Positions 1 through 64,000 of a stretch of 64,000 bases of DNA are shown piece by piece (within the stretch, counting starts at the first letter, position 1; the number at the start of each line of letters is the position of its first letter). The notes under the pieces were generated by a model. That model worked only from the letters and a program-made list of their open reading frames with translations. It was not told the origin of the DNA and did not search any database. Position numbers and translations under genes: made by a program. The DNA comes from Treponema sp. (lineage in GTDB: Bacteria > Spirochaetota > Spirochaetia > Treponematales > Breznakiellaceae): the NCBI GenBank assembly GCA_009781635.1, contig WQXU01000013.1, positions 1 through 64,000 on the forward strand, read 5' to 3'.

Positions 1-104
1 AAACCCCCTGAAGGTACCAGGAAGACTACCTGGTTGATAGGTTGGAGGTTTAAGCATGGTAACATGTTCAGCCGACCAATACTAATCTACCGTGAGGCTT
101 GACC
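1..104 (+). rRNA. rrl: 23S ribosomal RNA, 3' end (partial)
   Basis: The first ~104 bases match the conserved 3' end of bacterial 23S rRNA: the helix around GGTACCAGGAAGACTACC, then the segment ending CCAATACTAATC and the terminal GTGAGGCTTGACC. The gene runs in from the left edge, so only its last part is visible. The 5S gene follows after about 28 bases, the usual 23S-5S order of an rRNA operon. Confidence 0.9.
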
Positions 105-132
105 ATATTATTGTTCCTTAAATTAGTAAATA

Positions 133-250
133 TGCCCGGTGATTATTGCGGAGGTGGCACACCCGATCCCTTTCCGAACTCGGAAGTTAAGCCCTCTTGC
201 GCCGATGATACTACGCCTCTAAGGCGTGGGAAAGTAGGTCATTGCCGGGC
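133..250 (+). rRNA. rrf: 5S ribosomal RNA
   Basis: About 117 bases with the 5S hallmarks. A terminal stem forms between TGCCCGG at the 5' end and CCGGGC at the 3' end. The conserved core CACACCCGATCCC is followed by CCGAACTCGGAAGTTAAGCCC, and the helix near GGCGTGGGAAAGTAGGTC is present. It closes the rRNA operon. A run of nine T follows the terminal stem directly and may itself act as a terminator. Confidence 0.95.
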
Positions 251-260
251 TTTTTTTTTG

Positions 261-285
261 CCCTGCCAGAGCAGGGATTTTTTTT
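261..285 (+). terminator. Rho-independent terminator of the rRNA operon
   Basis: A short GC stem (CCCTG / CAGGG, small loop) is followed by a run of T. It lies just after the 5S gene and its own T-run, giving two stop signals in a row before the next gene at 340. Confidence 0.75.
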
Positions 286-339
286 GCTCGTTTGAATTTG
301 GAGAAATAAAGTATTAATACCGATAAATTTAAGTAGTAT

Positions 340-3300
340 ATGGAAAATTTCAACAATATCAAAGAAGCATACGAGGCCTTGGAACGCAGTAAAAAGATGG
401 TAGAAACGCTTAACAAGACAGCGGCTGTTTTTTTATCCAATAATAATGAATCATTCGAAAACATGATGACAATTGGCATGGGTCTAATTGCAAATGCTGC
501 TGATTTAGACAGGTTAAATGTGTGGCGTAATATTTCTACAAATGAAGGCTTGCTTGTATCGCAAATTTATCGCTGGGACAGAGAAGCGGGAGGTACTACA
601 GAGGTTACTCCTGAATTTACAAATGTCGCTTATTCTAAACTTGCGCCGCGCTGGGAAAGTCTGTTTCAAAAAGGAGAATCCATAAATAGTCCGGTAAAAC
701 TTCTGCCGGAAAAACAGTTGTTTGAACCCTTTGGAACTTTGTCTGCATTTATTACTCCTGTTTTTATTAAAGGCGAGTTATGGGGTTTTTTGCTTTACAG
801 TGACCATCATAGTGAAAGATATTTTGATGATGAATGTGTAGAGATGATGAAGTCAGCGGCATTTTTATGCGCGAATGCAGTTATACGCGCTGAAATGGAA
901 CGCGAAATAAGTGCAGCGCATAAGCTGAATGAAATCGTACTTAAAGCCGCGCCGTTTGGTCTAACAATCTTTGATGAAAATGTAAAAATTATTGACTGCA
1001 ACGATGAAATGTTAAAAATGTGTAACACTTCAAAGAAGGATTACATGGACAATTTTTTCAGTTTTTCTCCAAAATATCAGGAGAATGGCCAAAAATCCAC
1101 TGCCAAGGCATTAGATATTGTTAAACGCGTAAAGAATGGAGAAACAGATACGGTTGATTGGCTGCATCTGGATAAAGATGGTGAAGTAATACCATGTGAA
1201 CTGACGGTAACATGCATTAAACAGGATGATAGATTTACAGGATTGGCATTTGCATATGATCTGCGCAATATCAAAAAAATGGAAAAAGAAATTGTCAGGG
1301 CAAGTAAAATAAATCAGGCCATATTGGAAAATATGCCGGTTGGCATGATTATTTTTAACGGAAATCCTCCAAAGGTTCTCGACTGCAACGAAAAACTGGA
1401 AAAGATGTTCAACGCTACAAAAGAAGAAATTACCGAACGTTATTTTCAGGATTTTTCACCTGAGTATCTTCCGGATGGCCGTCTTCTTGTCGAAGAAGCA
1501 AATAAAATTGCTATTCGTGCGATTAAAGGCGAAACAGTAAAAACAAAGTGGTTCCATAAAACAAAAGAGGACGTTCCGGTGCCCTGCGATCTGACACTGA
1601 CACGCGTTAAGGATGAGGATGAATTCATAGGATTGGGATTTCTGTATGATTTAACCGATATCAATAAGCGGGAAGCGGAGCTTGTCAGCGCAAAGGAGCT
1701 TAACGAGCTTCAGCTGACAAAATTAAATTTAGTTATTAAGTCAACAAAAATTGGTTTGTGGGATATGGAAGTTGTTAAGGATGATCCTGTCAACTTGGAT
1801 AACGTTGTAATTTTTTCCGATGACATTAGACGGATGCTGGGATATTCGAACGAAGAGGATTTCCCGGATAAAATAAGAAGCTGGGGAGAAAAACTGCATC
1901 CTGAAGACAGTGAAAGAGCCGTTAATGCCTTCGTAAGTCACTTGAATGATAAAACAGGGAAAACGCCTTATTACCTGGAATTCCGTTTGCAAAAAAAAGA
2001 CGGCGAATATTTGTATTGCCGCGCTTCCGGCGAAACTATCCGTGATAATGAAGGCAATGCTGTCCGTACTGCCGGTTCAATTATGGACATGACAGAAGAA
2101 AAAAATATTCTGTTCAATAAAGAGAAGCTGAGAATTGAAGCGGAAGCCGCTTCTGTAGCAAAAAGTAATTTCTTGTCAAATATGTCACACGAAATCCGCA
2201 CACCAATGAATGCCATTATCGGCATGACTGTTATCGGGAAAGCTGCAGAAGGTATTTCGCGTAAAGATTATTGTTTTGAAAAAATTGAAAACGCATCTCA
2301 GCACTTGCTTGGCGTTATTAATGATGTTCTGGATATGTCAAAAATTGAGGCGAATAAATTTGAACTGCTTAATGAAGAATTTGATTTTGAAAAAATGCTT
2401 CAGCGTGTTGTCAATATTGTTGCCTTCCGCGCTGATGAAAAGAGGCAAAAACTTTCTGTACATATCGATAAATCCATACCCCGTTCACTAATCGGCGATG
2501 ATCAAAGGCTTGCGCAGGTAATAACGAATCTGCTTGGCAATGCTGTCAAATTTACACCAGAGGAAGGTTTCATAAATCTTGATACGCGTTTTTTGGGCAG
2601 GGAAGGTGATTTATACTCAATACAGATTACAGTTACAGATTCCGGAATAGGTATTAGTGATGAACAGCAGCAGCAGCTTTTCCGGTCTTTCCAGCAGGCT
2701 GATTCTAAAACATCACGTAAATTCGGCGGTACGGGTTTGGGCCTTGTTATCTCCAAAAATATTGTAGAGTTAATGGGCGGTCAAATTGAAATAAAATCTG
2801 AACTTGGCAATGGTTCATCTTTTACTTTTGGTTTTAAAGCCAGGCGCGGAACAAAAAAAACACCCGGGTTATCTGAAATTGGCATTAACTGGGGTAATGT
2901 TTCAATAATGGCTGTAGATGATGATCAGGAAATTCTGGACTATTTTATTGATATTTTGCAGGGTTTTGGTACAAGATGTGATACTGCTTTAAGCGGACAG
3001 GATGCTTTGGCGCTAATAGGTGTCAACGGTATGTATGATATATATTTTATTGACTGGAAGATGCCGGATATGGACGGTATCATGCTGGCAAAGGAAATAA
3101 AAGAAAGATCCAAATCACCGGAGAATACAATAGTTATTATGATTTCAGCTGCGGAATGGAGTTCCATAGCAGAAAAAGCCAGAAGAGCCGGAGTTGACAA
3201 ATTTTTATCAAAGCCATTGTTTCCGTCGGCAATCGCGAATGTTATAACTGAGGTAATCGGTTCGTATAATTTACCGGAAGAAGAATCTGTTGATAATAAT

Positions 3301-3759
3301 GGAATTTTTAAGGGATTCAGAATTTTATTGGCAGAAGATGTAGAAATTAACCGCGAAATTGTAGAAACACTGGTCGAACCTACACTGCTGAAAGTCGACT
3401 GCGCCGAAAACGGCAAGGAAGCTGTTGCTTTATTTGAAAAATCACCGGATGCCTACGATTTGATTTTCATGGATGTTCAAATGCCGGAAATGGACGGTTA
3501 TGAAGCAACGCGCAGAATCAGGGCAATAGAAAAAGAATTGCTGGAGAAAAGGTCTGCAAGTTTTGTCTCCGGCAGTCCTTCGCAGCAGCAGAACAACAGT
3601 GAAACTGCGAAGTTTCCCGCCAGGATTCCAATAATAGCTATGACTGCAAATGTTTTCCGCGAGGATGTAGAAAAGTGCCTTGACGCTGGAATGAACGGCC
3701 ATATTGGCAAACCGCTTGATATTAATGAGTTTTTCAGAATGTTGCGTAAATACCTTTGA
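340..3759 (+). CDS. Hybrid sensor histidine kinase (GAF-PAS-PAS-PAS-HisKA-HATPase-REC-REC)
   Basis: A 1139-residue soluble hybrid kinase with no obvious membrane segment, so it probably senses a cytoplasmic signal. Order: GAF-like domain (~20-190), two similar PAS domains (~200-315 and ~325-450), a third PAS of the PAS_3 type (~465-590), HisKA with H-box SNMSHEIRTPMNAI (phospho-acceptor His617), HATPase with N-box and GTGLGL, then two receiver domains (phospho-acceptors Asp905 in FIDWKMPDMDG and Asp1045 in FMDVQMPEMDG). No Hpt domain is seen, so a separate phosphotransfer protein or direct transfer is implied. It stands alone after the rRNA operon with no cognate regulator beside it. No clear Shine-Dalgarno sequence precedes the ATG; an ACCGATAA box (7/8 match to the sigma-28 -10) lies at 319-326, but no -35 box fits it. 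Confidence 0.93.
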   Translation: MENFNNIKEAYEALERSKKMVETLNKTAAVFLSNNNESFENMMTIGMGLIANAADLDRLNVWRNISTNEGLLVSQIYRWDREAGGTTEVTPEFTNVAYSKLAPRWESLFQKGESINSPVKLLPEKQLFEPFGTLSAFITPVFIKGELWGFLLYSDHHSERYFDDECVEMMKSAAFLCANAVIRAEMEREISAAHKLNEIVLKAAPFGLTIFDENVKIIDCNDEMLKMCNTSKKDYMDNFFSFSPKYQENGQKSTAKALDIVKRVKNGETDTVDWLHLDKDGEVIPCELTVTCIKQDDRFTGLAFAYDLRNIKKMEKEIVRASKINQAILENMPVGMIIFNGNPPKVLDCNEKLEKMFNATKEEITERYFQDFSPEYLPDGRLLVEEANKIAIRAIKGETVKTKWFHKTKEDVPVPCDLTLTRVKDEDEFIGLGFLYDLTDINKREAELVSAKELNELQLTKLNLVIKSTKIGLWDMEVVKDDPVNLDNVVIFSDDIRRMLGYSNEEDFPDKIRSWGEKLHPEDSERAVNAFVSHLNDKTGKTPYYLEFRLQKKDGEYLYCRASGETIRDNEGNAVRTAGSIMDMTEEKNILFNKEKLRIEAEAASVAKSNFLSNMSHEIRTPMNAIIGMTVIGKAAEGISRKDYCFEKIENASQHLLGVINDVLDMSKIEANKFELLNEEFDFEKMLQRVVNIVAFRADEKRQKLSVHIDKSIPRSLIGDDQRLAQVITNLLGNAVKFTPEEGFINLDTRFLGREGDLYSIQITVTDSGIGISDEQQQQLFRSFQQADSKTSRKFGGTGLGLVISKNIVELMGGQIEIKSELGNGSSFTFGFKARRGTKKTPGLSEIGINWGNVSIMAVDDDQEILDYFIDILQGFGTRCDTALSGQDALALIGVNGMYDIYFIDWKMPDMDGIMLAKEIKERSKSPENTIVIMISAAEWSSIAEKARRAGVDKFLSKPLFPSAIANVITEVIGSYNLPEEESVDNNGIFKGFRILLAEDVEINREIVETLVEPTLLKVDCAENGKEAVALFEKSPDAYDLIFMDVQMPEMDGYEATRRIRAIEKELLEKRSASFVSGSPSQQQNNSETAKFPARIPIIAMTANVFREDVEKCLDAGMNGHIGKPLDINEFFRMLRKYL

Positions 3760-3787
3760 TACTGTTATTTTGCATATGTTTTATGCC

Positions 3788-3793
3788 GATAAT
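3788..3793 (+). promoter_or_regulatory. Putative -10 box of rlpA (leaderless geometry)
   Basis: GATAAT ends six bases before the ATG at 3800, so transcription would begin at the start codon itself. The same bases lie within GCCGATAA (3785-3792), a perfect sigma-28 -10 match, but no TAAA is found at the expected distance and no good sigma-70 -35 is seen. Kept because it repeats the spacing of stronger cases in this window. Confidence 0.4.
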
Positions 3794-3799
3794 TGCGAT

Positions 3800-4624
3800 A
3801 TGAAAAAGAAATATTTATTTTTATTGATTTTACTTGTACTGGTTTTTATACCATTTCAATTACAGGCTCAAAGCGCAGAAAGTTCCTCTATGGATGTTTT
3901 CCAGCAGGATGGCATTGCTTCATGGTATGGCAGGGAATTCGAAGGCCGTCCAACTGCTTCAGGTGAAATATTTGATTCTTCTCAATTGACTGCAGCTCAT
4001 CCCAGCCTTCCTTTTGGAACAAGGCTTATTGTAACAAATCAGCACAATAATAAAAGCGTAACTGTAAGGGTAAATGATCGCGGGCCCTTTGTTCCTGCAA
4101 GGATAATTGATGTTTCAAGAGCCGCCGCCGAACAGCTAGATATGATTGTTACAGGTACAGCACCTGTTTCTGTAGTCAGTATTGACAGAATTATTATTTC
4201 AACTCCTGCTGTTGGAGCGCAAGCGGCGCCTTCCGTATTACCTGTTGCACCGGTTATAATCGTACCGCAAACACAGCCTGTTTCCGCGCCCGTGTTTACC
4301 TCGCAGCCTGTTGTTGTACAAATGCCGTATGAGCCGCAGGATGTAAGGTCTCAATTAAAGCTCACGCCGGAACTCAGTATTGCACCTAACAAAAATTACC
4401 GTTTCCAGGTTGGTTCTTTCAGAAATGCCAGAAACGCAGTTGATGCATTTGACAGATTAAAAAATTCAGGACTCAATCCTGCTTATGAGCGGTTTACAAA
4501 CAGCGATAATATTGAATATTACCGCGTTGTTATTGCCGGCGTATCAGGGGTAAGCGTGCAGTCAACTGCAGAAAAAATAAGCGCTGCAGGGTTTCGCGAA
4601 GCTATTATCAGAGAAGAGAACTAG
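3800..4624 (+). CDS. rlpA: RlpA-like septal ring lytic transglycosylase with SPOR domain
   Basis: 274 residues. An N-terminal signal peptide (Lys-rich start, then a Leu-rich core, cleavage near LQAQ) is followed by a double-psi beta-barrel of the RlpA family (~38-130, starting GIASWYG; catalytic Asp93 in VNDRGPF), a Pro/Val-rich linker, and a C-terminal SPOR domain (~195-274) that would bind denuded peptidoglycan at the septum. The family cleaves glycan strands in the periplasm during daughter-cell separation. The reading frame is open from 3704, inside the upstream kinase gene, but the signal peptide starts at 3800 and a -10-like box sits six bases upstream, so 3800 is preferred. ATG 3776 is the alternative. 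Confidence 0.88.
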   Translation: MKKKYLFLLILLVLVFIPFQLQAQSAESSSMDVFQQDGIASWYGREFEGRPTASGEIFDSSQLTAAHPSLPFGTRLIVTNQHNNKSVTVRVNDRGPFVPARIIDVSRAAAEQLDMIVTGTAPVSVVSIDRIIISTPAVGAQAAPSVLPVAPVIIVPQTQPVSAPVFTSQPVVVQMPYEPQDVRSQLKLTPELSIAPNKNYRFQVGSFRNARNAVDAFDRLKNSGLNPAYERFTNSDNIEYYRVVIAGVSGVSVQSTAEKISAAGFREAIIREEN

Positions 4625-4645
4625 GCAATTAGAATTTTTTGCAAT

Positions 4646-5281
4646 TTAATTTTTGGTTCTTACAGCAGTAATCAGTTTTAATATCATTTTCCAATCGTTT
4701 TTGCCGTCTGTTTCCATTCCGCAGGAAATATTGACGGCAAACGGGTTTATTTCCATTACCTGTTTAATATTTTTGATATTAATGTCACCTGACAAAAACC
4801 ATGGTTTTGACAGTTTAAATGAAATGGGTTGCTTCAGGTTAATAATTTTGCCGGAACCGGCGGAATCTACAAGAAAATAGTCCGCGCATGCCGGTATATT
4901 TTTTAGCCATGCTGAAGTCTTTGACGCTGCATCAGGAAACAAAGTCTTTATCACATTTATGGGCTGCCCCCGTGTTTGTCTTATTTTTGCTACACTTTGC
5001 CTTTTTAACTGGGTTATGTAACTGTCATCTTCATCACCATTAAGCTGCGCGGCGGAAATAACCCTGTTATGATACAATTCTGTAATCATGGCGATGGGAG
5101 CATTGGCAAAAACACCGATAGGGACAATGCTCTCTGCCAGCCGGAAACGAAGATATTGGGCAAGCGCAGTAGATAATTGCTGTGTGCCTTTGGTAAAAAT
5201 AAATCCGATATAATCCGGCCGGGTTTCATTTACAAAATCAATGTCCTCATCACGGAGTATTCCGCATAATTTAATTCTCAT
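4646..5281 (-). CDS. trpF: Phosphoribosylanthranilate isomerase
   Basis: 211 residues, normal length for TrpF, a single (beta/alpha)8 barrel that performs the Amadori rearrangement of phosphoribosylanthranilate in tryptophan synthesis. The family signature KLCGI carries the catalytic Cys6. The general acid is most likely Asp139 in FLVDSAGSG, where the usual GGTG-type phosphate loop is altered. The C-terminal phosphate sites read FLSGDINIKNI and NISCGMETDGKND. No other trp gene is near. The gene is divergent from the MFS gene at 5425 and convergent with rlpA. Its ATG has no Shine-Dalgarno; an extended -10 lies at leaderless distance. The fold assignment is firm. The physiological role is less sure because the gene stands alone and its phosphate loop is atypical. 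Confidence 0.85.
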   Translation of the reverse strand: MRIKLCGILRDEDIDFVNETRPDYIGFIFTKGTQQLSTALAQYLRFRLAESIVPIGVFANAPIAMITELYHNRVISAAQLNGDEDDSYITQLKRQSVAKIRQTRGQPINVIKTLFPDAASKTSAWLKNIPACADYFLVDSAGSGKIINLKQPISFKLSKPWFLSGDINIKNIKQVMEINPFAVNISCGMETDGKNDWKMILKLITAVRTKN

Positions 5282-5287
5282 GTAATC

Positions 5288-5296
5288 AATTTACCA
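5288..5296 (-). promoter_or_regulatory. Extended -10 promoter of trpF (leaderless geometry)
   Basis: On the minus strand TGG-TAAATT forms a TGn extended -10 whose last base lies seven bases before the A of the trpF ATG at 5281. No good -35 and no Shine-Dalgarno are visible, so transcript start and start codon should coincide. Confidence 0.5.
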
Positions 5297-5356
5297 TATA
5301 TTCTGTTTAATTTATATATATTTACGCTTAGCGATTAGATCTCTTAATGCATTTCT

Positions 5357-5372
5357 TAAAAAAGCTTTTTTA
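5357..5372 (+). repeat. 16-bp perfect palindrome between trpF and the MFS gene
   Basis: TAAAAAAGCTTTTTTA is its own reverse complement. It sits in the 143-bp divergent intergenic region, so it is not placed as a terminator. A regulator operator or a flexible AT tract are both possible. Confidence 0.5.
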
Positions 5373-5390
5373 TCATATTCTTCCTGTATC

Positions 5391-5419
5391 TTGATTAATC
5401 AAAAAAAGCAATATAGATT
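5391..5419 (+). promoter_or_regulatory. Putative promoter with palindromic -35 for the MFS-HEAT gene
   Basis: TTGATT (5391-5396), 17-base spacer, TAGATT (5414-5419); the ATG at 5425 is five bases further on, giving a leaderless mRNA. The -35 lies inside the perfect 12-bp palindrome TTGATTAATCAA (5391-5402), which could be a repressor site. Both hexamers are 4/6 matches, so confidence is modest. Confidence 0.45.
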
Positions 5420-5424
5420 AAGGC

Positions 5425-7752
5425 ATGGCAGCGCAGTTATCTCCATATCGTCTTGGCAAGGCGCGCGAGACTTATAATTTCTTTAATATTTTTAACGCTA
5501 TCTCATGGAACTTGCTGGTGGGGATAATTATCACTCTTTTCGCTCTCCGGCTGGGCGCTGCATCAACTTTTATCGGGCTTATGGGCTCAACTTTTTATTT
5601 TGCGTTATTTCTGCTGCCGGTTGGGAAAATAATTTCCAGGCGTTTTTCCATTATTGGTATTTTCAGCTTTACATGGATAGCAAGATCGCTTTGTATGATA
5701 TTGGCCGTTGCAGCGCCGTTTGTTGATTATGCAGGCCACAGAAATACGGCCTTATTTTTAATAATGCTTGGCGTGCTTCTCTTTCATATTTTCCGCGGCA
5801 TTGGAATGATAGGCAACAATCCTGTTTTAAGCCTGCTGGCATCAGGGCCTGACAGGGGCAGTTACATGACCCAAATTCAAATTATAAACAGCTCGATAGG
5901 AATGTTTGGAAGCTTTCTTGTTGCAATGGTACTTGGCATGGATCCGCCGGTTTTTGTGTTCTCGATACTGCTGAGCATTGGCGTTATTACAGGAATTATA
6001 AGCGGATGTTTGATTAGAAAAGTACCGGAACCTCCCCGCCACAAAGACGGACAGGAGATGAAGCTTATAAATATTTTTAAAGAAGCTCTTTCCCAGGATT
6101 TTTTACGTCATTTTATGGTTATTCTGTTTCTTGTCGTTCTTGTTTCAGGCGTTACGCGAACATTTGTTGTGGTTTATGCCCGCGAGGTATTTAAGCATAA
6201 TGACGGTTTAATTTCCCTTTATGCAGTTTTCGGCGGACTTGGTTATTTGATGGCCGGCCTGATAGTCAAGTTTCTTGTAGACCGCCTTGGCGCAAAACCT
6301 CTTTTTATAGTCAGCGTGATTCTTGGGCTTGTCAGTTTAATTCCAGCCGTTTTTTTTCCATTATCAGCTTTAGATAATGTTACAGGCACAATTCTTTTTC
6401 TGGTGTTTTTATTTTTCATGCTGAATTTCGGCTTTCTTGGTTCTGAGGGAATTGCGCAGACTTATTTTCTTGGACTAATTCCGCCGGAAAAAATACTTAA
6501 CATGGGAATTCTGTATTTCTTTATTCTGGGTATTGCAGGCGCAAGCGGTACATTCCTTGCCGGACTTTTAATAGATTTGCTTTTTTTCATCGGGATTTCT
6601 CCTTTCATCGCATTTAAAATTTTATTTATTATCATGATTGCTTTTACAATACTGGCGCTTTCCATGCAGGGAAAAATGAAATCATTGGGCTCTCTTCCGC
6701 TGACAGACGCGCTGGAAGTTATATTCTCTTTCAGGGATCTTCGCGCGATTAGTCTTTTGGATAAACTTAACAAGGCCGAAGATTCGCGTGAAGAAGAGCT
6801 GCTGCTGGGCGCGCTGCACAATACGCCCTCGCACCTTGCTACTGACGGGCTTCTTGAGCGCGCGCGTTCTCCAAAGCTGGCTACACGGCTTGAAGCAATC
6901 AGAGCGCTTGAAAAACAGCACAGGTTGAGCAAGCATGCAGAAAAAGCGCTGATGGACGATATGATCAACAATCCTTTTACCACAGCCTATATTTCCGCGC
7001 GAATTCTCGGCAATCATCATTGCGCTGCCGCAATTCCAAAGTTAAGGGAATTATCCGGTTCTGAAGATTATATGCTGGCAGGCGAATCAATCATTGCTCT
7101 GTCAAAAATGAAGGACGAAGAATTCCGCGCATCAATAGAAAAAAATATCCTTGAAACAAATAATCCGAGGCTTAAAATTATGGGAGCCGAAGCATTGGGA
7201 ATTTATCATAATAATGAATCCATTCCGGTGTTATTGGACATTCTGCGCAGTAAAAATCCTCCGCCTTATTTAAGGGATGAAGTTATTCTTGCAATAGCTG
7301 CAATAATAGATACGCAAAAAAAGTTTTATAAAATCCTTGCGCGCTATTCGGCTGATAAATCTCTTGCATCTGCTTTGGCAATGGATGAAGTGGAAGCGGC
7401 GCTTGAATTTGTAAAAACTGCCCTTAATAAAAAGAAAGCGAAGGAAAAAGCTTCTGTAATTGCATCAAGCGCCGAAGATTTTCAGAACAGTGTAAGTAAC
7501 TATATCAGGAAAAATAACGGAGAAGATTTTTCCCGCTGGATTCTGGAGCTTCCGGAACATTATTCCAAACCGGCAGGCAGGGCAGCAGCGAATTCCCATT
7601 CCGGTGAACATTCCAGATCTGAAAATATTGTAAAGAATGTATTTTCAAAAACCGTAATAGATGATGATTTAAGCGCGGATGATTGCCTGCGCCTGCTTAT
7701 TATTAATTGGGCGGCGCAGAGACTGCGTATCCGGGCTGCAATGATTAAGTAG
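5425..7752 (+). CDS. MFS transporter fused to a C-terminal HEAT-like repeat domain
   Basis: 775 residues, nearly twice the normal MFS length. Residues ~1-415 form about 12 hydrophobic segments typical of the major facilitator superfamily. From ~430 to ~690 the protein is soluble and built of helical repeats of about 30-35 residues that read like HEAT/PBS-lyase repeats, for example ISARILGNHHCAAAIPKL and IMGAEALGIYHNNESIPVLL. A polar tail follows. The repeat domain would face the cytoplasm and could recruit a partner or gate transport; neither the substrate nor the partner can be told from sequence. It precedes a MATE transporter by 24 bases and may be cotranscribed with it. Fusion by sequencing error is unlikely because the frame is open throughout with no start signals at the junction. 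Confidence 0.85.
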   Translation: MAAQLSPYRLGKARETYNFFNIFNAISWNLLVGIIITLFALRLGAASTFIGLMGSTFYFALFLLPVGKIISRRFSIIGIFSFTWIARSLCMILAVAAPFVDYAGHRNTALFLIMLGVLLFHIFRGIGMIGNNPVLSLLASGPDRGSYMTQIQIINSSIGMFGSFLVAMVLGMDPPVFVFSILLSIGVITGIISGCLIRKVPEPPRHKDGQEMKLINIFKEALSQDFLRHFMVILFLVVLVSGVTRTFVVVYAREVFKHNDGLISLYAVFGGLGYLMAGLIVKFLVDRLGAKPLFIVSVILGLVSLIPAVFFPLSALDNVTGTILFLVFLFFMLNFGFLGSEGIAQTYFLGLIPPEKILNMGILYFFILGIAGASGTFLAGLLIDLLFFIGISPFIAFKILFIIMIAFTILALSMQGKMKSLGSLPLTDALEVIFSFRDLRAISLLDKLNKAEDSREEELLLGALHNTPSHLATDGLLERARSPKLATRLEAIRALEKQHRLSKHAEKALMDDMINNPFTTAYISARILGNHHCAAAIPKLRELSGSEDYMLAGESIIALSKMKDEEFRASIEKNILETNNPRLKIMGAEALGIYHNNESIPVLLDILRSKNPPPYLRDEVILAIAAIIDTQKKFYKILARYSADKSLASALAMDEVEAALEFVKTALNKKKAKEKASVIASSAEDFQNSVSNYIRKNNGEDFSRWILELPEHYSKPAGRAAANSHSGEHSRSENIVKNVFSKTVIDDDLSADDCLRLLIINWAAQRLRIRAAMIK

Positions 7753-7776
7753 AAAGAAAGTGTAAAGAGGAATTAA

Positions 7777-9180
7777 ATGATGATTACGCCCAGAAGTGAT
7801 GCTGCCAACAGGATGGGGACTGAACATGTAGGCAGATTACTCTTAAGATTTTCCGTTCCGGCAATAACCGGAATGCTGGTAAATGCCCTTTATAACTTTG
7901 TTGATCGTATCTTTGTAGGACATGCTGTAAACGAAATTGCGCTTGGCGGACTTTCTCTTGTTCTTCCCCTTATGACTATCGGTATGGCATTTGCAATGCT
8001 GTTTGGCATTGGAGCTGCAAACATGATCTCTATGAGGCTTGGGCAGGGCAGAAAGCAGGAAGCGGAAAATGCTCTTAAACATTGTTTTATCCTGCTGACC
8101 GGTACCGGGATATTAATAACGGCCGCCGGGCTTATCTTTATTGATCCGATCCTTTCGCTTATGGGAGCCGGGAAGGGCAGTGAAGCTCTCGGTTACGCAA
8201 GGGAGTATTTTCGCATAACATTATTCGGATCTGCATTTTTTATGGTGAGTTTTGGGCTGTCTCACTGTACAAGAGCGCAGGGTTTTCCGGCTGTAACAAT
8301 GATCTCCATGATACTCGGAGCCGTTCTTAATATTATTTTTGATGCCATTTTTATTTTATGGTTTAAATGGGGAGTTGAAGGCGCTGCTCTTGCCACTGTT
8401 GTTTCAAGATTTGCTTCTGCAGTTTTTATTTTAAGGTTTATTCTGAGCAAGAAGGCGGTTGTAAGGCTCAACTTCCGCATGTTAAAACCTGATTTTGGAA
8501 TTGTTACGCAAATTATGGCTTTTGGCTCCGCCCAGTTTTTACTGCAGTTCTTAATGGCTGCAATACAGTTATTAAATAACAAAAGCGCAGGATGGTACGG
8601 TGCGGCTTCGCTTGGAGTGGAAAACGGCGGGGACATTGCATTGTCCGGAATGAGCATCATGGGAGCAATACTGATGCTCATCCTTATGCCTGTGTTCGGC
8701 ATAAACCAGGGAGCGCAGCCGATACTGGGATATAATTACGGAGCCAAAATGTACCGGCGTGTGTTACACGCATATCTCGGCGCAATTGCAGCTGCAACAT
8801 CGATCTGCCTGATTGGATTTATTATAGTTCAGCTTTTTCCTGTTCAGCTTGTCAGGTTATTTGCGCCTGACGGAAGCCCTACGCTTATGCAGTTTGCTCC
8901 CAGAGCTATGCAGATCATGATGTTGCTGCTGCCGCTTGCCGGTTTCCAGATTGTGTCTACAAATTTCTTTGTTGTTACAGGCCGTCCCAAAGTTTCAATT
9001 TTTCTGTCCATGCTGCGGCAGTGCATCGTTCTGATTCCATGCATATTTATATTCGGCAGAGTTTGGGGTCTTTGGGGAGTAATTGCCGCCGCTCCGGTTG
9101 CAGACGGGTTCGCCTTTCTTGTTACAGGTACCCTGATCTTTCTGGAACTCAGGAAACTTCGCGCCCACTTGACGGAATAA
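7777..9180 (+). CDS. MATE family efflux transporter
   Basis: 467 residues with about 12 membrane segments in two similar halves, the pattern of the multidrug and toxin extrusion (MatE) family, which exports cationic drugs or metabolites using Na+ or H+ gradients. The N-terminal half carries ALYNFVDRIFVGH and the second half the family-like GINQGAQPILGYNYGA. A Shine-Dalgarno-like AGAGGAA precedes the ATG pair at 7777/7780. It sits 24 bases after the MFS-HEAT gene; the two probably form one transcript. The promoter of the next gene, pbp1A, overlaps its last codons. Confidence 0.92.
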   Translation: MMITPRSDAANRMGTEHVGRLLLRFSVPAITGMLVNALYNFVDRIFVGHAVNEIALGGLSLVLPLMTIGMAFAMLFGIGAANMISMRLGQGRKQEAENALKHCFILLTGTGILITAAGLIFIDPILSLMGAGKGSEALGYAREYFRITLFGSAFFMVSFGLSHCTRAQGFPAVTMISMILGAVLNIIFDAIFILWFKWGVEGAALATVVSRFASAVFILRFILSKKAVVRLNFRMLKPDFGIVTQIMAFGSAQFLLQFLMAAIQLLNNKSAGWYGAASLGVENGGDIALSGMSIMGAILMLILMPVFGINQGAQPILGYNYGAKMYRRVLHAYLGAIAAATSICLIGFIIVQLFPVQLVRLFAPDGSPTLMQFAPRAMQIMMLLLPLAGFQIVSTNFFVVTGRPKVSIFLSMLRQCIVLIPCIFIFGRVWGLWGVIAAAPVADGFAFLVTGTLIFLELRKLRAHLTE

Positions 9181-9197
9181 AAGCGATTTTATATTCT
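9169..9197 (+). promoter_or_regulatory. Sigma-70-type promoter of pbp1A (leaderless geometry)
   Basis: TTGACG (9169-9174), exact 17-base spacer, TATTCT (9192-9197). The ATG at 9205 begins eight bases after the -10, the normal distance to a transcription start. No Shine-Dalgarno is present. The -35 overlaps the last codons of the MATE gene. Confidence 0.65.
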
Positions 9198-9204
9198 ATA
9201 ATAT

Positions 9205-11859
9205 ATGGGTAATTACAGTGGGAATGGTTTTATTTCTGCCCTGTTTGTTAAAATAATAGCCGCTTTTACCATTATAATAGTTATTTTTATCGGCATAGGC
9301 CTCGGTCTTTCTCTGGCGATGACCTCTAATATAAGAAATAATGAAAATTTTATAGAACTTGCTCCTGCGCTTCCGACAAGGCTTTTAGATATACATGGCA
9401 ATCTTATTACAGAATTTGCATCAGATGAAAAAAGAGAACTTGTTTCACTTAGCGAACTTCCAAGGCATTTAATTCATGCGGTTTTAGCGCGCGAAGATCC
9501 GGACTTTTACAATCACCGCGGTTTTAGTATAAGAGCTATCATGCGCGCTGTATGGGGGCAGGTAATCGGCAGAGGCATGGGCGGAGGTTCTACAATTTCT
9601 CAGCAGGTGGCAGGCTGGCTGCATACCGATCGCACCGAAAGAACAATTAAGCGGAAGATAAAAGAACTGTGGTGGGCTTTCCAGATGGAAAGACGGTATA
9701 CAAAAAATGAAATACTGGAGATATACCTTAACTACATGCCCATGGGACCGGGTACATACGGTGTTGAAACAGCAAGCAGATACTTTTTTGTCCGCAGCGC
9801 AAGAGATGTAAGCCTTGCAGAAGCGGCGGTTTTGGCTGTTCTTCTTTCCGGCCCTAATCGTTTCGATCCATTAAGAAATCCAAATCTTGCAATGAACCGC
9901 CAGTATTTTGTATTGGAGAGAATGATTGAATTCGGTTATGCCGACAAGGATGAGGCGGAGGCATCGTATACCGAGTTCTGGGATGATTTTGACTGGACAA
10001 GACCGGCTCTTTCGGCATATCTTACCCGGGAAGACAAGGCTCCGTGGTTCAGCGAATATGTGCGCAGGGAACTTGATGTTTTAATGTACGGTTCCAGGGA
10101 TTATTACCGTGATGGTTATATTGTGCATACAACCCTCAATCTTGAACATCAGCAAGCGGCAGAACGGTTTATGGCAGAGGGGCTGGCAAAGGGAAATGCC
10201 GAATATACCGCATTAAACAGAAGAAGCAGTGTTCAGGCGGTACGTATGTATATGCCTATTATCGATCTTTTAACATTAACTTTTGATATACCCGGCGTTC
10301 GTGAAACTTCTGCCGGCCAGCATGAGGCAAGGACTATTTCCCGTTATGTAAGAACAATAAATCCAATTGTGGATTTAGCGGCTCTTGCGTTCGGCATTCC
10401 GGAATTAAAAGATATTACAGGCCACGGTTTTGCGCAGCAAAGGGCAACCACCGAACAAAACCAGGTGGAAGGCGCGCTTATCACCATAGAAAATGAAACG
10501 GGATATATAACTGCCATTGTCGGCGGATCAAAATATGATGAATCGAATCAGCTGATACGCGCTACGCAGGCAAGCGTACAGCCGGGATCTGCGTTTAAAC
10601 CATTGTACTATTCAGCAGCGCTTGATTCCCGCAGATTTACAGCCGCTACAATGATTTACGATGAACCAATGGCTTTTCATAATTTTGACGGCACTCTTTA
10701 TGTTCCGAATAACTACGGCGGAGCGTGGAGAGGCCCTGTCCTGCTTTATATGGTAATGTCCTTGTCATTGAATATTCCGTCGATTAAGGTTCTTGAAGTT
10801 ACAGGTTTTGACGCTTCTATTGCAAGAGCTGCAGCGCTTTTGGATATAACAGGCGACGCTCAAATCCGGCGCAACTTTCCAAGAGTTTATCCTCTTGCTC
10901 TGGGCGTTAACTCCACTTCGCCCTTACGGATGGCAAGGGCATTTGCTGTATTTGCAAATCAGGGGCGCGCTGTTACTCCAATAGCAATCCGTTCAATAGA
11001 AGACCGTAACGGCAGGGTTATATTTGACGTTGAAAGAGATGTGCGCGAACAGCAGAGGCGGATGGCGAATAACGGTCAGGTTGTAAGTCCGCAAAATGCC
11101 TTTGTTATGACGCGGATACTGGAGTTTGGCATTACGGCAGGAACCTTCGCACTGGGTACAGACGCAGGGGCAAAGTTTACATACAGGGATGATGACGGAA
11201 GAACATTCAGAATGCCTGTTGCCGGAAAAACGGGAACCACCCAAAACTGGTCGGATGCCTGGGCGGTTGGGTATACTCCGTATTATACAACGGCGATATG
11301 GTATGGCTTTGATAAACCGGGTAATTCTCTTGGAACATCCCAAACGGGTGCGCAATTGGCAGCTCCTGTATGGGGAGATTATATGAGCCTGATTCACAGA
11401 GGGCTTCCTCAGCGCAGTTTTGTAAGGCCTTCCGGAGTTGGGGATGCGGCAGTTTGCAGGACTTCAGGGCTTCTTGTAACTGAATCCTGCGAGAGGTCAA
11501 TATTCCTTCCGTTCATAGCCGGAACAATTCCGTCAAGGCACTGCGATGTGCACGGCAGCGGAGGTTCATCCCAGGGAGCCAGGCTCCAGGCCAGCGAAAC
11601 AACACGGATGGATATAGACACAAGGTTCCTGGATGAATTTATGCCTACATTACAGATAGATTTGGATTTATTCCCTGAAATCAATCAAAGGCAAAATACA
11701 ACCAATACGCCCGCTTCACGTAATGTTCCCAATATACCGCCTTTAAATACCAATCCCTTCCTTGATGATGATTTACCCGCTATTTTACCGGGGCGGAGTA
11801 ATGAAGATGATGATAACAGCGATGATGATCATCTTCCCCGGTGGAATCAATTGGATTAA
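9205..11859 (+). CDS. mrcA: Bifunctional penicillin-binding protein 1A
   Basis: 884 residues. One N-terminal membrane anchor (~12-40); GT51 glycosyltransferase (~65-240) with catalytic Glu97 in AREDPDFYNHRG and the motif GGSTISQQ; a linker; then a penicillin-binding transpeptidase (~440-780) with all three active-site motifs: SAFK (Ser462, Lys465), SLN (521-523) and KTGTT (675-679). It polymerises and cross-links peptidoglycan at the outer face of the inner membrane. After the transpeptidase come a short Cys-containing segment and an acidic, Asn/Asp-rich tail (~800-884) of unknown use. It has its own promoter and no Shine-Dalgarno. The class is certain; the symbol mrcA/ponA is by family. Confidence 0.95.
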   Translation: MGNYSGNGFISALFVKIIAAFTIIIVIFIGIGLGLSLAMTSNIRNNENFIELAPALPTRLLDIHGNLITEFASDEKRELVSLSELPRHLIHAVLAREDPDFYNHRGFSIRAIMRAVWGQVIGRGMGGGSTISQQVAGWLHTDRTERTIKRKIKELWWAFQMERRYTKNEILEIYLNYMPMGPGTYGVETASRYFFVRSARDVSLAEAAVLAVLLSGPNRFDPLRNPNLAMNRQYFVLERMIEFGYADKDEAEASYTEFWDDFDWTRPALSAYLTREDKAPWFSEYVRRELDVLMYGSRDYYRDGYIVHTTLNLEHQQAAERFMAEGLAKGNAEYTALNRRSSVQAVRMYMPIIDLLTLTFDIPGVRETSAGQHEARTISRYVRTINPIVDLAALAFGIPELKDITGHGFAQQRATTEQNQVEGALITIENETGYITAIVGGSKYDESNQLIRATQASVQPGSAFKPLYYSAALDSRRFTAATMIYDEPMAFHNFDGTLYVPNNYGGAWRGPVLLYMVMSLSLNIPSIKVLEVTGFDASIARAAALLDITGDAQIRRNFPRVYPLALGVNSTSPLRMARAFAVFANQGRAVTPIAIRSIEDRNGRVIFDVERDVREQQRRMANNGQVVSPQNAFVMTRILEFGITAGTFALGTDAGAKFTYRDDDGRTFRMPVAGKTGTTQNWSDAWAVGYTPYYTTAIWYGFDKPGNSLGTSQTGAQLAAPVWGDYMSLIHRGLPQRSFVRPSGVGDAAVCRTSGLLVTESCERSIFLPFIAGTIPSRHCDVHGSGGSSQGARLQASETTRMDIDTRFLDEFMPTLQIDLDLFPEINQRQNTTNTPASRNVPNIPPLNTNPFLDDDLPAILPGRSNEDDDNSDDDHLPRWNQLD

Positions 11860-11871
11860 AATAATGATACC

Positions 11872-11900
11872 TTGACTTTAATTTAGCCATGAATTACCTT
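11872..11900 (+). promoter_or_regulatory. Putative promoter of the tRNA-Cys gene
   Basis: TTGACT (11872-11877), 17-base spacer, TACCTT (11895-11900, keeping the key T1, A2 and T6). This would start transcription about ten bases before the mature tRNA. Confidence 0.5.
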
Positions 11901-11916
11901 GTATATGCGTTTATAT

Positions 11917-11988
11917 GGCGCCGTACCCAAGGGGTAAGGGAGCGGTCTGCAAAACCGTTATTCATCAGTTCGATTCTGATCGGCGCCT
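11917..11988 (+). tRNA. trnC: tRNA-Cys (GCA)
   Basis: A full cloverleaf: acceptor GGCGCCG pairs with CGGCGCC (11981-11987); D-arm CCC/GGG; anticodon arm GCGGT/ACCGT with loop CTGCAAA, anticodon GCA; T-arm ATCAG/CTGAT with TTCGATT. The discriminator base is U (11988), the cysteine identity base. CCA is not encoded. The coding gene at 12000 begins only 11 bases downstream, so the two are almost certainly one transcript. Confidence 0.96.
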
Positions 11989-11999
11989 TTTAATTTATT

Positions 12000-13316
12000 A
12001 TGGATGATTCCCGCTCATACTATATTGCAATTGCCGCTTCTCTTTTTATTCTGCTGTGTTTGTCGGCTTTTTTTTCATCATGCGAGATGGCCTATTCTGC
12101 ATTAAACAGAATCAAACTGAAAAATCTGGCTTCCAAGAGCAAGCGGGCGCGGCTTGTCTTAAAAATGCTGGAAATGTATGACAAGATTCTTTCCACTGTC
12201 CTAATAGGAAACAATATTGTCAATATTACGGCGTCCGCGCTTGCGGCGGCGCTTTTTATCAGTCTGTTTGGAGCAAGGGGAGTAAGTATTGCCACTCTTG
12301 TAATGACGATTCTTGTGCTTGTTATCGGCGATATTTCCCCAAAGGCGCTTGCAAAGGAAACCCCCGAGTTAACTGCAATCAGAAATGCGCCTCTTTTGCA
12401 ATTCTTTATTTTTATTCTTGCGCCTGTCAATTATTTAATGACCGGCTGGAAAAAAATTCTAATGAAGGTATTTCCCGTAAAAACCGATCGTTCAACAACA
12501 GAAGATGAACTTTTAACATATGTAGAAGAAGTCAGGCAGGAAGGCGTAATCAATATACAGGAAGAGCAGATGATACGTCAGGTGATAGGATTTGACGAAT
12601 TGAAGGTTTCCGGAATTTATACTCCCCGTATTGATGTTGCCGCCGTTTCCCATACTGCCTCTATAGAAGAAATTGATCGCACATTTACGGAAACAGACTT
12701 TTCGCGCCTTCCTGTTTACAAGGATACAATTGACAATATAACAGGTATCATTATATTAAAGGATTTTTACCAGAAGGTTATGAAAGGACATAAAAACCCG
12801 GCAGAAATTGTAAAACCTGTTGTCTTTGTTGCTAAAACAATTAATATTGCAAGGCTGTTTAAGACATTGCAGAAAAAACAGGCGCACCTTGCCGTTGTTG
12901 TTGATGAACACGGCGGTACATTGGGAATTGTCACAATCGAAGATATTGTAGAAGAGCTTGTTGGTGAAATCTGGGATGAACATGATGAGGTTGTAGAGCC
13001 TGTCAGAAAAAACAGGGACGGCACTTTTACAGTGCTTGGCAGTGTTAATTTCGGGAATATGCTGGAAGCAATTGCAGAAAGAAATGAACAGGGTGATTTG
13101 ACAGGCCGCATAATAATAAATGAAGACTCTCCTCCGGATACAACCATAGCAAACTGGATAATGGAAAGTCTTGGAAGGCTGCCAAGGGTTAATGAAACTC
13201 TTGAATGGTATAATTTGACAATCAGGGTAAAAAAAATTGTAAAGCAAAGAGTAATGGAAGTAAATATAACTATTAATACAGGCGATACATCATCAGGTGA
13301 TAATAAAAAATATTAG
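12000..13316 (+). CDS. CorC/HlyC-type membrane protein (CNNM-CBS)
   Basis: 438 residues. An N-terminal CNNM/DUF21 domain with about four membrane segments (~5-190), a pair of CBS domains (~200-325) containing PRIDVAAV and VVDEHGGTLGIVTIEDI, and a C-terminal CorC_HlyC domain (~340-425). Members are linked to Mg2+/Co2+ efflux and resistance; the old name haemolysin C is misleading. The ATG lies 11 bases after tRNA-Cys with no Shine-Dalgarno and no in-frame GTG or TTG upstream. Cutting off the tRNA would therefore leave a nearly leaderless mRNA. The gene converges with pyrH, and the two stop codons share bases 13313-13316. Confidence 0.92.
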   Translation: MDDSRSYYIAIAASLFILLCLSAFFSSCEMAYSALNRIKLKNLASKSKRARLVLKMLEMYDKILSTVLIGNNIVNITASALAAALFISLFGARGVSIATLVMTILVLVIGDISPKALAKETPELTAIRNAPLLQFFIFILAPVNYLMTGWKKILMKVFPVKTDRSTTEDELLTYVEEVRQEGVINIQEEQMIRQVIGFDELKVSGIYTPRIDVAAVSHTASIEEIDRTFTETDFSRLPVYKDTIDNITGIIILKDFYQKVMKGHKNPAEIVKPVVFVAKTINIARLFKTLQKKQAHLAVVVDEHGGTLGIVTIEDIVEELVGEIWDEHDEVVEPVRKNRDGTFTVLGSVNFGNMLEAIAERNEQGDLTGRIIINEDSPPDTTIANWIMESLGRLPRVNETLEWYNLTIRVKKIVKQRVMEVNITINTGDTSSGDNKKY

Positions 13317-14029
13317 CCCTTAGCGCAAATAGTCGTACCTGTAAAATCTTCGCCTTTTAAAATCTTTCTAATGTTTTCCAGGTCTTTTCCGCCGGCGCAT
13401 ATAACCTTTAGCCCGATTTTTTCCGCATGTCTGCTTGCTATTGGATCAAACGGGACATTTTTTCCGGGAACCCAGTCATCGCCGACCATAGAACGGAATT
13501 CAGCCCATGAAATTTTATCGAGCGGGCGTGCAGTTGGGTCTTTTTTCGGGTCTGCTGTGTATACCTTTTCTATATTGGAAAGATTTATTACCATGTCCGC
13601 ACCGAAACGTTCTGCAAGCTGCACGGCAATATAATCTGTGGAAAAGCCGGGTTTCCAGCCGGCGGCTATCAGCACATGGCTTGTAAGAGGGCCGACTTCC
13701 ATGGGGTTTGTTACAACATCCTGGCTGCACCATTCGCTCATAACTGCTTTTACAAGCTGCGCATTAAGCCGCGTAGCTGTTATTCCAATCCAGTCGGCTT
13801 CTTCATTCTTTGATTCCTTGTCTTCCATTACTTTTCTGTAAGCGCTCTGCCAGCTTCGCGCAGGACCTCCGCCGCCTACAACAAAAATAAAATGCCTGCC
13901 GGAATCCTGCCCGGCAGCTGGTTTTATTTCTATGAATGAACGAATCAGGTCAGTAAAGTTTTTAAGAAAATCTGTATCAACATTGTCAGGAGCGACAATT
14001 GATCCGCCTAATGAAATTACCGTTACCAT
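13313..14029 (-). CDS. pyrH: UMP kinase, archaeal-type
   Basis: 238 residues of the amino-acid-kinase fold. Start VISLGGSIVAPD holds the phosphate-binding Lys-less GGS loop typical of archaeal and spirochaetal UMP kinases. FVVGGGGPAR, STDYIAVQLAERFGAD, NLSNIEKVYTADPKKD and VPFDPIASRHAEK follow in the order of the family. It phosphorylates UMP to UDP for RNA, DNA and cell-wall precursors. A Shine-Dalgarno AGGGG lies seven bases before the ATG. It is separated by 25 bases from the end of the ECF operon. Assignment to the archaeal-like branch rests on recalled motif pattern, not on a tree. Confidence 0.85.
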   Translation of the reverse strand: MVTVISLGGSIVAPDNVDTDFLKNFTDLIRSFIEIKPAAGQDSGRHFIFVVGGGGPARSWQSAYRKVMEDKESKNEEADWIGITATRLNAQLVKAVMSEWCSQDVVTNPMEVGPLTSHVLIAAGWKPGFSTDYIAVQLAERFGADMVINLSNIEKVYTADPKKDPTARPLDKISWAEFRSMVGDDWVPGKNVPFDPIASRHAEKIGLKVICAGGKDLENIRKILKGEDFTGTTICAKG

Positions 14030-14054
14030 AATTTACCCCTTCTGTAATGGCATT

Positions 14055-15722
14055 TTAATTGTATATTCCGCTGATTGTAATATCTCCCCAGAGGCTGGAA
14101 TAAGACTCAAGTCCGCCGACAGCTTCTTCCCAGACATTCTGAAGTGAATAAGACTGTTTCTGAGTAACCATCCTGCCGCGGCTTTCTATCTGCAAAAGTT
14201 CAAGCTCTCCCCTGGAAAAGGCGATGCGGTTGTTGTCTAAATTGCCGAAATAATAATTTGCGGGATCCGGCGGGAACCTTCGTCCTTCAGCATCAGGCGC
14301 GCGAAGGGTAATTTGTACAGCTTCTGCACCCATTGCAGGATCAGCCGGCAGCCAGCCAAAACCGTCAATACAGAACTCCGTCCAATAATGGCGGATTGTC
14401 TGTCCGTTTCTGTCTATCAAAACGCCGGCGACAGGAATGCACGGAACTCCCGCAGCGCGCATCATTGCAGCGCAGAGCAGCGCCGTTCCGTATGAGTCTG
14501 TAATTTTGTTTTCCAGCGCAGCTGTGATACTTGAACCGGAGTAAGCGGTGTCTGTTATAAGCATATTCGCAATAATCCAGTCATATACCGCTTTTGCTTT
14601 TGCATGAGGATTTTGCTCCCTGCCGATAATAGTGTTTACTGCCGCTCTTATCTGCGGCTCCGCGCTTGGAATTAACGCAGTGCTTTGAGTGTACAGAGTA
14701 TTAAGGGGCGTTCTTTCCTGCCTTATGGAAAGCGGTCTTACTCCCGATTCAACTGTATATACTTCAACATTAAATGATAAATTGATGGATTGACTTGCTC
14801 CTGTTCCTAGATTGTCAAGTTTAAAAAGGCTTACTCCGCGGTGATTTTCCACGAAGGGTTCTGCACTGCGCGAAATAAGGCTGACATTCCTCTGCGATGA
14901 AGATTGAACAGGTTTTGGTACCCATAAATACAGGGTATTTGGCCTTGATGCATCAAGAACCCTGATATCAACCGAGTAAGTTACAATGTAACTGCGTTTA
15001 TCTGTAAAATTTTTATAACCTGGTTTGCCGCTGACATCAAAGAATACCGGCCTTGAACGGCCATGAGGTGTTCTTATCTCGATGTTTCCGCTGACAGCGC
15101 CGTCCGGCATGCGGATGCGTAATTCGCGGGCGCTCCACGACTCGTAACCCAGTTCAATCTCTGATACTTCTATAAATTCCGGCTCTCTTACCGCAAAGGG
15201 GTTAAACGAAGGCGATTCAAAATCCCAGGAAAAGAAAACGCCGGATGCCGCCTGTGTCCGTGACGAGTTTTCCCGCGATATTCCAAAGTTACTTCCGGTA
15301 ATAATAATTAATGAACCTGGTGCGCCGGTTTGCGGGTTTATTGATGCAATTCTCGGTTCAAGCCCCATCTCTTCGCCATCAGCAGGCCTTGGCACTGTTG
15401 CGGAATTTGAAAACAAGACGCCGTTACTTTTTTTTCCCCTTGTGTGTACATAGACAAGACCGGATTCTCCAAGTTCGGGGACTCTTACCATGATAAGTTC
15501 ATCCTGCCACAGATAGTACGACGAATTGGTAGGTGAAATGCCGGCAATCGTTACATGAGATTCTTCACGTGACGAGCCGAAATTGCTTCCTGTTAATGTG
15601 ATAACTTCACCCATTCTGCCGATTTTCGGATCGATAGATGTAATAACAGGCGTTTTGGCGCTGCAGGAAAAAAAGAGAGGCATTAATACAAACAAGAATA
15701 CTGGTAAAATTTTAATCGGCAT
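14055..15722 (-). CDS. Lipoprotein with TIG/IPT domains and a Ser-variant transglutaminase-like domain
   Basis: 555 residues from the ATG at 15722. A signal sequence ends in a relaxed spirochaetal lipobox, FFSC, with Cys20 as the lipid site. Two IPT/TIG immunoglobulin-like domains follow (PVITSIDPKIGRMGEVITLTG and a second beginning RIASINPQTGAPGSLIII), then a beta-rich region and a transglutaminase-like core (~360-480). In the core the position of the catalytic Cys is Ser410 (TDSYGTALLCAAMMRAAG), while His445 (RHYWTEF) and Asp461 (PADPAMG) are kept. It is the last gene of the ECF sigma operon and overlaps its predecessor by 11 bases. The frame is open to 15761, but that start lies deep in the upstream gene and would spoil the signal peptide. 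Substrate unknown. Confidence 0.78.
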   Translation of the reverse strand: MPIKILPVFLFVLMPLFFSCSAKTPVITSIDPKIGRMGEVITLTGSNFGSSREESHVTIAGISPTNSSYYLWQDELIMVRVPELGESGLVYVHTRGKKSNGVLFSNSATVPRPADGEEMGLEPRIASINPQTGAPGSLIIITGSNFGISRENSSRTQAASGVFFSWDFESPSFNPFAVREPEFIEVSEIELGYESWSARELRIRMPDGAVSGNIEIRTPHGRSRPVFFDVSGKPGYKNFTDKRSYIVTYSVDIRVLDASRPNTLYLWVPKPVQSSSQRNVSLISRSAEPFVENHRGVSLFKLDNLGTGASQSINLSFNVEVYTVESGVRPLSIRQERTPLNTLYTQSTALIPSAEPQIRAAVNTIIGREQNPHAKAKAVYDWIIANMLITDTAYSGSSITAALENKITDSYGTALLCAAMMRAAGVPCIPVAGVLIDRNGQTIRHYWTEFCIDGFGWLPADPAMGAEAVQITLRAPDAEGRRFPPDPANYYFGNLDNNRIAFSRGELELLQIESRGRMVTQKQSYSLQNVWEEAVGGLESYSSLWGDITISGIYN

Positions 15723-16221
15723 TATTATTGGCAGCCGTTTCTTCTGAAAGGGCAGTCTCACTGAATGGATTTACTGTAAGCATTATTTCTATTAATGAGC
15801 CAAGCTGATGCGATGCGCCAAGCGGGAAGAAATAAATTGGTTCATCAAAATCCATTGGAATTGTCTGTATCGAAGTATAATAACTGACGCCGCCTCTTGG
15901 ATCTTCAATCCAGATTTGCCCCTGCGCGACAAGAACATTGCCTTCGCGGCGGATAAAAGGAGTAAACTGCACAGCAACGACTACGTTTGAACCGACAAGC
16001 CTTATTCCCACCGGGCTGCCTGGTATTGCAATCCGTCTTTCAGATTCACTCCAGATTACATCCTCTTCATCTGTTATTACCCTTGCGCTGATATCCATGG
16101 TTAACGCGCGTCTTCTTAATCCCTGATTTATTTCATTTCTGGCAGATTGCTGTTCCTGGGCTTCAAGAATCATGCCTGATGCAAAAAATAAAATGCTGAC
16201 AAGACAAAAAGAACGAATCAT
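15712..16221 (-). CDS. Secreted protein of the ECF sigma operon, unknown function
   Basis: 169 residues. A signal peptide (MIRSFCLVSILFFASG, cleavage near LEAQ) precedes a domain that reads as beta-rich, with regularly alternating hydrophobic strands, and a short polar tail ending in Asn/Asp. I do not recognise a family. Its ATG follows the anti-sigma stop by a single base, and its 3' end overlaps the lipoprotein gene, so it is translationally coupled on both sides. By position it is a periplasmic partner of the TIG lipoprotein or of the stress sensed by the sigma system. Confidence 0.7.
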   Translation of the reverse strand: MIRSFCLVSILFFASGMILEAQEQQSARNEINQGLRRRALTMDISARVITDEEDVIWSESERRIAIPGSPVGIRLVGSNVVVAVQFTPFIRREGNVLVAQGQIWIEDPRGGVSYYTSIQTIPMDFDEPIYFFPLGASHQLGSLIEIMLTVNPFSETALSEETAANNNAD

Positions 16222-16222
16222 C

Positions 16223-16873
16223 CTATGGGTATCTCCTTGGCTGTTCTGCGTTTCGCTGGTAATCGGCAGCTCTGATTATTGCAGGCTCGCCTGCTCTTGC
16301 AAAATTCTTACTTTCCGGCAGCTTCAAAATGATGATGTCAGTACCGTCTGATGTTAAATACTGAAGGATGCCGCTTATGTCTGCAGCGGGAATGATTCCC
16401 GGTATTTCCTCTTCCGCAGCGATGATATCCAGTTTTTCGGTATTAGCCGTATTTCTGGCCATTACCCCGCTGTGAAGGAATGCTTCACTGCGAATCCAAA
16501 GCCCTGCTACAAGCATCAGGATAACAGCAGCAGCAGCAGCAGCCGGCAGAGGAATTGAAAGTCTGCGCCGCCATCCGTGCGTTCTTAACCGGCGTTTTTC
16601 TTCGATTCTGTGCCAGATTCTTTCCTTGGTTTCCTGCATTTCTTCTTCTGTATATGTGCGTTCTTCGGGAAGAAATGGTTCATCAATGACACGTTCTACA
16701 TATGTTCTTTTTTCTGAATAATCTTTTTTAAACAGTTTGTGAAGCCGGCTGAAATTTTCATATTTTTCTCTGCAAAGAGGGCAGATTTTAAAGTGGGCCT
16801 CCATTTTTTCTTTCCATGGAGAAGGCAGCTCCCCGTCTACATAGATTGATAAAATTTGCGGGTCAGGACACAT
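16223..16873 (-). CDS. Anti-sigma factor with zinc-finger (ZAS-type) domain
   Basis: 216 residues from ATG 16873, chosen because AAGGTGG sits five bases upstream and overlaps the sigma gene's stop codon. An N-terminal zf-HC2/ZAS domain carries the H-x3-C-x2-C motif (HFKICPLC) plus an upstream Cys2. A charged cytoplasmic linker follows, then one membrane segment (~120-142) that includes six alanines encoded by a (CAG)6 run read on the other strand, and a ~70-residue extracytoplasmic part. The design is that of a membrane-bound anti-sigma holding the ECF factor encoded immediately upstream until an envelope signal releases it. A longer frame opens at 16942 but would overlap the sigma gene. Confidence 0.85.
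   Translation of the reverse strand: MCPDPQILSIYVDGELPSPWKEKMEAHFKICPLCREKYENFSRLHKLFKKDYSEKRTYVERVIDEPFLPEERTYTEEEMQETKERIWHRIEEKRRLRTHGWRRRLSIPLPAAAAAAVILMLVAGLWIRSEAFLHSGVMARNTANTEKLDIIAAEEEIPGIIPAADISGILQYLTSDGTDIIILKLPESKNFARAGEPAIIRAADYQRNAEQPRRYP
16525..16542 (+). repeat. (CAG)6 trinucleotide run in the anti-sigma gene
   Basis: Six perfect CAG units, read as GCT on the coding strand, encode the poly-Ala start of the anti-sigma membrane segment. Gain or loss of a unit keeps the frame and would change the length of the membrane helix. Confidence 0.8.
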
Positions 16874-16883
16874 ACGTACCACC

Positions 16884-17495
16884 TTATACAAGCTTTCCTG
16901 CATGCTGTAATTCATCTGCAAGCAGTGCGGCAAGCCGCTCACGGGCTCTAAAAACCCGTACTTTCACATTTCCTTCGCTAATGCCAAGAACCTTGCCAAT
17001 TTCTTTATAGTTCATTTCAGCATATTCTTTTAGTATTAATACCATTCGTAAATTTTCCGGCAGCTTGTTAAGGGCGTTCTGCACTTCCTGGCTTGTTTCT
17101 TTCTTAACAAGCAATCCCTCTCCGGTTTCCTCCTGCCTGTGATCTTCCCTGAAAGCGCGCTGATACGCCTTTCGTTCCCTGTCCTTGCGTTTTGCATAGT
17201 TTAATGCGGCGTTTTTTACAACGCGGATTAACCAGTACTTCGCTTCTTCAGGATTTGGGAAAACCATGTTTCTTTCATATAGACGGAAGAAACTTTCCTG
17301 ACAAAGGTCTTCTGCCGCTTCACTTGAGTTGGTAACTCTGAAAGCCACTCTGAACAGAACCTGGAAGGTTGAATCATATAAGCGCTTGAATTCACGGTTA
17401 AACTCAACACCAGTTTTTAATACTGCCGGTGCCTGGCCTTCCATGCCTGCGGCTTTCGCGTCATCTTCCAACTGTTCCCCTTCTATATTAAACAA
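16884..17495 (-). CDS. ECF-type RNA polymerase sigma factor
   Basis: 203 residues. Sigma-70 region 2 (~35-105) includes AEDLCQESFFRLYE, and region 4 (~140-195) ends in a helix-turn-helix, MNYKEIGKVLGISEGNVKVR. No region 1 or 3 is present, as expected for extracytoplasmic-function sigma factors. The start is TTG 17495, with GGAG seven bases upstream. It lies 31 bases after cysS on the same strand and directly before its anti-sigma. It likely controls its own operon and other envelope genes. I did not find a clear -35 AAC-type ECF promoter before it, so basal transcription may come from cysS. Confidence 0.92.
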   Translation of the reverse strand: MFNIEGEQLEDDAKAAGMEGQAPAVLKTGVEFNREFKRLYDSTFQVLFRVAFRVTNSSEAAEDLCQESFFRLYERNMVFPNPEEAKYWLIRVVKNAALNYAKRKDRERKAYQRAFREDHRQEETGEGLLVKKETSQEVQNALNKLPENLRMVLILKEYAEMNYKEIGKVLGISEGNVKVRVFRARERLAALLADELQHAGKLV

Positions 17496-17526
17496 AATTT
17501 ATCTCCGATTGTTACATGGTGTATTT

Positions 17527-18948
17527 TTACAAATGTTTCCAGACAGTACCTGCAGGGCCGTCTTCCAGTATTATACCGCGTTCTTTTAGGCCTTGTCTTA
17601 TATTATCGGCTGCAGTAAAATCCTTTGCCTTTTTTGCTTCCGCCCGTTTTGCGATAAGTTCTTCAATTTCCTGCGTAAATTCCGTATTATCATGGTTTTT
17701 ACCGGCTATGATATCTTTAAACCCAAGCCCTAAAACCTCGTCCATTTTTAAAACAGCCGCAAGAGCGTCTTTTGATGCAGTTTCTTCCTTTAAAAGTCCC
17801 CATAATACAGCCAGTGCCCTTGGCGTAGAAAGATCATCCTCTATTGCCTTATCAAATGCTTCTATATATTTGATGATATTCTCTTCTTTAATTTCTGTTT
17901 CCTGCGTTCCGGATTTATCAGCTAATGCCTTTATTTTATCAATTAGTGATTTACGCGAGTTTTTTGCGCCTTTTAAACTGTCAAATGAAAACTGAAGCTG
18001 GCTTCTGTAATGTCCGCTCAAAAGGAAATAACGATAATCAAGCGGATCATAGCCTTCATCGACAAGGTTTTGCAGAGTAAGAAAGCTGCCCTTAGACTTT
18101 GAGATTTTTCCGTCGTTCATTACAAGAAATTCATTATGAAGCCAGTAATTCACCCAGGGTTTTACGCCTGCGGCAGCTTCGCTCTGCGCGATTTCATTGG
18201 TGTGGTGAATAGGAATATGATCGATTCCGCCTGCATGAATATCAAAATTTTCACCAAGGTATTTCATGCTCATTGCGGAGCATTCAATATGCCAGCCGGG
18301 ATAACCCTTTCCCCAAGGACTGTCCCATACAAGGGCCTGATTTTCAAATTTGCTTTTTGTAAACCAGAGTACAAAGTCACCTGGATTGCGTTTATTTTCA
18401 TCCTGCTGTATCCGCGCGCCAGCTTTAAGATCATCAAGCCGCAGCAGAGCAAGTTCGCCGTAAGAAGGAAATTTCGATATATCAAAGTAAAGATTTCCGC
18501 CTGCAATGTAAGTAAAACCATTTTCTTCTATTCTTTTAATTAACGCTATCATATCGGCGATATGTTCTGTTGCCTTGCAGACTACCGTAGGCCGCGTTAT
18601 ATTCAGTCTGTCTGTATCTTTAAAAAACGCCTGTGTGTAAAAATCTGCGATTTCAAGGACGCTTTTTCCCCTTTCTTCCGCTGTTTTTACCATTTTATCG
18701 TCGCCGCCATCGGCATCATCCGATAAATGGCCGACATCAGTGATATTCATAACATGATTAACAGTAAAACCTGCGTGCCGCAAAGAGCGAACCAGTATGT
18801 CGTGATGCACATAGGCGCGTAGATTTCCTATGTGCGCATAATTGTAGACAGTGGGCCCGCATCCATAAAAGCCAACAGCATTATTGCCGTCTTTAGGCTT
18901 AAAAAGCTGTTTTTCGCGTCCTAATGTGTTGTAAAACGTAAATGCCAT
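17527..18948 (-). CDS. cysS: Cysteinyl-tRNA synthetase
   Basis: 473 residues from ATG 18948. Class I synthetase with HIGN (39-42, the HIGH signature), the zinc ligands Cys30 in YGCGPTVY plus the WHIECSAMS and HHTNE motifs, and KISKS as the KMSKS loop. It charges tRNA-Cys, whose gene is also in this window at 11917. A GTG six bases upstream is in frame, but a TTGAAA/TATGCT promoter places the transcript start exactly on the ATG and excludes the GTG. The ECF sigma operon follows after 31 bases. Confidence 0.96.
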   Translation of the reverse strand: MAFTFYNTLGREKQLFKPKDGNNAVGFYGCGPTVYNYAHIGNLRAYVHHDILVRSLRHAGFTVNHVMNITDVGHLSDDADGGDDKMVKTAEERGKSVLEIADFYTQAFFKDTDRLNITRPTVVCKATEHIADMIALIKRIEENGFTYIAGGNLYFDISKFPSYGELALLRLDDLKAGARIQQDENKRNPGDFVLWFTKSKFENQALVWDSPWGKGYPGWHIECSAMSMKYLGENFDIHAGGIDHIPIHHTNEIAQSEAAAGVKPWVNYWLHNEFLVMNDGKISKSKGSFLTLQNLVDEGYDPLDYRYFLLSGHYRSQLQFSFDSLKGAKNSRKSLIDKIKALADKSGTQETEIKEENIIKYIEAFDKAIEDDLSTPRALAVLWGLLKEETASKDALAAVLKMDEVLGLGFKDIIAGKNHDNTEFTQEIEELIAKRAEAKKAKDFTAADNIRQGLKERGIILEDGPAGTVWKHL

Positions 18949-18954
18949 ATGCAC

Positions 18955-18983
18955 AGCATATAAAAAAAAACTGTTTATTTCAA
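18955..18983 (-). promoter_or_regulatory. Sigma-70-type promoter of cysS (leaderless geometry)
   Basis: On the minus strand TTGAAA (18983-18978), exact 17-base spacer, TATGCT (18960-18955); the A of ATG 18948 is seven bases after the -10. No Shine-Dalgarno. This also fixes the start codon. Confidence 0.65.
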
Positions 18984-18996
18984 TATAAAATATTTT

Positions 18997-21692
18997 TTAT
19001 CCCAGGTAATCGGAAAGTCTTCTGTAGCATTGATTCACAATATGTTTTTTTGCGATATCAACATCATCGCCTGCCCACAGGATAGAAAGTCCGTCAATCA
19101 ATGTATCCAGGCTTGAAAGGCTCTCATTAAGGCTTGTATGGAAACCGCGGGAAGCGCGCAGCCAGTAATTTCCCTCTCCGTCTGTAAAAAGACCCAGAAA
19201 TCCCAAATCTTTTGAGTTCTTTTTCCATACAACTGGCTTTGCAAGATTATCAAGGTGTTTAAGAAGCGAAGAAAGCGAATTAATATTCCTGGAATCAAAA
19301 TTTTCTTTACGGGGCCATGCGCGCGAGAAAGCGCTTTCCGGATCGAGTGTCGGCGCAAGAGAAAAAATCAGATCCAGTTTTTCTCCGGCGAGCAGATTGA
19401 ATTGTTTTTTAACAATAATTGTTCCTTTTATTCCTTTATAAACAGTATCGCGCAAATTATTTCCGCCGGCAGACAGTTTATCGCTGATACGGGCAAGTTT
19501 TTCCCACGGAAGTAAAACAGTTTTTTTTCCTTTTACTGTAATAATTTCAAATATTTCGCTGTGTATCTTTATATTATTGGTAAAATCTCTTTCTTTTTTT
19601 ACTTTTGCCGGAATTAACTTCCCTGAAAATTTATTTTTTTGATATCCGTGTTCGGAAATTGAACGGGATTCGAATAATCCCGGCCTTATTCGGTTTAAAA
19701 CTGCCTTTGACAATGGAGAAACCGACATTGCATACATGCGGGAAGTGCGCACAATTTCTCCTGCTACTATAAACTGCGGATCTGCGCGGAACATTACAGA
19801 ACCAGGATGAATAATAATTTTATCTTCGGTTAGACTGCTGTATGAACCCATTTTACCTCTCGATCCCTCGCGCATGCATACAAATTGAATCATTCCGCGG
19901 CCAATACAGCATAGATAATCATCAATCTCGTCTGCAAAAAGCGGTTTATTCGCAGAGCGCTGTTTAGAAAGCACAGGAATCTTCATGTTAGCTATAATTT
20001 CTTCCAGCTGAGCTGTTACATTCAATATTTCTGCCATTGCGCGATCATCAAGGTAATTTTTTTTGCAGAATTTAGCTTTGTTGTTTGAATCGTTATACTG
20101 TTTAAACAGTTTGAGATATGAAACAAAATCGCCGTTATCATCACGGAAACTGTGATGCGCCTGTCTTGCATCCGTTTCTTCTCCCGGCGGAAGAATATAC
20201 GGGCTTTGTGTAGATAAAAATGCCGAAGCAATGATTGTTTCACGTATTATACCGGGATAATGCATTATTGCTTCAACAATAATGCGTGATTGCCGCGGAG
20301 CAAGCGGGAATTCAGTCATTAATTTACCGATATTTGACAAGCTGCGGTCTTCTTCAAGCGCATCAAGCAGATTTAATGTTTCAATTCCGCCGATTAATCC
20401 TTCTTTTTCCGGCGCTGCGATAAAATCAAAATCTTCAAAATTAGTAATGCCAAGATCCGCCATTCTTAAGATAACTTCCGATAAATCTGTGCGGAAAATT
20501 TCTTCTGTTGTATATAATGATCGATTTTCAAAATCCTTGCGCGTATACAGCCTGTAACATGTTCCTTCCCGCGTGCGTCCGGCTCTTCCCTTGCGCTGAT
20601 TCGCCGATGCAATCGATATTGGCGATTCAATCAGACTTGATGTAAATGTTTTTGGATTATACCAGTTTAATTTTGCAAGTCCGCTGTCGATTACAACGGT
20701 GATTCCGTCGATTGTTACCGATGTTTCAGCGATATTTGTTGAAATAACGACTTTTGTTTTGCCTTTTGGCGCAATTTCAAAAACTTTTTCCTGTTCTTCT
20801 TTTCCAAGCCTGCCGTATAACGGAACAAGATGCAAATATTTTCCGGCAGGACACATTGAAAGCCTGTTCATGCATTCTTTGATCATCTTTTCGCCTGAAA
20901 GAAAAATTAATATATCACCTGCTTTGGAAACCCTGCCTTCTGAGAGTTCCTTGTTTTCGCTTATGAAACGCGTGGTAATTGCCTCTATTTTCATTAAAAT
21001 CGCTTCATCTGCGCTGATATTTGAATAATTTTTGTCTTTCTGCTCTTTGTTTTCCTTTTTTTGATCCCTGAAATCTGATCCATGCTCTCTTAATACCGGA
21101 TCGTAAATCATTATCACAGGAAAACGCTGCGCTTCTATCTTTACAATAGGGCAATTATTAAAGTATTCGGAGAAAACTTCGGCATTAATTGTTGCAGAAG
21201 AAATTATAACTTTGAAATCTTTGGGCTTTCAAGCGTTCTTTTCAGCAAACCAAGGATAAAATCGATGTTTAAACTTCTTTCATGAGCTTCATCAACAACC
21301 AGAAGACTGTATTTAGACAGCCATGGATCGAGTTTCATTTCCTGAAGCAGTATTCCGTCTGTCATAATTTTTATTTTGGTTTCATGATTTGTCATGTCGG
21401 CGAATCTCATCTTGTAACCTATGAGTCCGGGGATTACAGTTGAGCATTGACGCGCAATAAACTCGCTTACAGATACTGCCGCTATGCGCCGCGGCTGAGT
21501 TACACCAATGATTCCGTTTTGCGCATAGCCTGCTTCGTAAAGTATAACAGGAAGCTGCGTTGTTTTTCCTGAACCTGTCGGGCTCTCAACAACGAGCGTC
21601 TGATTATTTTTTAACATTGATAAAATTTTTTCTTGATTTTTGTAGACAGGAAGTTCAATATAGTTCATAATATTTATCATAATGACTTGCAT
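18997..21692 (-). pseudogene. hrpA: DEAH-box RNA helicase HrpA, frameshifted
   Basis: Two frames together give one HrpA-like helicase of about 890 residues. The first piece (21692-21204; preferred start ATG 21668) has the P-loop ESPTGSGKTTQ, TQPRR and VVDEAHERS. The second piece, open through 21117 to 18997, has motif V and VI segments such as ISTNIAETSVTIDG and NQRKGRAGRT plus the C-terminal helicase region. Read in the -1 frame from about 21226, the joining bases encode DFKVIISSATINAEVFSEYF, which restores motif III (SAT) with no gap. The break is at C CCA AAG, so it is a one-base loss in an A-run, a sequencing error, or a programmed -1 frameshift. Neither piece alone would be a working helicase. 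cysS follows downstream on the same strand. Confidence 0.8.
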
Positions 21693-21716
21693 AAAAAAAA
21701 GAAAGTATGATATATT
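21687..21716 (+). promoter_or_regulatory. Promoter of ppdK
   Basis: TTGCAT (21687-21692), 18-base spacer, TATATT (21711-21716). The start would be near 21723, leaving a short leader with the strong Shine-Dalgarno GGAGG (21727-21731) before ATG 21738. This contrasts with the leaderless promoters elsewhere in the window. Confidence 0.6.
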
Positions 21717-21737
21717 AAATACATATGGAGGATGTTA

Positions 21738-24700
21738 ATGTCTAAACAAAAAAACGTTTACTTCTTTGGTAATGGTAAAGCTGAAGGAGATGCAAAGATG
21801 AAATTTGTTTTAGGCGGCAAGGGCGCCAATCTTGCCGAGATGACTAATCTTGGAATTCCGGTTCCGCCAGGCTTTACAATTTCTACAGATGTATGCGCTG
21901 CTTATTATGAAAATAAGAACAAGTATCCTGCAGGATTAAAAGAAGAAGTAGAAGCAGGACTTAAAAAACTGGAAACAGTTATGAAAAAGAAACTTGGAGA
22001 TCCAGGTGATCCGCTTTTGGTTTCTGTTCGTTCAGGAGCCGCAGCTTCAATGCCGGGCATGATGGATACAATCCTGAATCTTGGTATGAGTGATAAAGCG
22101 GTTAAGGGTCTTTCAGATAAGACCGGAAATCCGCGGTTTGCATGGGATGCTTACAGGCGTTTCATTCAGATGTTCGGTGATGTTGTTATGGGCGTTGATC
22201 ATGATCATTTTGAAAATGCCCTTGCAGAAATGAAAAAAAATAAAAAAATTGAACTTGATACAGACCTTACAGCAGCAGATTTAGAAAAACTGGTCGATCA
22301 GTATAAACAAATCGTTAAAAAACATTCCGGCAAAGATTTTCCGCAAAACCCGCTTGATCAGCTTTGGGGTTCGATAAATGCGGTTTTCGGCTCATGGATG
22401 AATGAAAGAGCTGTTAAATACCGTCAGATCGAGAATATAAAAGGGCTTATAGGAACAGCTGTTAATATTCAATCTATGGTATTCGGCAATTTCGGCGATG
22501 ATTCAGGAACAGGCGTATGTTTCAGCCGCGATCCTTCAACAGGTATCAATGAATTTTACGGCGAGTATCTGATGAATGCGCAGGGTGAAGATGTTGTCGC
22601 AGGTATCAGGACTCCGGAAAGAATTTCAACTCTGGAAAAAAAGAATCCTGTTATTTATAAACAGCTTATTTCCATTAAAAACAAACTGGAAAAACATTTT
22701 AAAGATATGCAGGATATGGAATTCACTGTTCAGCAGGGAATTTTATACATTCTGCAGACGCGCAACGGCAAACGCGCCGGTACAGCTGCTGTAAAATGCG
22801 CTGTAGATATGGTAGCTGAAGGTCTAATCGATAAAAATACTGCTATTATGCGTGTAACGCCGGGCCATCTTGATCAGCTTCTCCATCCGATGATTGATGC
22901 AAAGGCTGCAAAAAACGCCAAATCCATTACAAAGGGATTAAATGCATCGCCGGGCGCTGCCTGCGGCAGAATTGTTTACACTGCAAAGGACGCTGAAAGC
23001 TGGCATGAAAGAGGCGAAAAAGTAATGCTTGTCCGCAAGGAAACATGTCCTGAAGATATCGGCGGAATGGTTGTTTCGCAGGGTATTCTTACTTCAACCG
23101 GCGGAAAAACAAGCCATGCGGCAGTTGTTGCGCGCGGTATGGGCACTCCCTGTATTGTTGGCGCAAAAAGCGTTCTGTTACACAGCGACGGAACAGTTGA
23201 TATCGGCGGAAAGATATATAAAGAAGGCGACTGGATAACAATTGACGGTTCTTCAGGCGAAGTATATGAAGGAAAAATGCCGCTTGTTTCTCCGGAAATC
23301 TCCAGAGACATGGAAACCTTCCTTAAATGGTGTGATGAAGTGCGTTCGGGCAGCGTTCGCGGCAAGGTAAAAGGTTTCGATGTAAGAACCAATGCCGATC
23401 AGCCGGAAGATGCAAGACGCGCGTTTGATTTCGGCGCTCAGGGCATAGGTCTTTGCCGCACAGAGCACATGTTCTTCGAAAAAGACAAGCTTGTTCACTT
23501 CCGCGCGATGATTCTCTCGGAAACAGAAGAAGAGAGAAAAATCCAGTTAAAGAAGATTCTTCCGTTACAACAGAAGGATTTCTTTGGCATATTCAAGGAG
23601 ATGGGAGGCCGCCCTGTAACAATAAGGCTTTTAGATCCTCCTCTTCATGAATTTGTTCCCCATACAAAAGAAGATATTGCAGAACTTGCAGCTCACTTAA
23701 ATATTGACGAAGAAAAATTATCAATTAAAATCGGCACTCTTGTTGAAAGCAACCCAATGCTGGGACATCGCGGCTGCCGTCTTGCAGTTACTTTCCCTGA
23801 AATTTATGACATGCAGGTTGAAGCAATAGCCCTTGCAGCGGCAGAGTGCGCAAAGCAAAAGATTCCGGTGAATCCGGAAATAATGATTCCGCTGATTGTT
23901 ACCTCAAGAGAACTTAAATTCCTTCGCCCCAATGCTGAAAAAGTACTTGAAAGGGTGTTCAATGCAGCAGGCGTTAAAGTTCCCGTTAAAATCGGCACAA
24001 TGATCGAAGTTCCCCGCGCTGCGATTCGCGCAGGCGGTATTGCAGATTTTGCAGACTTTTTCAGTTTTGGAACAAACGATCTTACGCAAATGACTTTTGG
24101 CTTTAGCCGCGACGATGTCGCATCGTTCCTGCCGATTTATTTGCAAAAAGGTATTCTTGATGACGAGCCATTCCAGACAATCGACCAAAACGGCGTTGGA
24201 GGGCTTATAGAACATGCAATTTTAGAAGGAAGATTAGTAAAACCGGATCTTAAAATTGGGATCTGCGGAGAGCACGGCGGCGATCCTGCTTCTATAGAAT
24301 TTTGCTATAGAGCCGGGTTTAGCTATGTATCATGTTCACCATTCCGGGTGCCATTAGCACGCCTTGCAGGCGCGCAAGCGGTAATCAAAAATTCCGGAAA
24401 GAACATAATGGGAGGGGAGTCAGGTAAGACAAAACCTGCCACTGCCAGGGTGAAAGGCAGTAAAAAACCTGTTAAGGGGGGCAAGAAGATGGCAGTAACA
24501 TCTGCAAAAAAACCCGCAGCGAAAAAGGCAGCTGCAAAGAAACCGGCAGCTAAAAAGGTAGCTGCAAAAAAACCCGCAGCGAAAAAAGTAGCTGCAAAGA
24601 AACCGGCAGCTAAGAAAGTAGTTGCAAAAAAAGTTGGAGCAAAAAAACCTGCAGCAAAGAAAGCCACCGTAAAGAAAGTTGGCGCTAAGAAACCGGCAGC

Positions 24701-24869
24701 GAAGAAAGTAGCTGCAAAGAAACCTGCAGCAAAGAAAGTAGCTGCAAAGAAACCGGCAGCGAAGAAAGTAGCTGCAAAGAAACCTGCAGCAGCAAAAAAA
24801 CCTGCAGCAGCAAAAAAACCCGCAGTTAAGAAAGCTGCGGCGCCAAAAGCCGTCACTGTAACTATCTAA
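21738..24869 (+). CDS. ppdK: Pyruvate phosphate dikinase with histone-H1-like C-terminal tail
   Basis: 1043 residues. The first ~885 are a complete PPDK: ATP-grasp domain (start [18 protein letters not shown]), swivelling phosphohistidine domain ([13 protein letters not shown], His460) and PEP/pyruvate barrel ending in the catalytic Cys motif [12 protein letters not shown]. It interconverts pyruvate, ATP, Pi and PEP, AMP, PPi. After this the protein runs on for ~155 residues of Lys, Ala and Pro repeats (units like [10 protein letters not shown]), like bacterial and eukaryotic H1-type histones. The frame is unbroken. GGAGG lies six bases before ATG 21738, so that ATG, not 21732, is the start. 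An internal ATG at 24489 could yield the tail alone. A strong terminator follows, and the gene is monocistronic. Confidence 0.92.
24508..24840 (+). repeat. Imperfect tandem repeats encoding the Lys/Ala tail
   Basis: Repeated units such as GCTGCAAAGAAACCGGCAGC and GCAGCGAAGAAAGTA recur in frame about a dozen times with synonymous changes, encoding KKPAAKK/KKVAAKK. Such repeats are prone to length change by slippage or recombination while keeping the frame. Confidence 0.85.
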
Positions 24870-24910
24870 GACATGGCTTTGGGTATATAGAAAAAAAGTT
24901 ATCTGTAAAG

Positions 24911-24962
24911 GACCTGATCCGGCGGCTGGATTTCCGGCTGCCGTGGTTCAGGTCTTTTTTTT
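24911..24962 (+). terminator. Rho-independent terminator after ppdK
   Basis: GACCTGA (24911-24917) pairs with TCAGGTC (24948-24954), enclosing a second GC-rich inner stem (CGGC / GCCG), and is followed by eight T. It ends the ppdK transcript. Confidence 0.88.
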
Positions 24963-25003
24963 GCCGTCATTTTATAAATATATTTAAGAAATTATAATAA
25001 TTA

Positions 25004-25032
25004 TAGTCAAAATTGTATTACGGTGATACAAT
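25004..25032 (+). promoter_or_regulatory. Extended -10 promoter of the hybrid kinase gene (leaderless geometry)
   Basis: TAGTCA (25004-25009, 4/6), 17-base spacer, and TGA-TACAAT with the hexamer at 25027-25032. The A of ATG 25039 is seven bases after the -10. No Shine-Dalgarno is seen. Confidence 0.6.
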
Positions 25033-25038
25033 ATTCAA

Positions 25039-27504
25039 ATGGCGGGATTTCTGAAATTAAAAATGACAATCCGTGCAAGGATATTTATTGTAATTATTAT
25101 TACCGCAATTGTCATAACTGTATCCAGTCTTGCTGTTGGTTCACTGTTTCTGGTGCGAAGCGTCAGAGAGGCGGTAGAATCCGATATGCTGATTGCAGTT
25201 GACATCGCAGATCAGTATATAACCAAAGAAATTGATCTTATAAAGCAAAAAGCAGGCGAAGCAGCCAGGGAAATCAATCTTCTATACAGCGCCGGAGAGA
25301 GACAGGGCGTTCTTGAGAAGGTTTTTAATCTGCATTTACAGCAGTCAAAGTTTATAAGCCTTGCTGTTTTTAATTATACCGAATTGCTGGATCATTACGG
25401 CCAGTCTATGATATTACCGGAACTTTTACACGGAAATTTTATGAGAGCTGCAATGAGGGGAGATATGGCCATCTCGTCCACTATGTATTGTCCCGACGGC
25501 TCTCTTGTCATGTATATATCAGCGCCGGTTAATAATAACCAGTTTTTGGCCGTTGTTATTCCCGGCCTGTATTTTAATGAAATAATTTCCCGGCTGACTT
25601 TCCGGGAAACGGGATATCTTTTCCTTTATGATGCAGACGGGTATGTTATTTCCGATTATCAGGCAGAATTGGTGCAGCAGCGCATCAATTTTATTGACCT
25701 TGCAAAAACAGACAGTTCATATTTTGATTTGGCTGCAATAGCATCACGCGGAATTATCGGTGAACGCGGCGCCGGTATGTTCAAAATAAACGGCGTACCA
25801 AGAATGAGCGCTTTTCGTCCTGTTTCAAGCCCGAACGAAGGCTGGGTTGTGGGAATTGTGGCGCCTCTTAATGAAAGCGCGTTAAATAATATACCAGGCG
25901 GTATCATGCTGATGGGTATAATAACGCTTGTATTATGCGTAATAACCGCTTTTATTGCTACAATTATCCTGAAACGTCCGTATGAAGAAGCAGACATCCT
26001 GAGAAAATCGGCAGAGGCAATGTCAGATTCAAAATCCAATTTTATGGCGACAGTGAGCCACGAGATACGCACTCCAATGAACAGCATAATTGGTTTTTCC
26101 GAACTGGCGCTGGACAGCGAGGCTGCGCTGAAAACAAGGGACTATATAAGGAATATAAAAACTAATGCAAATTGGCTGCTGCAGATAATCAATGACATAC
26201 TTGATATATCTAAAGTTGAATCCGGAAGAATGACTGTAGAAAATATCCCGTTTGAAATGCATGAATTATTTTCAAGCTGCAGGACAATAATAATGCCAAA
26301 AGCGGTTGAAAAAGGCATAACCCTGTATTTTTATGTTGAGCCAAGCCTGGGTAAAAAACCCCTGGGCGATCCTGCAAGACTGCGCCAGGTGCTTGTAAAC
26401 CTTCTTTCCAATGCAGTTAAATTTACAAACACCGGAATGGTTAAACTTCATGCTGTACTAAAAGAGATGAATGAGAAAACCATCACTATGTACTTTGAGG
26501 TAAAGGACAGCGGTATTGGCATGACGCCAGAGCAGATTAGCATGATATTTGATCCCTTTGCGCAGGTAGAAACCGGAACAGTGCGCAGGCAAGGCGGTAC
26601 AGGGCTTGGGCTTGCGATAACAAAAAATATTATAGAGCTGATGGGCGGAAAACTTTCTGTTGACAGTTCTCCCGGCATTGGTTCAAAGTTCAGCTTTGAG
26701 CTGATATTTGACACCATTGATGTGAATGATGATGAGTTCATCGATGAAAAAATAATTATTAACGAGATTGAAAAACCTGCCTTTAACGGTGAAATTCTGC
26801 TATGCGAAGACAATCTTATGAATCAGCAGGTTATTTGCGAACATCTTGCAAGAGTGGGTTTAAAAACTGTTGTTGCAGATAATGGAAAAATCGGCCTTGA
26901 ACTGATAAAAAGAAGAGCGGACAGCGGCGAGAAGCAGTTTGATCTTGTCTTTATGGATATACATATGCCTGTTATGGACGGCCTTGAGGCGTCAGCGAAA
27001 ATCATGGAACTTAAAACAGGAGTCCCTGTTGTGGCAATGACAGCTAATATAATGTTTAACGACAGGGAAATTTACAAAAAGAGCGGTATGACTGACTGTG
27101 TCGGGAAACCCTTTACATCCCAGGAATTGTGGCGCTGCCTTATGAAATACCTTATTCCCATGAGCAAGACTAAAGAGCATAAATATATGCAGCTTGAAGC
27201 GGATATGGAATTCCAGAAAAACCTTCAGACTTTATTTGTAAAATTAAATAAAGACAAATATGATGAAATAACTGCCGCAATGGAAGAGGGCGATCTGGCG
27301 CTGGCGCAAAGGATGGCGCATACATTAAAGGGAAATGCAGGGCAAATTGGAAAAATTATACTTCAAAAAGCTGCCGCTGATATAGAATACCAGCTAAAAA
27401 GCGGAAAAAATACAGTAACCGGAGAACAATTAATAATTCTTAAAACCGAGCTTGAAATGGTGCTGAATGAATTCTCTCAGGATATCAAACATAAAGGATG
27501 GTAG
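25039..27504 (+). CDS. Membrane hybrid histidine kinase with Cache sensor, REC and Hpt
   Basis: 821 residues. Membrane segment (~12-38); periplasmic Cache-type sensor (~40-280, with the ligand-domain-like FRETGYLFLYDADGYVIS and MSAFRPVSSPNEGWVVG); second membrane segment (~285-310); HisKA with VSHEIRTPMNSI (His341); HATPase with GGTGLGLAI; receiver domain (Asp640 in FMDIHMPVMDG); and a C-terminal Hpt domain with MAHTLKGNAG (His761). This is a full phosphorelay in one chain, probably sensing a small metabolite outside the membrane. The REC-GGDEF gene begins three bases downstream and is the likely final phospho-acceptor, so an external signal would set cyclic di-GMP. Confidence 0.93.
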   Translation: MAGFLKLKMTIRARIFIVIIITAIVITVSSLAVGSLFLVRSVREAVESDMLIAVDIADQYITKEIDLIKQKAGEAAREINLLYSAGERQGVLEKVFNLHLQQSKFISLAVFNYTELLDHYGQSMILPELLHGNFMRAAMRGDMAISSTMYCPDGSLVMYISAPVNNNQFLAVVIPGLYFNEIISRLTFRETGYLFLYDADGYVISDYQAELVQQRINFIDLAKTDSSYFDLAAIASRGIIGERGAGMFKINGVPRMSAFRPVSSPNEGWVVGIVAPLNESALNNIPGGIMLMGIITLVLCVITAFIATIILKRPYEEADILRKSAEAMSDSKSNFMATVSHEIRTPMNSIIGFSELALDSEAALKTRDYIRNIKTNANWLLQIINDILDISKVESGRMTVENIPFEMHELFSSCRTIIMPKAVEKGITLYFYVEPSLGKKPLGDPARLRQVLVNLLSNAVKFTNTGMVKLHAVLKEMNEKTITMYFEVKDSGIGMTPEQISMIFDPFAQVETGTVRRQGGTGLGLAITKNIIELMGGKLSVDSSPGIGSKFSFELIFDTIDVNDDEFIDEKIIINEIEKPAFNGEILLCEDNLMNQQVICEHLARVGLKTVVADNGKIGLELIKRRADSGEKQFDLVFMDIHMPVMDGLEASAKIMELKTGVPVVAMTANIMFNDREIYKKSGMTDCVGKPFTSQELWRCLMKYLIPMSKTKEHKYMQLEADMEFQKNLQTLFVKLNKDKYDEITAAMEEGDLALAQRMAHTLKGNAGQIGKIILQKAAADIEYQLKSGKNTVTGEQLIILKTELEMVLNEFSQDIKHKGW

Positions 27505-27507
27505 GAA

Positions 27508-28425
27508 ATGGAGGTAAAAAAGAATTCTCTGCTTATTGTAGATGATGAAAATTCAAATCTTAAGGTACTTACATACATACTCGGTCAGGATTATACAATT
27601 TATACATCTTCAAACGGAGCAAATGCAATTGAAAAAGCAAGAGAGTATGTTCCGGATCTTATTTTGCTGGATATTTTAATGCCTGGTATGGATGGATACC
27701 AGACGCTTTCTGAAATAAAGAAGTGCAATATAGTTAAGAAAACACCCGTTATTTTTATTACAGGGCTGGACAGCGATGAAGACGAAGAAAAAGGCCTGTC
27801 TCTTGATTCCGCCGATTATATAACAAAGCCCTTTAATCCGACAATTGTCAAGTTAAGGGTTCGCAACCAGATTCAGATTGTAAACCAGTTGCGTACAATT
27901 GAAAAACTAATAATGATTGATCAGTTGACAAACATTCCAAACAGGCGCTGTTTTGATGACAGGTTAAAAATGGAATGGAAACAGGCAATTAGGGAGAACA
28001 CGCCAATCAGCCTGCTGGTGATGGATTTGGATAAATTTAAAAATATAAATGACACTTACGGACATCTGCAGGGTGATATTGTGCTGCAAACGGTTGCAGA
28101 AGTTTTTTCTCATTCTTTTAAACGTCCGGGGGATTTTGTAGCCAGATGGGGAGGCGAGGAATTTGTTGTTCTTATGCCGAATACGCAAATGGAAGGAGCT
28201 GTTGAAGTAGCCGAAAAAATCCGCAGTGATGTGGAAAGCAGGGTTATGCCAAGCCTTGATCATTCCAGAATAACAATAACAATCAGTATCGGCGTTAATT
28301 CAATTGTGCCGACTCTGGACTGTCTGGTTGATTCATTCATTTCCAATGCGGACAAAGCGCTTTACAACGCAAAACAAACCGGCAGGAATAAGGTTGTTTG
28401 TTATAATAAAGATTTAATTAAATGA
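27508..28425 (+). CDS. Response regulator diguanylate cyclase (REC-GGDEF)
   Basis: 305 residues. An N-terminal receiver domain (phospho-acceptor Asp55 in LLDILMPGMDG) is joined by a helix to a GGDEF domain with the active-site motif GGEEF (215-219) and the product-inhibition site RPGD (206-209) five residues before it, as in PleD-type enzymes. It should make cyclic di-GMP when phosphorylated and be feedback-inhibited. It lies three bases after the Hpt-containing hybrid kinase. Its stop codon overlaps the first arm of an inverted repeat. PilZ protein 33568 is a possible effector in the same window. Confidence 0.94.
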   Translation: MEVKKNSLLIVDDENSNLKVLTYILGQDYTIYTSSNGANAIEKAREYVPDLILLDILMPGMDGYQTLSEIKKCNIVKKTPVIFITGLDSDEDEEKGLSLDSADYITKPFNPTIVKLRVRNQIQIVNQLRTIEKLIMIDQLTNIPNRRCFDDRLKMEWKQAIRENTPISLLVMDLDKFKNINDTYGHLQGDIVLQTVAEVFSHSFKRPGDFVARWGGEEFVVLMPNTQMEGAVEVAEKIRSDVESRVMPSLDHSRITITISIGVNSIVPTLDCLVDSFISNADKALYNAKQTGRNKVVCYNKDLIK

Positions 28426-28484
28426 GCCTCCGCGGGGCAAACCCCACGTATCTTAAGAGTCGAGATGTAACAAAGCGGAGGCTC
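28424..28484 (+). repeat. Inverted repeat 1: 10-bp perfect arms with nested hairpin
   Basis: GAGCCTCCGC (28424-28433) and GCGGAGGCTC (28475-28484) pair perfectly. Just inside the left arm GGGG-CAAA-CCCC makes a second hairpin (28434-28445). No T-run follows on either strand, so it does not look like a standard terminator. Confidence 0.8.
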
Positions 28485-28508
28485 GTTCGTAAGGAAATTT
28501 ATTATACC

Positions 28509-28583
28509 GTCTGGTTTAATACCAAATATTCCAAAACTGAATGTAATTAGAGCCGCAGCAAGCCGCGGGGTATTAAACCAGAC
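28509..28583 (+). repeat. Inverted repeat 2: 15-bp perfect arms
   Basis: GTCTGGTTTAATACC (28509-28523) and GGTATTAAACCAGAC (28569-28583) are exact reverse complements around a 45-base loop that includes AGCCGCAGCAAGCCGCGG. No direct target duplication is obvious at its ends and no T-run follows. Confidence 0.85.
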
Positions 28584-28701
28584 TTTCGAATAAAATTTTA
28601 AAAACCTCGTTAAATGGCTTCCTTAAGAAAGTACAAAATTCTGTATGTTTTTGCAGTCTTTTCCGGCCGGAAACAGGCTGCTTTAGGCATGCGCTTCTAT
28701 T

Positions 28702-28709
28702 GCCGATAA
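28702..28709 (+). promoter_or_regulatory. Sigma-28 (FliA)-type -10 element for flgF-flgG
   Basis: GCCGATAA is an exact match to the spirochaetal sigma-28 -10 consensus. The -35 is poor: around 15 bases upstream the sequence is CTTTAG rather than TAAA. Its position ~55 bases before a flagellar operon supports it. Confidence 0.55.
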
Positions 28710-28765
28710 TGAAGCATGAACCTCACCCGGAACGGAGTGAGACCTAGCATAAGGAGGTCACCCTC

Positions 28766-29617
28766 GTGATCAGAGGATGGTATACAGGCGCCAGCGGAAT
28801 GAGGGCGCAGCAATGGCGGCTTGATGCTGTAGCAAACAATTTGGCCAATGTGGACACAGACGGCTACAAAAGGGATGTTGCGTCTTTTAAGGCATTCCCA
28901 GAAATGCTGCTGCGGCGAACTGACGATGACGGAGTTTATAAGCATCCCTTTGGTTCTGCGGACGCTGCGCCTATTATTGGAAAGCTTGGAACAGGCGTGG
29001 AATTAAACGAATTATTTACAAGTTTCACCCAGGGCGCGCCGAAAGAGACAACAAGCGACTTTGATCTCATGCTTGAAGGAAGAGGTTTTTTTGCAGTCGC
29101 AACTCCTTACGGGGAGCGTTATACAAGAAACGGTTCATTTATACTTGGCAAGGAAGGATATCTTCTTACAAAAGAGGGGTTCCCGGTTCTTGGCGAAAAC
29201 GGCCCTGTCAATGTAAAAGCAAATAATTTTAAAGTCGACGCTGACGGCAGAATATGGATAAATGCTGCGTATCAGGATGATCCGGAGTTAATGGTAGGAA
29301 GGGAAGCGAATCTCTGGGAAGATCCGGTCCTTCTTGATGTTTTAAGAATAGTAGAGTTTGAGCTTGATCGTTATCTGGAAAAACAGGGTTCCAGCCTTTA
29401 CCGCGAAAGCCATACATCAGGCCCTGCGATAAGCATGGCAGGCGAGATGCGTCCAAAAGTTCTACAGGGTTTTCTTGAATCCTCCAATGTTGATCCTGTA
29501 GTGGAAATGGTTCAGATGATCGAAGTGAACCGCGCTTATGAGGCAAACCAGAAAGTGATCCAGACAGAAGAGGCAATGCTTGGCACCTTGATTAATCAGG
29601 TAGCTAAATTCGGTTAA
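28766..29617 (+). CDS. flgF: Flagellar basal-body rod protein FlgF/FlgG family (proximal copy)
   Basis: 283 residues. The start carries the Flg_bb_rod motif (NNLANVDTDGYKRD, ~20-35), and the C-terminal flg_bbr_C motif (SNVDPVVEMVQMIEVNRAYEANQK) forms the coiled-coil packing helix. GTG 28766 is the start, with AAGGAGG eight bases upstream. It builds the rod that crosses the periplasm and carries the periplasmic flagellum. Spirochaetes have two adjacent FlgG-like genes, often named flgG-1/flgG-2 or flgF/flgG; this first, more divergent copy fits FlgF. It is followed 19 bases later by FlgG. Confidence 0.92.
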   Translation: MIRGWYTGASGMRAQQWRLDAVANNLANVDTDGYKRDVASFKAFPEMLLRRTDDDGVYKHPFGSADAAPIIGKLGTGVELNELFTSFTQGAPKETTSDFDLMLEGRGFFAVATPYGERYTRNGSFILGKEGYLLTKEGFPVLGENGPVNVKANNFKVDADGRIWINAAYQDDPELMVGREANLWEDPVLLDVLRIVEFELDRYLEKQGSSLYRESHTSGPAISMAGEMRPKVLQGFLESSNVDPVVEMVQMIEVNRAYEANQKVIQTEEAMLGTLINQVAKFG

Positions 29618-29636
29618 TAATATACAGGAGAGATAA

Positions 29637-30437
29637 ATGGTAAGGAGTTTATGGACAGGCGCAGCCGGAATGATTGGGCAGCAGGCTAATATCGATACAA
29701 TTTCCAATAACCTTGCAAATGTAAATACGCACGGTTACAAAAAACAGCGTGCTGATTTTGAAGATCTGATTTATCAAACCATAAAGACGGCGGGCACTCC
29801 TGCTACAGAGGACACTGTTGTTCCTGTCGGCATTCAAATGGGTCATGGCGTCAAGCTTGCGGATACCCAGCGTGTTTTTTCACAGGGAGCGCTTCAGGCT
29901 ACCGGTGTGGGAACTGATATTGCAATTGCCGGGGAAGGTTTTTTCAGAATACAGATGTATGACGGCTCTCAAGCCTATACGCGTAACGGCAATTTTAAGG
30001 TTGATTCTGACGGGCGTATGGTTACAAGCAACGGCTACTGGCTTCTGCCTGATATAATTATGCCTGAATTGTTTCTGCCCGAAACCATCAATATAACCAA
30101 AGACGGCAGGGTAAGCGTTCAGATTCCGCGTGACGGCGAGCTTGTCGAAGTTGATGTAGGCAGAATCGAACTGTACCGTTTTCCGAATCCGGTCGGCCTT
30201 ACAGCGATAGGTGAAAATTTGTTCAAGATAACCCAGGCCTCAGGGGAAGCCATTCCGGGTACGCCGGGTTATGAGGGGATGGGCTCTCTTGAGCATAAAT
30301 TCCTTGAAATGTCAAACGTTGCTGTTGTACAGGAAATGGTTAACCTTATTATCGCACAGCGCGCTTATGAGTTTAATTCACGTACTATACAGACAAGCGA
30401 CAGTATGCTTGGCACAGCGACAACGTTAAAGAGGTAA
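29637..30437 (+). CDS. flgG: Flagellar distal rod protein FlgG
   Basis: 266 residues, the usual FlgG length. N-terminal SLWTGAAGMIGQQANIDTIS and NNLANVNTHGYKKQ, central FlgG-type domain with FFRIQMYDGSQAYTRNG, and C-terminal EMVNLIIAQRAYEFNSRTIQ are all canonical. It forms the distal rod between proximal rod and hook. An AGGAGAG Shine-Dalgarno precedes the ATG. It is the middle gene of flgF-flgG-flgJ-like, and the next gene begins four bases after its stop. Confidence 0.95.
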   Translation: MVRSLWTGAAGMIGQQANIDTISNNLANVNTHGYKKQRADFEDLIYQTIKTAGTPATEDTVVPVGIQMGHGVKLADTQRVFSQGALQATGVGTDIAIAGEGFFRIQMYDGSQAYTRNGNFKVDSDGRMVTSNGYWLLPDIIMPELFLPETINITKDGRVSVQIPRDGELVEVDVGRIELYRFPNPVGLTAIGENLFKITQASGEAIPGTPGYEGMGSLEHKFLEMSNVAVVQEMVNLIIAQRAYEFNSRTIQTSDSMLGTATTLKR

Positions 30438-30441
30438 TTAA

Positions 30442-30840
30442 ATGGACATAGCCGGATTTGGATTGCAAAACCCCGGGTTAATGCACATGGATAATATTCG
30501 CATGAACTCAAGTCCGGCTGTTCACAGCCCTAATGATTTTGCAGAAGTGCTGAAGAGAGCTTCAGCGTCGTCTGCAAATACTGCCCAGATGCGTCCTGAA
30601 GAAGCGCCGGTTGATAAAAACGACAAGCTATACCAGCTCTGTCTTGAGCTTGAAACATTCTTAATTAAAAATCTTTTAACCAGCATGAGAAATACTGTGC
30701 AAAAATCCGGTCTTATAGAAGAAGGCTTCGCCGGAAAAATGTATGAAGATATGCTCTACGAAGAATATGCCAAGGATTTTACAAAGAATGCAGGTTTTGG
30801 TCTTGCAGAACAGGCATTCAGGCAGTTAAAAAGGCTATAA
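30442..30840 (+). CDS. flgJ: Rod-binding protein (FlgJ N-terminal domain)
   Basis: 132 residues. The C-terminal two thirds match the rod-binding domain of FlgJ (LCLELETFLIKNLLTSMRNT ... GKMYEDMLYEEYAKDF), and the first ~55 residues are a disordered Ser/Asn-rich leader. The muramidase half of enterobacterial FlgJ is missing, as usual outside the Proteobacteria, so wall cutting must come from another enzyme (RlpA is one candidate in this window). It follows flgG by four bases and probably caps the growing rod. Confidence 0.88.
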   Translation: MDIAGFGLQNPGLMHMDNIRMNSSPAVHSPNDFAEVLKRASASSANTAQMRPEEAPVDKNDKLYQLCLELETFLIKNLLTSMRNTVQKSGLIEEGFAGKMYEDMLYEEYAKDFTKNAGFGLAEQAFRQLKRL

Positions 30841-30900
30841 CTCATCCGGGACAGAAAGCTGCCCAGGGTTTTTAATGCTACATAAAGTGCTAAAAACTTC

Positions 30901-30906
30901 GATAAT
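30901..30906 (+). promoter_or_regulatory. Possible -10 box of the cyclase-like gene
   Basis: GATAAT (5/6) ends six bases before ATG 30913, the leaderless distance. No convincing -35 is found, and TTCGATAA here also resembles the sigma-28 -10 (6/8). Confidence 0.35.
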
Positions 30907-30912
30907 ATTAGT

Positions 30913-32826
30913 ATGAGTTCAAAACGCAAACAGCATGATAATGAAAAAATAAGTTTTTCCATTGGCGCCAAGTTAATAATTATTATTTCGGTTATTGTAA
31001 TTCTTTCCCTTGGTTCAATTACCGCTCTTGTTTACTGGCTGGGACAGGCGGATCTGCAAATTTCTGCGGAGGAAAATAACATTGAAATGAATCGCCGCTC
31101 TGCTGCGGAAGCTGAAACTCTGCTTGCTTCGATGCGTGCCAGTTCAAGGTTTTTAATTCAAACTGCCGTTTCCCAGGGCAGGGAATCGATAAATTTTTTC
31201 TGGACAGAAAATCCGCAGATCGCATCTGTCTTCTTTATTATTCCCGGCAGACAGGAACAATTGCTTGTTAATGATAATTTTTTTGTTTCGCGCGAAATTG
31301 ACAGAACTCTTGCCGCTTCATTTTTTAATAATCACAGAGCGGCTCTGGAACGCGCTGTGCGCGGAGAAACAGTCCTTAAAAACGCGGCGCCTCATTTTTC
31401 AGAGCCTATGCAGGCTCTTTTTTTCCCCTGGCAGAATGGGGGAGCGGGAGCTGTTCTGTTTTCATCCGAAACCCTGAATCAGAATTTTAGCTTTGGATTG
31501 AATCGATCTTATATGATAAACACGGAAGGGGAAGTGCTTTCTCATTCCGATTATGAAATTATAAGGAATGGTAAAAATATCGCTGACCTGGATTTTATCC
31601 GCACCATTCTTGCCGGTTCCGAGCGAAGCAGGCAGATGCTTTTAGAAACAGATTTTGGCATTACTCCGTCACAGCCCTGCTTTACAGGAGTAATTCAGGA
31701 ATTATTGGACAGAGTCACGTATTATCTTGCAAGCATGGGTTATACCTATGAGAAAAAAAACCGCCAGTATATTGCATATACCAAACTGAACGCCATGGGA
31801 GCTGTTGTAATAACAAGCGTTGAGTATGACAAAATATTTGAAGGGATTACCGCGGCTGCACGGCGGAATATCTGTCTTACGATAGTTTTTTTAATTATTT
31901 CAATTATTTTCATCTGGTCTTTTTCAAAGACAATTTCCAGTCCGTTAAAAAAACTTTCATCTGCCGCGCGGCAGATTGAAGCCGGCGATTTTAAACCGGA
32001 TGTGCATTCCAAAAGCCGTGATGAGACCGGTGTACTTGCTTCCAATTTCCAAAAGATGTGTTCGGCGCTGCGTGTTTTCGGTACGTTTGCGGACAGGAAG
32101 ATTGCTGTAAAAGCTATGCGCGGCGAAATTGAACCGGACGGTTTACAAAAGCACGGAACTGTTTTCTATTCGGGCATTCACGACTTTGCCGTTAAATCGG
32201 AAGCCTTTGCAAGGTTTTTCGGAGCGGAAGCTTCCGGTAAAATTATTCAATGGCTTAATAATTATTTTACCCGGATGGCTGAATGCGTGGAAAAAACAGA
32301 CGGCATAGTTGATAAATTTATAGGGGATAAGCTTATGGCTCATTGGGGAGCCGCATATACCGCAGGAAGCCCGCGCAAGGATGCGTTCAATTGCATCAAG
32401 GCAGCCTTGATGATGCGTAAAGCGCTTTACTATATGAACAAGGAACGCAGAACAGGGGATCCGGCAAATCCGGTAATCCGTATTGGATGCGGTATAAACT
32501 CAGGTCTTGTTACAGCAGGCCAGCTTGGCAGTGATAAGCGTATGGAGTATACAGTTATCGGCGATCCTGTTGATCTTGCTTTGCGGATAGAGGAGCTGAC
32601 TAAATCTCTTTGCGCGGATATTTTAATTTCCGAAAATACCTGGAAGCTTACCGGAGATAAATTCTTGACTGAAGAAATGCATGCTGTAACAGTCAGGGGG
32701 ATGGCAAAGCCTGTGCGTATTTTCGCTGTTATTAATTTTTCCGGTGAGATAAAAGGGCCTCAAAGCCTTGATGATGTGCGCAGCCTTCTTGGCATGGAAC
32801 AGCCGGAACTGGAAGAGATTGGTTAA
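30913..32826 (+). CDS. Membrane class III nucleotidyl cyclase-like protein with altered active site
   Basis: 637 residues. Membrane segment (~18-42), a large periplasmic sensor region (~45-315), a second membrane segment (~318-338), a HAMP-like linker (~340-395) and a class III cyclase homology domain (~410-600). Lys468 and Asp472 in VDKFIGDKLMAHWG are kept, the first suggesting ATP as substrate. But the first metal Asp of the FxDI motif is Gly421 (FYSGIHDF), and the transition-state Asn of VNxAxR is Asp554 (PVDLALRIE). The enzyme may be slow, use an altered metal site, or act as a receptor that only binds. It follows the flagellar rod genes after 72 bases. Confidence 0.85.
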   Translation: MSSKRKQHDNEKISFSIGAKLIIIISVIVILSLGSITALVYWLGQADLQISAEENNIEMNRRSAAEAETLLASMRASSRFLIQTAVSQGRESINFFWTENPQIASVFFIIPGRQEQLLVNDNFFVSREIDRTLAASFFNNHRAALERAVRGETVLKNAAPHFSEPMQALFFPWQNGGAGAVLFSSETLNQNFSFGLNRSYMINTEGEVLSHSDYEIIRNGKNIADLDFIRTILAGSERSRQMLLETDFGITPSQPCFTGVIQELLDRVTYYLASMGYTYEKKNRQYIAYTKLNAMGAVVITSVEYDKIFEGITAAARRNICLTIVFLIISIIFIWSFSKTISSPLKKLSSAARQIEAGDFKPDVHSKSRDETGVLASNFQKMCSALRVFGTFADRKIAVKAMRGEIEPDGLQKHGTVFYSGIHDFAVKSEAFARFFGAEASGKIIQWLNNYFTRMAECVEKTDGIVDKFIGDKLMAHWGAAYTAGSPRKDAFNCIKAALMMRKALYYMNKERRTGDPANPVIRIGCGINSGLVTAGQLGSDKRMEYTVIGDPVDLALRIEELTKSLCADILISENTWKLTGDKFLTEEMHAVTVRGMAKPVRIFAVINFSGEIKGPQSLDDVRSLLGMEQPELEEIG

Positions 32827-32866
32827 ATACAGACTATGTAAAGCATAAAACAGGTTAAAGCGCTTG

Positions 32867-33505
32867 TTAGTTTATTATTGCATTTATTATATAGACAGTA
32901 ATGTTATATAAAGCATGAGCGACCGCTATCCCGTGAAGGGAATTGTACCGCAGGAAAATAAAACCAAGGATTGTTCCGCATAGGGCTGCGTTTAAAAACC
33001 CCCAGGGGCCTTCGTTGATATGGCAGATCGAAAACAGCGCCACTGACAATACCAGCGCCGATGATGCGTTTAAGTTTAATTCCTGCCTTCTTGATAACAG
33101 GTAGAACCGGAAAAAACTCTCTTCAAGGTAGGCTGCGAAGATGCAGACAAAGCAAAGCACTATCCAGTCCGCTGCCGAGACCGGTGAGTAAAATACCGCC
33201 TGCGCAGAAGCTCCTGTAAAATACGCCGATACAAATGTTATTGCAAAACCTGTTAATAAAAGACATGGCAGTGCAATTAAACCTGAAACAATGTCCTTTT
33301 TCCCGGGTCTTATAATCCTGTATTCCAGCTTCCATGTTTTGAATAATATGTACCAAATTAGCGCAAGAGACGGTATCAGATGAAAAAAAAGTTTTAAAAT
33401 TTCAGCCGCTGCGGAGAAGCCTGCTGTTCCGCCGGCAAACCTGGCTGCCGGGCCGGAAAAAAACAGGAGAATATAAAGGATTGCGGATTCTATATATATA
33501 CCCAT
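32867..33505 (-). CDS. CPBP family intramembrane metalloprotease
   Basis: 212 residues, six to eight hydrophobic segments. The CAAX protease/bacteriocin-processing (ABI) motifs are complete: EExxxR at 128-133 (LEESFFRFYLL), FxxxH with His162 (LFSICHI) and HxxxN with His197/Asn201 (AHALYNI). Such enzymes cleave substrates inside the membrane; no substrate can be named here. It is the only minus-strand gene between two plus-strand operons. A perfect TATAAT lies on its strand at 33525-33520, giving a leader of about eight bases and no Shine-Dalgarno. Confidence 0.88.
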   Translation of the reverse strand: MGIYIESAILYILLFFSGPAARFAGGTAGFSAAAEILKLFFHLIPSLALIWYILFKTWKLEYRIIRPGKKDIVSGLIALPCLLLTGFAITFVSAYFTGASAQAVFYSPVSAADWIVLCFVCIFAAYLEESFFRFYLLSRRQELNLNASSALVLSVALFSICHINEGPWGFLNAALCGTILGFIFLRYNSLHGIAVAHALYNITVYIINAIIN

Positions 33506-33567
33506 ATTTTTATTTTTGTATTATAATGGAAAATATAAAATTAATCATTATGTTATGAGGTAGGATA

Positions 33568-34650
33568 TTGATACCTTTTATTGTGCTTCTGTTCTTTTGT
33601 CTCGTTGCCGCCATTTTTCTGACGCAGTCAAGGGCGAAATCAGGAAACTGGATTCAATTTTTTGCTAAAGGAAAAGAAGCGGGTTTTTCAATTAAGGATA
33701 TGGAGCAGTTAAGGAAGCTTGTATTCAACTGCGAAATTAAAGATCCTGCAGCGATTTTTAAATCCCAGAAGCAGTTTGAAACAATTATACGTTCCATGGT
33801 TAATTCTGTAAGGCTGTCCGGAGAGCGCAGTGATCCTGTAACCCAGCAGTTTCTTTCCAAGCTCTTTGATTATTTTAAAAAAATAGAAATGGAAGCAGCC
33901 GAGAATAAAACCCGTATTAACAACTCCAGGCAGATCAGCGAGGGGCAGGTATTGCGTGTTTTAGTTGCGGGAACAGGAGTTTACAAATCTGAAGTTGTAA
34001 AAAATTTCGGCAACTATCTTACTATTTCGCGCCCTGTGAATTCAAAAAACAGCGCTTCCATGCAATGGCATGGCATTAAAATTTCTGTGTATTTCTGGCG
34101 CGAAGACGATGCAGGCTATGTTTTTGACACAGAAGTAACAGACGAAGTTTTTTCAAAGGGTATTTCCTCTCTTAAGGTTGAACATAACGATTCGCTTTTC
34201 AGGACGCAAAAGAGAAAATCGCTGCGTGTTAAATTTTACAAGCCGGCATTTCTGTATATTGTGGATGAGGGCGATAATCCGCACAGGCTGGAAAAATCGC
34301 CTGGTTTGCGATGCATGCTGGAAGATATTTCCGATACAGGCTGCGCATTCAAGGTTAACGGACAGGCTACGGTAGGGCTTCGGCTTAAGGTTCAGTTTTC
34401 TCTGGACAGGGTTCCTGTCTGCATGCCGGCTACAGTCCGCTCCGTTGAATATAGCCAGGACACAAATGTATCGCTTGTGCGCATGGAAGCGGATCCTCTT
34501 CCAATTGGAACACGGAACAATATTCTGTGCGAGGTGTTTGACATGCTGCCCGAAGATGACGATGATGAACTTCCTTTCCGCGTACTGGAAGATGAAACTA
34601 ATGCGGCTGTCAATCAAGACGGGCAAAACGGATCAGGAGTTCAGGAATGA
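33568..34650 (+). CDS. Membrane-anchored PilZ-domain protein (cyclic di-GMP receptor)
   Basis: 360 residues. One N-terminal membrane segment (~2-18), a helical region (~30-115), a beta-rich YcgR-N-like part (~125-205) and a PilZ domain (~210-335) with both ligand motifs: RKSLR as RxxxR and DISDTG as the D/NxSxxG box. It should bind cyclic di-GMP. The C-terminus is acidic. The start is TTG 33568 with GAGG seven bases upstream; no ATG or GTG fits. The next gene overlaps by ATGA. The REC-GGDEF enzyme at 27508 is a possible ligand source. Confidence 0.88.
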   Translation: MIPFIVLLFFCLVAAIFLTQSRAKSGNWIQFFAKGKEAGFSIKDMEQLRKLVFNCEIKDPAAIFKSQKQFETIIRSMVNSVRLSGERSDPVTQQFLSKLFDYFKKIEMEAAENKTRINNSRQISEGQVLRVLVAGTGVYKSEVVKNFGNYLTISRPVNSKNSASMQWHGIKISVYFWREDDAGYVFDTEVTDEVFSKGISSLKVEHNDSLFRTQKRKSLRVKFYKPAFLYIVDEGDNPHRLEKSPGLRCMLEDISDTGCAFKVNGQATVGLRLKVQFSLDRVPVCMPATVRSVEYSQDTNVSLVRMEADPLPIGTRNNILCEVFDMLPEDDDDELPFRVLEDETNAAVNQDGQNGSGVQE

Positions 34651-35672
34651 TTAAAACTTTTTGTTTTGTTTGCGGCTCATGGCGGCGATTTGCATTATTC
34701 CTGTTTATCTTTTTCTCTTTGTGTGTTTACGGCGATACATTGAACGAATCTGCGGATATATCAATATTGCAGGAAGCCGCCGCCGAAGAGATTCAGGATC
34801 CGGAAGAACTGTGGAAGCTGTTTTTATCAAGTTCCGACACGAAAAAAATGACAGATATTCTTGCCGCTCTTGGCGATTCAGGCAGAGGGAACAGATTTGT
34901 AATAGACAACCTTAATAATTATTTGATGGGAATGAATCTCCTGTTCAGATCAGGCTCATCTGTTAATTATACGATTGTTTCGGCCTGTATCTCCGCGATC
35001 ATGGAGTTGGGTGACAGCTCTTCTTATCCGGCCTTGTTTTCCGTTCTTTATGCCGGCTATCCGGAAGTGATTGCATCGGAGGCATACGGCGCGCTGGATG
35101 TAATTCCAGGAAACCTTTATCAGTTTCTGTTAAATGTAATTATGAATAATCCGCCTGCTGAAAAATTTGCCGCTTTCAGAACTGGAATCAGCAGCGACAG
35201 GCTTGTAATATCAGAACGGGGACAGCTTGCAGAACGCGCTCTTGAACAGGCGCTTGCAGGCGCTGATGATAACATCGATTTATCCGCGATACGTTATTCT
35301 GCAGTAAACACTCTAGCAGCGCTGAGGTGGACCCGCGCCAATGCGCTTGCCATAAGGCACTATTACCGCGTGCAATCAGATTTTCTTTTGAATAATATTC
35401 CAAAGGAGCGCTTTTTGGAGGCCATTGCTTTTCTTGGCGCCGTTGGAAATTCAGACGCAGCTTTAGTGCTTGGTTTACAGCTTGGATTAATAAACGCAAG
35501 GACAGAAAGCACAGGCTCTTTTGATCCGGATATTACAATAGCGATTGTCAGAGCCCTTGGAAATATCGGCTTTCATGCCGCATTTGATCATTTGCTTTCT
35601 GTCTGTAATTTACCGTACCCCGAGGATATTGTTGCCGCGGCAGGGGAGGCGATTGATCGCCTTAAATGGTAA
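34647..35672 (+). CDS. Secreted alpha-helical (HEAT-like) protein, unknown function
   Basis: 341 residues. An N-terminal signal (positively charged, then FALFLFIFFSLCVYG) leads to an all-helical protein with loosely repeated ~35-residue units, for example SACISAIMELGDSSSYPALFS and IAIVRALGNIGFHAAFDHLL, like HEAT repeats. No enzyme motif is seen. It overlaps the PilZ gene by four bases and comEC by seven, so it belongs to the operon. It may be a periplasmic scaffold. Confidence 0.72.
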   Translation: MIKTFCFVCGSWRRFALFLFIFFSLCVYGDTLNESADISILQEAAAEEIQDPEELWKLFLSSSDTKKMTDILAALGDSGRGNRFVIDNLNNYLMGMNLLFRSGSSVNYTIVSACISAIMELGDSSSYPALFSVLYAGYPEVIASEAYGALDVIPGNLYQFLLNVIMNNPPAEKFAAFRTGISSDRLVISERGQLAERALEQALAGADDNIDLSAIRYSAVNTLAALRWTRANALAIRHYYRVQSDFLLNNIPKERFLEAIAFLGAVGNSDAALVLGLQLGLINARTESTGSFDPDITIAIVRALGNIGFHAAFDHLLSVCNLPYPEDIVAAAGEAIDRLKW

Positions 35673-37144
35673 TTCACATCATTAATCGCCTTGTTCTTCC
35701 TCCAATTCAATACGCAGCGGCCGGAGCCGCAATTGGTTTTTATTTTTTATTTCATGCGCATATTGCTTTTATAATCGTATGTTTTTTACTTCTGCTTGCG
35801 GCATTCAATTTTTTCAAAGTTCTTTCATCGTTTAATAAAGAATCACGCATGTTTCATATTGCAGCTGTTTGTTCCGCCGCCTTTACGATAGGACTTTCTG
35901 TTGGTTTATGCGCCGCAGCCGAAGGGTACAATAATGTAAATTTCGGCATTCCGCAGGAGAATGTAATCGCCATAGAAGGCGTATTGCTTGAAGATCCAAG
36001 AATAATTTCCAGCGGCAGTATAATGGCAGGCGTTTCATTGCGCAGATGCGCAGGAGAAAACGGCTTGCGCGTAAGCAGCAGAGGGGATGTAATGGTTTTC
36101 TTTCCGCCGGAAAGCGCGGACAGATTAAAACAGTTCGGACGCGGCGCGGTAATTTTTGCAGAGGGTTCTTTGCGTTCTTCAGACACACCCGGCAATTGGA
36201 CTGTCAGCGCAAAATCATTGCATGTTGTAAAAAAAGCTCCTGCAATCGAACAGATGCGCACGGGAATAAGGCTTAATTTAATCAGCCGTTTTGATAAATT
36301 GCAAAACAGCGGAGGCCTTGCTCTTGCGCTTCTTTTGGGCATTAGAGACAATCTTGATACAGCCCTTGTATCTGTGTACAGGAATGCAGGACTGTCTTAC
36401 ATTCTTGCTCTTTCAGGAATGCACCTTGCGATATTGACGGCGATAATATCTTTTCTATTAAAAAGGCCGCTTGGCCTAAAGGGATGCGCAATAGCAGGCG
36501 CAATTTTTATCCTGCTTTATTGTCTTTTTGTCGGCCCCATGCCGAGCCTTTACCGCGCTGCATTAATGTATATATTGGGAGTCCTTGCGATCCTTGGCGC
36601 TCTTCCAAAAAAGGCAATGTCAATTCTGTCGCTTTCATTTATAATACAGATAATTTTAACTCCGGCAGCGGGCAATTCACTTTCATTTATTCTTTCTTAT
36701 CTGGCGCTGCTTGGAATTTTAATTACCGGCAAGGCTCTTATCTTTATTTTTGAGGGAAAGATACCTTCATTTTTATTGCAGCCCCTTTCAATTTCGTGCG
36801 GCGCATTTATATCAACAGCGGGTGTCTGCATTCTTGTTTTTGGATATATTAAACCTGCAGGAATTATAGCCGGTCTTTTTATTGTGCCGCTTACAACCCT
36901 GTTTATGACAGGCTCTATAATCTGGCTTGTTCTGGATTTCATCTCTTTGTCATTTCTTCTTAATTTTCCGCTTTCTGTTTTGTACCGGTTTATGGAGCTG
37001 ATTGCTTCTCTCTCATCTTACATACCCGGCATTTCTTCGGCGCACTATGTTGTACTTGTTTTGTCAATTATACTGATGCTGCTAATCACTGTCCTTGAAC
37101 AAAGACGCCGGGCAGCCATGTTAAAACTGGAGAGCTTTCCGTGA
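35666..37144 (+). CDS. comEC: ComEC/Rec2 family membrane protein without the metallo-beta-lactamase domain
   Basis: 492 residues. Two N-terminal membrane segments, an OB-like DUF4131 region (~95-190), and a 'Competence' polytopic domain (~215-470) with the conserved ILALSGMHLAIL. Full ComEC proteins continue with a metallo-beta-lactamase nuclease domain; here the gene stops 20 residues after the last membrane segment and overlaps rsmA. The family forms the channel for incoming single-stranded DNA. With no other competence gene in view, the role is uncertain. Confidence 0.82.
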   Translation: MVIHIINRLVLPPIQYAAAGAAIGFYFLFHAHIAFIIVCFLLLLAAFNFFKVLSSFNKESRMFHIAAVCSAAFTIGLSVGLCAAAEGYNNVNFGIPQENVIAIEGVLLEDPRIISSGSIMAGVSLRRCAGENGLRVSSRGDVMVFFPPESADRLKQFGRGAVIFAEGSLRSSDTPGNWTVSAKSLHVVKKAPAIEQMRTGIRLNLISRFDKLQNSGGLALALLLGIRDNLDTALVSVYRNAGLSYILALSGMHLAILTAIISFLLKRPLGLKGCAIAGAIFILLYCLFVGPMPSLYRAALMYILGVLAILGALPKKAMSILSLSFIIQIILTPAAGNSLSFILSYLALLGILITGKALIFIFEGKIPSFLLQPLSISCGAFISTAGVCILVFGYIKPAGIIAGLFIVPLTTLFMTGSIIWLVLDFISLSFLLNFPLSVLYRFMELIASLSSYIPGISSAHYVVLVLSIILMLLITVLEQRRRAAMLKLESFP

Positions 37145-38025
37145 CGTTAAATTATAATTCATCTTCGGAATTAAGAATATTTCTTGAGCAGGAAAAACTT
37201 GGGATGCAAAAAAGATTCGGCCAAAACTTTCTTGTTAATCCCCAGGCAAGGCAGGCTCTTGTTAAAGCTCTTTGCGCGCAGCCCAATGACGAAATATGGG
37301 AAGTAGGTCCCGGGCTTGGCGCAATGACATCGCTGCTGCTGGAAATGAAGTACAAGGTAAAGGCCTTTGAAATTGATCTTGGCTTCATCCGTGTTTTAAA
37401 AAAAATGTTTTTGCAGGATGAAAACTTCAATCTTGTTGAAGGTGATGTAATGAAGACATGGCCTTCTCATGCAAAAGAAGGGCCTGCGCCTTTTCTTTTG
37501 GGAAATCTTCCGTACAATGTTGCTGCTGCCCTGCTGGCGGATTTTATTGAGAAGGGCTGCGTTTTTTCCCGCATGGTTGTTACAGTCCAGAAAGAAGTTG
37601 CCATGCGCATGGCTGCACCTGCGGGGCATAATGACTATTCTTCATTTTCTGTATTATGCGCTTCTGTATACAATGTTAAGCCGTTTTTGCTGATAAAACG
37701 GGAATCATTTTTTCCGCAGCCGAATGTTGACAGTATGGCCGTTCTTCTTGAAAAAAAAACACATTCAAACCCCGCAGAGATCCCCCGTGTTTTTTACACG
37801 CTTGTCCGTTCTCTTTTTGCATCGAGACGGAAAACCGTAAAAAATAATTTAACATCTTTTTTATCATCACGTTACGGAAAATATCAGGCGCAGGATTTGT
37901 GCGCTGCTGTTCTAAAGGAAAATGCCCTTAACGAAAACGAAAGAGCGGAAAATCTGGAGCTGGAAGCGTTTTTATCGCTTGCAAAATCCATTGATAATAT
38001 GCGAGTATGTAAACAGAAATGTTAG
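37141..38025 (+). CDS. rsmA: 16S rRNA dimethyladenosine transferase
   Basis: 294 residues. The N-terminal Rossmann domain has KRFGQNFLVNPQ, the SAM-binding VGPGLGAMT, acidic FEIDL and EGDV, and the catalytic LGNLPYNV; the small helical C-terminal domain follows SRRKTVKNNL. It dimethylates two adjacent adenines near the 3' end of 16S rRNA (KsgA). The start is GTG 37141, sharing GTGA with the comEC stop. yggS overlaps its 3' end by seven bases. Confidence 0.95.
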   Translation: MTLNYNSSSELRIFLEQEKLGMQKRFGQNFLVNPQARQALVKALCAQPNDEIWEVGPGLGAMTSLLLEMKYKVKAFEIDLGFIRVLKKMFLQDENFNLVEGDVMKTWPSHAKEGPAPFLLGNLPYNVAAALLADFIEKGCVFSRMVVTVQKEVAMRMAAPAGHNDYSSFSVLCASVYNVKPFLLIKRESFFPQPNVDSMAVLLEKKTHSNPAEIPRVFYTLVRSLFASRRKTVKNNLTSFLSSRYGKYQAQDLCAAVLKENALNENERAENLELEAFLSLAKSIDNMRVCKQKC

Positions 38026-38705
38026 TTGCGCAAAACATTGCAGAAATAGAAGAGCGGATTCAAAATGCCTGCAGCAGAGCCGGCAGGAAACGCAGCGAAT
38101 TAATACTGATGGGCGTAACAAAGTTTGTGACGGCGGACAAAATAAAGGAAGCCTATAATGCCGGGGTGCGGTATTTCGGAGAAAGCAGAGTAAAAGAAGC
38201 TGCGCAGAAATTTGAAACTTGCAGGGATGATTTTCCGGAAGCCCGTCTTCATCTTATTGGCTCCTTGCAGCGCAACAAGGCAAAGCAGGCTGTTAATTTT
38301 TTTGACTGTATACAATCGGCGGACAGGGATGAACTTGTCACAGAGCTTGCCAAACATTCACTTGAGCGTTCTGAGCCTCTGGAAGTTTTACTTGAGCTGC
38401 ACACAGGAGAAGAATCAAAGAGCGGTTATTCAGGTCTTGATGCTCTTTTTAAAGCGGCGGAACTTGTTTTAAGCTGCGGAAAACTAAAACCTGCAGGCCT
38501 TATGACAATGGCTCCGTTTACAAAAGACAGCAAATTGATACGCTCGTCTTTCAGGCAGCTTTTGAATGCGCAGAAGGAACTTAAAAAGCGGTTCCCGCCG
38601 GAAAATTGGGCCTGTCTTTCCATGGGAATGTCAAACGATTTTGAAATTGCAATAGAAGAAGGTTCAACATTATTAAGGATTGGCAGCGCTGTTTTTAAGG
38701 ATTAA
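38019..38705 (+). CDS. yggS: YggS family pyridoxal-phosphate homeostasis protein
   Basis: 228 residues of the alanine-racemase-like single barrel. The PLP lysine is in LMGVTKF, followed by FGESRVKEA, HLIGSLQRNK, ESKSGY, GLMTMAP and SMGMSNDFEIAIEEGST, all in family order. It buffers vitamin B6 cofactor rather than catalysing a known reaction. It sits between rsmA and a small membrane protein in the operon, overlapping rsmA. Confidence 0.94.
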   Translation: MLVAQNIAEIEERIQNACSRAGRKRSELILMGVTKFVTADKIKEAYNAGVRYFGESRVKEAAQKFETCRDDFPEARLHLIGSLQRNKAKQAVNFFDCIQSADRDELVTELAKHSLERSEPLEVLLELHTGEESKSGYSGLDALFKAAELVLSCGKLKPAGLMTMAPFTKDSKLIRSSFRQLLNAQKELKKRFPPENWACLSMGMSNDFEIAIEEGSTLLRIGSAVFKD

Positions 38706-38714
38706 TATTGGGAA

Positions 38715-39224
38715 ATGATGAAAAAAATATTTTTTGCATTTTTTTTATTTTCTCTTTTTCTTGCGCCCATGTATAAGGCGCAGGCTCAAAACTTAAGTAC
38801 AACAAATACAACCACAGCTGTTTTTGATACTACCGGTTTTCCGCAATGGGCAAAAGATATGCGGCGCTGGAATATAATTACATTTGGTTTATTTCCGTTT
38901 TCCATGTTTGTCGTCACATTTTCCATGGATATGATCCGGTGGAATAATGCGAACGGCATGGATTTCTCCGATCAGGGGCGTCGTTATGCGCCATGGCCGA
39001 TGAAATCTGCGGGCGCTTTTGAAATGACAAACGATGAGTATTTAAGGACTATTATGCTTGCTTTGGGAGTGTCGGCTGCTGTTGCGCTTGTAGATTTGCT
39101 GATTGTAAACATAAAAAGAAACAATGAGCGCCGCCGTCTGGAAAGTCTGCCGTCCGGAATATTCGAGATAGAAAGGAGGCCGTACCCTGAAGCAGAGGAG
39201 CCGCCCGGCGGCAATAGCGAATAA
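38715..39224 (+). CDS. Membrane protein with signal sequence, unknown function
   Basis: 169 residues. A signal peptide (Lys-Lys start, Phe-rich core, LAPMYKAQAQ) is followed by a Thr/Asn stretch, a membrane segment around ITFGLFPFSMFVVTF, a loop rich in aromatic residues, a second segment around TIMLALGVSAAVALVDLLI, and a basic then Pro/Glu-rich tail. I know no family name. Its stop shares one base with the rluD-like start, so it is part of the operon. Confidence 0.72.
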   Translation: MMKKIFFAFFLFSLFLAPMYKAQAQNLSTTNTTTAVFDTTGFPQWAKDMRRWNIITFGLFPFSMFVVTFSMDMIRWNNANGMDFSDQGRRYAPWPMKSAGAFEMTNDEYLRTIMLALGVSAAVALVDLLIVNIKRNNERRRLESLPSGIFEIERRPYPEAEEPPGGNSE

Positions 39225-40147
39225 TGCCGGATTTTTTACACTTAATTGAAAGTGAAATAAACTCATTGCGGCTGGACAGGTATGTATCGGAAATCCTTGG
39301 CCTTCTTTCACGCTCACAGATAAAAGCAAAATGTTTAAAAGCAAAGGTTAACGGAAAAGAAGTAAAAATTTCAAAATCTGTAAAGCAGGGAGATCGTCTT
39401 GAACTATACTGGACAGACAGTCCGCCTGTTGATTTAGTCCCGCAGGATATTCCGCTTGAAATTATCTACGAAGATGAAAGATGTGTTGTAATAAATAAGG
39501 CTCAGGGGATGGTTGTTCATCCCGGGGCAGGAAATATGCAGGGCACTCTTGCAAATGCACTGTACTACAGAAGGCTCAATAAGGGCGGCAAGGAAGGCGT
39601 ATACAGTGTCCGCCCCGGCATTGTTCACAGGCTTGATAAGGAAACATCCGGTATTATAATCGCAGCCTACGACGATGAAGCGCATGCATTTCTTGCGCAG
39701 CAGTTTAAAGCGCGTAAGGTTAAAAAAAATTACATAGCAATTATCAGCGGAACGCCAAAGGAAAACAAGGGACGTATTGAAACATGCATCGCAAGAGACC
39801 CAAGGAACCGCAAGTGTTTTACAGTTTCATCTGAAGGAAGAAATGCTGTTACTTTTTACAAGCTTATAAAAAGCTGGAAGACGCATTCGCTGCTCCTTCT
39901 CCGTCCGCGTACGGGGCGTACTCATCAACTGCGTGTGCATTTACGCCATCTTGGGCATCCTGTCCTTGGAGACCCTGTTTACGGTAACAAAGACAGCATG
40001 TTTGCAGAGGCAAGCCTTATGCTGCACTCAAGGGATTTGTCTATTATTTTGCCTGGTGAGACAGAAGAGAGAATTTTTTCATCTTTAGCGCCTGAGCGTT
40101 TTATTTCCATTTTTAACAAGCTGGACAGGATGAACAAACATGGATAA
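39224..40147 (+). CDS. rluD: RluD-type 23S rRNA pseudouridine synthase
   Basis: 307 residues. An N-terminal S4 RNA-binding domain (~12-70, LRLDRYVSEILG ... LKAKVNGKEV) joins the RluA/RluD catalytic domain with the active-site Asp in IVHRLDKETSG and the downstream GRTHQLRVHLRHLGHPVLGD. It is the usual size for RluD, which modifies helix 69 of 23S rRNA, though the exact target cannot be read from sequence. It overlaps a second pseudouridine synthase by eight bases. Confidence 0.92.
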   Translation: MPDFLHLIESEINSLRLDRYVSEILGLLSRSQIKAKCLKAKVNGKEVKISKSVKQGDRLELYWTDSPPVDLVPQDIPLEIIYEDERCVVINKAQGMVVHPGAGNMQGTLANALYYRRLNKGGKEGVYSVRPGIVHRLDKETSGIIIAAYDDEAHAFLAQQFKARKVKKNYIAIISGTPKENKGRIETCIARDPRNRKCFTVSSEGRNAVTFYKLIKSWKTHSLLLLRPRTGRTHQLRVHLRHLGHPVLGDPVYGNKDSMFAEASLMLHSRDLSIILPGETEERIFSSLAPERFISIFNKLDRMNKHG

Positions 40148-40841
40148 TATGCCCTTCATTCTTGATGAAACCGGAGATTTTGCTGTAGTTTTTAAACCGC
40201 CGAAGATGCATTCAAGAGGCCAGGGTACAAACGCGAAAGAGCAGGGAACCCTTTTCTCCTGGTATTCAATGCAGTCTCCCTTAATTTTTGATATTATGCA
40301 CCGTCTGGATTATGAGACACAGGGGCTCGTTCTGTTTGCGAAAAACAATAAGAGCCATGATTTTTTTAAGACAGCCCAGGATAAGGGTGAGTTTACAAAG
40401 GAATATTCCGCTGTCTGCCAAAAAATTGACAGTTCAAAAATTATTGAAGGATTTCCCGAAAAAAAATTAATGCCGCCGCTTGAAGCGCCGTTTGTTATTG
40501 AAAGTTATTTCCGCCCCTTTGGCCCAGGAAGAAAACTTGTGCGTCCCGTGACGGACGACAGCAAAAAACATAAAGAGATTGCAAAGAACAGAGATGGTTT
40601 TTACAAAACAGAAATAAAAAATATAAAAGACAATGTTTTAACAGTTCAGATTAAAAGAGGGTTCCGTCATCAGATACGCTGCCATCTTTGCTGGATTGGT
40701 TTTCCTATTTTAAATGATCCCCTGTATCCTGTTCCGGCGGAAGAACCCTTAGGTGAGCTTTCCCTGCGCGCCCATGCGCTTTATTTTCCTGACCCTGGAG
40801 GGGGAAAAGAGCGCGAGTACAGAATACAGTCCCTGTGTTAA
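40140..40841 (+). CDS. Short RluA-family pseudouridine synthase
   Basis: 233 residues, no S4 domain. The catalytic Asp is in MHRLDYETQGLVLFAK and the RNA-binding loop is RGFRHQIRCHLCWIGFPILND. It contains an insertion of about 40 residues around KKLMPPLEAPFVIESYFRPF before the last motif. Target RNA unknown. Its overlap with the RluD-type gene suggests an old duplication kept for two different sites. It ends the operon; murC follows with its own promoter. Confidence 0.88.
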   Translation: MDNMPFILDETGDFAVVFKPPKMHSRGQGTNAKEQGTLFSWYSMQSPLIFDIMHRLDYETQGLVLFAKNNKSHDFFKTAQDKGEFTKEYSAVCQKIDSSKIIEGFPEKKLMPPLEAPFVIESYFRPFGPGRKLVRPVTDDSKKHKEIAKNRDGFYKTEIKNIKDNVLTVQIKRGFRHQIRCHLCWIGFPILNDPLYPVPAEEPLGELSLRAHALYFPDPGGGKEREYRIQSLC

Positions 40842-40850
40842 TCCTGTGCT

Positions 40851-40879
40851 TTGAAAATTTTTTATCTATATGATAAAAT
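40851..40879 (+). promoter_or_regulatory. Sigma-70-type promoter of murC (leaderless geometry)
   Basis: TTGAAA (40851-40856), exact 17-base spacer, TGA-TAAAAT with the hexamer at 40874-40879. ATG 40885 follows after five bases. No Shine-Dalgarno. One of the clearest cases in the window. Confidence 0.7.
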
Positions 40880-40884
40880 AGAAT

Positions 40885-42360
40885 ATGCAGGCTGATGAAT
40901 TGTTTAAACCGCTCTCCAATGTTTATTTTGTAGGAATTAAGGGAACAGGCGTTTGCGCGCTTGCGGAGCTTATGCACAATGCCGGTTTAAAATGTTCAGG
41001 CAGCGATATTCCGGAAGTTTTTTACACAGATGAAATTCTGAATGAACTTGAAATCCCGTTTTACGAAAACTTTGATCCTTCGCGTATCAATAAAAACATC
41101 GATATAATAATTCATTCAGCAGCGTACTGCGAAGATTCTAATCCGGAACTTGCAAGAGCGAAAGAACTTGGAATACCGGCGCTTAAATATACGGATGCTC
41201 TTGGCGCATGGTCGGCGAAATTTGATTCAACCGGTATCTGCGGCGTTCACGGAAAAACCACTACTACGGCAATATGCGGCGTGTTAATGCAGGCGGCATC
41301 CATTCCTGCGCAGATCCTTACCGGCAGCGCCGCCATTAATTTTGCAGGCAGGCCAAGATCGACGCTTTGCCTTGGTAATAAATATTTTATCGCGGAGACC
41401 TGCGAGTACCGCAGGCATTTTTTGTCATTCTGTCCGCGGCGGATTATCCTTACATCTGTAGAAAGCGACCATCAGGATTACTTTCCAACATATGAGTCAA
41501 TACGTGATGCCTTTGTCGAGTACTGCCGCCTGCTTCCGGAGAAAGGGCAGCTTATTTATTGCGCTGATGACCCCGGCGCAAGTGAGGTTGCGGATATAAT
41601 TAAAAGCGATAATCGCACAATAGAAATTATTCCATATGGTTTTTCAGCCGGCGGCGGTTTTAAGATTATGTCTTATAAAGTTGAAAACGAAAGGGCAGTA
41701 TTCTCTGTAGCCGGATTTCCGGGTGATATAAAACTGCGCATACCAGGCCGCCACGAAGCTCTTAATACAGCAGCAGGCCTTGCGCTTGTTTATGCTCTTG
41801 CAGAAAGTGAAAACCCCGGGGAAAAAAATATCCTGAATGAAAAACAAATACAATCAATAAAAACCGCGCTTGAAAATTTCAGGAGTACCAAACGGCGCAG
41901 CGAAATTACCGGTGAAGCAAAGGGAATTATTTTCATGGATGATTACGGGCATCATCCGACAGCAATTAAAACAACGCTGGAAGGAATAAAAAGCTTTTAT
42001 CACAAACGGCGCTTGATAGTGAGTTTTATGTCACACACATATACGCGGACATCCGCTCTGCTTGAAGAGTTTTCCGGATGTTTTAATGATGCGGATGTTC
42101 TTTTTCTGCACAAGATATACGCATCTGCAAGGGAAGATTACAAAGGCGGCGTTAACGGAAGAACGCTCCATGAAAAAACCGCCGCTGTCCGCGCTGCCGC
42201 AGGAAAAAAAGAAACTTATTATGCAGATGAAATTGATGATGCATTCAAGCCATTATGTGAAATGCTTAAAGAAGGCGATATTTTTGTCACTCTTGGCGCC
42301 GGTAATAACTGGCCTCTTGGTGAAAAACTTTTAGCGCACTTTAAAGAGGATAAAAAATGA
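40885..42360 (+). CDS. murC: UDP-N-acetylmuramate--L-alanine ligase
   Basis: 491 residues. Mur ligase with the N-terminal UDP-binding VGIKGTGVCALAELM, the ATP-binding loop GVHGKTTTTA, the central domain with AETCEYRRHFLSF, and the C-terminal DDYGHHPTAIKTTL. It adds L-Ala to UDP-MurNAc in the cytoplasm, the first amino acid of the peptidoglycan stem. YFVGIKGTG and DYGHHPT separate it from Mpl-type relatives only partly, but full length and motifs fit MurC. yicC overlaps its stop by four bases. Confidence 0.93.
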   Translation: MQADELFKPLSNVYFVGIKGTGVCALAELMHNAGLKCSGSDIPEVFYTDEILNELEIPFYENFDPSRINKNIDIIIHSAAYCEDSNPELARAKELGIPALKYTDALGAWSAKFDSTGICGVHGKTTTTAICGVLMQAASIPAQILTGSAAINFAGRPRSTLCLGNKYFIAETCEYRRHFLSFCPRRIILTSVESDHQDYFPTYESIRDAFVEYCRLLPEKGQLIYCADDPGASEVADIIKSDNRTIEIIPYGFSAGGGFKIMSYKVENERAVFSVAGFPGDIKLRIPGRHEALNTAAGLALVYALAESENPGEKNILNEKQIQSIKTALENFRSTKRRSEITGEAKGIIFMDDYGHHPTAIKTTLEGIKSFYHKRRLIVSFMSHTYTRTSALLEEFSGCFNDADVLFLHKIYASAREDYKGGVNGRTLHEKTAAVRAAAGKKETYYADEIDDAFKPLCEMLKEGDIFVTLGAGNNWPLGEKLLAHFKEDKK

Positions 42361-43223
42361 TTAGCATGACAGGTTACGCATACCGCGAAAAGACAGGGCA
42401 GGATTTGTCTGTTTCTGCAGAGATTAAAGGCCTTAACAACCGCTATCTGGAAATATATGTTAATCTTCCGCCGTGGCTATCCATGTATGAAGCTAATATC
42501 CGCGAAAAAATTTCTTCCTGCTGCGGCAGGGGAAAGGCGGAAGTTTTCATCCGGGTGCGCGAGCATAATGTGCCTGTCAATATCAATATAAATAAGAATG
42601 CGGCAAGAGCCTATTATGATGCGTTAAAAAAACTTTCGAAAGAACTTGGTATAAAAGAAAAAATCGGCCTTGCCTCCCTTCTTGGAATGGAAAGCGTTAT
42701 CGAGATTGAAAAGAACCGTGATGCGGAACGTTACTGGCAGGAGATACAGCCATTACTGGATGAAGCCATTACGGCTTTTTGTCAGGAGCGGGAGAGGGAA
42801 GGAAAGCACACAGAAGAAGACATCCTCTCCCACCTTGGAATAATTGAATCATCATTAAAAAACATTTCTGCATTCGCCCCTGTAATAGAAAGTACCCTTA
42901 AGGAAAATATTAAGATGCGGTTTACGGAATTACTCGGAAACCAGGTTGATGAAAACAGGGTGATTGCAGAAACAGCTTCACTATTGTTAAAGTATACAAT
43001 TTCCGAAGAAATCTCCAGGCTTGCATCGCATCTTGCGGAGTTCAGAGCAGAGACGCAGAAAAACAAAAGGCCGGGAAAAAAACTGGACTTTTTATGCCAG
43101 GAAATAAACAGGGAAATAAACACAATCGGCTCAAAGAGTGCTATTATAGAAGTAAGCAGCGAAGTATTAAGGATGAAGGAAACCCTGGAAAATATAAGGG
43201 AGCAGTTAAGAAATATTGAGTGA
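42357..43223 (+). CDS. yicC: YicC family endoribonuclease
   Basis: 288 residues. The family start MTGYAYRE and AEIKGLNNRYLEI, the long helical middle, and the C-terminal LDFLCQEINREINTIGSKS with VLRMKETLENIREQLRNIE are all present. YicC-like proteins are ribonucleases linked to sRNA turnover and stationary-phase survival. It shares ATGA with murC and precedes cmk by 35 bases; in many bacteria yicC stands next to a nucleotide kinase (gmk), and here a CMP kinase takes that place. Confidence 0.93.
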   Translation: MISMTGYAYREKTGQDLSVSAEIKGLNNRYLEIYVNLPPWLSMYEANIREKISSCCGRGKAEVFIRVREHNVPVNININKNAARAYYDALKKLSKELGIKEKIGLASLLGMESVIEIEKNRDAERYWQEIQPLLDEAITAFCQEREREGKHTEEDILSHLGIIESSLKNISAFAPVIESTLKENIKMRFTELLGNQVDENRVIAETASLLLKYTISEEISRLASHLAEFRAETQKNKRPGKKLDFLCQEINREINTIGSKSAIIEVSSEVLRMKETLENIREQLRNIE

Positions 43224-43258
43224 TAGAGTAGCTCTGTGTAAAAAAAAGGAGAGGGCGG

Positions 43259-43786
43259 ATGAAGAAAGATATCAGAATCGCTATTTCCGGAAGAAGCGGC
43301 TGCGGAAATACAACAGTCAGTAATATGGTTGCAAAGGCTCTTGGTCTGCGTTTTATTAATTTTACATTTCGTTCGCTTGCCAATGAGCGTAATCTTGATT
43401 TAAAAAAAATACTTGAACTTGCAGAAAAAGATGATTCCATTGACAGGGAAGTAGATACACGGCAGATTCAGCTTGCCCGTGAAGGAGGCGGCTGTGTGCT
43501 TGGTTCGCGCCTTTCAATTTGGCTGCTGGAAGAAGCGGACTTAAAAATTTATCTTGATGCAGATGCGCAGACAAGAGCAGCGCGCATAGTTAACAGAGAG
43601 GGCGGCAGCCTTGAAGATGTTACCGTCTTTACAGCGGAACGTGACAGGCAGGATCATGATCGCTATCTGCGTATTTACAATATTGATACCAATAATTACA
43701 GTTTTGCAGATTTAATTATCGGCACTGATAATATTACGCCGCAGCAGATCGCAGATATTATTATAGAAAAAGCAGCCCTGATTTAA
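43259..43786 (+). CDS. cmk: Cytidylate kinase-like protein, archaeal-type
   Basis: 175 residues, shorter than the ~220 of typical bacterial Cmk. The P-loop is SGRSGCGNTT, followed by GLRFINFTFRSLA, DREVDTRQIQLA, VLGSRLSIWLLEEADLKIYL and a lid-like RIVNREGG. This arrangement matches the small archaeal-like (d)CMP kinases. It would convert CMP/dCMP to the diphosphates. AGGAG precedes the ATG. It is one of two archaeal-type pyrimidine kinases here (with pyrH at 13313). Confidence 0.8.
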   Translation: MKKDIRIAISGRSGCGNTTVSNMVAKALGLRFINFTFRSLANERNLDLKKILELAEKDDSIDREVDTRQIQLAREGGGCVLGSRLSIWLLEEADLKIYLDADAQTRAARIVNREGGSLEDVTVFTAERDRQDHDRYLRIYNIDTNNYSFADLIIGTDNITPQQIADIIIEKAALI

Positions 43787-43820
43787 CAGTGTTTTTTGCG
43801 TCGGGAACTGGAAATGATAT

Positions 43821-44795
43821 ATGATTAATAAAATAAATCCGCATAAACCGGCAGAGCAACCTGTGCAAAACGCTGATGCAAAACAAAAAATGCCGGCACA
43901 GGCTTTAAAATCACCTGCCCCTTCGCTTTCTGCAATTCCTCGTTCCGCCGCATCCCTTGCTGCCGCTGCAGGACTTCCTGCGGACAGGCTCTCTTCGTTT
44001 GTTATTTCTTTTGCGCGTTTTTTTTCACTGCCTTTAAAACCGCAGCTATTGGCGGATATTCGCCGTCAGGCTCTTGTACCGTCAAATCAGACTGCGCAGG
44101 CAAACCAGGAGAATCCATCAAGCGGTGTAAAAGCGCATAACACGCTGCGCGAGGCCCTGTCATTTGCTGCCGCAGCCGCAGAAAGCAAGGGAGTTGAGCT
44201 TCAGCCCAAAGGCCTTGAATCATATGCAGAAGCAGTTGACCCTGATTCGCAGCGGCAGGAACAAAAGCAAAGGAAACGCAGCAAAGAAAAAGATAAAAAA
44301 ATAAATGCATCAGAGAATGAAGGCTCAAAAAAAGATTTTATTACAGCAGATTTATTAAAAAAAATGGCTTTGGAATATACAGAAGAAAATCCGCTTCTTG
44401 ATATATTAAATAAACTGCCTTTAAAAAACGCTCAGCGCTGGATCGTCTTTCCGTTTGATTTTGACGGGTTCAGGGTTTCAATGAGAATCCTCCTTGATGA
44501 AGAGCATGCCTGTAATCGCGCTGTTTGCATGGTTCTGGATATATTAAAAACCGGCGGCGCAGAACCAAAAAAAAGACAGCTTTTTATATTGGAATCTGCA
44601 AATGAGAAACCGGTAAGATTGATTGTTTACAATAGACCCATGCTTGAAGAAAAGGCGCATCCTCAGTATAAAAGTGAATTGTCAGAACTTTTGGGAATTC
44701 AGTCAGAAAGAATATTTATCCGCAGCAGCGATGATTCATTTGCGCATGAAGCATGCTGCGATGAACCTTATACATTAATTGACGAGGCTGTGTAG
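43821..44795 (+). CDS. FliK/YlqG-like protein paired with an FlhB C-domain protein
   Basis: 324 residues. A long, low-complexity N-terminal part rich in Ala, Ser, Pro and Gln (~1-155), a highly charged Lys/Arg/Glu stretch, then a compact C-terminal domain (~180-320) beginning LLKKMALEYTEENPLL and with QRWIVFPFDFDGFRVSMRILL, which resembles the FliK/YlqG C-terminal fold in pattern. The pairing with a stand-alone FlhB C-domain gene two bases downstream repeats the ylqG-ylqH order known in Bacillus. By analogy it may act in flagellar export switching. Family assignment rests on architecture and context, not strong identity. Confidence 0.6.
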   Translation: MINKINPHKPAEQPVQNADAKQKMPAQALKSPAPSLSAIPRSAASLAAAAGLPADRLSSFVISFARFFSLPLKPQLLADIRRQALVPSNQTAQANQENPSSGVKAHNTLREALSFAAAAAESKGVELQPKGLESYAEAVDPDSQRQEQKQRKRSKEKDKKINASENEGSKKDFITADLLKKMALEYTEENPLLDILNKLPLKNAQRWIVFPFDFDGFRVSMRILLDEEHACNRAVCMVLDILKTGGAEPKKRQLFILESANEKPVRLIVYNRPMLEEKAHPQYKSELSELLGIQSERIFIRSSDDSFAHEACCDEPYTLIDEAV

Positions 44796-44796
44796 T

Positions 44797-45084
44797 ATGG
44801 GAAAAAGGAAAATAGCATCCGCCCTTGGCTATTCGCCAGGTGATCCTGCTCCTGTGCTTTTTGCATCCGGCAGAGACAAAAAAGCGGAAAAAATTATTGC
44901 TATTGCAGAGGAAGCAGGAGTTGCGGTTGTAGAAGATGCTGCGCTTGCTGCTCTGCTGGATGCAAGTGCGGCAAAACCCGGCGATTATATACCATACTGG
45001 TGCTGGGAAGCGGCAGCCAGGGTACTTGCCTTTGTAATGGATACGGAAGACTCGCATACCATAATAAATAAAAAGACTACTTGA
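44797..45084 (+). CDS. FlhB C-terminal-domain protein (FhlB/YlqH type)
   Basis: 95 residues from ATG 44797. It matches the cytoplasmic export-switch domain of FlhB (KRKIASALGYSPGDPAPVLFASG, AEKIIAIAEEAGVAVVEDAALAALL, GDYIPYWCWEAAARVLAFV) but lacks the membrane part and the NPTH autocleavage site, which is replaced by SPGD. Stand-alone copies can partly support flagellar export in other bacteria. It starts two bases after the FliK-like gene. The frame is open from 44779, inside that gene; the later ATG with GAGG upstream is preferred. The tRNA-Gly promoter overlaps its stop. Confidence 0.85.
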   Translation: MGKRKIASALGYSPGDPAPVLFASGRDKKAEKIIAIAEEAGVAVVEDAALAALLDASAAKPGDYIPYWCWEAAARVLAFVMDTEDSHTIINKKTT

Positions 45085-45109
45085 CTTTTTTCAGTATTTT
45101 TGCAAATAT
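45081..45109 (+). promoter_or_regulatory. Promoter of the tRNA-Gly/tRNA-Val cluster
   Basis: TTGACT (45081-45086), 17-base spacer, AAATAT (45104-45109). The -35 is identical to that of the tRNA-Cys promoter. It lies 34 bases before tRNA-Gly. Confidence 0.5.
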
Positions 45110-45143
45110 CAACGCAGGACGCATTTGCAGCAGTAATAATCCG

Positions 45144-45215
45144 GCGGCTGTCGTATAACGGCTATTACCCCAGCCTTCCAAGCTGGAGACGTGGGTTCGA
45201 CTCCCATCAGCCGCT
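45144..45215 (+). tRNA. trnG: tRNA-Gly (TCC)
   Basis: Acceptor GCGGCTG pairs with CAGCCGC (45208-45214), discriminator U. Anticodon arm CCAGC/GCTGG with loop CTTCCAA, anticodon TCC. T-arm GTGGG/CTCCCAT region with TTCGACT. CCA is not encoded. It lies 57 bases before tRNA-Val. Confidence 0.95.
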
Positions 45216-45272
45216 TAAAACTGCTTTCAAGGGTCCCAAAGCCGGCTTGCCAGGGCCGCTTTTCCATAAACC

Positions 45273-45346
45273 GGGCGCATAACTCAGCTGGTTAGAGTGC
45301 TTGCCTTACACGCAAGATGTCCAAGGTTCGAATCCTTGTGTGCCCA
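45273..45346 (+). tRNA. trnV: tRNA-Val (TAC)
   Basis: Acceptor GGGCGCA pairs with TGTGCCC (one G-U), discriminator A. D-arm with AGCTGGTTAGAGT; anticodon arm CTTGC/GCAAG with loop CTTACAC, anticodon TAC; T-arm with GGTTCGAATCC. CCA is not encoded. The start codon of the nucleoside lipoprotein lies 20 bases downstream. Confidence 0.96.
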
Positions 45347-45366
45347 ATGTTGATGCGGAGGAAAAT

Positions 45367-46473
45367 TTGAAAAAAATTCTTTTAATATGCTTAATATCAG
45401 TTTTATTATTGTCGGTTTCATGTCAAAGAAGAAATGCAAATATCGATCCCTTTAATGATATGGGTGTAACTGTCCGCTTGCTTACTGATAATACAGGGGT
45501 GGATGATAAATCCTTTAACGCTGCCGCATGGAGGGGTATCCTTGAGTTCTACGGCGATACCTGGGCTAATCCAAGGCAGAGGGGAATGGCTTATGACTGG
45601 ATTACCGCTTCAGATCAAAGCATGTATATTCCGAATCTCAGGCAGGCAACGGATGAGGGTTATGATCTTAGGATAGTAAATGGTTTTACATGGGACGATG
45701 CTGTAACGCAGGTTTCAAAAGATAATCCAAATCAAAAATATTTAATAGTTGACGTTGACTGGCTTGAAGCAAGTAATGTAATGCAGGCAGCTTATGCCGA
45801 GCATGAGGGCTCATATCTTGTCGGCGTTGCTGCGGCATTAAAGGCTGTAGAAGACGGCATTATAAATCCGCGTTTTGGTTTCATTGGCGGAGTGCCGGGC
45901 GCTGTTATTACCAAATTTCAGGTAGGTTATGTGCAAGGCATTCTCTCTGTAATTCCCGGCGCGCAGATAGTCGACTATTATGTAGGCAGCTGGAATGAAC
46001 CGGCTCTTGCAAAGATACAGGCAATGAACTGGTATGACTCCGGCGTATATGCAGTTTTTTCTGCGGCAGGGAACAGCGGCAACGGGACAATAGCCCAAGC
46101 CAGAGAATACCGCGCTGCAGGCAGGAATGTCTGGGCAATAGGCGTAGATTCGGATCAATTTGAAGAAGGCTTGTTTAATGCAACAGAATCCGCAGTGCTT
46201 ACATCAATGTTAAAGCGCGTAGAGAACAGTGTATTGTATACGCTTAACGCCGTAAAGAATAATACATTTTCTCCCAGAGTTATTGTTTTTGATTTAAAAG
46301 CCGATGGTGTTGGCTATTCAGACGCCAATCCGGCTCTGAGCAGAAATATCATCGACGCCCTGGAGATTGTTAAGGGGCAAATCTCAAGCGGCCAGATTAC
46401 AGTTGCAGCTACCCTGGCGGAAGCCATGCAACTGCCTGGCTTTCCTCAAAACTTAAGAGCGATTGACGACTAA
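45367..46473 (+). CDS. Bmp/PnrA-family nucleoside-binding lipoprotein
   Basis: 368 residues. The start is TTG 45367 with GGAGG (45357-45361) five bases upstream; the longer frame would begin inside tRNA-Val. Signal sequence KKILLICLISVLLLSVSC ends in a lipobox with Cys19. The mature part is a BMP-family periplasmic-binding protein (VDDKSFNAAAWRGI, VDVDWLEASNVMQAAYAEHEGSYLVG, AIGVDSDQFEEG), the family of Treponema TmpC/PnrA that binds purine nucleosides. Two permease genes follow with overlaps, but no ATPase gene. Confidence 0.9.
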   Translation: MKKILLICLISVLLLSVSCQRRNANIDPFNDMGVTVRLLTDNTGVDDKSFNAAAWRGILEFYGDTWANPRQRGMAYDWITASDQSMYIPNLRQATDEGYDLRIVNGFTWDDAVTQVSKDNPNQKYLIVDVDWLEASNVMQAAYAEHEGSYLVGVAAALKAVEDGIINPRFGFIGGVPGAVITKFQVGYVQGILSVIPGAQIVDYYVGSWNEPALAKIQAMNWYDSGVYAVFSAAGNSGNGTIAQAREYRAAGRNVWAIGVDSDQFEEGLFNATESAVLTSMLKRVENSVLYTLNAVKNNTFSPRVIVFDLKADGVGYSDANPALSRNIIDALEIVKGQISSGQITVAATLAEAMQLPGFPQNLRAIDD

Positions 46474-47608
46474 AACAAAAATATTTAAAGACTGGTTTCC
46501 TGATTTTTTTATAGGCGCGAAAACCGGGGTTCTGTTGTCAGCTTCAAATGCCGCCGTTTCTGCCGCGGTTGTGTTTCTTGGTTTTTTAATTGCTACAATA
46601 CTCCTTTTAATAATTGGAAGAAATCCGCTTGGCATGTACCAGGCCATTTTTCAGGTTGTAAGCGGTTTTGATTCGCGCCGCGGCACATGGAATGCGCGTT
46701 ATGTGGGAGAATGGTTTGTTCTTTCCATGCCTTTAATTCTCTGCGGTTTAAGCATGGGTTTCTCCGCGCGCTCGGGGCTTTTTAATATCGGCGCAGAAGG
46801 GCAGTACATTACAGGATTGACTGCGGCGCAGATTATAGCCCTTTCCTTTCCGCGTATCCAAATTTTGCACATGGCATTCGCTGTGTTAGGTGCAATGGCA
46901 GCGGGAGCCGCATGGGGAGGCATTGCCGGTTTTTTTAAGGCGCGTTACAGAGTTTCGGAAGTTGTTACAACTATTATGATGAATTACATTGCTTTGTATG
47001 TGCATCGTCTTTTCACATTAAGGATTCCGGGCAGCAATACTTTCAGAACGCCCGACTTTTCAGATACAGCATCGCTTTCAAGCTCCGTTTTGTCAGAGCT
47101 TACAAATAATTCAAGGCTGAATAACGGCCTGTGGTTTACATTGGCGGCAGTTCTGATTTACTGGTTAATAATGGAAAAAAGCACATTTGGATATTCTCTG
47201 CGCGCCGCAGGATTAAACAAGGATGCAGCCCTTTATGCCGGTATTCGCGTGAAGACCAACATTACAATTGCCATGACAATTTCCGGAGCGTTCGCAGGGC
47301 TTGCAGGCGCAGTTGTTGCATTGGGCGTATTTTCCCATGGGCGCGTGTTAGCGTCTTTTGAAGGATATGGGTTTGACGGAATAGCTGTCGCCCTTGGCGG
47401 AAATTGTACGGCAATAGGGATCACCGTTATGGGATTACTTTTCGGTATGTTAAAATCCGCCCAGCCTTTGATGCAGTCGCGGCAAATTCCAAGAGAAATT
47501 GTTTCGATTATTATGGGACTTGTTGTAGTTTTTATTTCACTGCGGCCGGGAATTCAAATGTTTACGCAATGGCGCCTGAAAATAAAAGCGCAAAAGAGGA
47601 ATGAATGA
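46463..47608 (+). CDS. ABC transporter permease, nucleoside type (first subunit)
   Basis: 381 residues, about nine membrane segments, BPD_transp_2 (branched-chain/sugar-type) family. It has FNIGAEGQYITGLTAAQI and the cytoplasmic coupling motif around RAAGLNKDAALYAGI. Its likely TTG start at 46463 overlaps the lipoprotein gene by 11 bases; no ATG is available before the first membrane span. It pairs with the permease at 47605 to form the membrane channel for nucleosides delivered by the lipoprotein. Confidence 0.9.
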   Translation: MTTKTKIFKDWFPDFFIGAKTGVLLSASNAAVSAAVVFLGFLIATILLLIIGRNPLGMYQAIFQVVSGFDSRRGTWNARYVGEWFVLSMPLILCGLSMGFSARSGLFNIGAEGQYITGLTAAQIIALSFPRIQILHMAFAVLGAMAAGAAWGGIAGFFKARYRVSEVVTTIMMNYIALYVHRLFTLRIPGSNTFRTPDFSDTASLSSSVLSELTNNSRLNNGLWFTLAAVLIYWLIMEKSTFGYSLRAAGLNKDAALYAGIRVKTNITIAMTISGAFAGLAGAVVALGVFSHGRVLASFEGYGFDGIAVALGGNCTAIGITVMGLLFGMLKSAQPLMQSRQIPREIVSIIMGLVVVFISLRPGIQMFTQWRLKIKAQKRNE

Positions 47609-48498
47609 CAGGCATGCTTGTTCCGACATTAATGATTGTCTCTCCCATTTTGATTGCAGCCATCGGAGGCATGATCTGTGAGCGTGCGGGAGTTGTTAAT
47701 ATTGCGCTGGAAGGGCTTATGTCCATCGGCGCCATGACTGCCGCAATTACGCATGTGCTGCTTGAAACGCGCATTGGCTTTTCAATACCGCTTGCATTGC
47801 TTCTTGCTGCGCTGGGCGGCGGATTATTTTCATCCATTCATGCATTTGCCTCTGTTACTTTAAGAGCGGATCAGGTTATATCCGGTACGGGAATTAATCT
47901 TCTTTCAAACGGGCTGACGGTTTTTATCTGCCAGCTTGTGTTTCGTATGGATCGCAGCATGAGTTACAGGATGGGAATGCAGACTGATTTTACCGGATTA
48001 TATCCAACCATTTGGATTGCTCTTGTTATTTTAGCTGCATCAGCTTTCATATTGTACAAGCGTCCCTTTGGGCTTCGTCTGCGCGCCGCCGGAGAGTATC
48101 CGCAGGCGCTGGCTGCAGCCGGGGTTAATGTTGTCAGGATAAAATATATTGCAGTTATAATTTCCGGTCTTCTTGCTGGACTTGCGGGAGCCTGCGTCGT
48201 TCTTACACAGGATATTCAGTTTACAGTTAATACAATTAACGGAAAAGGTTTTATAGCTCTTGCCGCAGTTTCATTCGGACGCTGGCTTCCTTTGGGTGTT
48301 CTTGGCGCAAGTTTTTTATTCGGCCTTTCATCGAGTCTGGCTGTAACTGTCTTTAATATAAGGAGTCTGGATTTTCTGCCTTCTGAAGTGTTTAATATGC
48401 TGCCCTATCTTATTACGCTTTTAACACTTGTGATTTTCAGCGGAAGAGATTACGCTCCAAAAGCAATAGGCCAACCCTACGATAAAACCAGGAATTGA
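47605..48498 (+). CDS. ABC transporter permease, nucleoside type (second subunit)
   Basis: 297 residues with about eight membrane segments, same family as the previous gene. VVNIALEGLMSIGAMTAA and RLRAAGEYPQALAAAGVNVVRIKY (ligand-side and coupling regions) match the smaller permease of PnrA/NupPQ-type transporters. It overlaps the first permease by ATGA. The -35 of the next promoter overlaps its stop codon. Confidence 0.92.
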   Translation: MTGMLVPTLMIVSPILIAAIGGMICERAGVVNIALEGLMSIGAMTAAITHVLLETRIGFSIPLALLLAALGGGLFSSIHAFASVTLRADQVISGTGINLLSNGLTVFICQLVFRMDRSMSYRMGMQTDFTGLYPTIWIALVILAASAFILYKRPFGLRLRAAGEYPQALAAAGVNVVRIKYIAVIISGLLAGLAGACVVLTQDIQFTVNTINGKGFIALAAVSFGRWLPLGVLGASFLFGLSSSLAVTVFNIRSLDFLPSEVFNMLPYLITLLTLVIFSGRDYAPKAIGQPYDKTRN

Positions 48499-48523
48499 CC
48501 TTACAGGAAAATCGCAGTAATCT
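48495..48523 (+). promoter_or_regulatory. Promoter of the TM2 gene (leaderless geometry)
   Basis: TTGACC (48495-48500), exact 17-base spacer, TAATCT (48518-48523); ATG 48530 is seven bases after the -10. No Shine-Dalgarno. Confidence 0.55.
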
Positions 48524-48529
48524 GTATTA

Positions 48530-49024
48530 ATGTACAATACATTAATTGCATATCTTCTGTTTTTTCTCTCCGGCTTTGGAGTGCTGGGTTTTCATCGCTT
48601 CTATTTGGGAAAAATAGGCACAGGGCTTCTGTGGATGTTCACAGGCGGACTTTTAACAATAGGTTCATGGTTCGATTTTTTTACGCTTCCGGGACAGGTA
48701 AGAGAAGCGAACATACGCCAGGCAATTATAGATGAGTCAATGAGAAGAGGCACAAGCTGGCGTAATATTAATGACGGGCAAACCCGGATTGTACATGAAA
48801 AGGAACCAGTAGAAAGAGCAATACTAAGGCTTGCAAAATCAAATAAAGGCATTCTTACAGCAAGCGAAGTGGCGCTGGCTGCAAATATTTCCATGGACGA
48901 AGCAAAAAAAGATTTGGAAGCCATGGTTAACAAGGGTTTTGCCGAATTGCGTGTGCGCCAGTCAGGAACTCTTGTCTATACAATTCCAGATCTTATGGAC
49001 AGTGACGAACCGCTTGTTGACTGA
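48530..49024 (+). CDS. TM2-domain membrane protein with winged-helix-like tail
   Basis: 164 residues. The TM2 domain (~5-55) has two membrane segments and the motif GFHRFYLGKIGTGLLW. A charged linker leads to a ~60-residue C-terminal region (KGILTASEVALAANISMDEAKKDLEAMVNKGFAELRV) that reads like a winged helix. The combination recurs in other bacteria without a known role. It converges with mutS2, five bases apart. Confidence 0.85.
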   Translation: MYNTLIAYLLFFLSGFGVLGFHRFYLGKIGTGLLWMFTGGLLTIGSWFDFFTLPGQVREANIRQAIIDESMRRGTSWRNINDGQTRIVHEKEPVERAILRLAKSNKGILTASEVALAANISMDEAKKDLEAMVNKGFAELRVRQSGTLVYTIPDLMDSDEPLVD

Positions 49025-49029
49025 TAATA

Positions 49030-51471
49030 TCATTTTAAAATTACTTCTGTTCTGCCAAACCCGCCAAGCTCGGGCCGCGAAAAAAAATAATCTTCAACAG
49101 CAGGATCATTTTTAAGATAATCATGAACTCCCTTCTGAAGTATGCCGCTGCCTTTGCCATGGATAACAGAAAATGTTTTTAACCCGCAAAGCGAAGCTGC
49201 TTCAATTTGACGGCGGAGGGATTCTATCGCTTCTTCAAACCTCATGCCCCGCAGTTTAAGTTCATAAACTGCATTCCCGGATGATTCGCCGTACTCTGCT
49301 GCCCAGGATGTGAAAGCTGCGGATTTGGAAGGATTTTTTACAGGGGCGCTGAGTAAAAGCTCGCTTTCCGGAAAACTTATTTTAAGTGAGCCGATTTTAA
49401 CAAGCCATGAAGTTCCGGCTGTATTTTTTTTATCTGCGCGTATAATTGTGCCGCGCTGTCTTGAGGGTCCTGCAAAAACATCCATACCGGGAGCAAGATC
49501 TGAAGCGGAAATTGATTTTTTCTCGTTTGCCAGTATTTGTTTTTTAATTGCGCGCTCTTCCGCCGCTAATGCCTCGCTTTCGTTTTCTGCGTAAGAAGCA
49601 AGTTCATTTAAAAATTCTTTTACCTTAAGTGTTTTTTTGCGGTCTACTTCGCCCTCTTTTATTTCGCGCACCAGGTTTTCAAGTGTTTTACGGCTCTCGC
49701 TCAGGAATTGTCCAAGCTTGCCGACGGACCCGCGTTTTAATTCCGCTTCTTTTTGACGAAGCTGCAATTCTTTTAAATCAGCTTTTCTTTTTTCTTCTTT
49801 TAGCCTGCTTTGCTCGGCAAGGCCTGTTTTTTCAAGTCCGGCAAGTTCTCTTTGTTTTTGTTCAAGTTCTTTTATCATTGCTGAAACATCGGATTTTTCT
49901 TCATTGATGTAATTTCTGGCGGCGCTTACAATCGCACTGTCAAGGCCGTTTGCCGCAGCTATGTCAATCGCCCTGCTTTCGCCGGGAAGTCCTGTGATAA
50001 TTTTATATGTAGGTGAAAGCGTTTGCATGTCAAATTCCACCGATGCATTTTCTACGCCCGGTCTTGTATAACCGTAGTGCTTTAAAATACCGTGATGTGT
50101 TGTAACGATCATGCGCGCATTTTTTCCTATTAAATAATCCAAAACTGCCATTGCTATTGCGCCGCCTTCCTGCGGATCAGTCCCAGAGCCAAGCTCGTCA
50201 AGAAGAACCAGGGATTTTTCAGTAGCGCAGGATGTGATGGCCGATATATTTGTAATGTGAGCTGAAAATGTCGAAAGGGACTGATTAATGGATTGTTCAT
50301 CGCCGATATCAGCATATATTCCGTCAAAGACAGGCAGAATGCTTCCTTCAGAAAGAGGGAGGGCAAGCGCGCTCTGGTTCATCATGGCAAGAAGCCCCAG
50401 GGTTTTCAGCGCAACGGTTTTTCCGCCTGTGTTGGGGCCTGTTATGATTAATGTGCGTGTATTATTATTCATTTCTATATTGATGGGAACCGCTTTTTTT
50501 ATCATGGGATGGCGTGCCTGTATTAACAAAAGACTGTAATCCCCGCCGGAACCGGCTGCGCAGGCGAAATGCCCCTTTGTTGCGGCGGAATATTTTGCCC
50601 TGGCCCTTAAACATTCAAGTTCAATAATAGTTATATGAAATATTTTAAGGTTTTCCGCATGAACAGAAATATTTGCAGTTAACTCCCGCAGTATCCTGTG
50701 AATCTCGGCATCAAGATTTCTTTTTTCAAGTAAAAGTTCATTATTTTTTTCTACAACATCCAGAGGTTCAATAAATACTGTCTGGCCGCTTGATGATACT
50801 TCATGTACAATCCCGGGAATTCTTCCCCGGAAATTTGCTTTTACGGCAAGAACAGCCCTTCCGTCCCTCTGCGAAGGAAGATTAGATTGCAGCATACGCC
50901 TGTAATCATCATCTGCCGCATAACGCGAAACTGTATTCTTAAGTTCCTTGTCAAGGCTGCTTATGCGTTTTCTTATGGCGCGTAACACCGGAAGATCCCG
51001 CAGATTGCCGTCTCTGTCAATAATTTTAAAAATTTCAGATGCGGCAGGGCTGCAATCAGGAAGATCATCCAGCATTGAAAAAAGCGCCAATTTTCCTTTT
51101 GTCTGCTGTTCCCTGTATTCATTCCTGTCTTTGTTAAGCCATTTTGTCAGTTCAAGGCCGCGCTCAATAAAAAGCCCGATGGCAAGAGCCTCATCCAAAT
51201 CAAGAACAGTGCTCTGTGTTTCAATCTTTGGAAGCAGAAAACCTGCGGAAGGCAGCCATGAACGGGGATCGTCGCCGTAAAATACAATCATCTGAAAAAT
51301 GGCTTTAACAATGTCCTTGATATTTTCTGCAGAATCATCATAAACAGGATTAGAGTTTTTTATTCTGACAGACGCTTCTTCGCTTACAGACTGGGATGCA
51401 ACATTTTCCAGTATCTGCGAATACTCCAAGAGGGTTTGAGTTTTTTCTGCAAGTGCATTTTTACCTGTCAT
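49030..51471 (-). CDS. mutS2: Endonuclease MutS2
   Basis: 813 residues. N-terminal coiled/lever region, MutS-type ATPase with GPNTGGKTVALKTLG, ADIGDEQSINQSLSTFSAH and LLDELGSGTDPQEG, a long charged coiled coil (~515-620), and a C-terminal Smr nuclease domain with LRGMRFEEAIESL and HGKGSGIL. It lacks the mismatch-recognition domain of MutS. Family members limit recombination or rescue stalled ribosomes by splitting collided ones (RqcU). The ATG has a promoter at leaderless distance. rsgA lies 31 bases upstream on the same strand. Confidence 0.96.
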   Translation of the reverse strand: MTGKNALAEKTQTLLEYSQILENVASQSVSEEASVRIKNSNPVYDDSAENIKDIVKAIFQMIVFYGDDPRSWLPSAGFLLPKIETQSTVLDLDEALAIGLFIERGLELTKWLNKDRNEYREQQTKGKLALFSMLDDLPDCSPAASEIFKIIDRDGNLRDLPVLRAIRKRISSLDKELKNTVSRYAADDDYRRMLQSNLPSQRDGRAVLAVKANFRGRIPGIVHEVSSSGQTVFIEPLDVVEKNNELLLEKRNLDAEIHRILRELTANISVHAENLKIFHITIIELECLRARAKYSAATKGHFACAAGSGGDYSLLLIQARHPMIKKAVPINIEMNNNTRTLIITGPNTGGKTVALKTLGLLAMMNQSALALPLSEGSILPVFDGIYADIGDEQSINQSLSTFSAHITNISAITSCATEKSLVLLDELGSGTDPQEGGAIAMAVLDYLIGKNARMIVTTHHGILKHYGYTRPGVENASVEFDMQTLSPTYKIITGLPGESRAIDIAAANGLDSAIVSAARNYINEEKSDVSAMIKELEQKQRELAGLEKTGLAEQSRLKEEKRKADLKELQLRQKEAELKRGSVGKLGQFLSESRKTLENLVREIKEGEVDRKKTLKVKEFLNELASYAENESEALAAEERAIKKQILANEKKSISASDLAPGMDVFAGPSRQRGTIIRADKKNTAGTSWLVKIGSLKISFPESELLLSAPVKNPSKSAAFTSWAAEYGESSGNAVYELKLRGMRFEEAIESLRRQIEAASLCGLKTFSVIHGKGSGILQKGVHDYLKNDPAVEDYFFSRPELGGFGRTEVILK

Positions 51472-51477
51472 ATATTT

Positions 51478-51506
51478 ATGTTATTTATAATTATCATTAC
51501 CTTCAA
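51478..51506 (-). promoter_or_regulatory. Promoter of mutS2 (leaderless geometry)
   Basis: On the minus strand TTGAAG (51506-51501), 17-base spacer, TAACAT (51483-51478); ATG 51471 starts seven bases after the -10. The -35 overlaps the end of rsgA. No Shine-Dalgarno. Confidence 0.5.
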
Positions 51507-52480
51507 GAGGGCAGCCTGCGCCTGCCTGATTGATCCGGCCTTTCCATGGCTGTAAGATCGTCCATTATTCTTATAAAACTTTCGTAGCGGTCTTCATGAA
51601 TGACACCCGCATGTACGGCTTCCAGTATTTTGCAGCCGCGTTCAGTTTTATGCGAGCATGAAAGTCCAAAGCTGCACTTTCCCGCAAGCGGGGCAAACCC
51701 GCGCATAACAGTTATTAATTCGCCTGCTTCTATTCCGTCCGGGATAAACTGGCGGACTCCCGGAGTATCAATTATTTTTGCATCTTCGCAGGAAGGGATA
51801 TCAAACATGAATGACATTGTAGTTGTATGAACCCCTCTGTCATATTTTTCATTTAATTCACCTTCTTTTAAATCCAGCTTTGGTTCAAGTGCGTTAATAA
51901 TACTCGATTTTCCAACTCCTGATTGTCCTGTTAAAACGCATGTTTTTCCTGCGATCCCGCTGCGAAGTTCATCAATGCCTTCGCCTGTTTTTGCGGAAAT
52001 GCGCAGAAGCCTGTAACCGATACGGCTGTATTCTTCAAGCCGCTCATCAATATCAATATCGTCATGAAAAAGATCCGTCTTGTTGCATATAACAACTGCG
52101 TCAATTTCTGCTATATCCGCCTGTAATAAAACCCTGTCGATGAAGCGGGGTCTGAAAGGAGGAGAAACCGCAGTGCATACGCACAGGACAAGATCGATAT
52201 TAGCAGCCAGCAGCTGGCTGGCATCTCCTTTTTGATTATAACGGCAAAAAAGATTTCGTCTCTTTTCTACAGAAAGGACAAGCGCACTGCCGCTGTCTTT
52301 CTGACGCTCTGCAATAACCCAGTCTCCCGGCGCAAGGGGGTTGTAAAAATTTTCACATCCTTTTAAAACTTTTCCCTTGATTCTGCATTCAAGCTCTTCT
52401 CCCGATTCCATGCGGACAACCATGATATTGCGCGAGCTTCGGATAACAAGGCCTTTAAAAATTTCATTATCATTTTTCAT
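51503..52480 (-). CDS. rsgA: Ribosome small subunit-dependent GTPase A
   Basis: 325 residues. N-terminal OB fold; circularly permuted GTPase with G4 (CNKTDLF) before G1 (GQSGVGKSSIINAL) and G3 (DTPGVRQF); C-terminal zinc site built from Cys/His in CSFGLSCSHKTERGCKI. It helps late maturation of the 30S subunit. It overlaps murI by four bases and is likely cotranscribed with it. Confidence 0.96.
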   Translation of the reverse strand: MKNDNEIFKGLVIRSSRNIMVVRMESGEELECRIKGKVLKGCENFYNPLAPGDWVIAERQKDSGSALVLSVEKRRNLFCRYNQKGDASQLLAANIDLVLCVCTAVSPPFRPRFIDRVLLQADIAEIDAVVICNKTDLFHDDIDIDERLEEYSRIGYRLLRISAKTGEGIDELRSGIAGKTCVLTGQSGVGKSSIINALEPKLDLKEGELNEKYDRGVHTTTMSFMFDIPSCEDAKIIDTPGVRQFIPDGIEAGELITVMRGFAPLAGKCSFGLSCSHKTERGCKILEAVHAGVIHEDRYESFIRIMDDLTAMERPDQSGRRRLPS

Positions 52481-53280
52481 AAGGTATCAAGCATATGCAG
52501 GGTAAACCCCAGTTTTTGAGAACGGTTTTTCCAGACAGGATCAGGCGGCTCTGTCCCTGTAAGCAGAAGGCGGTAATCAGAGCCGGATACATTACTTGCG
52601 CGAAGCATCCCGTTATTTTCATCCAGAAGAAATTCGATCCGCCTTGTAACTCCGTCAAGTGAATCGAAAATGCTGATGGACGGAGCTGCTTCGCGGCGGA
52701 ACTCGTCAATAAGATATAAAAAATGCGTGCAGCCCAATACAATGGAACCTGCGCCTTCCGCCTGAAATATCCTGATGTATTTTCTTACAATTTCCGTTTT
52801 TTCATTATCATCCGCTTCGTCAAAACGCTGTTCGACAAATTCTACAAGCTCAGGAGCGGCAAGTCCGAAAATATTTTCACGGATGCCGCAATCCTGCGCA
52901 AGAAGTTTATTGTAGGGATCTTCAATTGTGCGCGATGTTCCAAGAACGCCTATTTTTCCGGATTTTGCAGCAGGCTTTATGGCAGGAACAGTTCCTACAA
53001 AGTGGAGCTGCGTAAATGTCTGCCGCAATGAATCAAGAGCGGAAACCGTTGCAGTGTTACACGCAATTACCGCAATTTTCGGATCTATTGTTCTTATAAG
53101 TTTTTCAGTTAGTTCAATAAGGATGGAGAGAAGTTCATCTTTTCCGCGGGGCCCGTATGGGAAATATTTGCGATCCGCAGCATAACAAATATTTTCGCGC
53201 AGATTTTTTTTTTGGAAATCCCTGCAGTATGGAATTCCGCCTATGCCTGAATCAATAAATAAAACCGGTCTGTTATCCAT
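52477..53280 (-). CDS. murI: Glutamate racemase
   Basis: 267 residues. The first catalytic site is in VIACNTATVSAL (Cys74) and the second in VLGCTHFLYL (Cys184); the family start FIDSGIGG is also present. It makes D-glutamate for the peptidoglycan stem. It lies two bases after a small Cys-rich gene and overlaps rsgA. Together with murC it shows a complete cytoplasmic wall-precursor route. Confidence 0.95.
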   Translation of the reverse strand: MDNRPVLFIDSGIGGIPYCRDFQKKNLRENICYAADRKYFPYGPRGKDELLSILIELTEKLIRTIDPKIAVIACNTATVSALDSLRQTFTQLHFVGTVPAIKPAAKSGKIGVLGTSRTIEDPYNKLLAQDCGIRENIFGLAAPELVEFVEQRFDEADDNEKTEIVRKYIRIFQAEGAGSIVLGCTHFLYLIDEFRREAAPSISIFDSLDGVTRRIEFLLDENNGMLRASNVSGSDYRLLLTGTEPPDPVWKNRSQKLGFTLHMLDTL

Positions 53281-53282
53281 AA

Positions 53283-53561
53283 TTATTTGAACAAATTATT
53301 AAATGCCTCTTTTGCGGCATCTGCCTTTTCCTTTTCTTTGGATTGTTCCTGGCTCTGCGCCAATGAAAACCAGTCGCAAAAATTGGCGCGCTCCTTGTCC
53401 GGCTGCATTTCCGCGCCCGGTTCACGGCAGTCGCCTCTTGAGCCGGGAAGAAAAAACCGGCAATTTTTGCATGAGCGCAGATCCTTGCCGCATTTCTGAC
53501 ACCTAAGAGAACGCCCGATTGGTTCAGCATCTTTAATTGGTAAGCCGCAATACCAGCACAT
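53283..53561 (-). CDS. Small eight-cysteine zinc-ribbon-like protein
   Basis: 92 residues. Cys2/Cys5 and Cys21/Cys24 form a classical pair of CxxC knuckles; Cys31/Cys34, Cys45 and Cys62 make a possible second site. A Lys/Glu/Ala-rich helical tail ends in NNLF. I know no function; zinc or iron-sulphur binding is an inference. A GAGG lies 13 bases upstream, rather far, and is better spaced for an out-of-frame ATG at 53569 whose product has no protein-like pattern. It comes two bases before murI in the same operon. Confidence 0.72.
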   Translation of the reverse strand: MCWYCGLPIKDAEPIGRSLRCQKCGKDLRSCKNCRFFLPGSRGDCREPGAEMQPDKERANFCDWFSLAQSQEQSKEKEKADAAKEAFNNLFK

Positions 53562-53606
53562 GCTGCCATTTTAACCTCTGTGCGGCTGGTTGTAAAGACA
53601 AAAATA

Positions 53607-53615
53607 TGTTAATAT
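53607..53615 (+). promoter_or_regulatory. Extended -10 of the pentapeptide gene (leaderless geometry)
   Basis: TGT-TAATAT with the hexamer at 53610-53615; ATG 53622 is seven bases further. No convincing -35 and no Shine-Dalgarno. Confidence 0.45.
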
Positions 53616-53621
53616 GAATGA

Positions 53622-54212
53622 ATGTTCACGATTAATCCGTGCGCCGCAGGGTGCGGAAGGCCTGCCATAACAGGATATAATCTTTGTTTTATACATCAGG
53701 CAAATCCCGAACAGGAGCACATGCGCATCTGCGAATACATCCGGGAAAATATGACAATGAAAGATTTGTGCGTATCCGGCATGAAGTTTGAAAAGACAGA
53801 TTTTTCCAGCCGCCGTTTTTACGGCTGCAATTTTAAAGATACCGGATTCACTAACTGTAATTTTTCCGGCATAAAAAGCAGAATGAGTTTTTTTGACTTT
53901 GCCGATTTTATTAATTGTGATTTTTCAAAGTCGGATATTCAATTTCTGTCATTTGCAGGAGCAACATTTCATAATTGCAATTTTGAAGGCACTGAGCTTG
54001 TGCATGTAAATTTTGAAGGCGCATCAATTAATGACACTTCATTTAATAATTCAAATTTATACAACAGCCGTTTTGTAAGCGCCGATTTAATAAGGACATC
54101 TTTTGTTAACTGCAATTTAAAGCGCGTGTTTTTTGCAAGCGCAAAACAGGATGATGTTATTTTTAAATCATCCAACACGGCGGAAGCTGTATTCGAAATG
54201 GAGGAGCAATGA
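53622..54212 (+). CDS. Pentapeptide-repeat protein with N-terminal Cys/His site
   Basis: 196 residues. The first ~30 residues contain Cys7, Cys11, Cys22 and His25 (CAAGCGRPA ... CFIHQ), a likely zinc site. From ~50 to ~190 runs a quadrilateral beta-helix of pentapeptide repeats with Phe/Leu at the centre of each unit (for example CNFKDTGFTNCNFSGI). Some relatives mimic DNA to protect gyrase, but most are of unknown use and no quinolone-resistance call is justified. It faces away from the murI operon. Confidence 0.88.
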   Translation: MFTINPCAAGCGRPAITGYNLCFIHQANPEQEHMRICEYIRENMTMKDLCVSGMKFEKTDFSSRRFYGCNFKDTGFTNCNFSGIKSRMSFFDFADFINCDFSKSDIQFLSFAGATFHNCNFEGTELVHVNFEGASINDTSFNNSNLYNSRFVSADLIRTSFVNCNLKRVFFASAKQDDVIFKSSNTAEAVFEMEEQ

Positions 54213-54264
54213 CGCTTCGCTTTAAATTTAAGTGCGGTTATAAAGCTGCGCGGGAATGCAGTAA

Positions 54265-54888
54265 ATGAAACTTTTTTTTCAATACTGTTCTTACGGTTTC
54301 AGCAATTGTTATATTCTCGGAGCGGAAAACGCAAATCATGATCAGCAGAATGCGGCAATAATAGTAGATCCCGGAAATATGGAAAAAGTCACTTTGGAAA
54401 TAATAGAAAACAACAATTTTGATCTTAAAGCAGTGCTTATAACCCATGAACATTTATCGCATGTCAGGGGGCTGCGCACTTTAAAGCGCATATACAATGC
54501 TGAAGTGTTTGCTGTGAATCAAAGCATTCTGGATCATAAAACAGCAATGATTAAAGACGGCGACAGAATTGTAATCGGCGGTTTTACGGTAGAAATAATT
54601 TCCATACCCGGCCATTCGTCAGATTCTGTGGTTTATAAAATTGACAACCTGCTTTTTACAGGCGATGTTCTGACAGCCGGCCTTGTCGGCAGCACTGCAA
54701 GCGCCTACGGAGCTGCCACTCAGATGAACAAACTCCGCAGCCGCCTTCTTTCCCTTCCCGGTGATTACATTGTGCTGCCGGGGCATGGGCCGCCGTCAAC
54801 CCTTGAAGCAGAGCGGCGCTTTAATACGGATATTTTCAATTACGACCAAACCCATAACAAGCGCCATGTATTCAAAGTAGACATTTAA
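54265..54888 (+). CDS. Metallo-beta-lactamase-fold hydrolase with altered metal motif
   Basis: 207 residues, glyoxalase-II-like. The zinc motif reads HEHLSH: His61, His63 and His66 are kept, but the Asp of HxHxDH is Ser65. Later ligands are present (IPGHSSDSV, LFTGDVL, LPGHGPPS). Loss of Asp should weaken or remove the second metal. Function is unknown; thioester or phosphodiester hydrolysis is usual for the fold. It follows the pentapeptide gene by 52 bases and converges with htrA, sharing TTAA for both stops. Confidence 0.85.
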   Translation: MKLFFQYCSYGFSNCYILGAENANHDQQNAAIIVDPGNMEKVTLEIIENNNFDLKAVLITHEHLSHVRGLRTLKRIYNAEVFAVNQSILDHKTAMIKDGDRIVIGGFTVEIISIPGHSSDSVVYKIDNLLFTGDVLTAGLVGSTASAYGAATQMNKLRSRLLSLPGDYIVLPGHGPPSTLEAERRFNTDIFNYDQTHNKRHVFKVDI

Positions 54889-56390
54889 CGTTTGAATCTA
54901 AGCGATTCAAGAGTTGAATCCCCCCTGACAATGCCGAACCATAGTTCTTCGCTTGTTCTTTCACGTAACACTCTGTAGAATGCCGCAATGTCATTTACAG
55001 TCTGCCCGTTAACAGAATTAATTCTGTCACCCTGGCGCAGTCCAACAATGTCGGCAGGGCTTCCTGAAACAACCTGCACTACAAAAAGACCCCTTGCATT
55101 ATTATCAAGCTGAAGCGTCTGTCTTATCTGATCGTTTATCGGGACAACCGTAACTCCCGGCCACAGTCTTCTGTTATCTGACACTGCCTGATCTGTGCGC
55201 GCCTCGATGCGAACGCGTACTTCTCTTTGCTGTCTGTCTCTTATTAATGTAAATGCAGCTGTTTCACCGGGTCTTATATCACCAACAAGCATCTGCATCA
55301 TCCTTGAGCCGCGCGCTTCTCTTCCGTTTACATGGGTAATAAAATCGCCGGGTCTTATGCCGCCGTTATCGGCAGGAGAGCCGAGAAACACCTGGGAAGC
55401 CAGTACCCCGCGCCTGTTTTCAAGGCCGAGAGCCGACAATGTTTCACTGTTGGGATCCAGCAATTGTACGCCGAGCCAGCCGTAACTTATGGTGCCTGTA
55501 TCGATTAATTCATCTATAGAATCTTTTACATTATTGATGGGAATTGCAAAACCAAGCCCGATGTTGCCTCCGCCAGAAACGTTACTTGCAATCCATGTAT
55601 TTATTCCGATAACTTCTCCTCTGATATTTACAAGAGGGCCTCCTGAATTACCCTGATTGATCGGAGCGTCGGTTTGAATAAAATCGCTGATATTTCCGCC
55701 GGGTCCGCCTGTACGGCCAACCGCGCTTATAATTCCCTGTGTAACGGAAAATGAATACTGCTGCCCAAGCGGATTGCCGATAGCAATCGCCCATTCTCCG
55801 ACAGCTACAGTATCGGAATTTCCAAGAACGGCAAGCGGAATTGAATCGTTTGTCCGGAAAGAAACAAGCGCCAGATCCTTGCGCTCATCCTTGCCGACCA
55901 CTTCCGCCGGATACTCTCTGCCGTCTCTTGTAGCAACCCGAATCTCTGTCGCATCGTCTATAACATGATAATTTGTCAGTGCGTAATAAGTACCATTCCT
56001 GTACCTTACAACAATCCCAGAACCAAGCCCCTGAGAGCGGAATTCGCGTTCCTGTCCCTGATTCGGTCCCCTGTCGCGCGGCCCGAAGAAAAACTCCCAT
56101 GGAATCCCGTTAAAATTGGGCATCTGCTGACGTCTTACAGAAACTGTTCTTAATTCAACAACGGAAGGCAGCACTTTTTCCGAAACAGAGCGAAAAACAG
56201 ACTGCAGCGTCTCTGCAATTGCAAGAGCGTCTTCCGGAATTACAACCTGGCTTTGCTGGGCCTGAACCCTCGCGCCGGGCGTAGAGCAGGAAAAAGACAG
56301 AAATGCCAGAGAAAAGCCAAAAATGGCGCCAATAAGAACCAGATTAAAAATAAACAAATTCCTGGATGACAGTTTTTGCATTATGTTCAT
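54885..56390 (-). CDS. htrA: HtrA/DegP-type periplasmic serine protease
   Basis: 501 residues. Membrane anchor or lipoprotein signal ending LSFSC (Cys35), trypsin-like domain with His142 (TNYHVID), Asp172 (KDLALVSF) and Ser249 (QGNSGGPL), then two PDZ domains (~300-390 and ~405-500). It degrades or refolds damaged periplasmic proteins. ATG 56390 has AGGAG five bases upstream. The 187-bp region to the divergent MFS gene may hold both promoters; no ECF-type box was recognised with confidence. Confidence 0.95.
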   Translation of the reverse strand: MNIMQKLSSRNLFIFNLVLIGAIFGFSLAFLSFSCSTPGARVQAQQSQVVIPEDALAIAETLQSVFRSVSEKVLPSVVELRTVSVRRQQMPNFNGIPWEFFFGPRDRGPNQGQEREFRSQGLGSGIVVRYRNGTYYALTNYHVIDDATEIRVATRDGREYPAEVVGKDERKDLALVSFRTNDSIPLAVLGNSDTVAVGEWAIAIGNPLGQQYSFSVTQGIISAVGRTGGPGGNISDFIQTDAPINQGNSGGPLVNIRGEVIGINTWIASNVSGGGNIGLGFAIPINNVKDSIDELIDTGTISYGWLGVQLLDPNSETLSALGLENRRGVLASQVFLGSPADNGGIRPGDFITHVNGREARGSRMMQMLVGDIRPGETAAFTLIRDRQQREVRVRIEARTDQAVSDNRRLWPGVTVVPINDQIRQTLQLDNNARGLFVVQVVSGSPADIVGLRQGDRINSVNGQTVNDIAAFYRVLRERTSEELWFGIVRGDSTLESLRFKR

Positions 56391-56577
56391 GTGAACTCCT
56401 GATAGTTTTGATACTGTGTTTATATTACAAATATTTTTGAACCTTGAAAAGTTACAGATTTAAAGTGCGGCGCTTAAAGTTTCATCCGCCAGTATTGGCA
56501 AATTACCGTATTGCTTAAATTGCGGATTTCGGCTACCAATCAATAAAACATCAAAAATAATCAAGGAACCGGCTTCT

Positions 56578-57858
56578 GTGCTTCTATTCAAATATCTTCC
56601 TGCCAAAACAAGAAAATTTATCAAATCAAACCCTGTTACAATCCGTTATGCAATAGACGGCCTGTTTATAGCAAGCGCGGTTAATATAGCCGCCAGTAAT
56701 TTTAATTTGCTTGCGATACGTTTGGGCGCCAATGACTATCAGTTAAGCCTTGTGCAGTTTCTCCCGCAAATATTCACAATGCTTGTATTAATTCCCGGCG
56801 GAATAATAATGGACAGCCTGCATAATAAAAAACGCATTGTGATAGTAATGCTGGCGGCGCTTATGGCCGGATATCTGTTTTGCTTTTTATCGCCGTTTGC
56901 CGTCTCCAATTCCATTGCATTCCTTCTTGGTTCGATAACGTTTGCAAGCTGCGCGGCAGCTTTGCATAATATTGCCTGGCAGTCATTTTTTCCCGGTGTT
57001 GTGGATGTTGAAACCCGCAATCAGGTGTTAACAATGCGTGCCCGCATGACTTTGTATATCAGCATGATAACGCCGCTTTTAGTCGGCGTAATATTGACAA
57101 ATATAGGATCTGTAAGCGGAAAAATTATTGCGCATCAGGGTTTTATTTTCTGTTCAATAATATTGCTTTTTCTGGCTGTATTGAACTTCAGAAGATTCAG
57201 AAGGGCAAAAATAGCCGCACCTAAACGCATTACGTTAGCTGAAATAGAAAACGCCGGAAAAAACCTTCTTAAAAATAAGCAATTTTTACTGTTTGCAGTT
57301 ACGGCATTGTTTTTTCACATGACATGGCATTTTGACTGGACCTTGTATTTTATAGGCCAGGTTTATTATCTTAATATGAATGAATTTCAATTGGGGCTTG
57401 TGCCTATGGTTGCCGCTGCAATTCAATTAATTACGCTGAAATTCTGGAGCCGGATGAATGAGCGCTGCGGCGTTGTGCTGCCGTTTGCATTTGGCATTTT
57501 GGGATTAAGCCTTTGTCCTGTTTTTATGATTGTTGCTGTAAGCCTGCAGATATCCTTTAGGGCGCATTTGTTTGTGATACTTCACATGATAGCGCATATA
57601 CCTTTTTGCGCTATTACGTTGAATTTATTCCAGTGTCTTTTACAGGTTGTAAAAGAAGAAAACCGCAGTTTTACAATGTCGGTTTTCGCATGCCTTATCT
57701 GTCTGTCCAATGCGGTTATGCCAGTAGCAGGTGTTGCCCTGTATCATTTTTTGGGCGGCGATTTAAATGGGTTTCGTTTTACATTCGGCATTATATTTGT
57801 ACTGCGCATTGCTGCCGCAGGATTATGGCTTTTGCGCTGGCGAAGCATCAAAACATAA
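56578..57858 (+). CDS. MFS transporter
   Basis: 426 residues with about 12 membrane segments in two halves. Signatures include NLLAIRLGANDYQLSLVQFL near the first segments and a loop DSLHNKKR of the MFS type. It resembles the transporter half of 5425 in general plan but has no added domain. The start is GTG 56578, with AAGGAA nine bases upstream. Substrate unknown. It converges with map, five bases apart. Confidence 0.87.
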   Translation: MLLFKYLPAKTRKFIKSNPVTIRYAIDGLFIASAVNIAASNFNLLAIRLGANDYQLSLVQFLPQIFTMLVLIPGGIIMDSLHNKKRIVIVMLAALMAGYLFCFLSPFAVSNSIAFLLGSITFASCAAALHNIAWQSFFPGVVDVETRNQVLTMRARMTLYISMITPLLVGVILTNIGSVSGKIIAHQGFIFCSIILLFLAVLNFRRFRRAKIAAPKRITLAEIENAGKNLLKNKQFLLFAVTALFFHMTWHFDWTLYFIGQVYYLNMNEFQLGLVPMVAAAIQLITLKFWSRMNERCGVVLPFAFGILGLSLCPVFMIVAVSLQISFRAHLFVILHMIAHIPFCAITLNLFQCLLQVVKEENRSFTMSVFACLICLSNAVMPVAGVALYHFLGGDLNGFRFTFGIIFVLRIAAAGLWLLRWRSIKT

Positions 57859-57863
57859 AGAGT

Positions 57864-58643
57864 TCAATTCCTGAAAATCAAATCTTCAAGCGGCTCTGTT
57901 AAAACTTCTGTCTTTCCGCCGAAAACTGCGATTGTATGCTCCCAGTGAGCTGAAACTTTTTTATCAGCTGTAACGACTGTCCAGTTGTCATCAAGAACAT
58001 CAACGTCGCCTGTTCCGGTATTAATCATGGGTTCAATGGCAAAAACCATGCCGTTATTCATTTTTGGATTTGCGCCGTGGGGATAGTTCGGCACATGCGG
58101 ATCTTCATGCAGGGCAAGACCTACGCCGTGCCCGCAGTACTCTTTTACTATTCCGTACCCGTATGTTTTGGCATGTTTTTCTACAGCGCGGGAAACCTGC
58201 AAAAGCCTGTCTCCCGCTTTTACAGCTTCAATGCCCTTGTACAGACACTCGTTTGTTACCCTGTTAAGTATTTTTATCATCTCCTCTGTTTTTCCGGCTT
58301 CGATACTGACAGCCTGATCGCTAATAAAACCGCCGAGGTCTATGCCGCAGTCAAGGGAGACCAGATCGCCTTCGCGTATGCGTCTTTTTGACGGAATGCC
58401 GTGGATTACTTCATCGTTTATGGAAATGCATATCGCGGCAGGGTAGGGTATTTTATTCAGGCAATAACCGAGAAAAACAGGCCTTCCGCCCATTTTTTTT
58501 ATCCAGTTCTGCACCCACATGTCAATTTCAATTGTCTGAATACCTGGTTTTACATGCGGAATCAGTTCGCGGTACATGGCGGATAACAGTTTGCACGATG
58601 TCCTTATACCGTCAATTTGTTTTTCATTTTTCAGGCGAATCAT
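57864..58643 (-). CDS. map: Methionine aminopeptidase, type I
   Basis: 259 residues of the pita-bread fold. Metal ligands are in SLDCGIDLGGFISDQAVS (two Asp), the His of CGHGVG, and the Glu residues of AIEPMI and HWEHTIAVF. It removes the initiator Met from new proteins. It overlaps the J-domain gene by four bases and ends the V-ATPase-D/usp gene string. Confidence 0.96.
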   Translation of the reverse strand: MIRLKNEKQIDGIRTSCKLLSAMYRELIPHVKPGIQTIEIDMWVQNWIKKMGGRPVFLGYCLNKIPYPAAICISINDEVIHGIPSKRRIREGDLVSLDCGIDLGGFISDQAVSIEAGKTEEMIKILNRVTNECLYKGIEAVKAGDRLLQVSRAVEKHAKTYGYGIVKEYCGHGVGLALHEDPHVPNYPHGANPKMNNGMVFAIEPMINTGTGDVDVLDDNWTVVTADKKVSAHWEHTIAVFGGKTEVLTEPLEDLIFRN

Positions 58644-59347
58644 GACTGCGCTCTTGTCTCCTTTAATGTCTGCGATATCGAATCCTTGAATATTCTCTCA
58701 TCATGTTCTGAAAATCCAATGTCAATTAACGATTCCATGCAATAAAGCCATGTCTCGCTGTCAACCTGCGCTCTTAGTCTTTTTTTTACAATGTATTTCA
58801 CGTAACTTTTTATTTCCGGCGTAAAAAGATTAAAATAACAGCGGCGTTTTTCTTCGGCAAGAAGCGCAGTTAATAATTTGAAAGCTTCAAAACAAAAATC
58901 CCTTTTTTCAAGCTCCTCCGCCAGAATATACTGGCAATCCATCCAGTCTTCCCTGTCCAGGAGCTTCTCCATACAAAAATCAAGGCCGCCGTTTTCACGC
59001 CAAATCTCAATCGCCCTGTCTTCTTCCAGCCGCAAAAGTTCGTAAAAAATCAATTTAGCCTTGCTTGCAGGATCGGTTTGTTCATTAAGCCAGCTGCGGT
59101 AATTAAACTTTATTTTGGATCCCCCGGCTGAGTATGCCGCGGATTTTTTAAATTCCAAATCATATTCAAAACGGTTTTCAAGATTGGATAAGGCTTCATA
59201 TGCGATTAGGAGCTTGCGCATTGCTTCGGCGCAGGATGCGCCTGCAATATCAGGGTGAAGCTGCTTTGCTTTGCTGCGGAATGCTCTTTTTATTTCTGCA
59301 GTACTGGCTCCGGGTCTTACGCCGAGCAGATCGTAGTGGTTATCCAT
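58640..59347 (-). CDS. J-domain protein
   Basis: 235 residues from ATG 59347 (an in-frame TTG at 59356 is possible; neither has a Shine-Dalgarno). The J domain (~3-65) keeps the HPD tripeptide in KAKQLHPDIAG, so it can stimulate an Hsp70. There is no Gly/Phe region or zinc domain, so this is a type III protein. The rest is helical and of unknown role. It overlaps map. Confidence 0.85.
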   Translation of the reverse strand: MDNHYDLLGVRPGASTAEIKRAFRSKAKQLHPDIAGASCAEAMRKLLIAYEALSNLENRFEYDLEFKKSAAYSAGGSKIKFNYRSWLNEQTDPASKAKLIFYELLRLEEDRAIEIWRENGGLDFCMEKLLDREDWMDCQYILAEELEKRDFCFEAFKLLTALLAEEKRRCYFNLFTPEIKSYVKYIVKKRLRAQVDSETWLYCMESLIDIGFSEHDERIFKDSISQTLKETRAQS

Positions 59348-59367
59348 TAGCTGCAATTATCAAATTG

Positions 59368-59775
59368 TTATGCGCCAATACGTTTGCCCATGGCCTCGGC
59401 ATGAGGGCTGTTCAGAAGAATATCGCTCCAGTTTACCTTCATGCCTTCTTTTTCCATGGCTTTCATTAAATTTGAAAGCGCGCGGCTGCTGAAAAGGCCA
59501 GCCTTCCTGACAAATGCGGCGCTCTTTTTTCCCAAAAGAGAACTGCCTGCTCCCAGAACTTTTGCAACCCTATCAGGAATTTTTCCCGATAAAAATGATA
59601 CAGGTTCTGCAACAACAGTTATATATTCATAACCCGGAAGCCTCATACCGTCTTCTGTCCATGCATCTATAATGTCTACATGATGCCCCATCATCGACAT
59701 TCCTTTTGCAAAGGCTTTTACATAATCCGGCGGCTGTTTTCTTTCCGCAGGCGCGCTGACTACTGCTATTCTCAT
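59368..59775 (-). CDS. Conserved-type hypothetical protein, Rossmann-like start
   Basis: 135 residues. The start RIAVVSAPAE and GMSMMGHHVDIID reads like a flavodoxin or glycosyltransferase-type beta-alpha-beta unit, and YEYITVVAEPVSFLSG supplies a further strand and loop. The C-terminal half is helical and basic. No active-site motif is recognised. It lies between the stress protein and the J-domain gene on one strand. Confidence 0.65.
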   Translation of the reverse strand: MRIAVVSAPAERKQPPDYVKAFAKGMSMMGHHVDIIDAWTEDGMRLPGYEYITVVAEPVSFLSGKIPDRVAKVLGAGSSLLGKKSAAFVRKAGLFSSRALSNLMKAMEKEGMKVNWSDILLNSPHAEAMGKRIGA

Positions 59776-59795
59776 AAATTGCTCAATCCTTTTTT

Positions 59796-60278
59796 TTATA
59801 AATGTTTATATAGTTGCTCGATGTTTGGCTCTTTTACAAGCACCACAGAACATTTTGCGTTAAGTATAATTTCCCTGTGCGAATGACCGATTATATCCCT
59901 TGTTTTTTTATCTTTTTCCCAGCCTCCAAGCAGAATTAAATCGGCTTTTTTTTCATCGGCAACATGTATAATTTCTGTAAATATCGCGCCTTTGCGCATA
60001 ATTATTTCTATCTTTACCCCTTTTGCATGCGCAAGTTCATCAACAAAGCCAAGATAACGGCTGCCGTTGGCTTCCAGGCTTTTTTCGTATTCGGATGCTT
60101 CTTCCTGAATGAAGATTTTGCTAAGCGTCAATTGTTTTATTGTCGCCGTGTCCACAACATAAACAGCGGTTAATTTGCAATGATACTGCTTCGCCATAAT
60201 AATGGCGTATTTGGAGGCTAAAATGGAGGCATCTGATCCTGTTACTGCAACGATGATATTGGAGATAAGCGGCTTCAT
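59796..60278 (-). CDS. Universal stress protein (UspA family)
   Basis: 160 residues. The N-terminal strand IIVAVTGSDASILASKYAI, the middle ADLILLGGWEKDK, and GHSHREIILNAKCSVVLVK, which corresponds to the ATP-binding G-x2-G-x9-GS/T region but with the last Gly-Ser replaced. Nucleotide binding may therefore be weak. It overlaps the V-ATPase subunit D gene by four bases, an unusual pairing that suggests a role under energy stress. Confidence 0.88.
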   Translation of the reverse strand: MKPLISNIIVAVTGSDASILASKYAIIMAKQYHCKLTAVYVVDTATIKQLTLSKIFIQEEASEYEKSLEANGSRYLGFVDELAHAKGVKIEIIMRKGAIFTEIIHVADEKKADLILLGGWEKDKKTRDIIGHSHREIILNAKCSVVLVKEPNIEQLYKHL

Positions 60279-60904
60279 TTAACTGTTCTAAAACTCCTTT
60301 TTCTCTTTAGTAGCTTGCTGGCAAAAAACGAATCTCTTTCACGTTCTTCCAGCACCGATTCAATGTATTTACTGGTTTCGCTGGCGATGGGGATAACCAT
60401 TTTCTCAAGTGAGTTTACCCGCCGCTGGGTTCGCTTTACTTCCCTTGCAAGCCGCCATACAATTGTCCTGATTGCTGCAAGTTCAGTGCATATTTTTAGT
60501 AATTCAAAGAATTCTAACACAGTTTCGTCACATTCTGCAAATGAATTTACAGGCGAGTATTTTAAATCCATGGCAGGAATTTGAATCTCAATCCCCGGAA
60601 TCTTCATGCCGGCAGTGACTACGGTTTTTTCCCTCGATTCATATCTATATGTGATATTCTGAGCCAGTTTATTGGCCCTTTCCCTTCCAACAACCACCAG
60701 CATTCGTTTTAGGCAGGGATAGGCAGTTTCCACGCGTTTATCAAGATCTTTTTCAAGGATTTTTACATGTTCCATCTTACGCATCAGTTCCGAAACCAGT
60801 ATTTCGCGCTTTTGTTCCAGAAGATCGTAGCCCTCCCTTGCAATATTGAGCCTTTCATTGATTTTTAGGAGGTTACTTTTTGTAGGAGCTATTTGTTCCC
60901 GCAT
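60275..60904 (-). CDS. ntpD: V-type ATP synthase subunit D
   Basis: 209 residues of two long antiparallel helices around a small beta part. The family start IAPTKSNLLKINERL, and ETAYPCLKRMLVVVGRERANK plus REVKRTQRRVNSLEKMVIP at the C-terminus, are all as in subunit D, the central rotor shaft. No other V-ATPase subunit is in the window, so it lies apart from its complex. The universal stress gene overlaps its end. It is divergent from the Uma2 gene. Confidence 0.93.
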   Translation of the reverse strand: MREQIAPTKSNLLKINERLNIAREGYDLLEQKREILVSELMRKMEHVKILEKDLDKRVETAYPCLKRMLVVVGRERANKLAQNITYRYESREKTVVTAGMKIPGIEIQIPAMDLKYSPVNSFAECDETVLEFFELLKICTELAAIRTIVWRLAREVKRTQRRVNSLEKMVIPIASETSKYIESVLEERERDSFFASKLLKRKRSFRTVK

Positions 60905-60931
60905 TACCTTTTATGATAGCAAAAAAACAAG

Positions 60932-60960
60932 GTGACATAAACCCGTTTTTGTGCTATTTT
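60932..60960 (+). promoter_or_regulatory. Sigma-70-type promoter of the Uma2 gene (leaderless geometry)
   Basis: GTGACA (60932-60937, 5/6), exact 17-base spacer, TGC-TATTTT with the hexamer at 60955-60960. ATG 60967 is seven bases after the -10. This fixes the start codon over the in-frame ATG at 60913. Confidence 0.7.
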
Positions 60961-60966
60961 AGCGGT

Positions 60967-61536
60967 ATGAGTGCATTGCCAAAAGAAGACCAATTATCAA
61001 CATACGCCGATTATAAGGGATGGGAGCTTGCAGAAGGTGAGCGTTTTGAGCTTATTTATGGAATAGCATACGCCATGTCTGCGCCAAATACCAGGCATCA
61101 GGAAATTCTTATAGAAATATCTACCCAATTTCATAATTATTTAAGAGGAAAGCCATGCAGGGTATATCCGGCTCCCTTTGATGTGCGTCTTTTTTACAGA
61201 GAAGATGAAAACGATGATACTGTCGTTCAGCCTGATATTACTGTTGTTTGCGATGAAAAAAAACGCGGATACGAAGGCTGCCGCGGCGCTCCTGATCTCA
61301 TTATCGAGATACTGTCTCCATCCAACACTGCAATAGAAATGGAAAGGAAACTCAAACTTTACCAGGAAGCGAAAGTCCGGGAATACTGGATTGTCGATCC
61401 TGAAAACAAGGGTCTTACTGTGTACCGTTTTGAAGAAGGCGCTATTCTATTTTTTACATATAAAAAAGACGCTGTAGTTCCGGTTGGCATTTTTCCGGAT
61501 TTGAGTATATCACTGGAACAGGTGTTTGCAGAATAA
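60967..61536 (+). CDS. Uma2 family (DUF820) endonuclease-like protein
   Basis: 189 residues from ATG 60967. The PD-(D/E)xK core is visible: ERFELIYG, VVQPDITVVCD (Asp), APDLIIEILSPS (Glu) and the lysine in the following helix (MERKLKLYQEAKVREYWIVDP). Uma2 proteins are common in bacteria with many copies in some phyla; their substrate is unknown. The longer frame from 60913 would include the promoter and is rejected. It stands alone between ntpD and flbB. Confidence 0.85.
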   Translation: MSALPKEDQLSTYADYKGWELAEGERFELIYGIAYAMSAPNTRHQEILIEISTQFHNYLRGKPCRVYPAPFDVRLFYREDENDDTVVQPDITVVCDEKKRGYEGCRGAPDLIIEILSPSNTAIEMERKLKLYQEAKVREYWIVDPENKGLTVYRFEEGAILFFTYKKDAVVPVGIFPDLSISLEQVFAE

Positions 61537-61647
61537 GGCAGTATAGAAATAAATAACAGAAAACTTCCCTTCCAATCCAACATCTTAAGAATACTTCCCC
61601 AAAAACCGAAATTTAGAGTATACTGATGAATGATTTGGGAGATTTAA

Positions 61648-62262
61648 ATGGCTGGAAGAACGATAATTCTTTTGCTGCTCATCATAATCTTGTCTGTTGG
61701 CGGCATTATATGGTTCGATTTTCTTAATGTAATCGACGCAAAAAGCGTACTGGCCCCAATTTACAGATTTATTCCTTTTATACCCGGAGAGGGCAGGACT
61801 CAGCCCAGAATTGGAACGGATGAATTTATCAATCTTGACGCTGAACGCCTGGCTATAAGGCTTGAAGCCCTTGAACTGCGCGGTCTGGAAATGGATACTC
61901 AGCAAAGGGATTTGGACAGCCGTTACGGGGAAATTGTGCAAATGGCCCAGGAACTGGAATTACGTCAAAATGCGCTTGAAGACCTGGAAAATTCCCTAAG
62001 AGCGCAAGTCTTTGATGCCGAAAATAAGGATAGGAATGTCGAGCAAAATGCCCGGTATCTGACAGGCATGCCGCCGCAAAATGCGGTGAACATACTTGCC
62101 TCTCTGGATGACCAGGATGCAATCGACGTAATCCGGAAGACCGAAGAAATTGCCAGAGCCGAAGGAACAGCTTCTATCGTTGCCTTCTGGTTCTCATTAA
62201 TGGAACCGGCCAGAGCTGCCGAACTGCAAAGAAAAATGGCAGGGCGGCCGCCTAACCTGTAA
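61648..62262 (+). CDS. flbB: Flagellar protein FlbB (periplasmic collar)
   Basis: 204 residues. One N-terminal membrane segment (~4-28), an extended region, a coiled coil (~70-140, EALELRGLEMDTQQRDLDSR) and a MotE-like C-terminal helical domain (~145-200, MPPQNAVNILASLDDQDAID). Spirochaetal FlbB assembles the periplasmic collar around the flagellar motor. GGGAG lies five bases upstream. It is the first of flbB-fliK-flgD. A TATACT (61619-61624) may be its -10, with a weak -35. Confidence 0.86.
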   Translation: MAGRTIILLLLIIILSVGGIIWFDFLNVIDAKSVLAPIYRFIPFIPGEGRTQPRIGTDEFINLDAERLAIRLEALELRGLEMDTQQRDLDSRYGEIVQMAQELELRQNALEDLENSLRAQVFDAENKDRNVEQNARYLTGMPPQNAVNILASLDDQDAIDVIRKTEEIARAEGTASIVAFWFSLMEPARAAELQRKMAGRPPNL

Positions 62263-62311
62263 CGGCAATTATCACCTTCCGGAAACTTCTATCTTTAAAG
62301 GAGGTCGGTTG

Positions 62312-63676
62312 GTGATAGCCATTACCGCCTATACAGAACCCATTTCATCAAATGCTTATGAATCACATCCGGTACATGAGAGCCATGATGATGAGAATGG
62401 GGAAAAGTCGAGTTTTGCCGAAATTCTTGCAGGATTACTGCAGAACACTCAACCTGCTGAAATTAACGAAAATATTGCAGATTTAACAGCAGAGTTTGAT
62501 GTTTTTGCAGGGGCAGATGAAACAAACGCTGCTTTAAAATTGATGACGGAGCCGGAAAGCCGTTCAGACATCAATTTTTCTGATGCTGCCGTTAAAAAAG
62601 AGAATCATGCAAATTATTATTCACCTGAATTAATGATTCCGCAGGATATGGCGTCTTTAGCGGAGCTTGATGCAGAATCAGCAAAAAATCATGTTTTACA
62701 GTCAAAGCAGGATTCTCTTCCAAAAGATTTAAGCAAAGCATCTTCCGCAGAAAAAAAGACATCTGATTCTGCTGCGCAGTTAACCGCAGAAACCAAAACG
62801 GCTGTGGATTTAAATCCAAACAAGAACATCAATGAAGATTCTTTTACTTCGGATAAAAAGAAACGCGCAGGAAACGAAAAGCATTCGGCGGATACAATCG
62901 TAAAAAATGAAAAAATTCAAACATTCTCCGCAGAAAACAGGGCCGGCGAAGAAAATGCGGCATTGTTAAACAGACGCGATGAAAATCCCGGGCGTTTGGA
63001 CGAGTTCCGCCGCATGCGCAGGGACAGAGTTTCTTTTGATGTCCGCGATCTGCGCACTGATGCCGGCATGTCAGCTAACGAAAGCCAGCGTACTCAATTT
63101 GAAGCTTCAGTCAGCCGTGTTCATGGAAACGCATCTGTTCAGGAAGTAACGCTGGATTTGCGTCTTCCCGATTACAGCCATGCATCCCAGGCTCAAACAT
63201 CATGGGAAGCAAGGACAGGACAGACAGCGGCAATGGAAAACATGCTTGCGCGTGAACTGCACCAGAACTTCAACGGCGATATTGTCCGCCATGCGTCAAT
63301 GATACTGCGCAACGGAGGAGAGGGAATTATAAGAATTGCCCTTCATCCGGAAACTCTTGGGAATGTAAAGATACACCTTGAAATGGCCGAAAACAAGATT
63401 ACGGGAGTAATTTTCGTTGAAAGCGAAGAAGCCTTGAACGCTTTCCGCAGGGAAATAGCCGCTTTGGAACAGGCTTTTAAAGATTCAGGATTTGCGGAGG
63501 CAAGCTTGGATTTGTCGTTTACAGCGGATGGAGCTGGTACACAGGAACCTGAAGAAGGCTCTTTTGCATCACAGCTTGCAGCTTCAAGTTATGAAGGTTC
63601 CTTTGATCAGGAAACAGAGTCCGTTATTGATGTCTTTTTCGGACACAAAGCGGGTGCGGTAAATTTACTTGCCTAG
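62312..63676 (+). CDS. fliK: Flagellar hook-length control protein FliK
   Basis: 454 residues from GTG 62312, chosen because AAAGGAGG ends seven bases upstream; TTG 62309 is the alternative. A long, low-complexity N-terminal part rich in Ala, Glu, Asn and Lys (~1-300) acts as the ruler, and the conserved C-terminal domain (~310-410) has GEGIIRIALHPETLGNVKIHL and TGVIFVESEEALNAFRREI, the FliK core. It measures the hook and switches export specificity. flgD follows after 27 bases. Confidence 0.92.
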   Translation: MIAITAYTEPISSNAYESHPVHESHDDENGEKSSFAEILAGLLQNTQPAEINENIADLTAEFDVFAGADETNAALKLMTEPESRSDINFSDAAVKKENHANYYSPELMIPQDMASLAELDAESAKNHVLQSKQDSLPKDLSKASSAEKKTSDSAAQLTAETKTAVDLNPNKNINEDSFTSDKKKRAGNEKHSADTIVKNEKIQTFSAENRAGEENAALLNRRDENPGRLDEFRRMRRDRVSFDVRDLRTDAGMSANESQRTQFEASVSRVHGNASVQEVTLDLRLPDYSHASQAQTSWEARTGQTAAMENMLARELHQNFNGDIVRHASMILRNGGEGIIRIALHPETLGNVKIHLEMAENKITGVIFVESEEALNAFRREIAALEQAFKDSGFAEASLDLSFTADGAGTQEPEEGSFASQLAASSYEGSFDQETESVIDVFFGHKAGAVNLLA

Positions 63677-63703
63677 CGGCATTAAAAATATACAGGAGAA
63701 TAT

Positions 63704-64000
63704 ATGGAAATAACAGGAAGGCCAGTGTTAAGTTCGCAGGAACAGCTTCAGCTTAACAACTTTGTTCGCGATTATAACATCAGCATTAATCCAACACGGC
63801 AGCCTCAGCAGAGTCTGGGAAAGGATGATTTTCTGAAAATTCTTATTACCCAGCTTTCGTATCAAGATCCGACTTCGCCGATGGAAGACAAACAGTTTAT
63901 TGCGCAGATGGCGCAGTTTTCCACGCTGGAACAAATGACTGGAATGGCAAAAGATTTTTCAAAATTAACATCCATGCTCATGGGGAATGAAGCAACAAGC
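63704..64000 (+). CDS. flgD: Flagellar hook assembly protein FlgD (partial, cut by window edge)
   Basis: The first 99 codons are visible. The FlgD N-terminal signature [20 protein letters not shown] followed by [18 protein letters not shown] is complete; the gene continues beyond 64000. FlgD caps the growing hook and is removed when FliK signals completion. AGGAG lies about five bases before the ATG. Order flbB-fliK-flgD fits a large spirochaetal flagellar operon running off to the right. Confidence 0.94.

Follow-up and report, generated by a model that had tools for sequence, protein, structure and literature searches.

An envelope-stress unit proposed for the Spirochaetia: an ECF sigma factor and its anti-sigma factor in one operon with a new secreted protein family and a pseudo-transglutaminase

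The class Spirochaetia appears to possess an ancient envelope-stress unit, in which an ECF sigma factor, a zinc anti-sigma factor, an RseB-like secreted co-regulator and a binding pseudo-transglutaminase would be encoded together in a self-driven operon. We give this reading as a whole a probability of about one half. The operon was encountered in a window of 64,000 nucleotides (the whole stretch of Treponema sp. DNA that was analysed), where four open reading frames lie on the minus strand at positions 14055-17495. Their make-up as given in the preliminary description of the window, namely an ECF sigma factor, a zinc-finger anti-sigma factor, a secreted protein and a TIG-TIG-transglutaminase (TIG/TG) protein, was borne out by the open reading frames and their domain matches, and the intergenic gaps of 10, 1 and -11 bases listed there hold true with starts placed at 16873, 16221 and 15722. 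The sigma factor gene extends over 16884-17495, followed by the membrane anti-sigma factor (16223-16873), the secreted all-beta protein (15712-16221) and the TIG/TG lipoprotein (14055-15722, with its ATG at 15722 and a longer GTG frame from 15761). Upstream, and outside the module, cysS on the same strand (17527-18954; tRNA-synt_1e, E 7e-98) serves as a synteny anchor. In 80 related loci the median gaps between the four genes are -11, -4 and -4, the first of them being an overlap of 11 bases in most relatives as against the gap of 10 in the window. From these overlaps and an ECF-type promoter-like site ahead of the sigma gene, the four genes are likely co-expressed.

The sigma and the anti-sigma factor are both unexceptional representatives of their families. 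The former matches Pfam Sigma70_r2 (E 2.6e-13, residues 39-106) and r4_2 (E 9.8e-18, residues 136-188) and possesses sigma2 and sigma4 regions only, joined by a linker of about 30 residues, as expected of ECF (group IV) factors, which are defined by sigma2 and sigma4 alone and a short linker of less than 50 residues (PMC8103513). Usual traits of ECF systems further include AAC in the -35 and CGT in the -10 element, a co-transcribed anti-sigma factor, and autoregulation (PMC8103513). Here, the promoter-like element TGTAAC-N15-TTGTTT is located at 17490-17516 on the minus strand (-35 at 17516-17511, -10 at 17495-17490); its -35 contains the AAC of ECF promoters, whereas its -10 carries TGTT instead of CGT. 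The AAC core and the spacing fit an ECF promoter, and the position of the element upstream of the sigma gene suggests autoregulation of the operon. As a coding start, TTG at 17495 is doubtful, since it overlaps the -10 element, and in some relatives the site is not in the reading frame of the start used; TTG at 17471 is therefore the likelier start of the sigma factor. When the upstream stretch was scanned in loci of the same family, TG[TC]AAC was found directly upstream of the sigma gene in 70 of 78, with identical spacing in 63. The same element precedes the sigma gene in seven further family-level groups, namely f2 (including a genome resembling T. pallidum), f5, f7, f8, f9, f11 and f13, and a pattern search shows it in 40 of another 45 regions. 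Across the genome the promoter pattern showed no excess over a reversed-pattern control (4 versus 3 sites, or 23 versus 19 with one mismatch allowed), and none of the genes downstream of these sites was a convincing regulon target. A broad regulon defined by this pattern was thus rejected, and a narrow one is possible.

The module is widely conserved. Scanning 84,980 species for the secreted protein yielded 80 loci, mostly from termite-gut Treponema assemblies, of which all 80 contain the anti-sigma gene, 79 the sigma gene, 78 the TIG/TG gene and 73 the upstream cysS. The usual order is cysS, sigma, anti-sigma, secreted protein and TIG/TG, usually followed by an amino acid kinase gene. Within the window's own family (f1), many of whose genomes are incomplete, the secreted protein occurs in 136 and the TIG/TG protein in 119 of 150 genomes, and across the class the anti-sigma profile matches in 326 of 395 genomes and 123 of 133 genera. 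Termite-gut treponemes share the full order with about 30 other family-level groups of Spirochaetia, and such an order is far beyond chance. The preliminary description had agreed to abandon its unit if both downstream genes were absent beside the sigma pair in relatives; this was looked for, and the unit survived, as the order recurs in distant families. We found no paper joining ECF sigma factors, spirochaetes and transglutaminases. It could be argued that the gene order was simply inherited and reflects little functional coupling, the genes having merely stayed next to one another beside cysS and the amino acid kinase gene, and indeed cysS, an unrelated housekeeping gene, lies within the same conserved order. 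However, idle neighbours would not be expected to overlap at their starts and stops, to keep a class-wide promoter-like site at the sigma gene, or to display the co-variation between the anti-sigma tail and the secreted gene described below, and we regard this account as very improbable.

Genomic regions fell into four states, for which the names "Treponema family", "T. pallidum-like" and "Borrelia-like" are labels that we inferred. Most families, in regions read directly, carry the full gene order. Second, the Treponema family (f2) and f10 possess sigma, anti-sigma and TIG/TG genes without the secreted gene. Third, only sigma and anti-sigma genes are left in f12, f53, f54, f63 and in a T. pallidum-like genome of 1.14 Mb. 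Fourth, Borrelia-like genomes keep the TIG/TG gene alone after cysS. The secreted protein extends to several families beyond the window's own; no Treponema-family genome yielded it. The TIG/TG protein occurs in nearly all Treponema-family genomes as well as in the Borrelia-like ones. Furthermore, some genera of the window's family have moved or lost the TIG/TG gene, and in these the sigma, anti-sigma and secreted genes stay together.

A possible site of contact between the secreted protein and the sigma pair is provided by the anti-sigma factor. Its zf-HC2 match (E 7.6e-4, 20.0 bits) falls just below the Pfam cut-off of 22.2 bits; in 33 aligned rows residues M1, C2, P3, H27, C31 and C34 are invariant, and the C2-H27-C31-C34 arrangement constitutes an Hx3Cx2C zinc motif with an upstream Cys/His, as in ZAS anti-sigma factors. 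A single transmembrane segment (about residues 108-126) is followed by a short periplasmic tail. Conservation is confined to the zinc motif and the C-terminal 45 residues, with a variable middle. The conserved C-terminal tail (residues 162-205; 16259-16390, minus strand), containing ...IILKLPESKNFARAGEPAIIRAADY, takes the form of a hydrophobic strand followed by LP...F..xGEPxII(K/R). Every genome with the secreted gene has this tail, which is missing or decayed in those that lack the gene. In a first set, a tail profile separated 30 genomes with the secreted gene (lowest score 3.1 bits) from 22 without it (highest 0.7), whereas in a second set the scores overlapped slightly (2.4 with the gene versus 6.2 without). 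Four rows lacking the secreted gene fit a loose tail pattern, by eye at unrelated places. On a tree of sigma factor and CysS (68 rows), three changes in the presence of the secreted gene are seen, each in a lineage that no longer has the tail (f2; f10; f12/f53/f54/f63), so the co-variation rests on three independent losses, too few for significance. The tail persists, by contrast, in 12 genomes that were read in which the TIG/TG gene is lost or moved, and hence tracks the secreted protein and not the TIG/TG protein. Taken as a strong suggestion and not as proof, this co-variation makes the secreted protein a candidate RseB-like partner of the anti-sigma factor.

The secreted protein itself represents a new family. 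Its N-terminus resembles a signal peptide, and neither Pfam nor NCBIfam returned a match, also for 51 relatives scanned one by one. Its AlphaFold2 model (pLDDT 86) predicts an all-beta structure. None of the 51 members matched a MucB/RseB model up to E 10, and by sequence it is not an RseB. Foldseek retrieved several LolA chains, which are weak matches (E about 0.01-0.07) with a TM score of only about 0.3. Secretins occupied the top VIA rows (Z 9.5, rmsd 4.3), a kinship that we consider a weak lead only, with a Foldseek TM score of about 0.3 and no match to the Pfam Secretin model; a factor XIII profile match (E 0.014) was too weak for use.

The TIG/TG protein, in turn, is a conserved pseudoenzyme as judged from alignments, with a transglutaminase fold and no catalytic Cys in any operon-linked copy read. 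Its TIG match (E 9.5e-18) comprises two stretches, the first TIG/IPT domain (PF01833) spanning residues 38-116 (15414-15650), and the Transglut_core match (PF01841, E 2e-16) spans residues 374-475 (14337-14642). In the predicted structure (AlphaFold, pLDDT 82) the first TIG domain matches the fold of the CGTase TIG domain with a Z of about 14, and the C-terminal half that of 3isr, a transglutaminase-like protein of Cytophaga hutchinsonii (Z 20.5, rmsd 3.6 over 253 residues); in the same model the residue at the Cys position lies at a helix start. In the window this residue is Ser423 (14493-14495; numbering of the 568-aa frame), with His458 (14388-14390) and Asp474 (14340-14342) kept. Among 46 family rows the Cys column holds P in 19, S in 17, A in six, H in two, and I and T in one each, and His and Asp are present in all 46. 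Distant operon-linked copies, including Treponema-like and Borrelia-like ones, carry S, A, P, T, V or G and never C; the His gives way to another residue in f5, f13 and a single f11 copy (L157), and otherwise His and Asp are nearly always kept. In the same alignment, 10 of 10 TIG/TG or TG relatives from outside the operon, encoded by the same genomes or belonging to other classes of the phylum, possess C, H and D, and in an independent HMM alignment the Cys of 3isr falls in the very column where the spirochaete family has Ser, Ala or Pro. An active transglutaminase or cysteine peptidase was rejected, as the nucleophile is missing class-wide and the alignment controls keep their Cys, which makes the transglutaminase-like core of the preliminary description implausible as an active one. 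Likewise, its designation as a surface-type lipoprotein is not readable from the sequence: the lipobox Cys is invariant in all 46 family rows, but other families have a simple transmembrane anchor at the N-terminus and no lipobox Cys, which implies that in most groups the protein is held at the inner membrane, on its periplasmic side.

These features bear on the question of which of the two downstream genes, if any, takes part in sensing. Both could be outputs only, that is, two envelope proteins which repair or stiffen the cell wall. Their downstream position in the operon would agree with this, as would the survival of the TIG/TG gene without the sigma factor in Borrelia-like genomes and its move off the operon in several genera, both of which an effector could afford. 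Nevertheless, conservation of the anti-sigma tail is limited to genomes that carry the secreted gene, this gene remains beside the sigma pair when the operon is split, and the TIG/TG domain lacks a nucleophile, which together render a purely executive role of both genes doubtful. Still somewhat less likely, in our estimation, is that the pseudo-transglutaminase acts as the main sensor, its dead groove binding a cell-wall peptide or polymer and signalling directly to the anti-sigma factor, with the secreted protein as an accessory. Retention of His, Asp and the core motif despite class-wide loss of the Cys is expected of a binding groove, and in f2 and f10 the TIG/TG gene stands beside the sigma pair without the secreted gene; yet several genera of f1 lack the TIG/TG gene or carry it elsewhere, and there sigma factor, anti-sigma factor, secreted gene and tail all persist, nor does the tail track the TIG/TG protein. 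The claim of a self-contained sensing and response unit is supported, except for the assignment of both downstream genes as output: because it co-varies with the anti-sigma tail, the secreted protein looks like a part of the signalling complex.

We therefore return to the envelope-stress unit with an RseB-like co-regulator as our preferred model. At rest, the anti-sigma factor would hold the sigma factor at the inner membrane by its cytoplasmic zinc motif, and the secreted all-beta protein would dock in the periplasm onto the anti-sigma C-terminal tail, acting as a co-regulator, as RseB does on RseA, which sets when the anti-sigma factor is released or cut. The TIG-TIG-pseudo-transglutaminase, anchored by membrane segment or lipid, would share the periplasmic space and perform no chemistry; most likely, an envelope polymer or peptide is bound by its former substrate groove together with the TIG domains, in the role of either a second input or a structural output of the envelope. 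Once freed, the sigma factor would drive its own operon from TGTAAC-N15-TTGTT in a positive feedback. The model builds on gene order, promoter-like element, Cys loss and tail co-variation, all taken from sequence, and on predicted folds; from these we infer binding, inhibition, autoregulation, ligand and proteolysis.

The closest known counterpart is the RpoE-RseA-RseB system of E. coli, where RseB, encoded in the rpoE operon, binds the periplasmic domain of RseA (PMC8103513). Common to both would be an ECF sigma factor, a single-pass membrane anti-sigma factor, an operon-encoded exported protein on the periplasmic part of the latter (here putative), and autoregulation, which is likely in the spirochaete unit. 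In contrast, the spirochaete anti-sigma factor bears a zf-HC2 zinc motif, the secreted protein matches no MucB/RseB model, and the fourth gene encodes a TIG-pseudo-transglutaminase.

A more specific proposal is that a periplasmic complex, formed by the new secreted family on the anti-sigma tail and the pseudo-transglutaminase as ligand-binding receptor, controls the ECF sigma factor of the class, and that Borrelia kept the receptor after loss of the sigma factor and T. pallidum the sigma factor after loss of the receptor. This we put forward tentatively, as possible but less probable than the general model. Should the envelope-sensing reading hold, the ECF sigma factor of treponemes of the syphilis type, the TIG protein left as an orphan in Borrelia-like genomes and the four-gene operon of most other Spirochaetia would all derive from a single ancestral unit, and two genes that are poorly understood would acquire a shared origin open to testing; the receptor reading would also mean that a dead enzyme was recruited to envelope sensing. 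Moreover, the class-wide pseudo-transglutaminase and the secreted family, which is new and has a specific predicted docking site, would allow the signal input of a spirochaete ECF sigma factor to be tested in a cultivable, harmless treponeme.

Two reported genes may represent remnants of this kind. TP0092 (sigma-24, RpoE) has been called the only ECF sigma factor of T. pallidum (PMC7309211), and the 1.14-Mb Treponema-family genome, presumably T. pallidum with TP0092, displays the same cysS-sigma-anti-sigma order and promoter-like site, although its secreted and TIG/TG genes are gone and its anti-sigma tail is unrelated. Borrelia burgdorferi BB0600 was reported with a CGTase domain (PMC2845121), which fits a TIG fold; the Borrelia-like TIG protein, a transmembrane-anchored protein with a weak transglutaminase core encoded right after cysS, thus probably corresponds to BB0600. 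Since Borrelia-like genomes keep it without sigma or anti-sigma factor, the TIG/TG protein would have a role outside this signalling as well. Its gene stands alone between cysS and glyA, with no sigma, anti-sigma or secreted gene beside it.

In one lineage of Spirochaetia (loci L309-L313 and L376-L378 of family-level group f12, and L369 of f54), the secreted-protein and TIG/TG genes are both absent, and the anti-sigma carries a conserved C-terminal tail of a different kind (LEEIL.YLD.KGY.V.V..KGI.PL), as if a different partner had taken the place of the secreted protein. The -10 element (TTGTTT) lies only a few bases before the sigma start codon at L159, L162, L164, L165 and L157, and this short distance suggests that the sigma transcript is leaderless in several families. 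In one termite-gut treponeme (L082), the promoter-like element TGTAAC-N-TTGTTT upstream of sigma is duplicated in tandem.

TIG-transglutaminase proteins from other classes of the phylum (L223, L224) retain the complete Cys-His-Asp triad, and the stretches read showed no ECF sigma beside their genes; they may be the active counterparts of the pseudoenzyme in the operon.

Elsewhere in the window, a DEAH-type helicase (18997-21692, minus strand) is split by an apparent frameshift into two frames (21204-21692 and 18997-21117), reflecting either an assembly error or a recent pseudogene; both halves lie nearby, in order, in relatives such as L064, L067 and L068. The pyruvate phosphate dikinase (21732-24869, plus strand) bears a Lys/Ala/Pro-rich, histone-H1-like C-terminal tail of ~130 residues, starting at about 24447.
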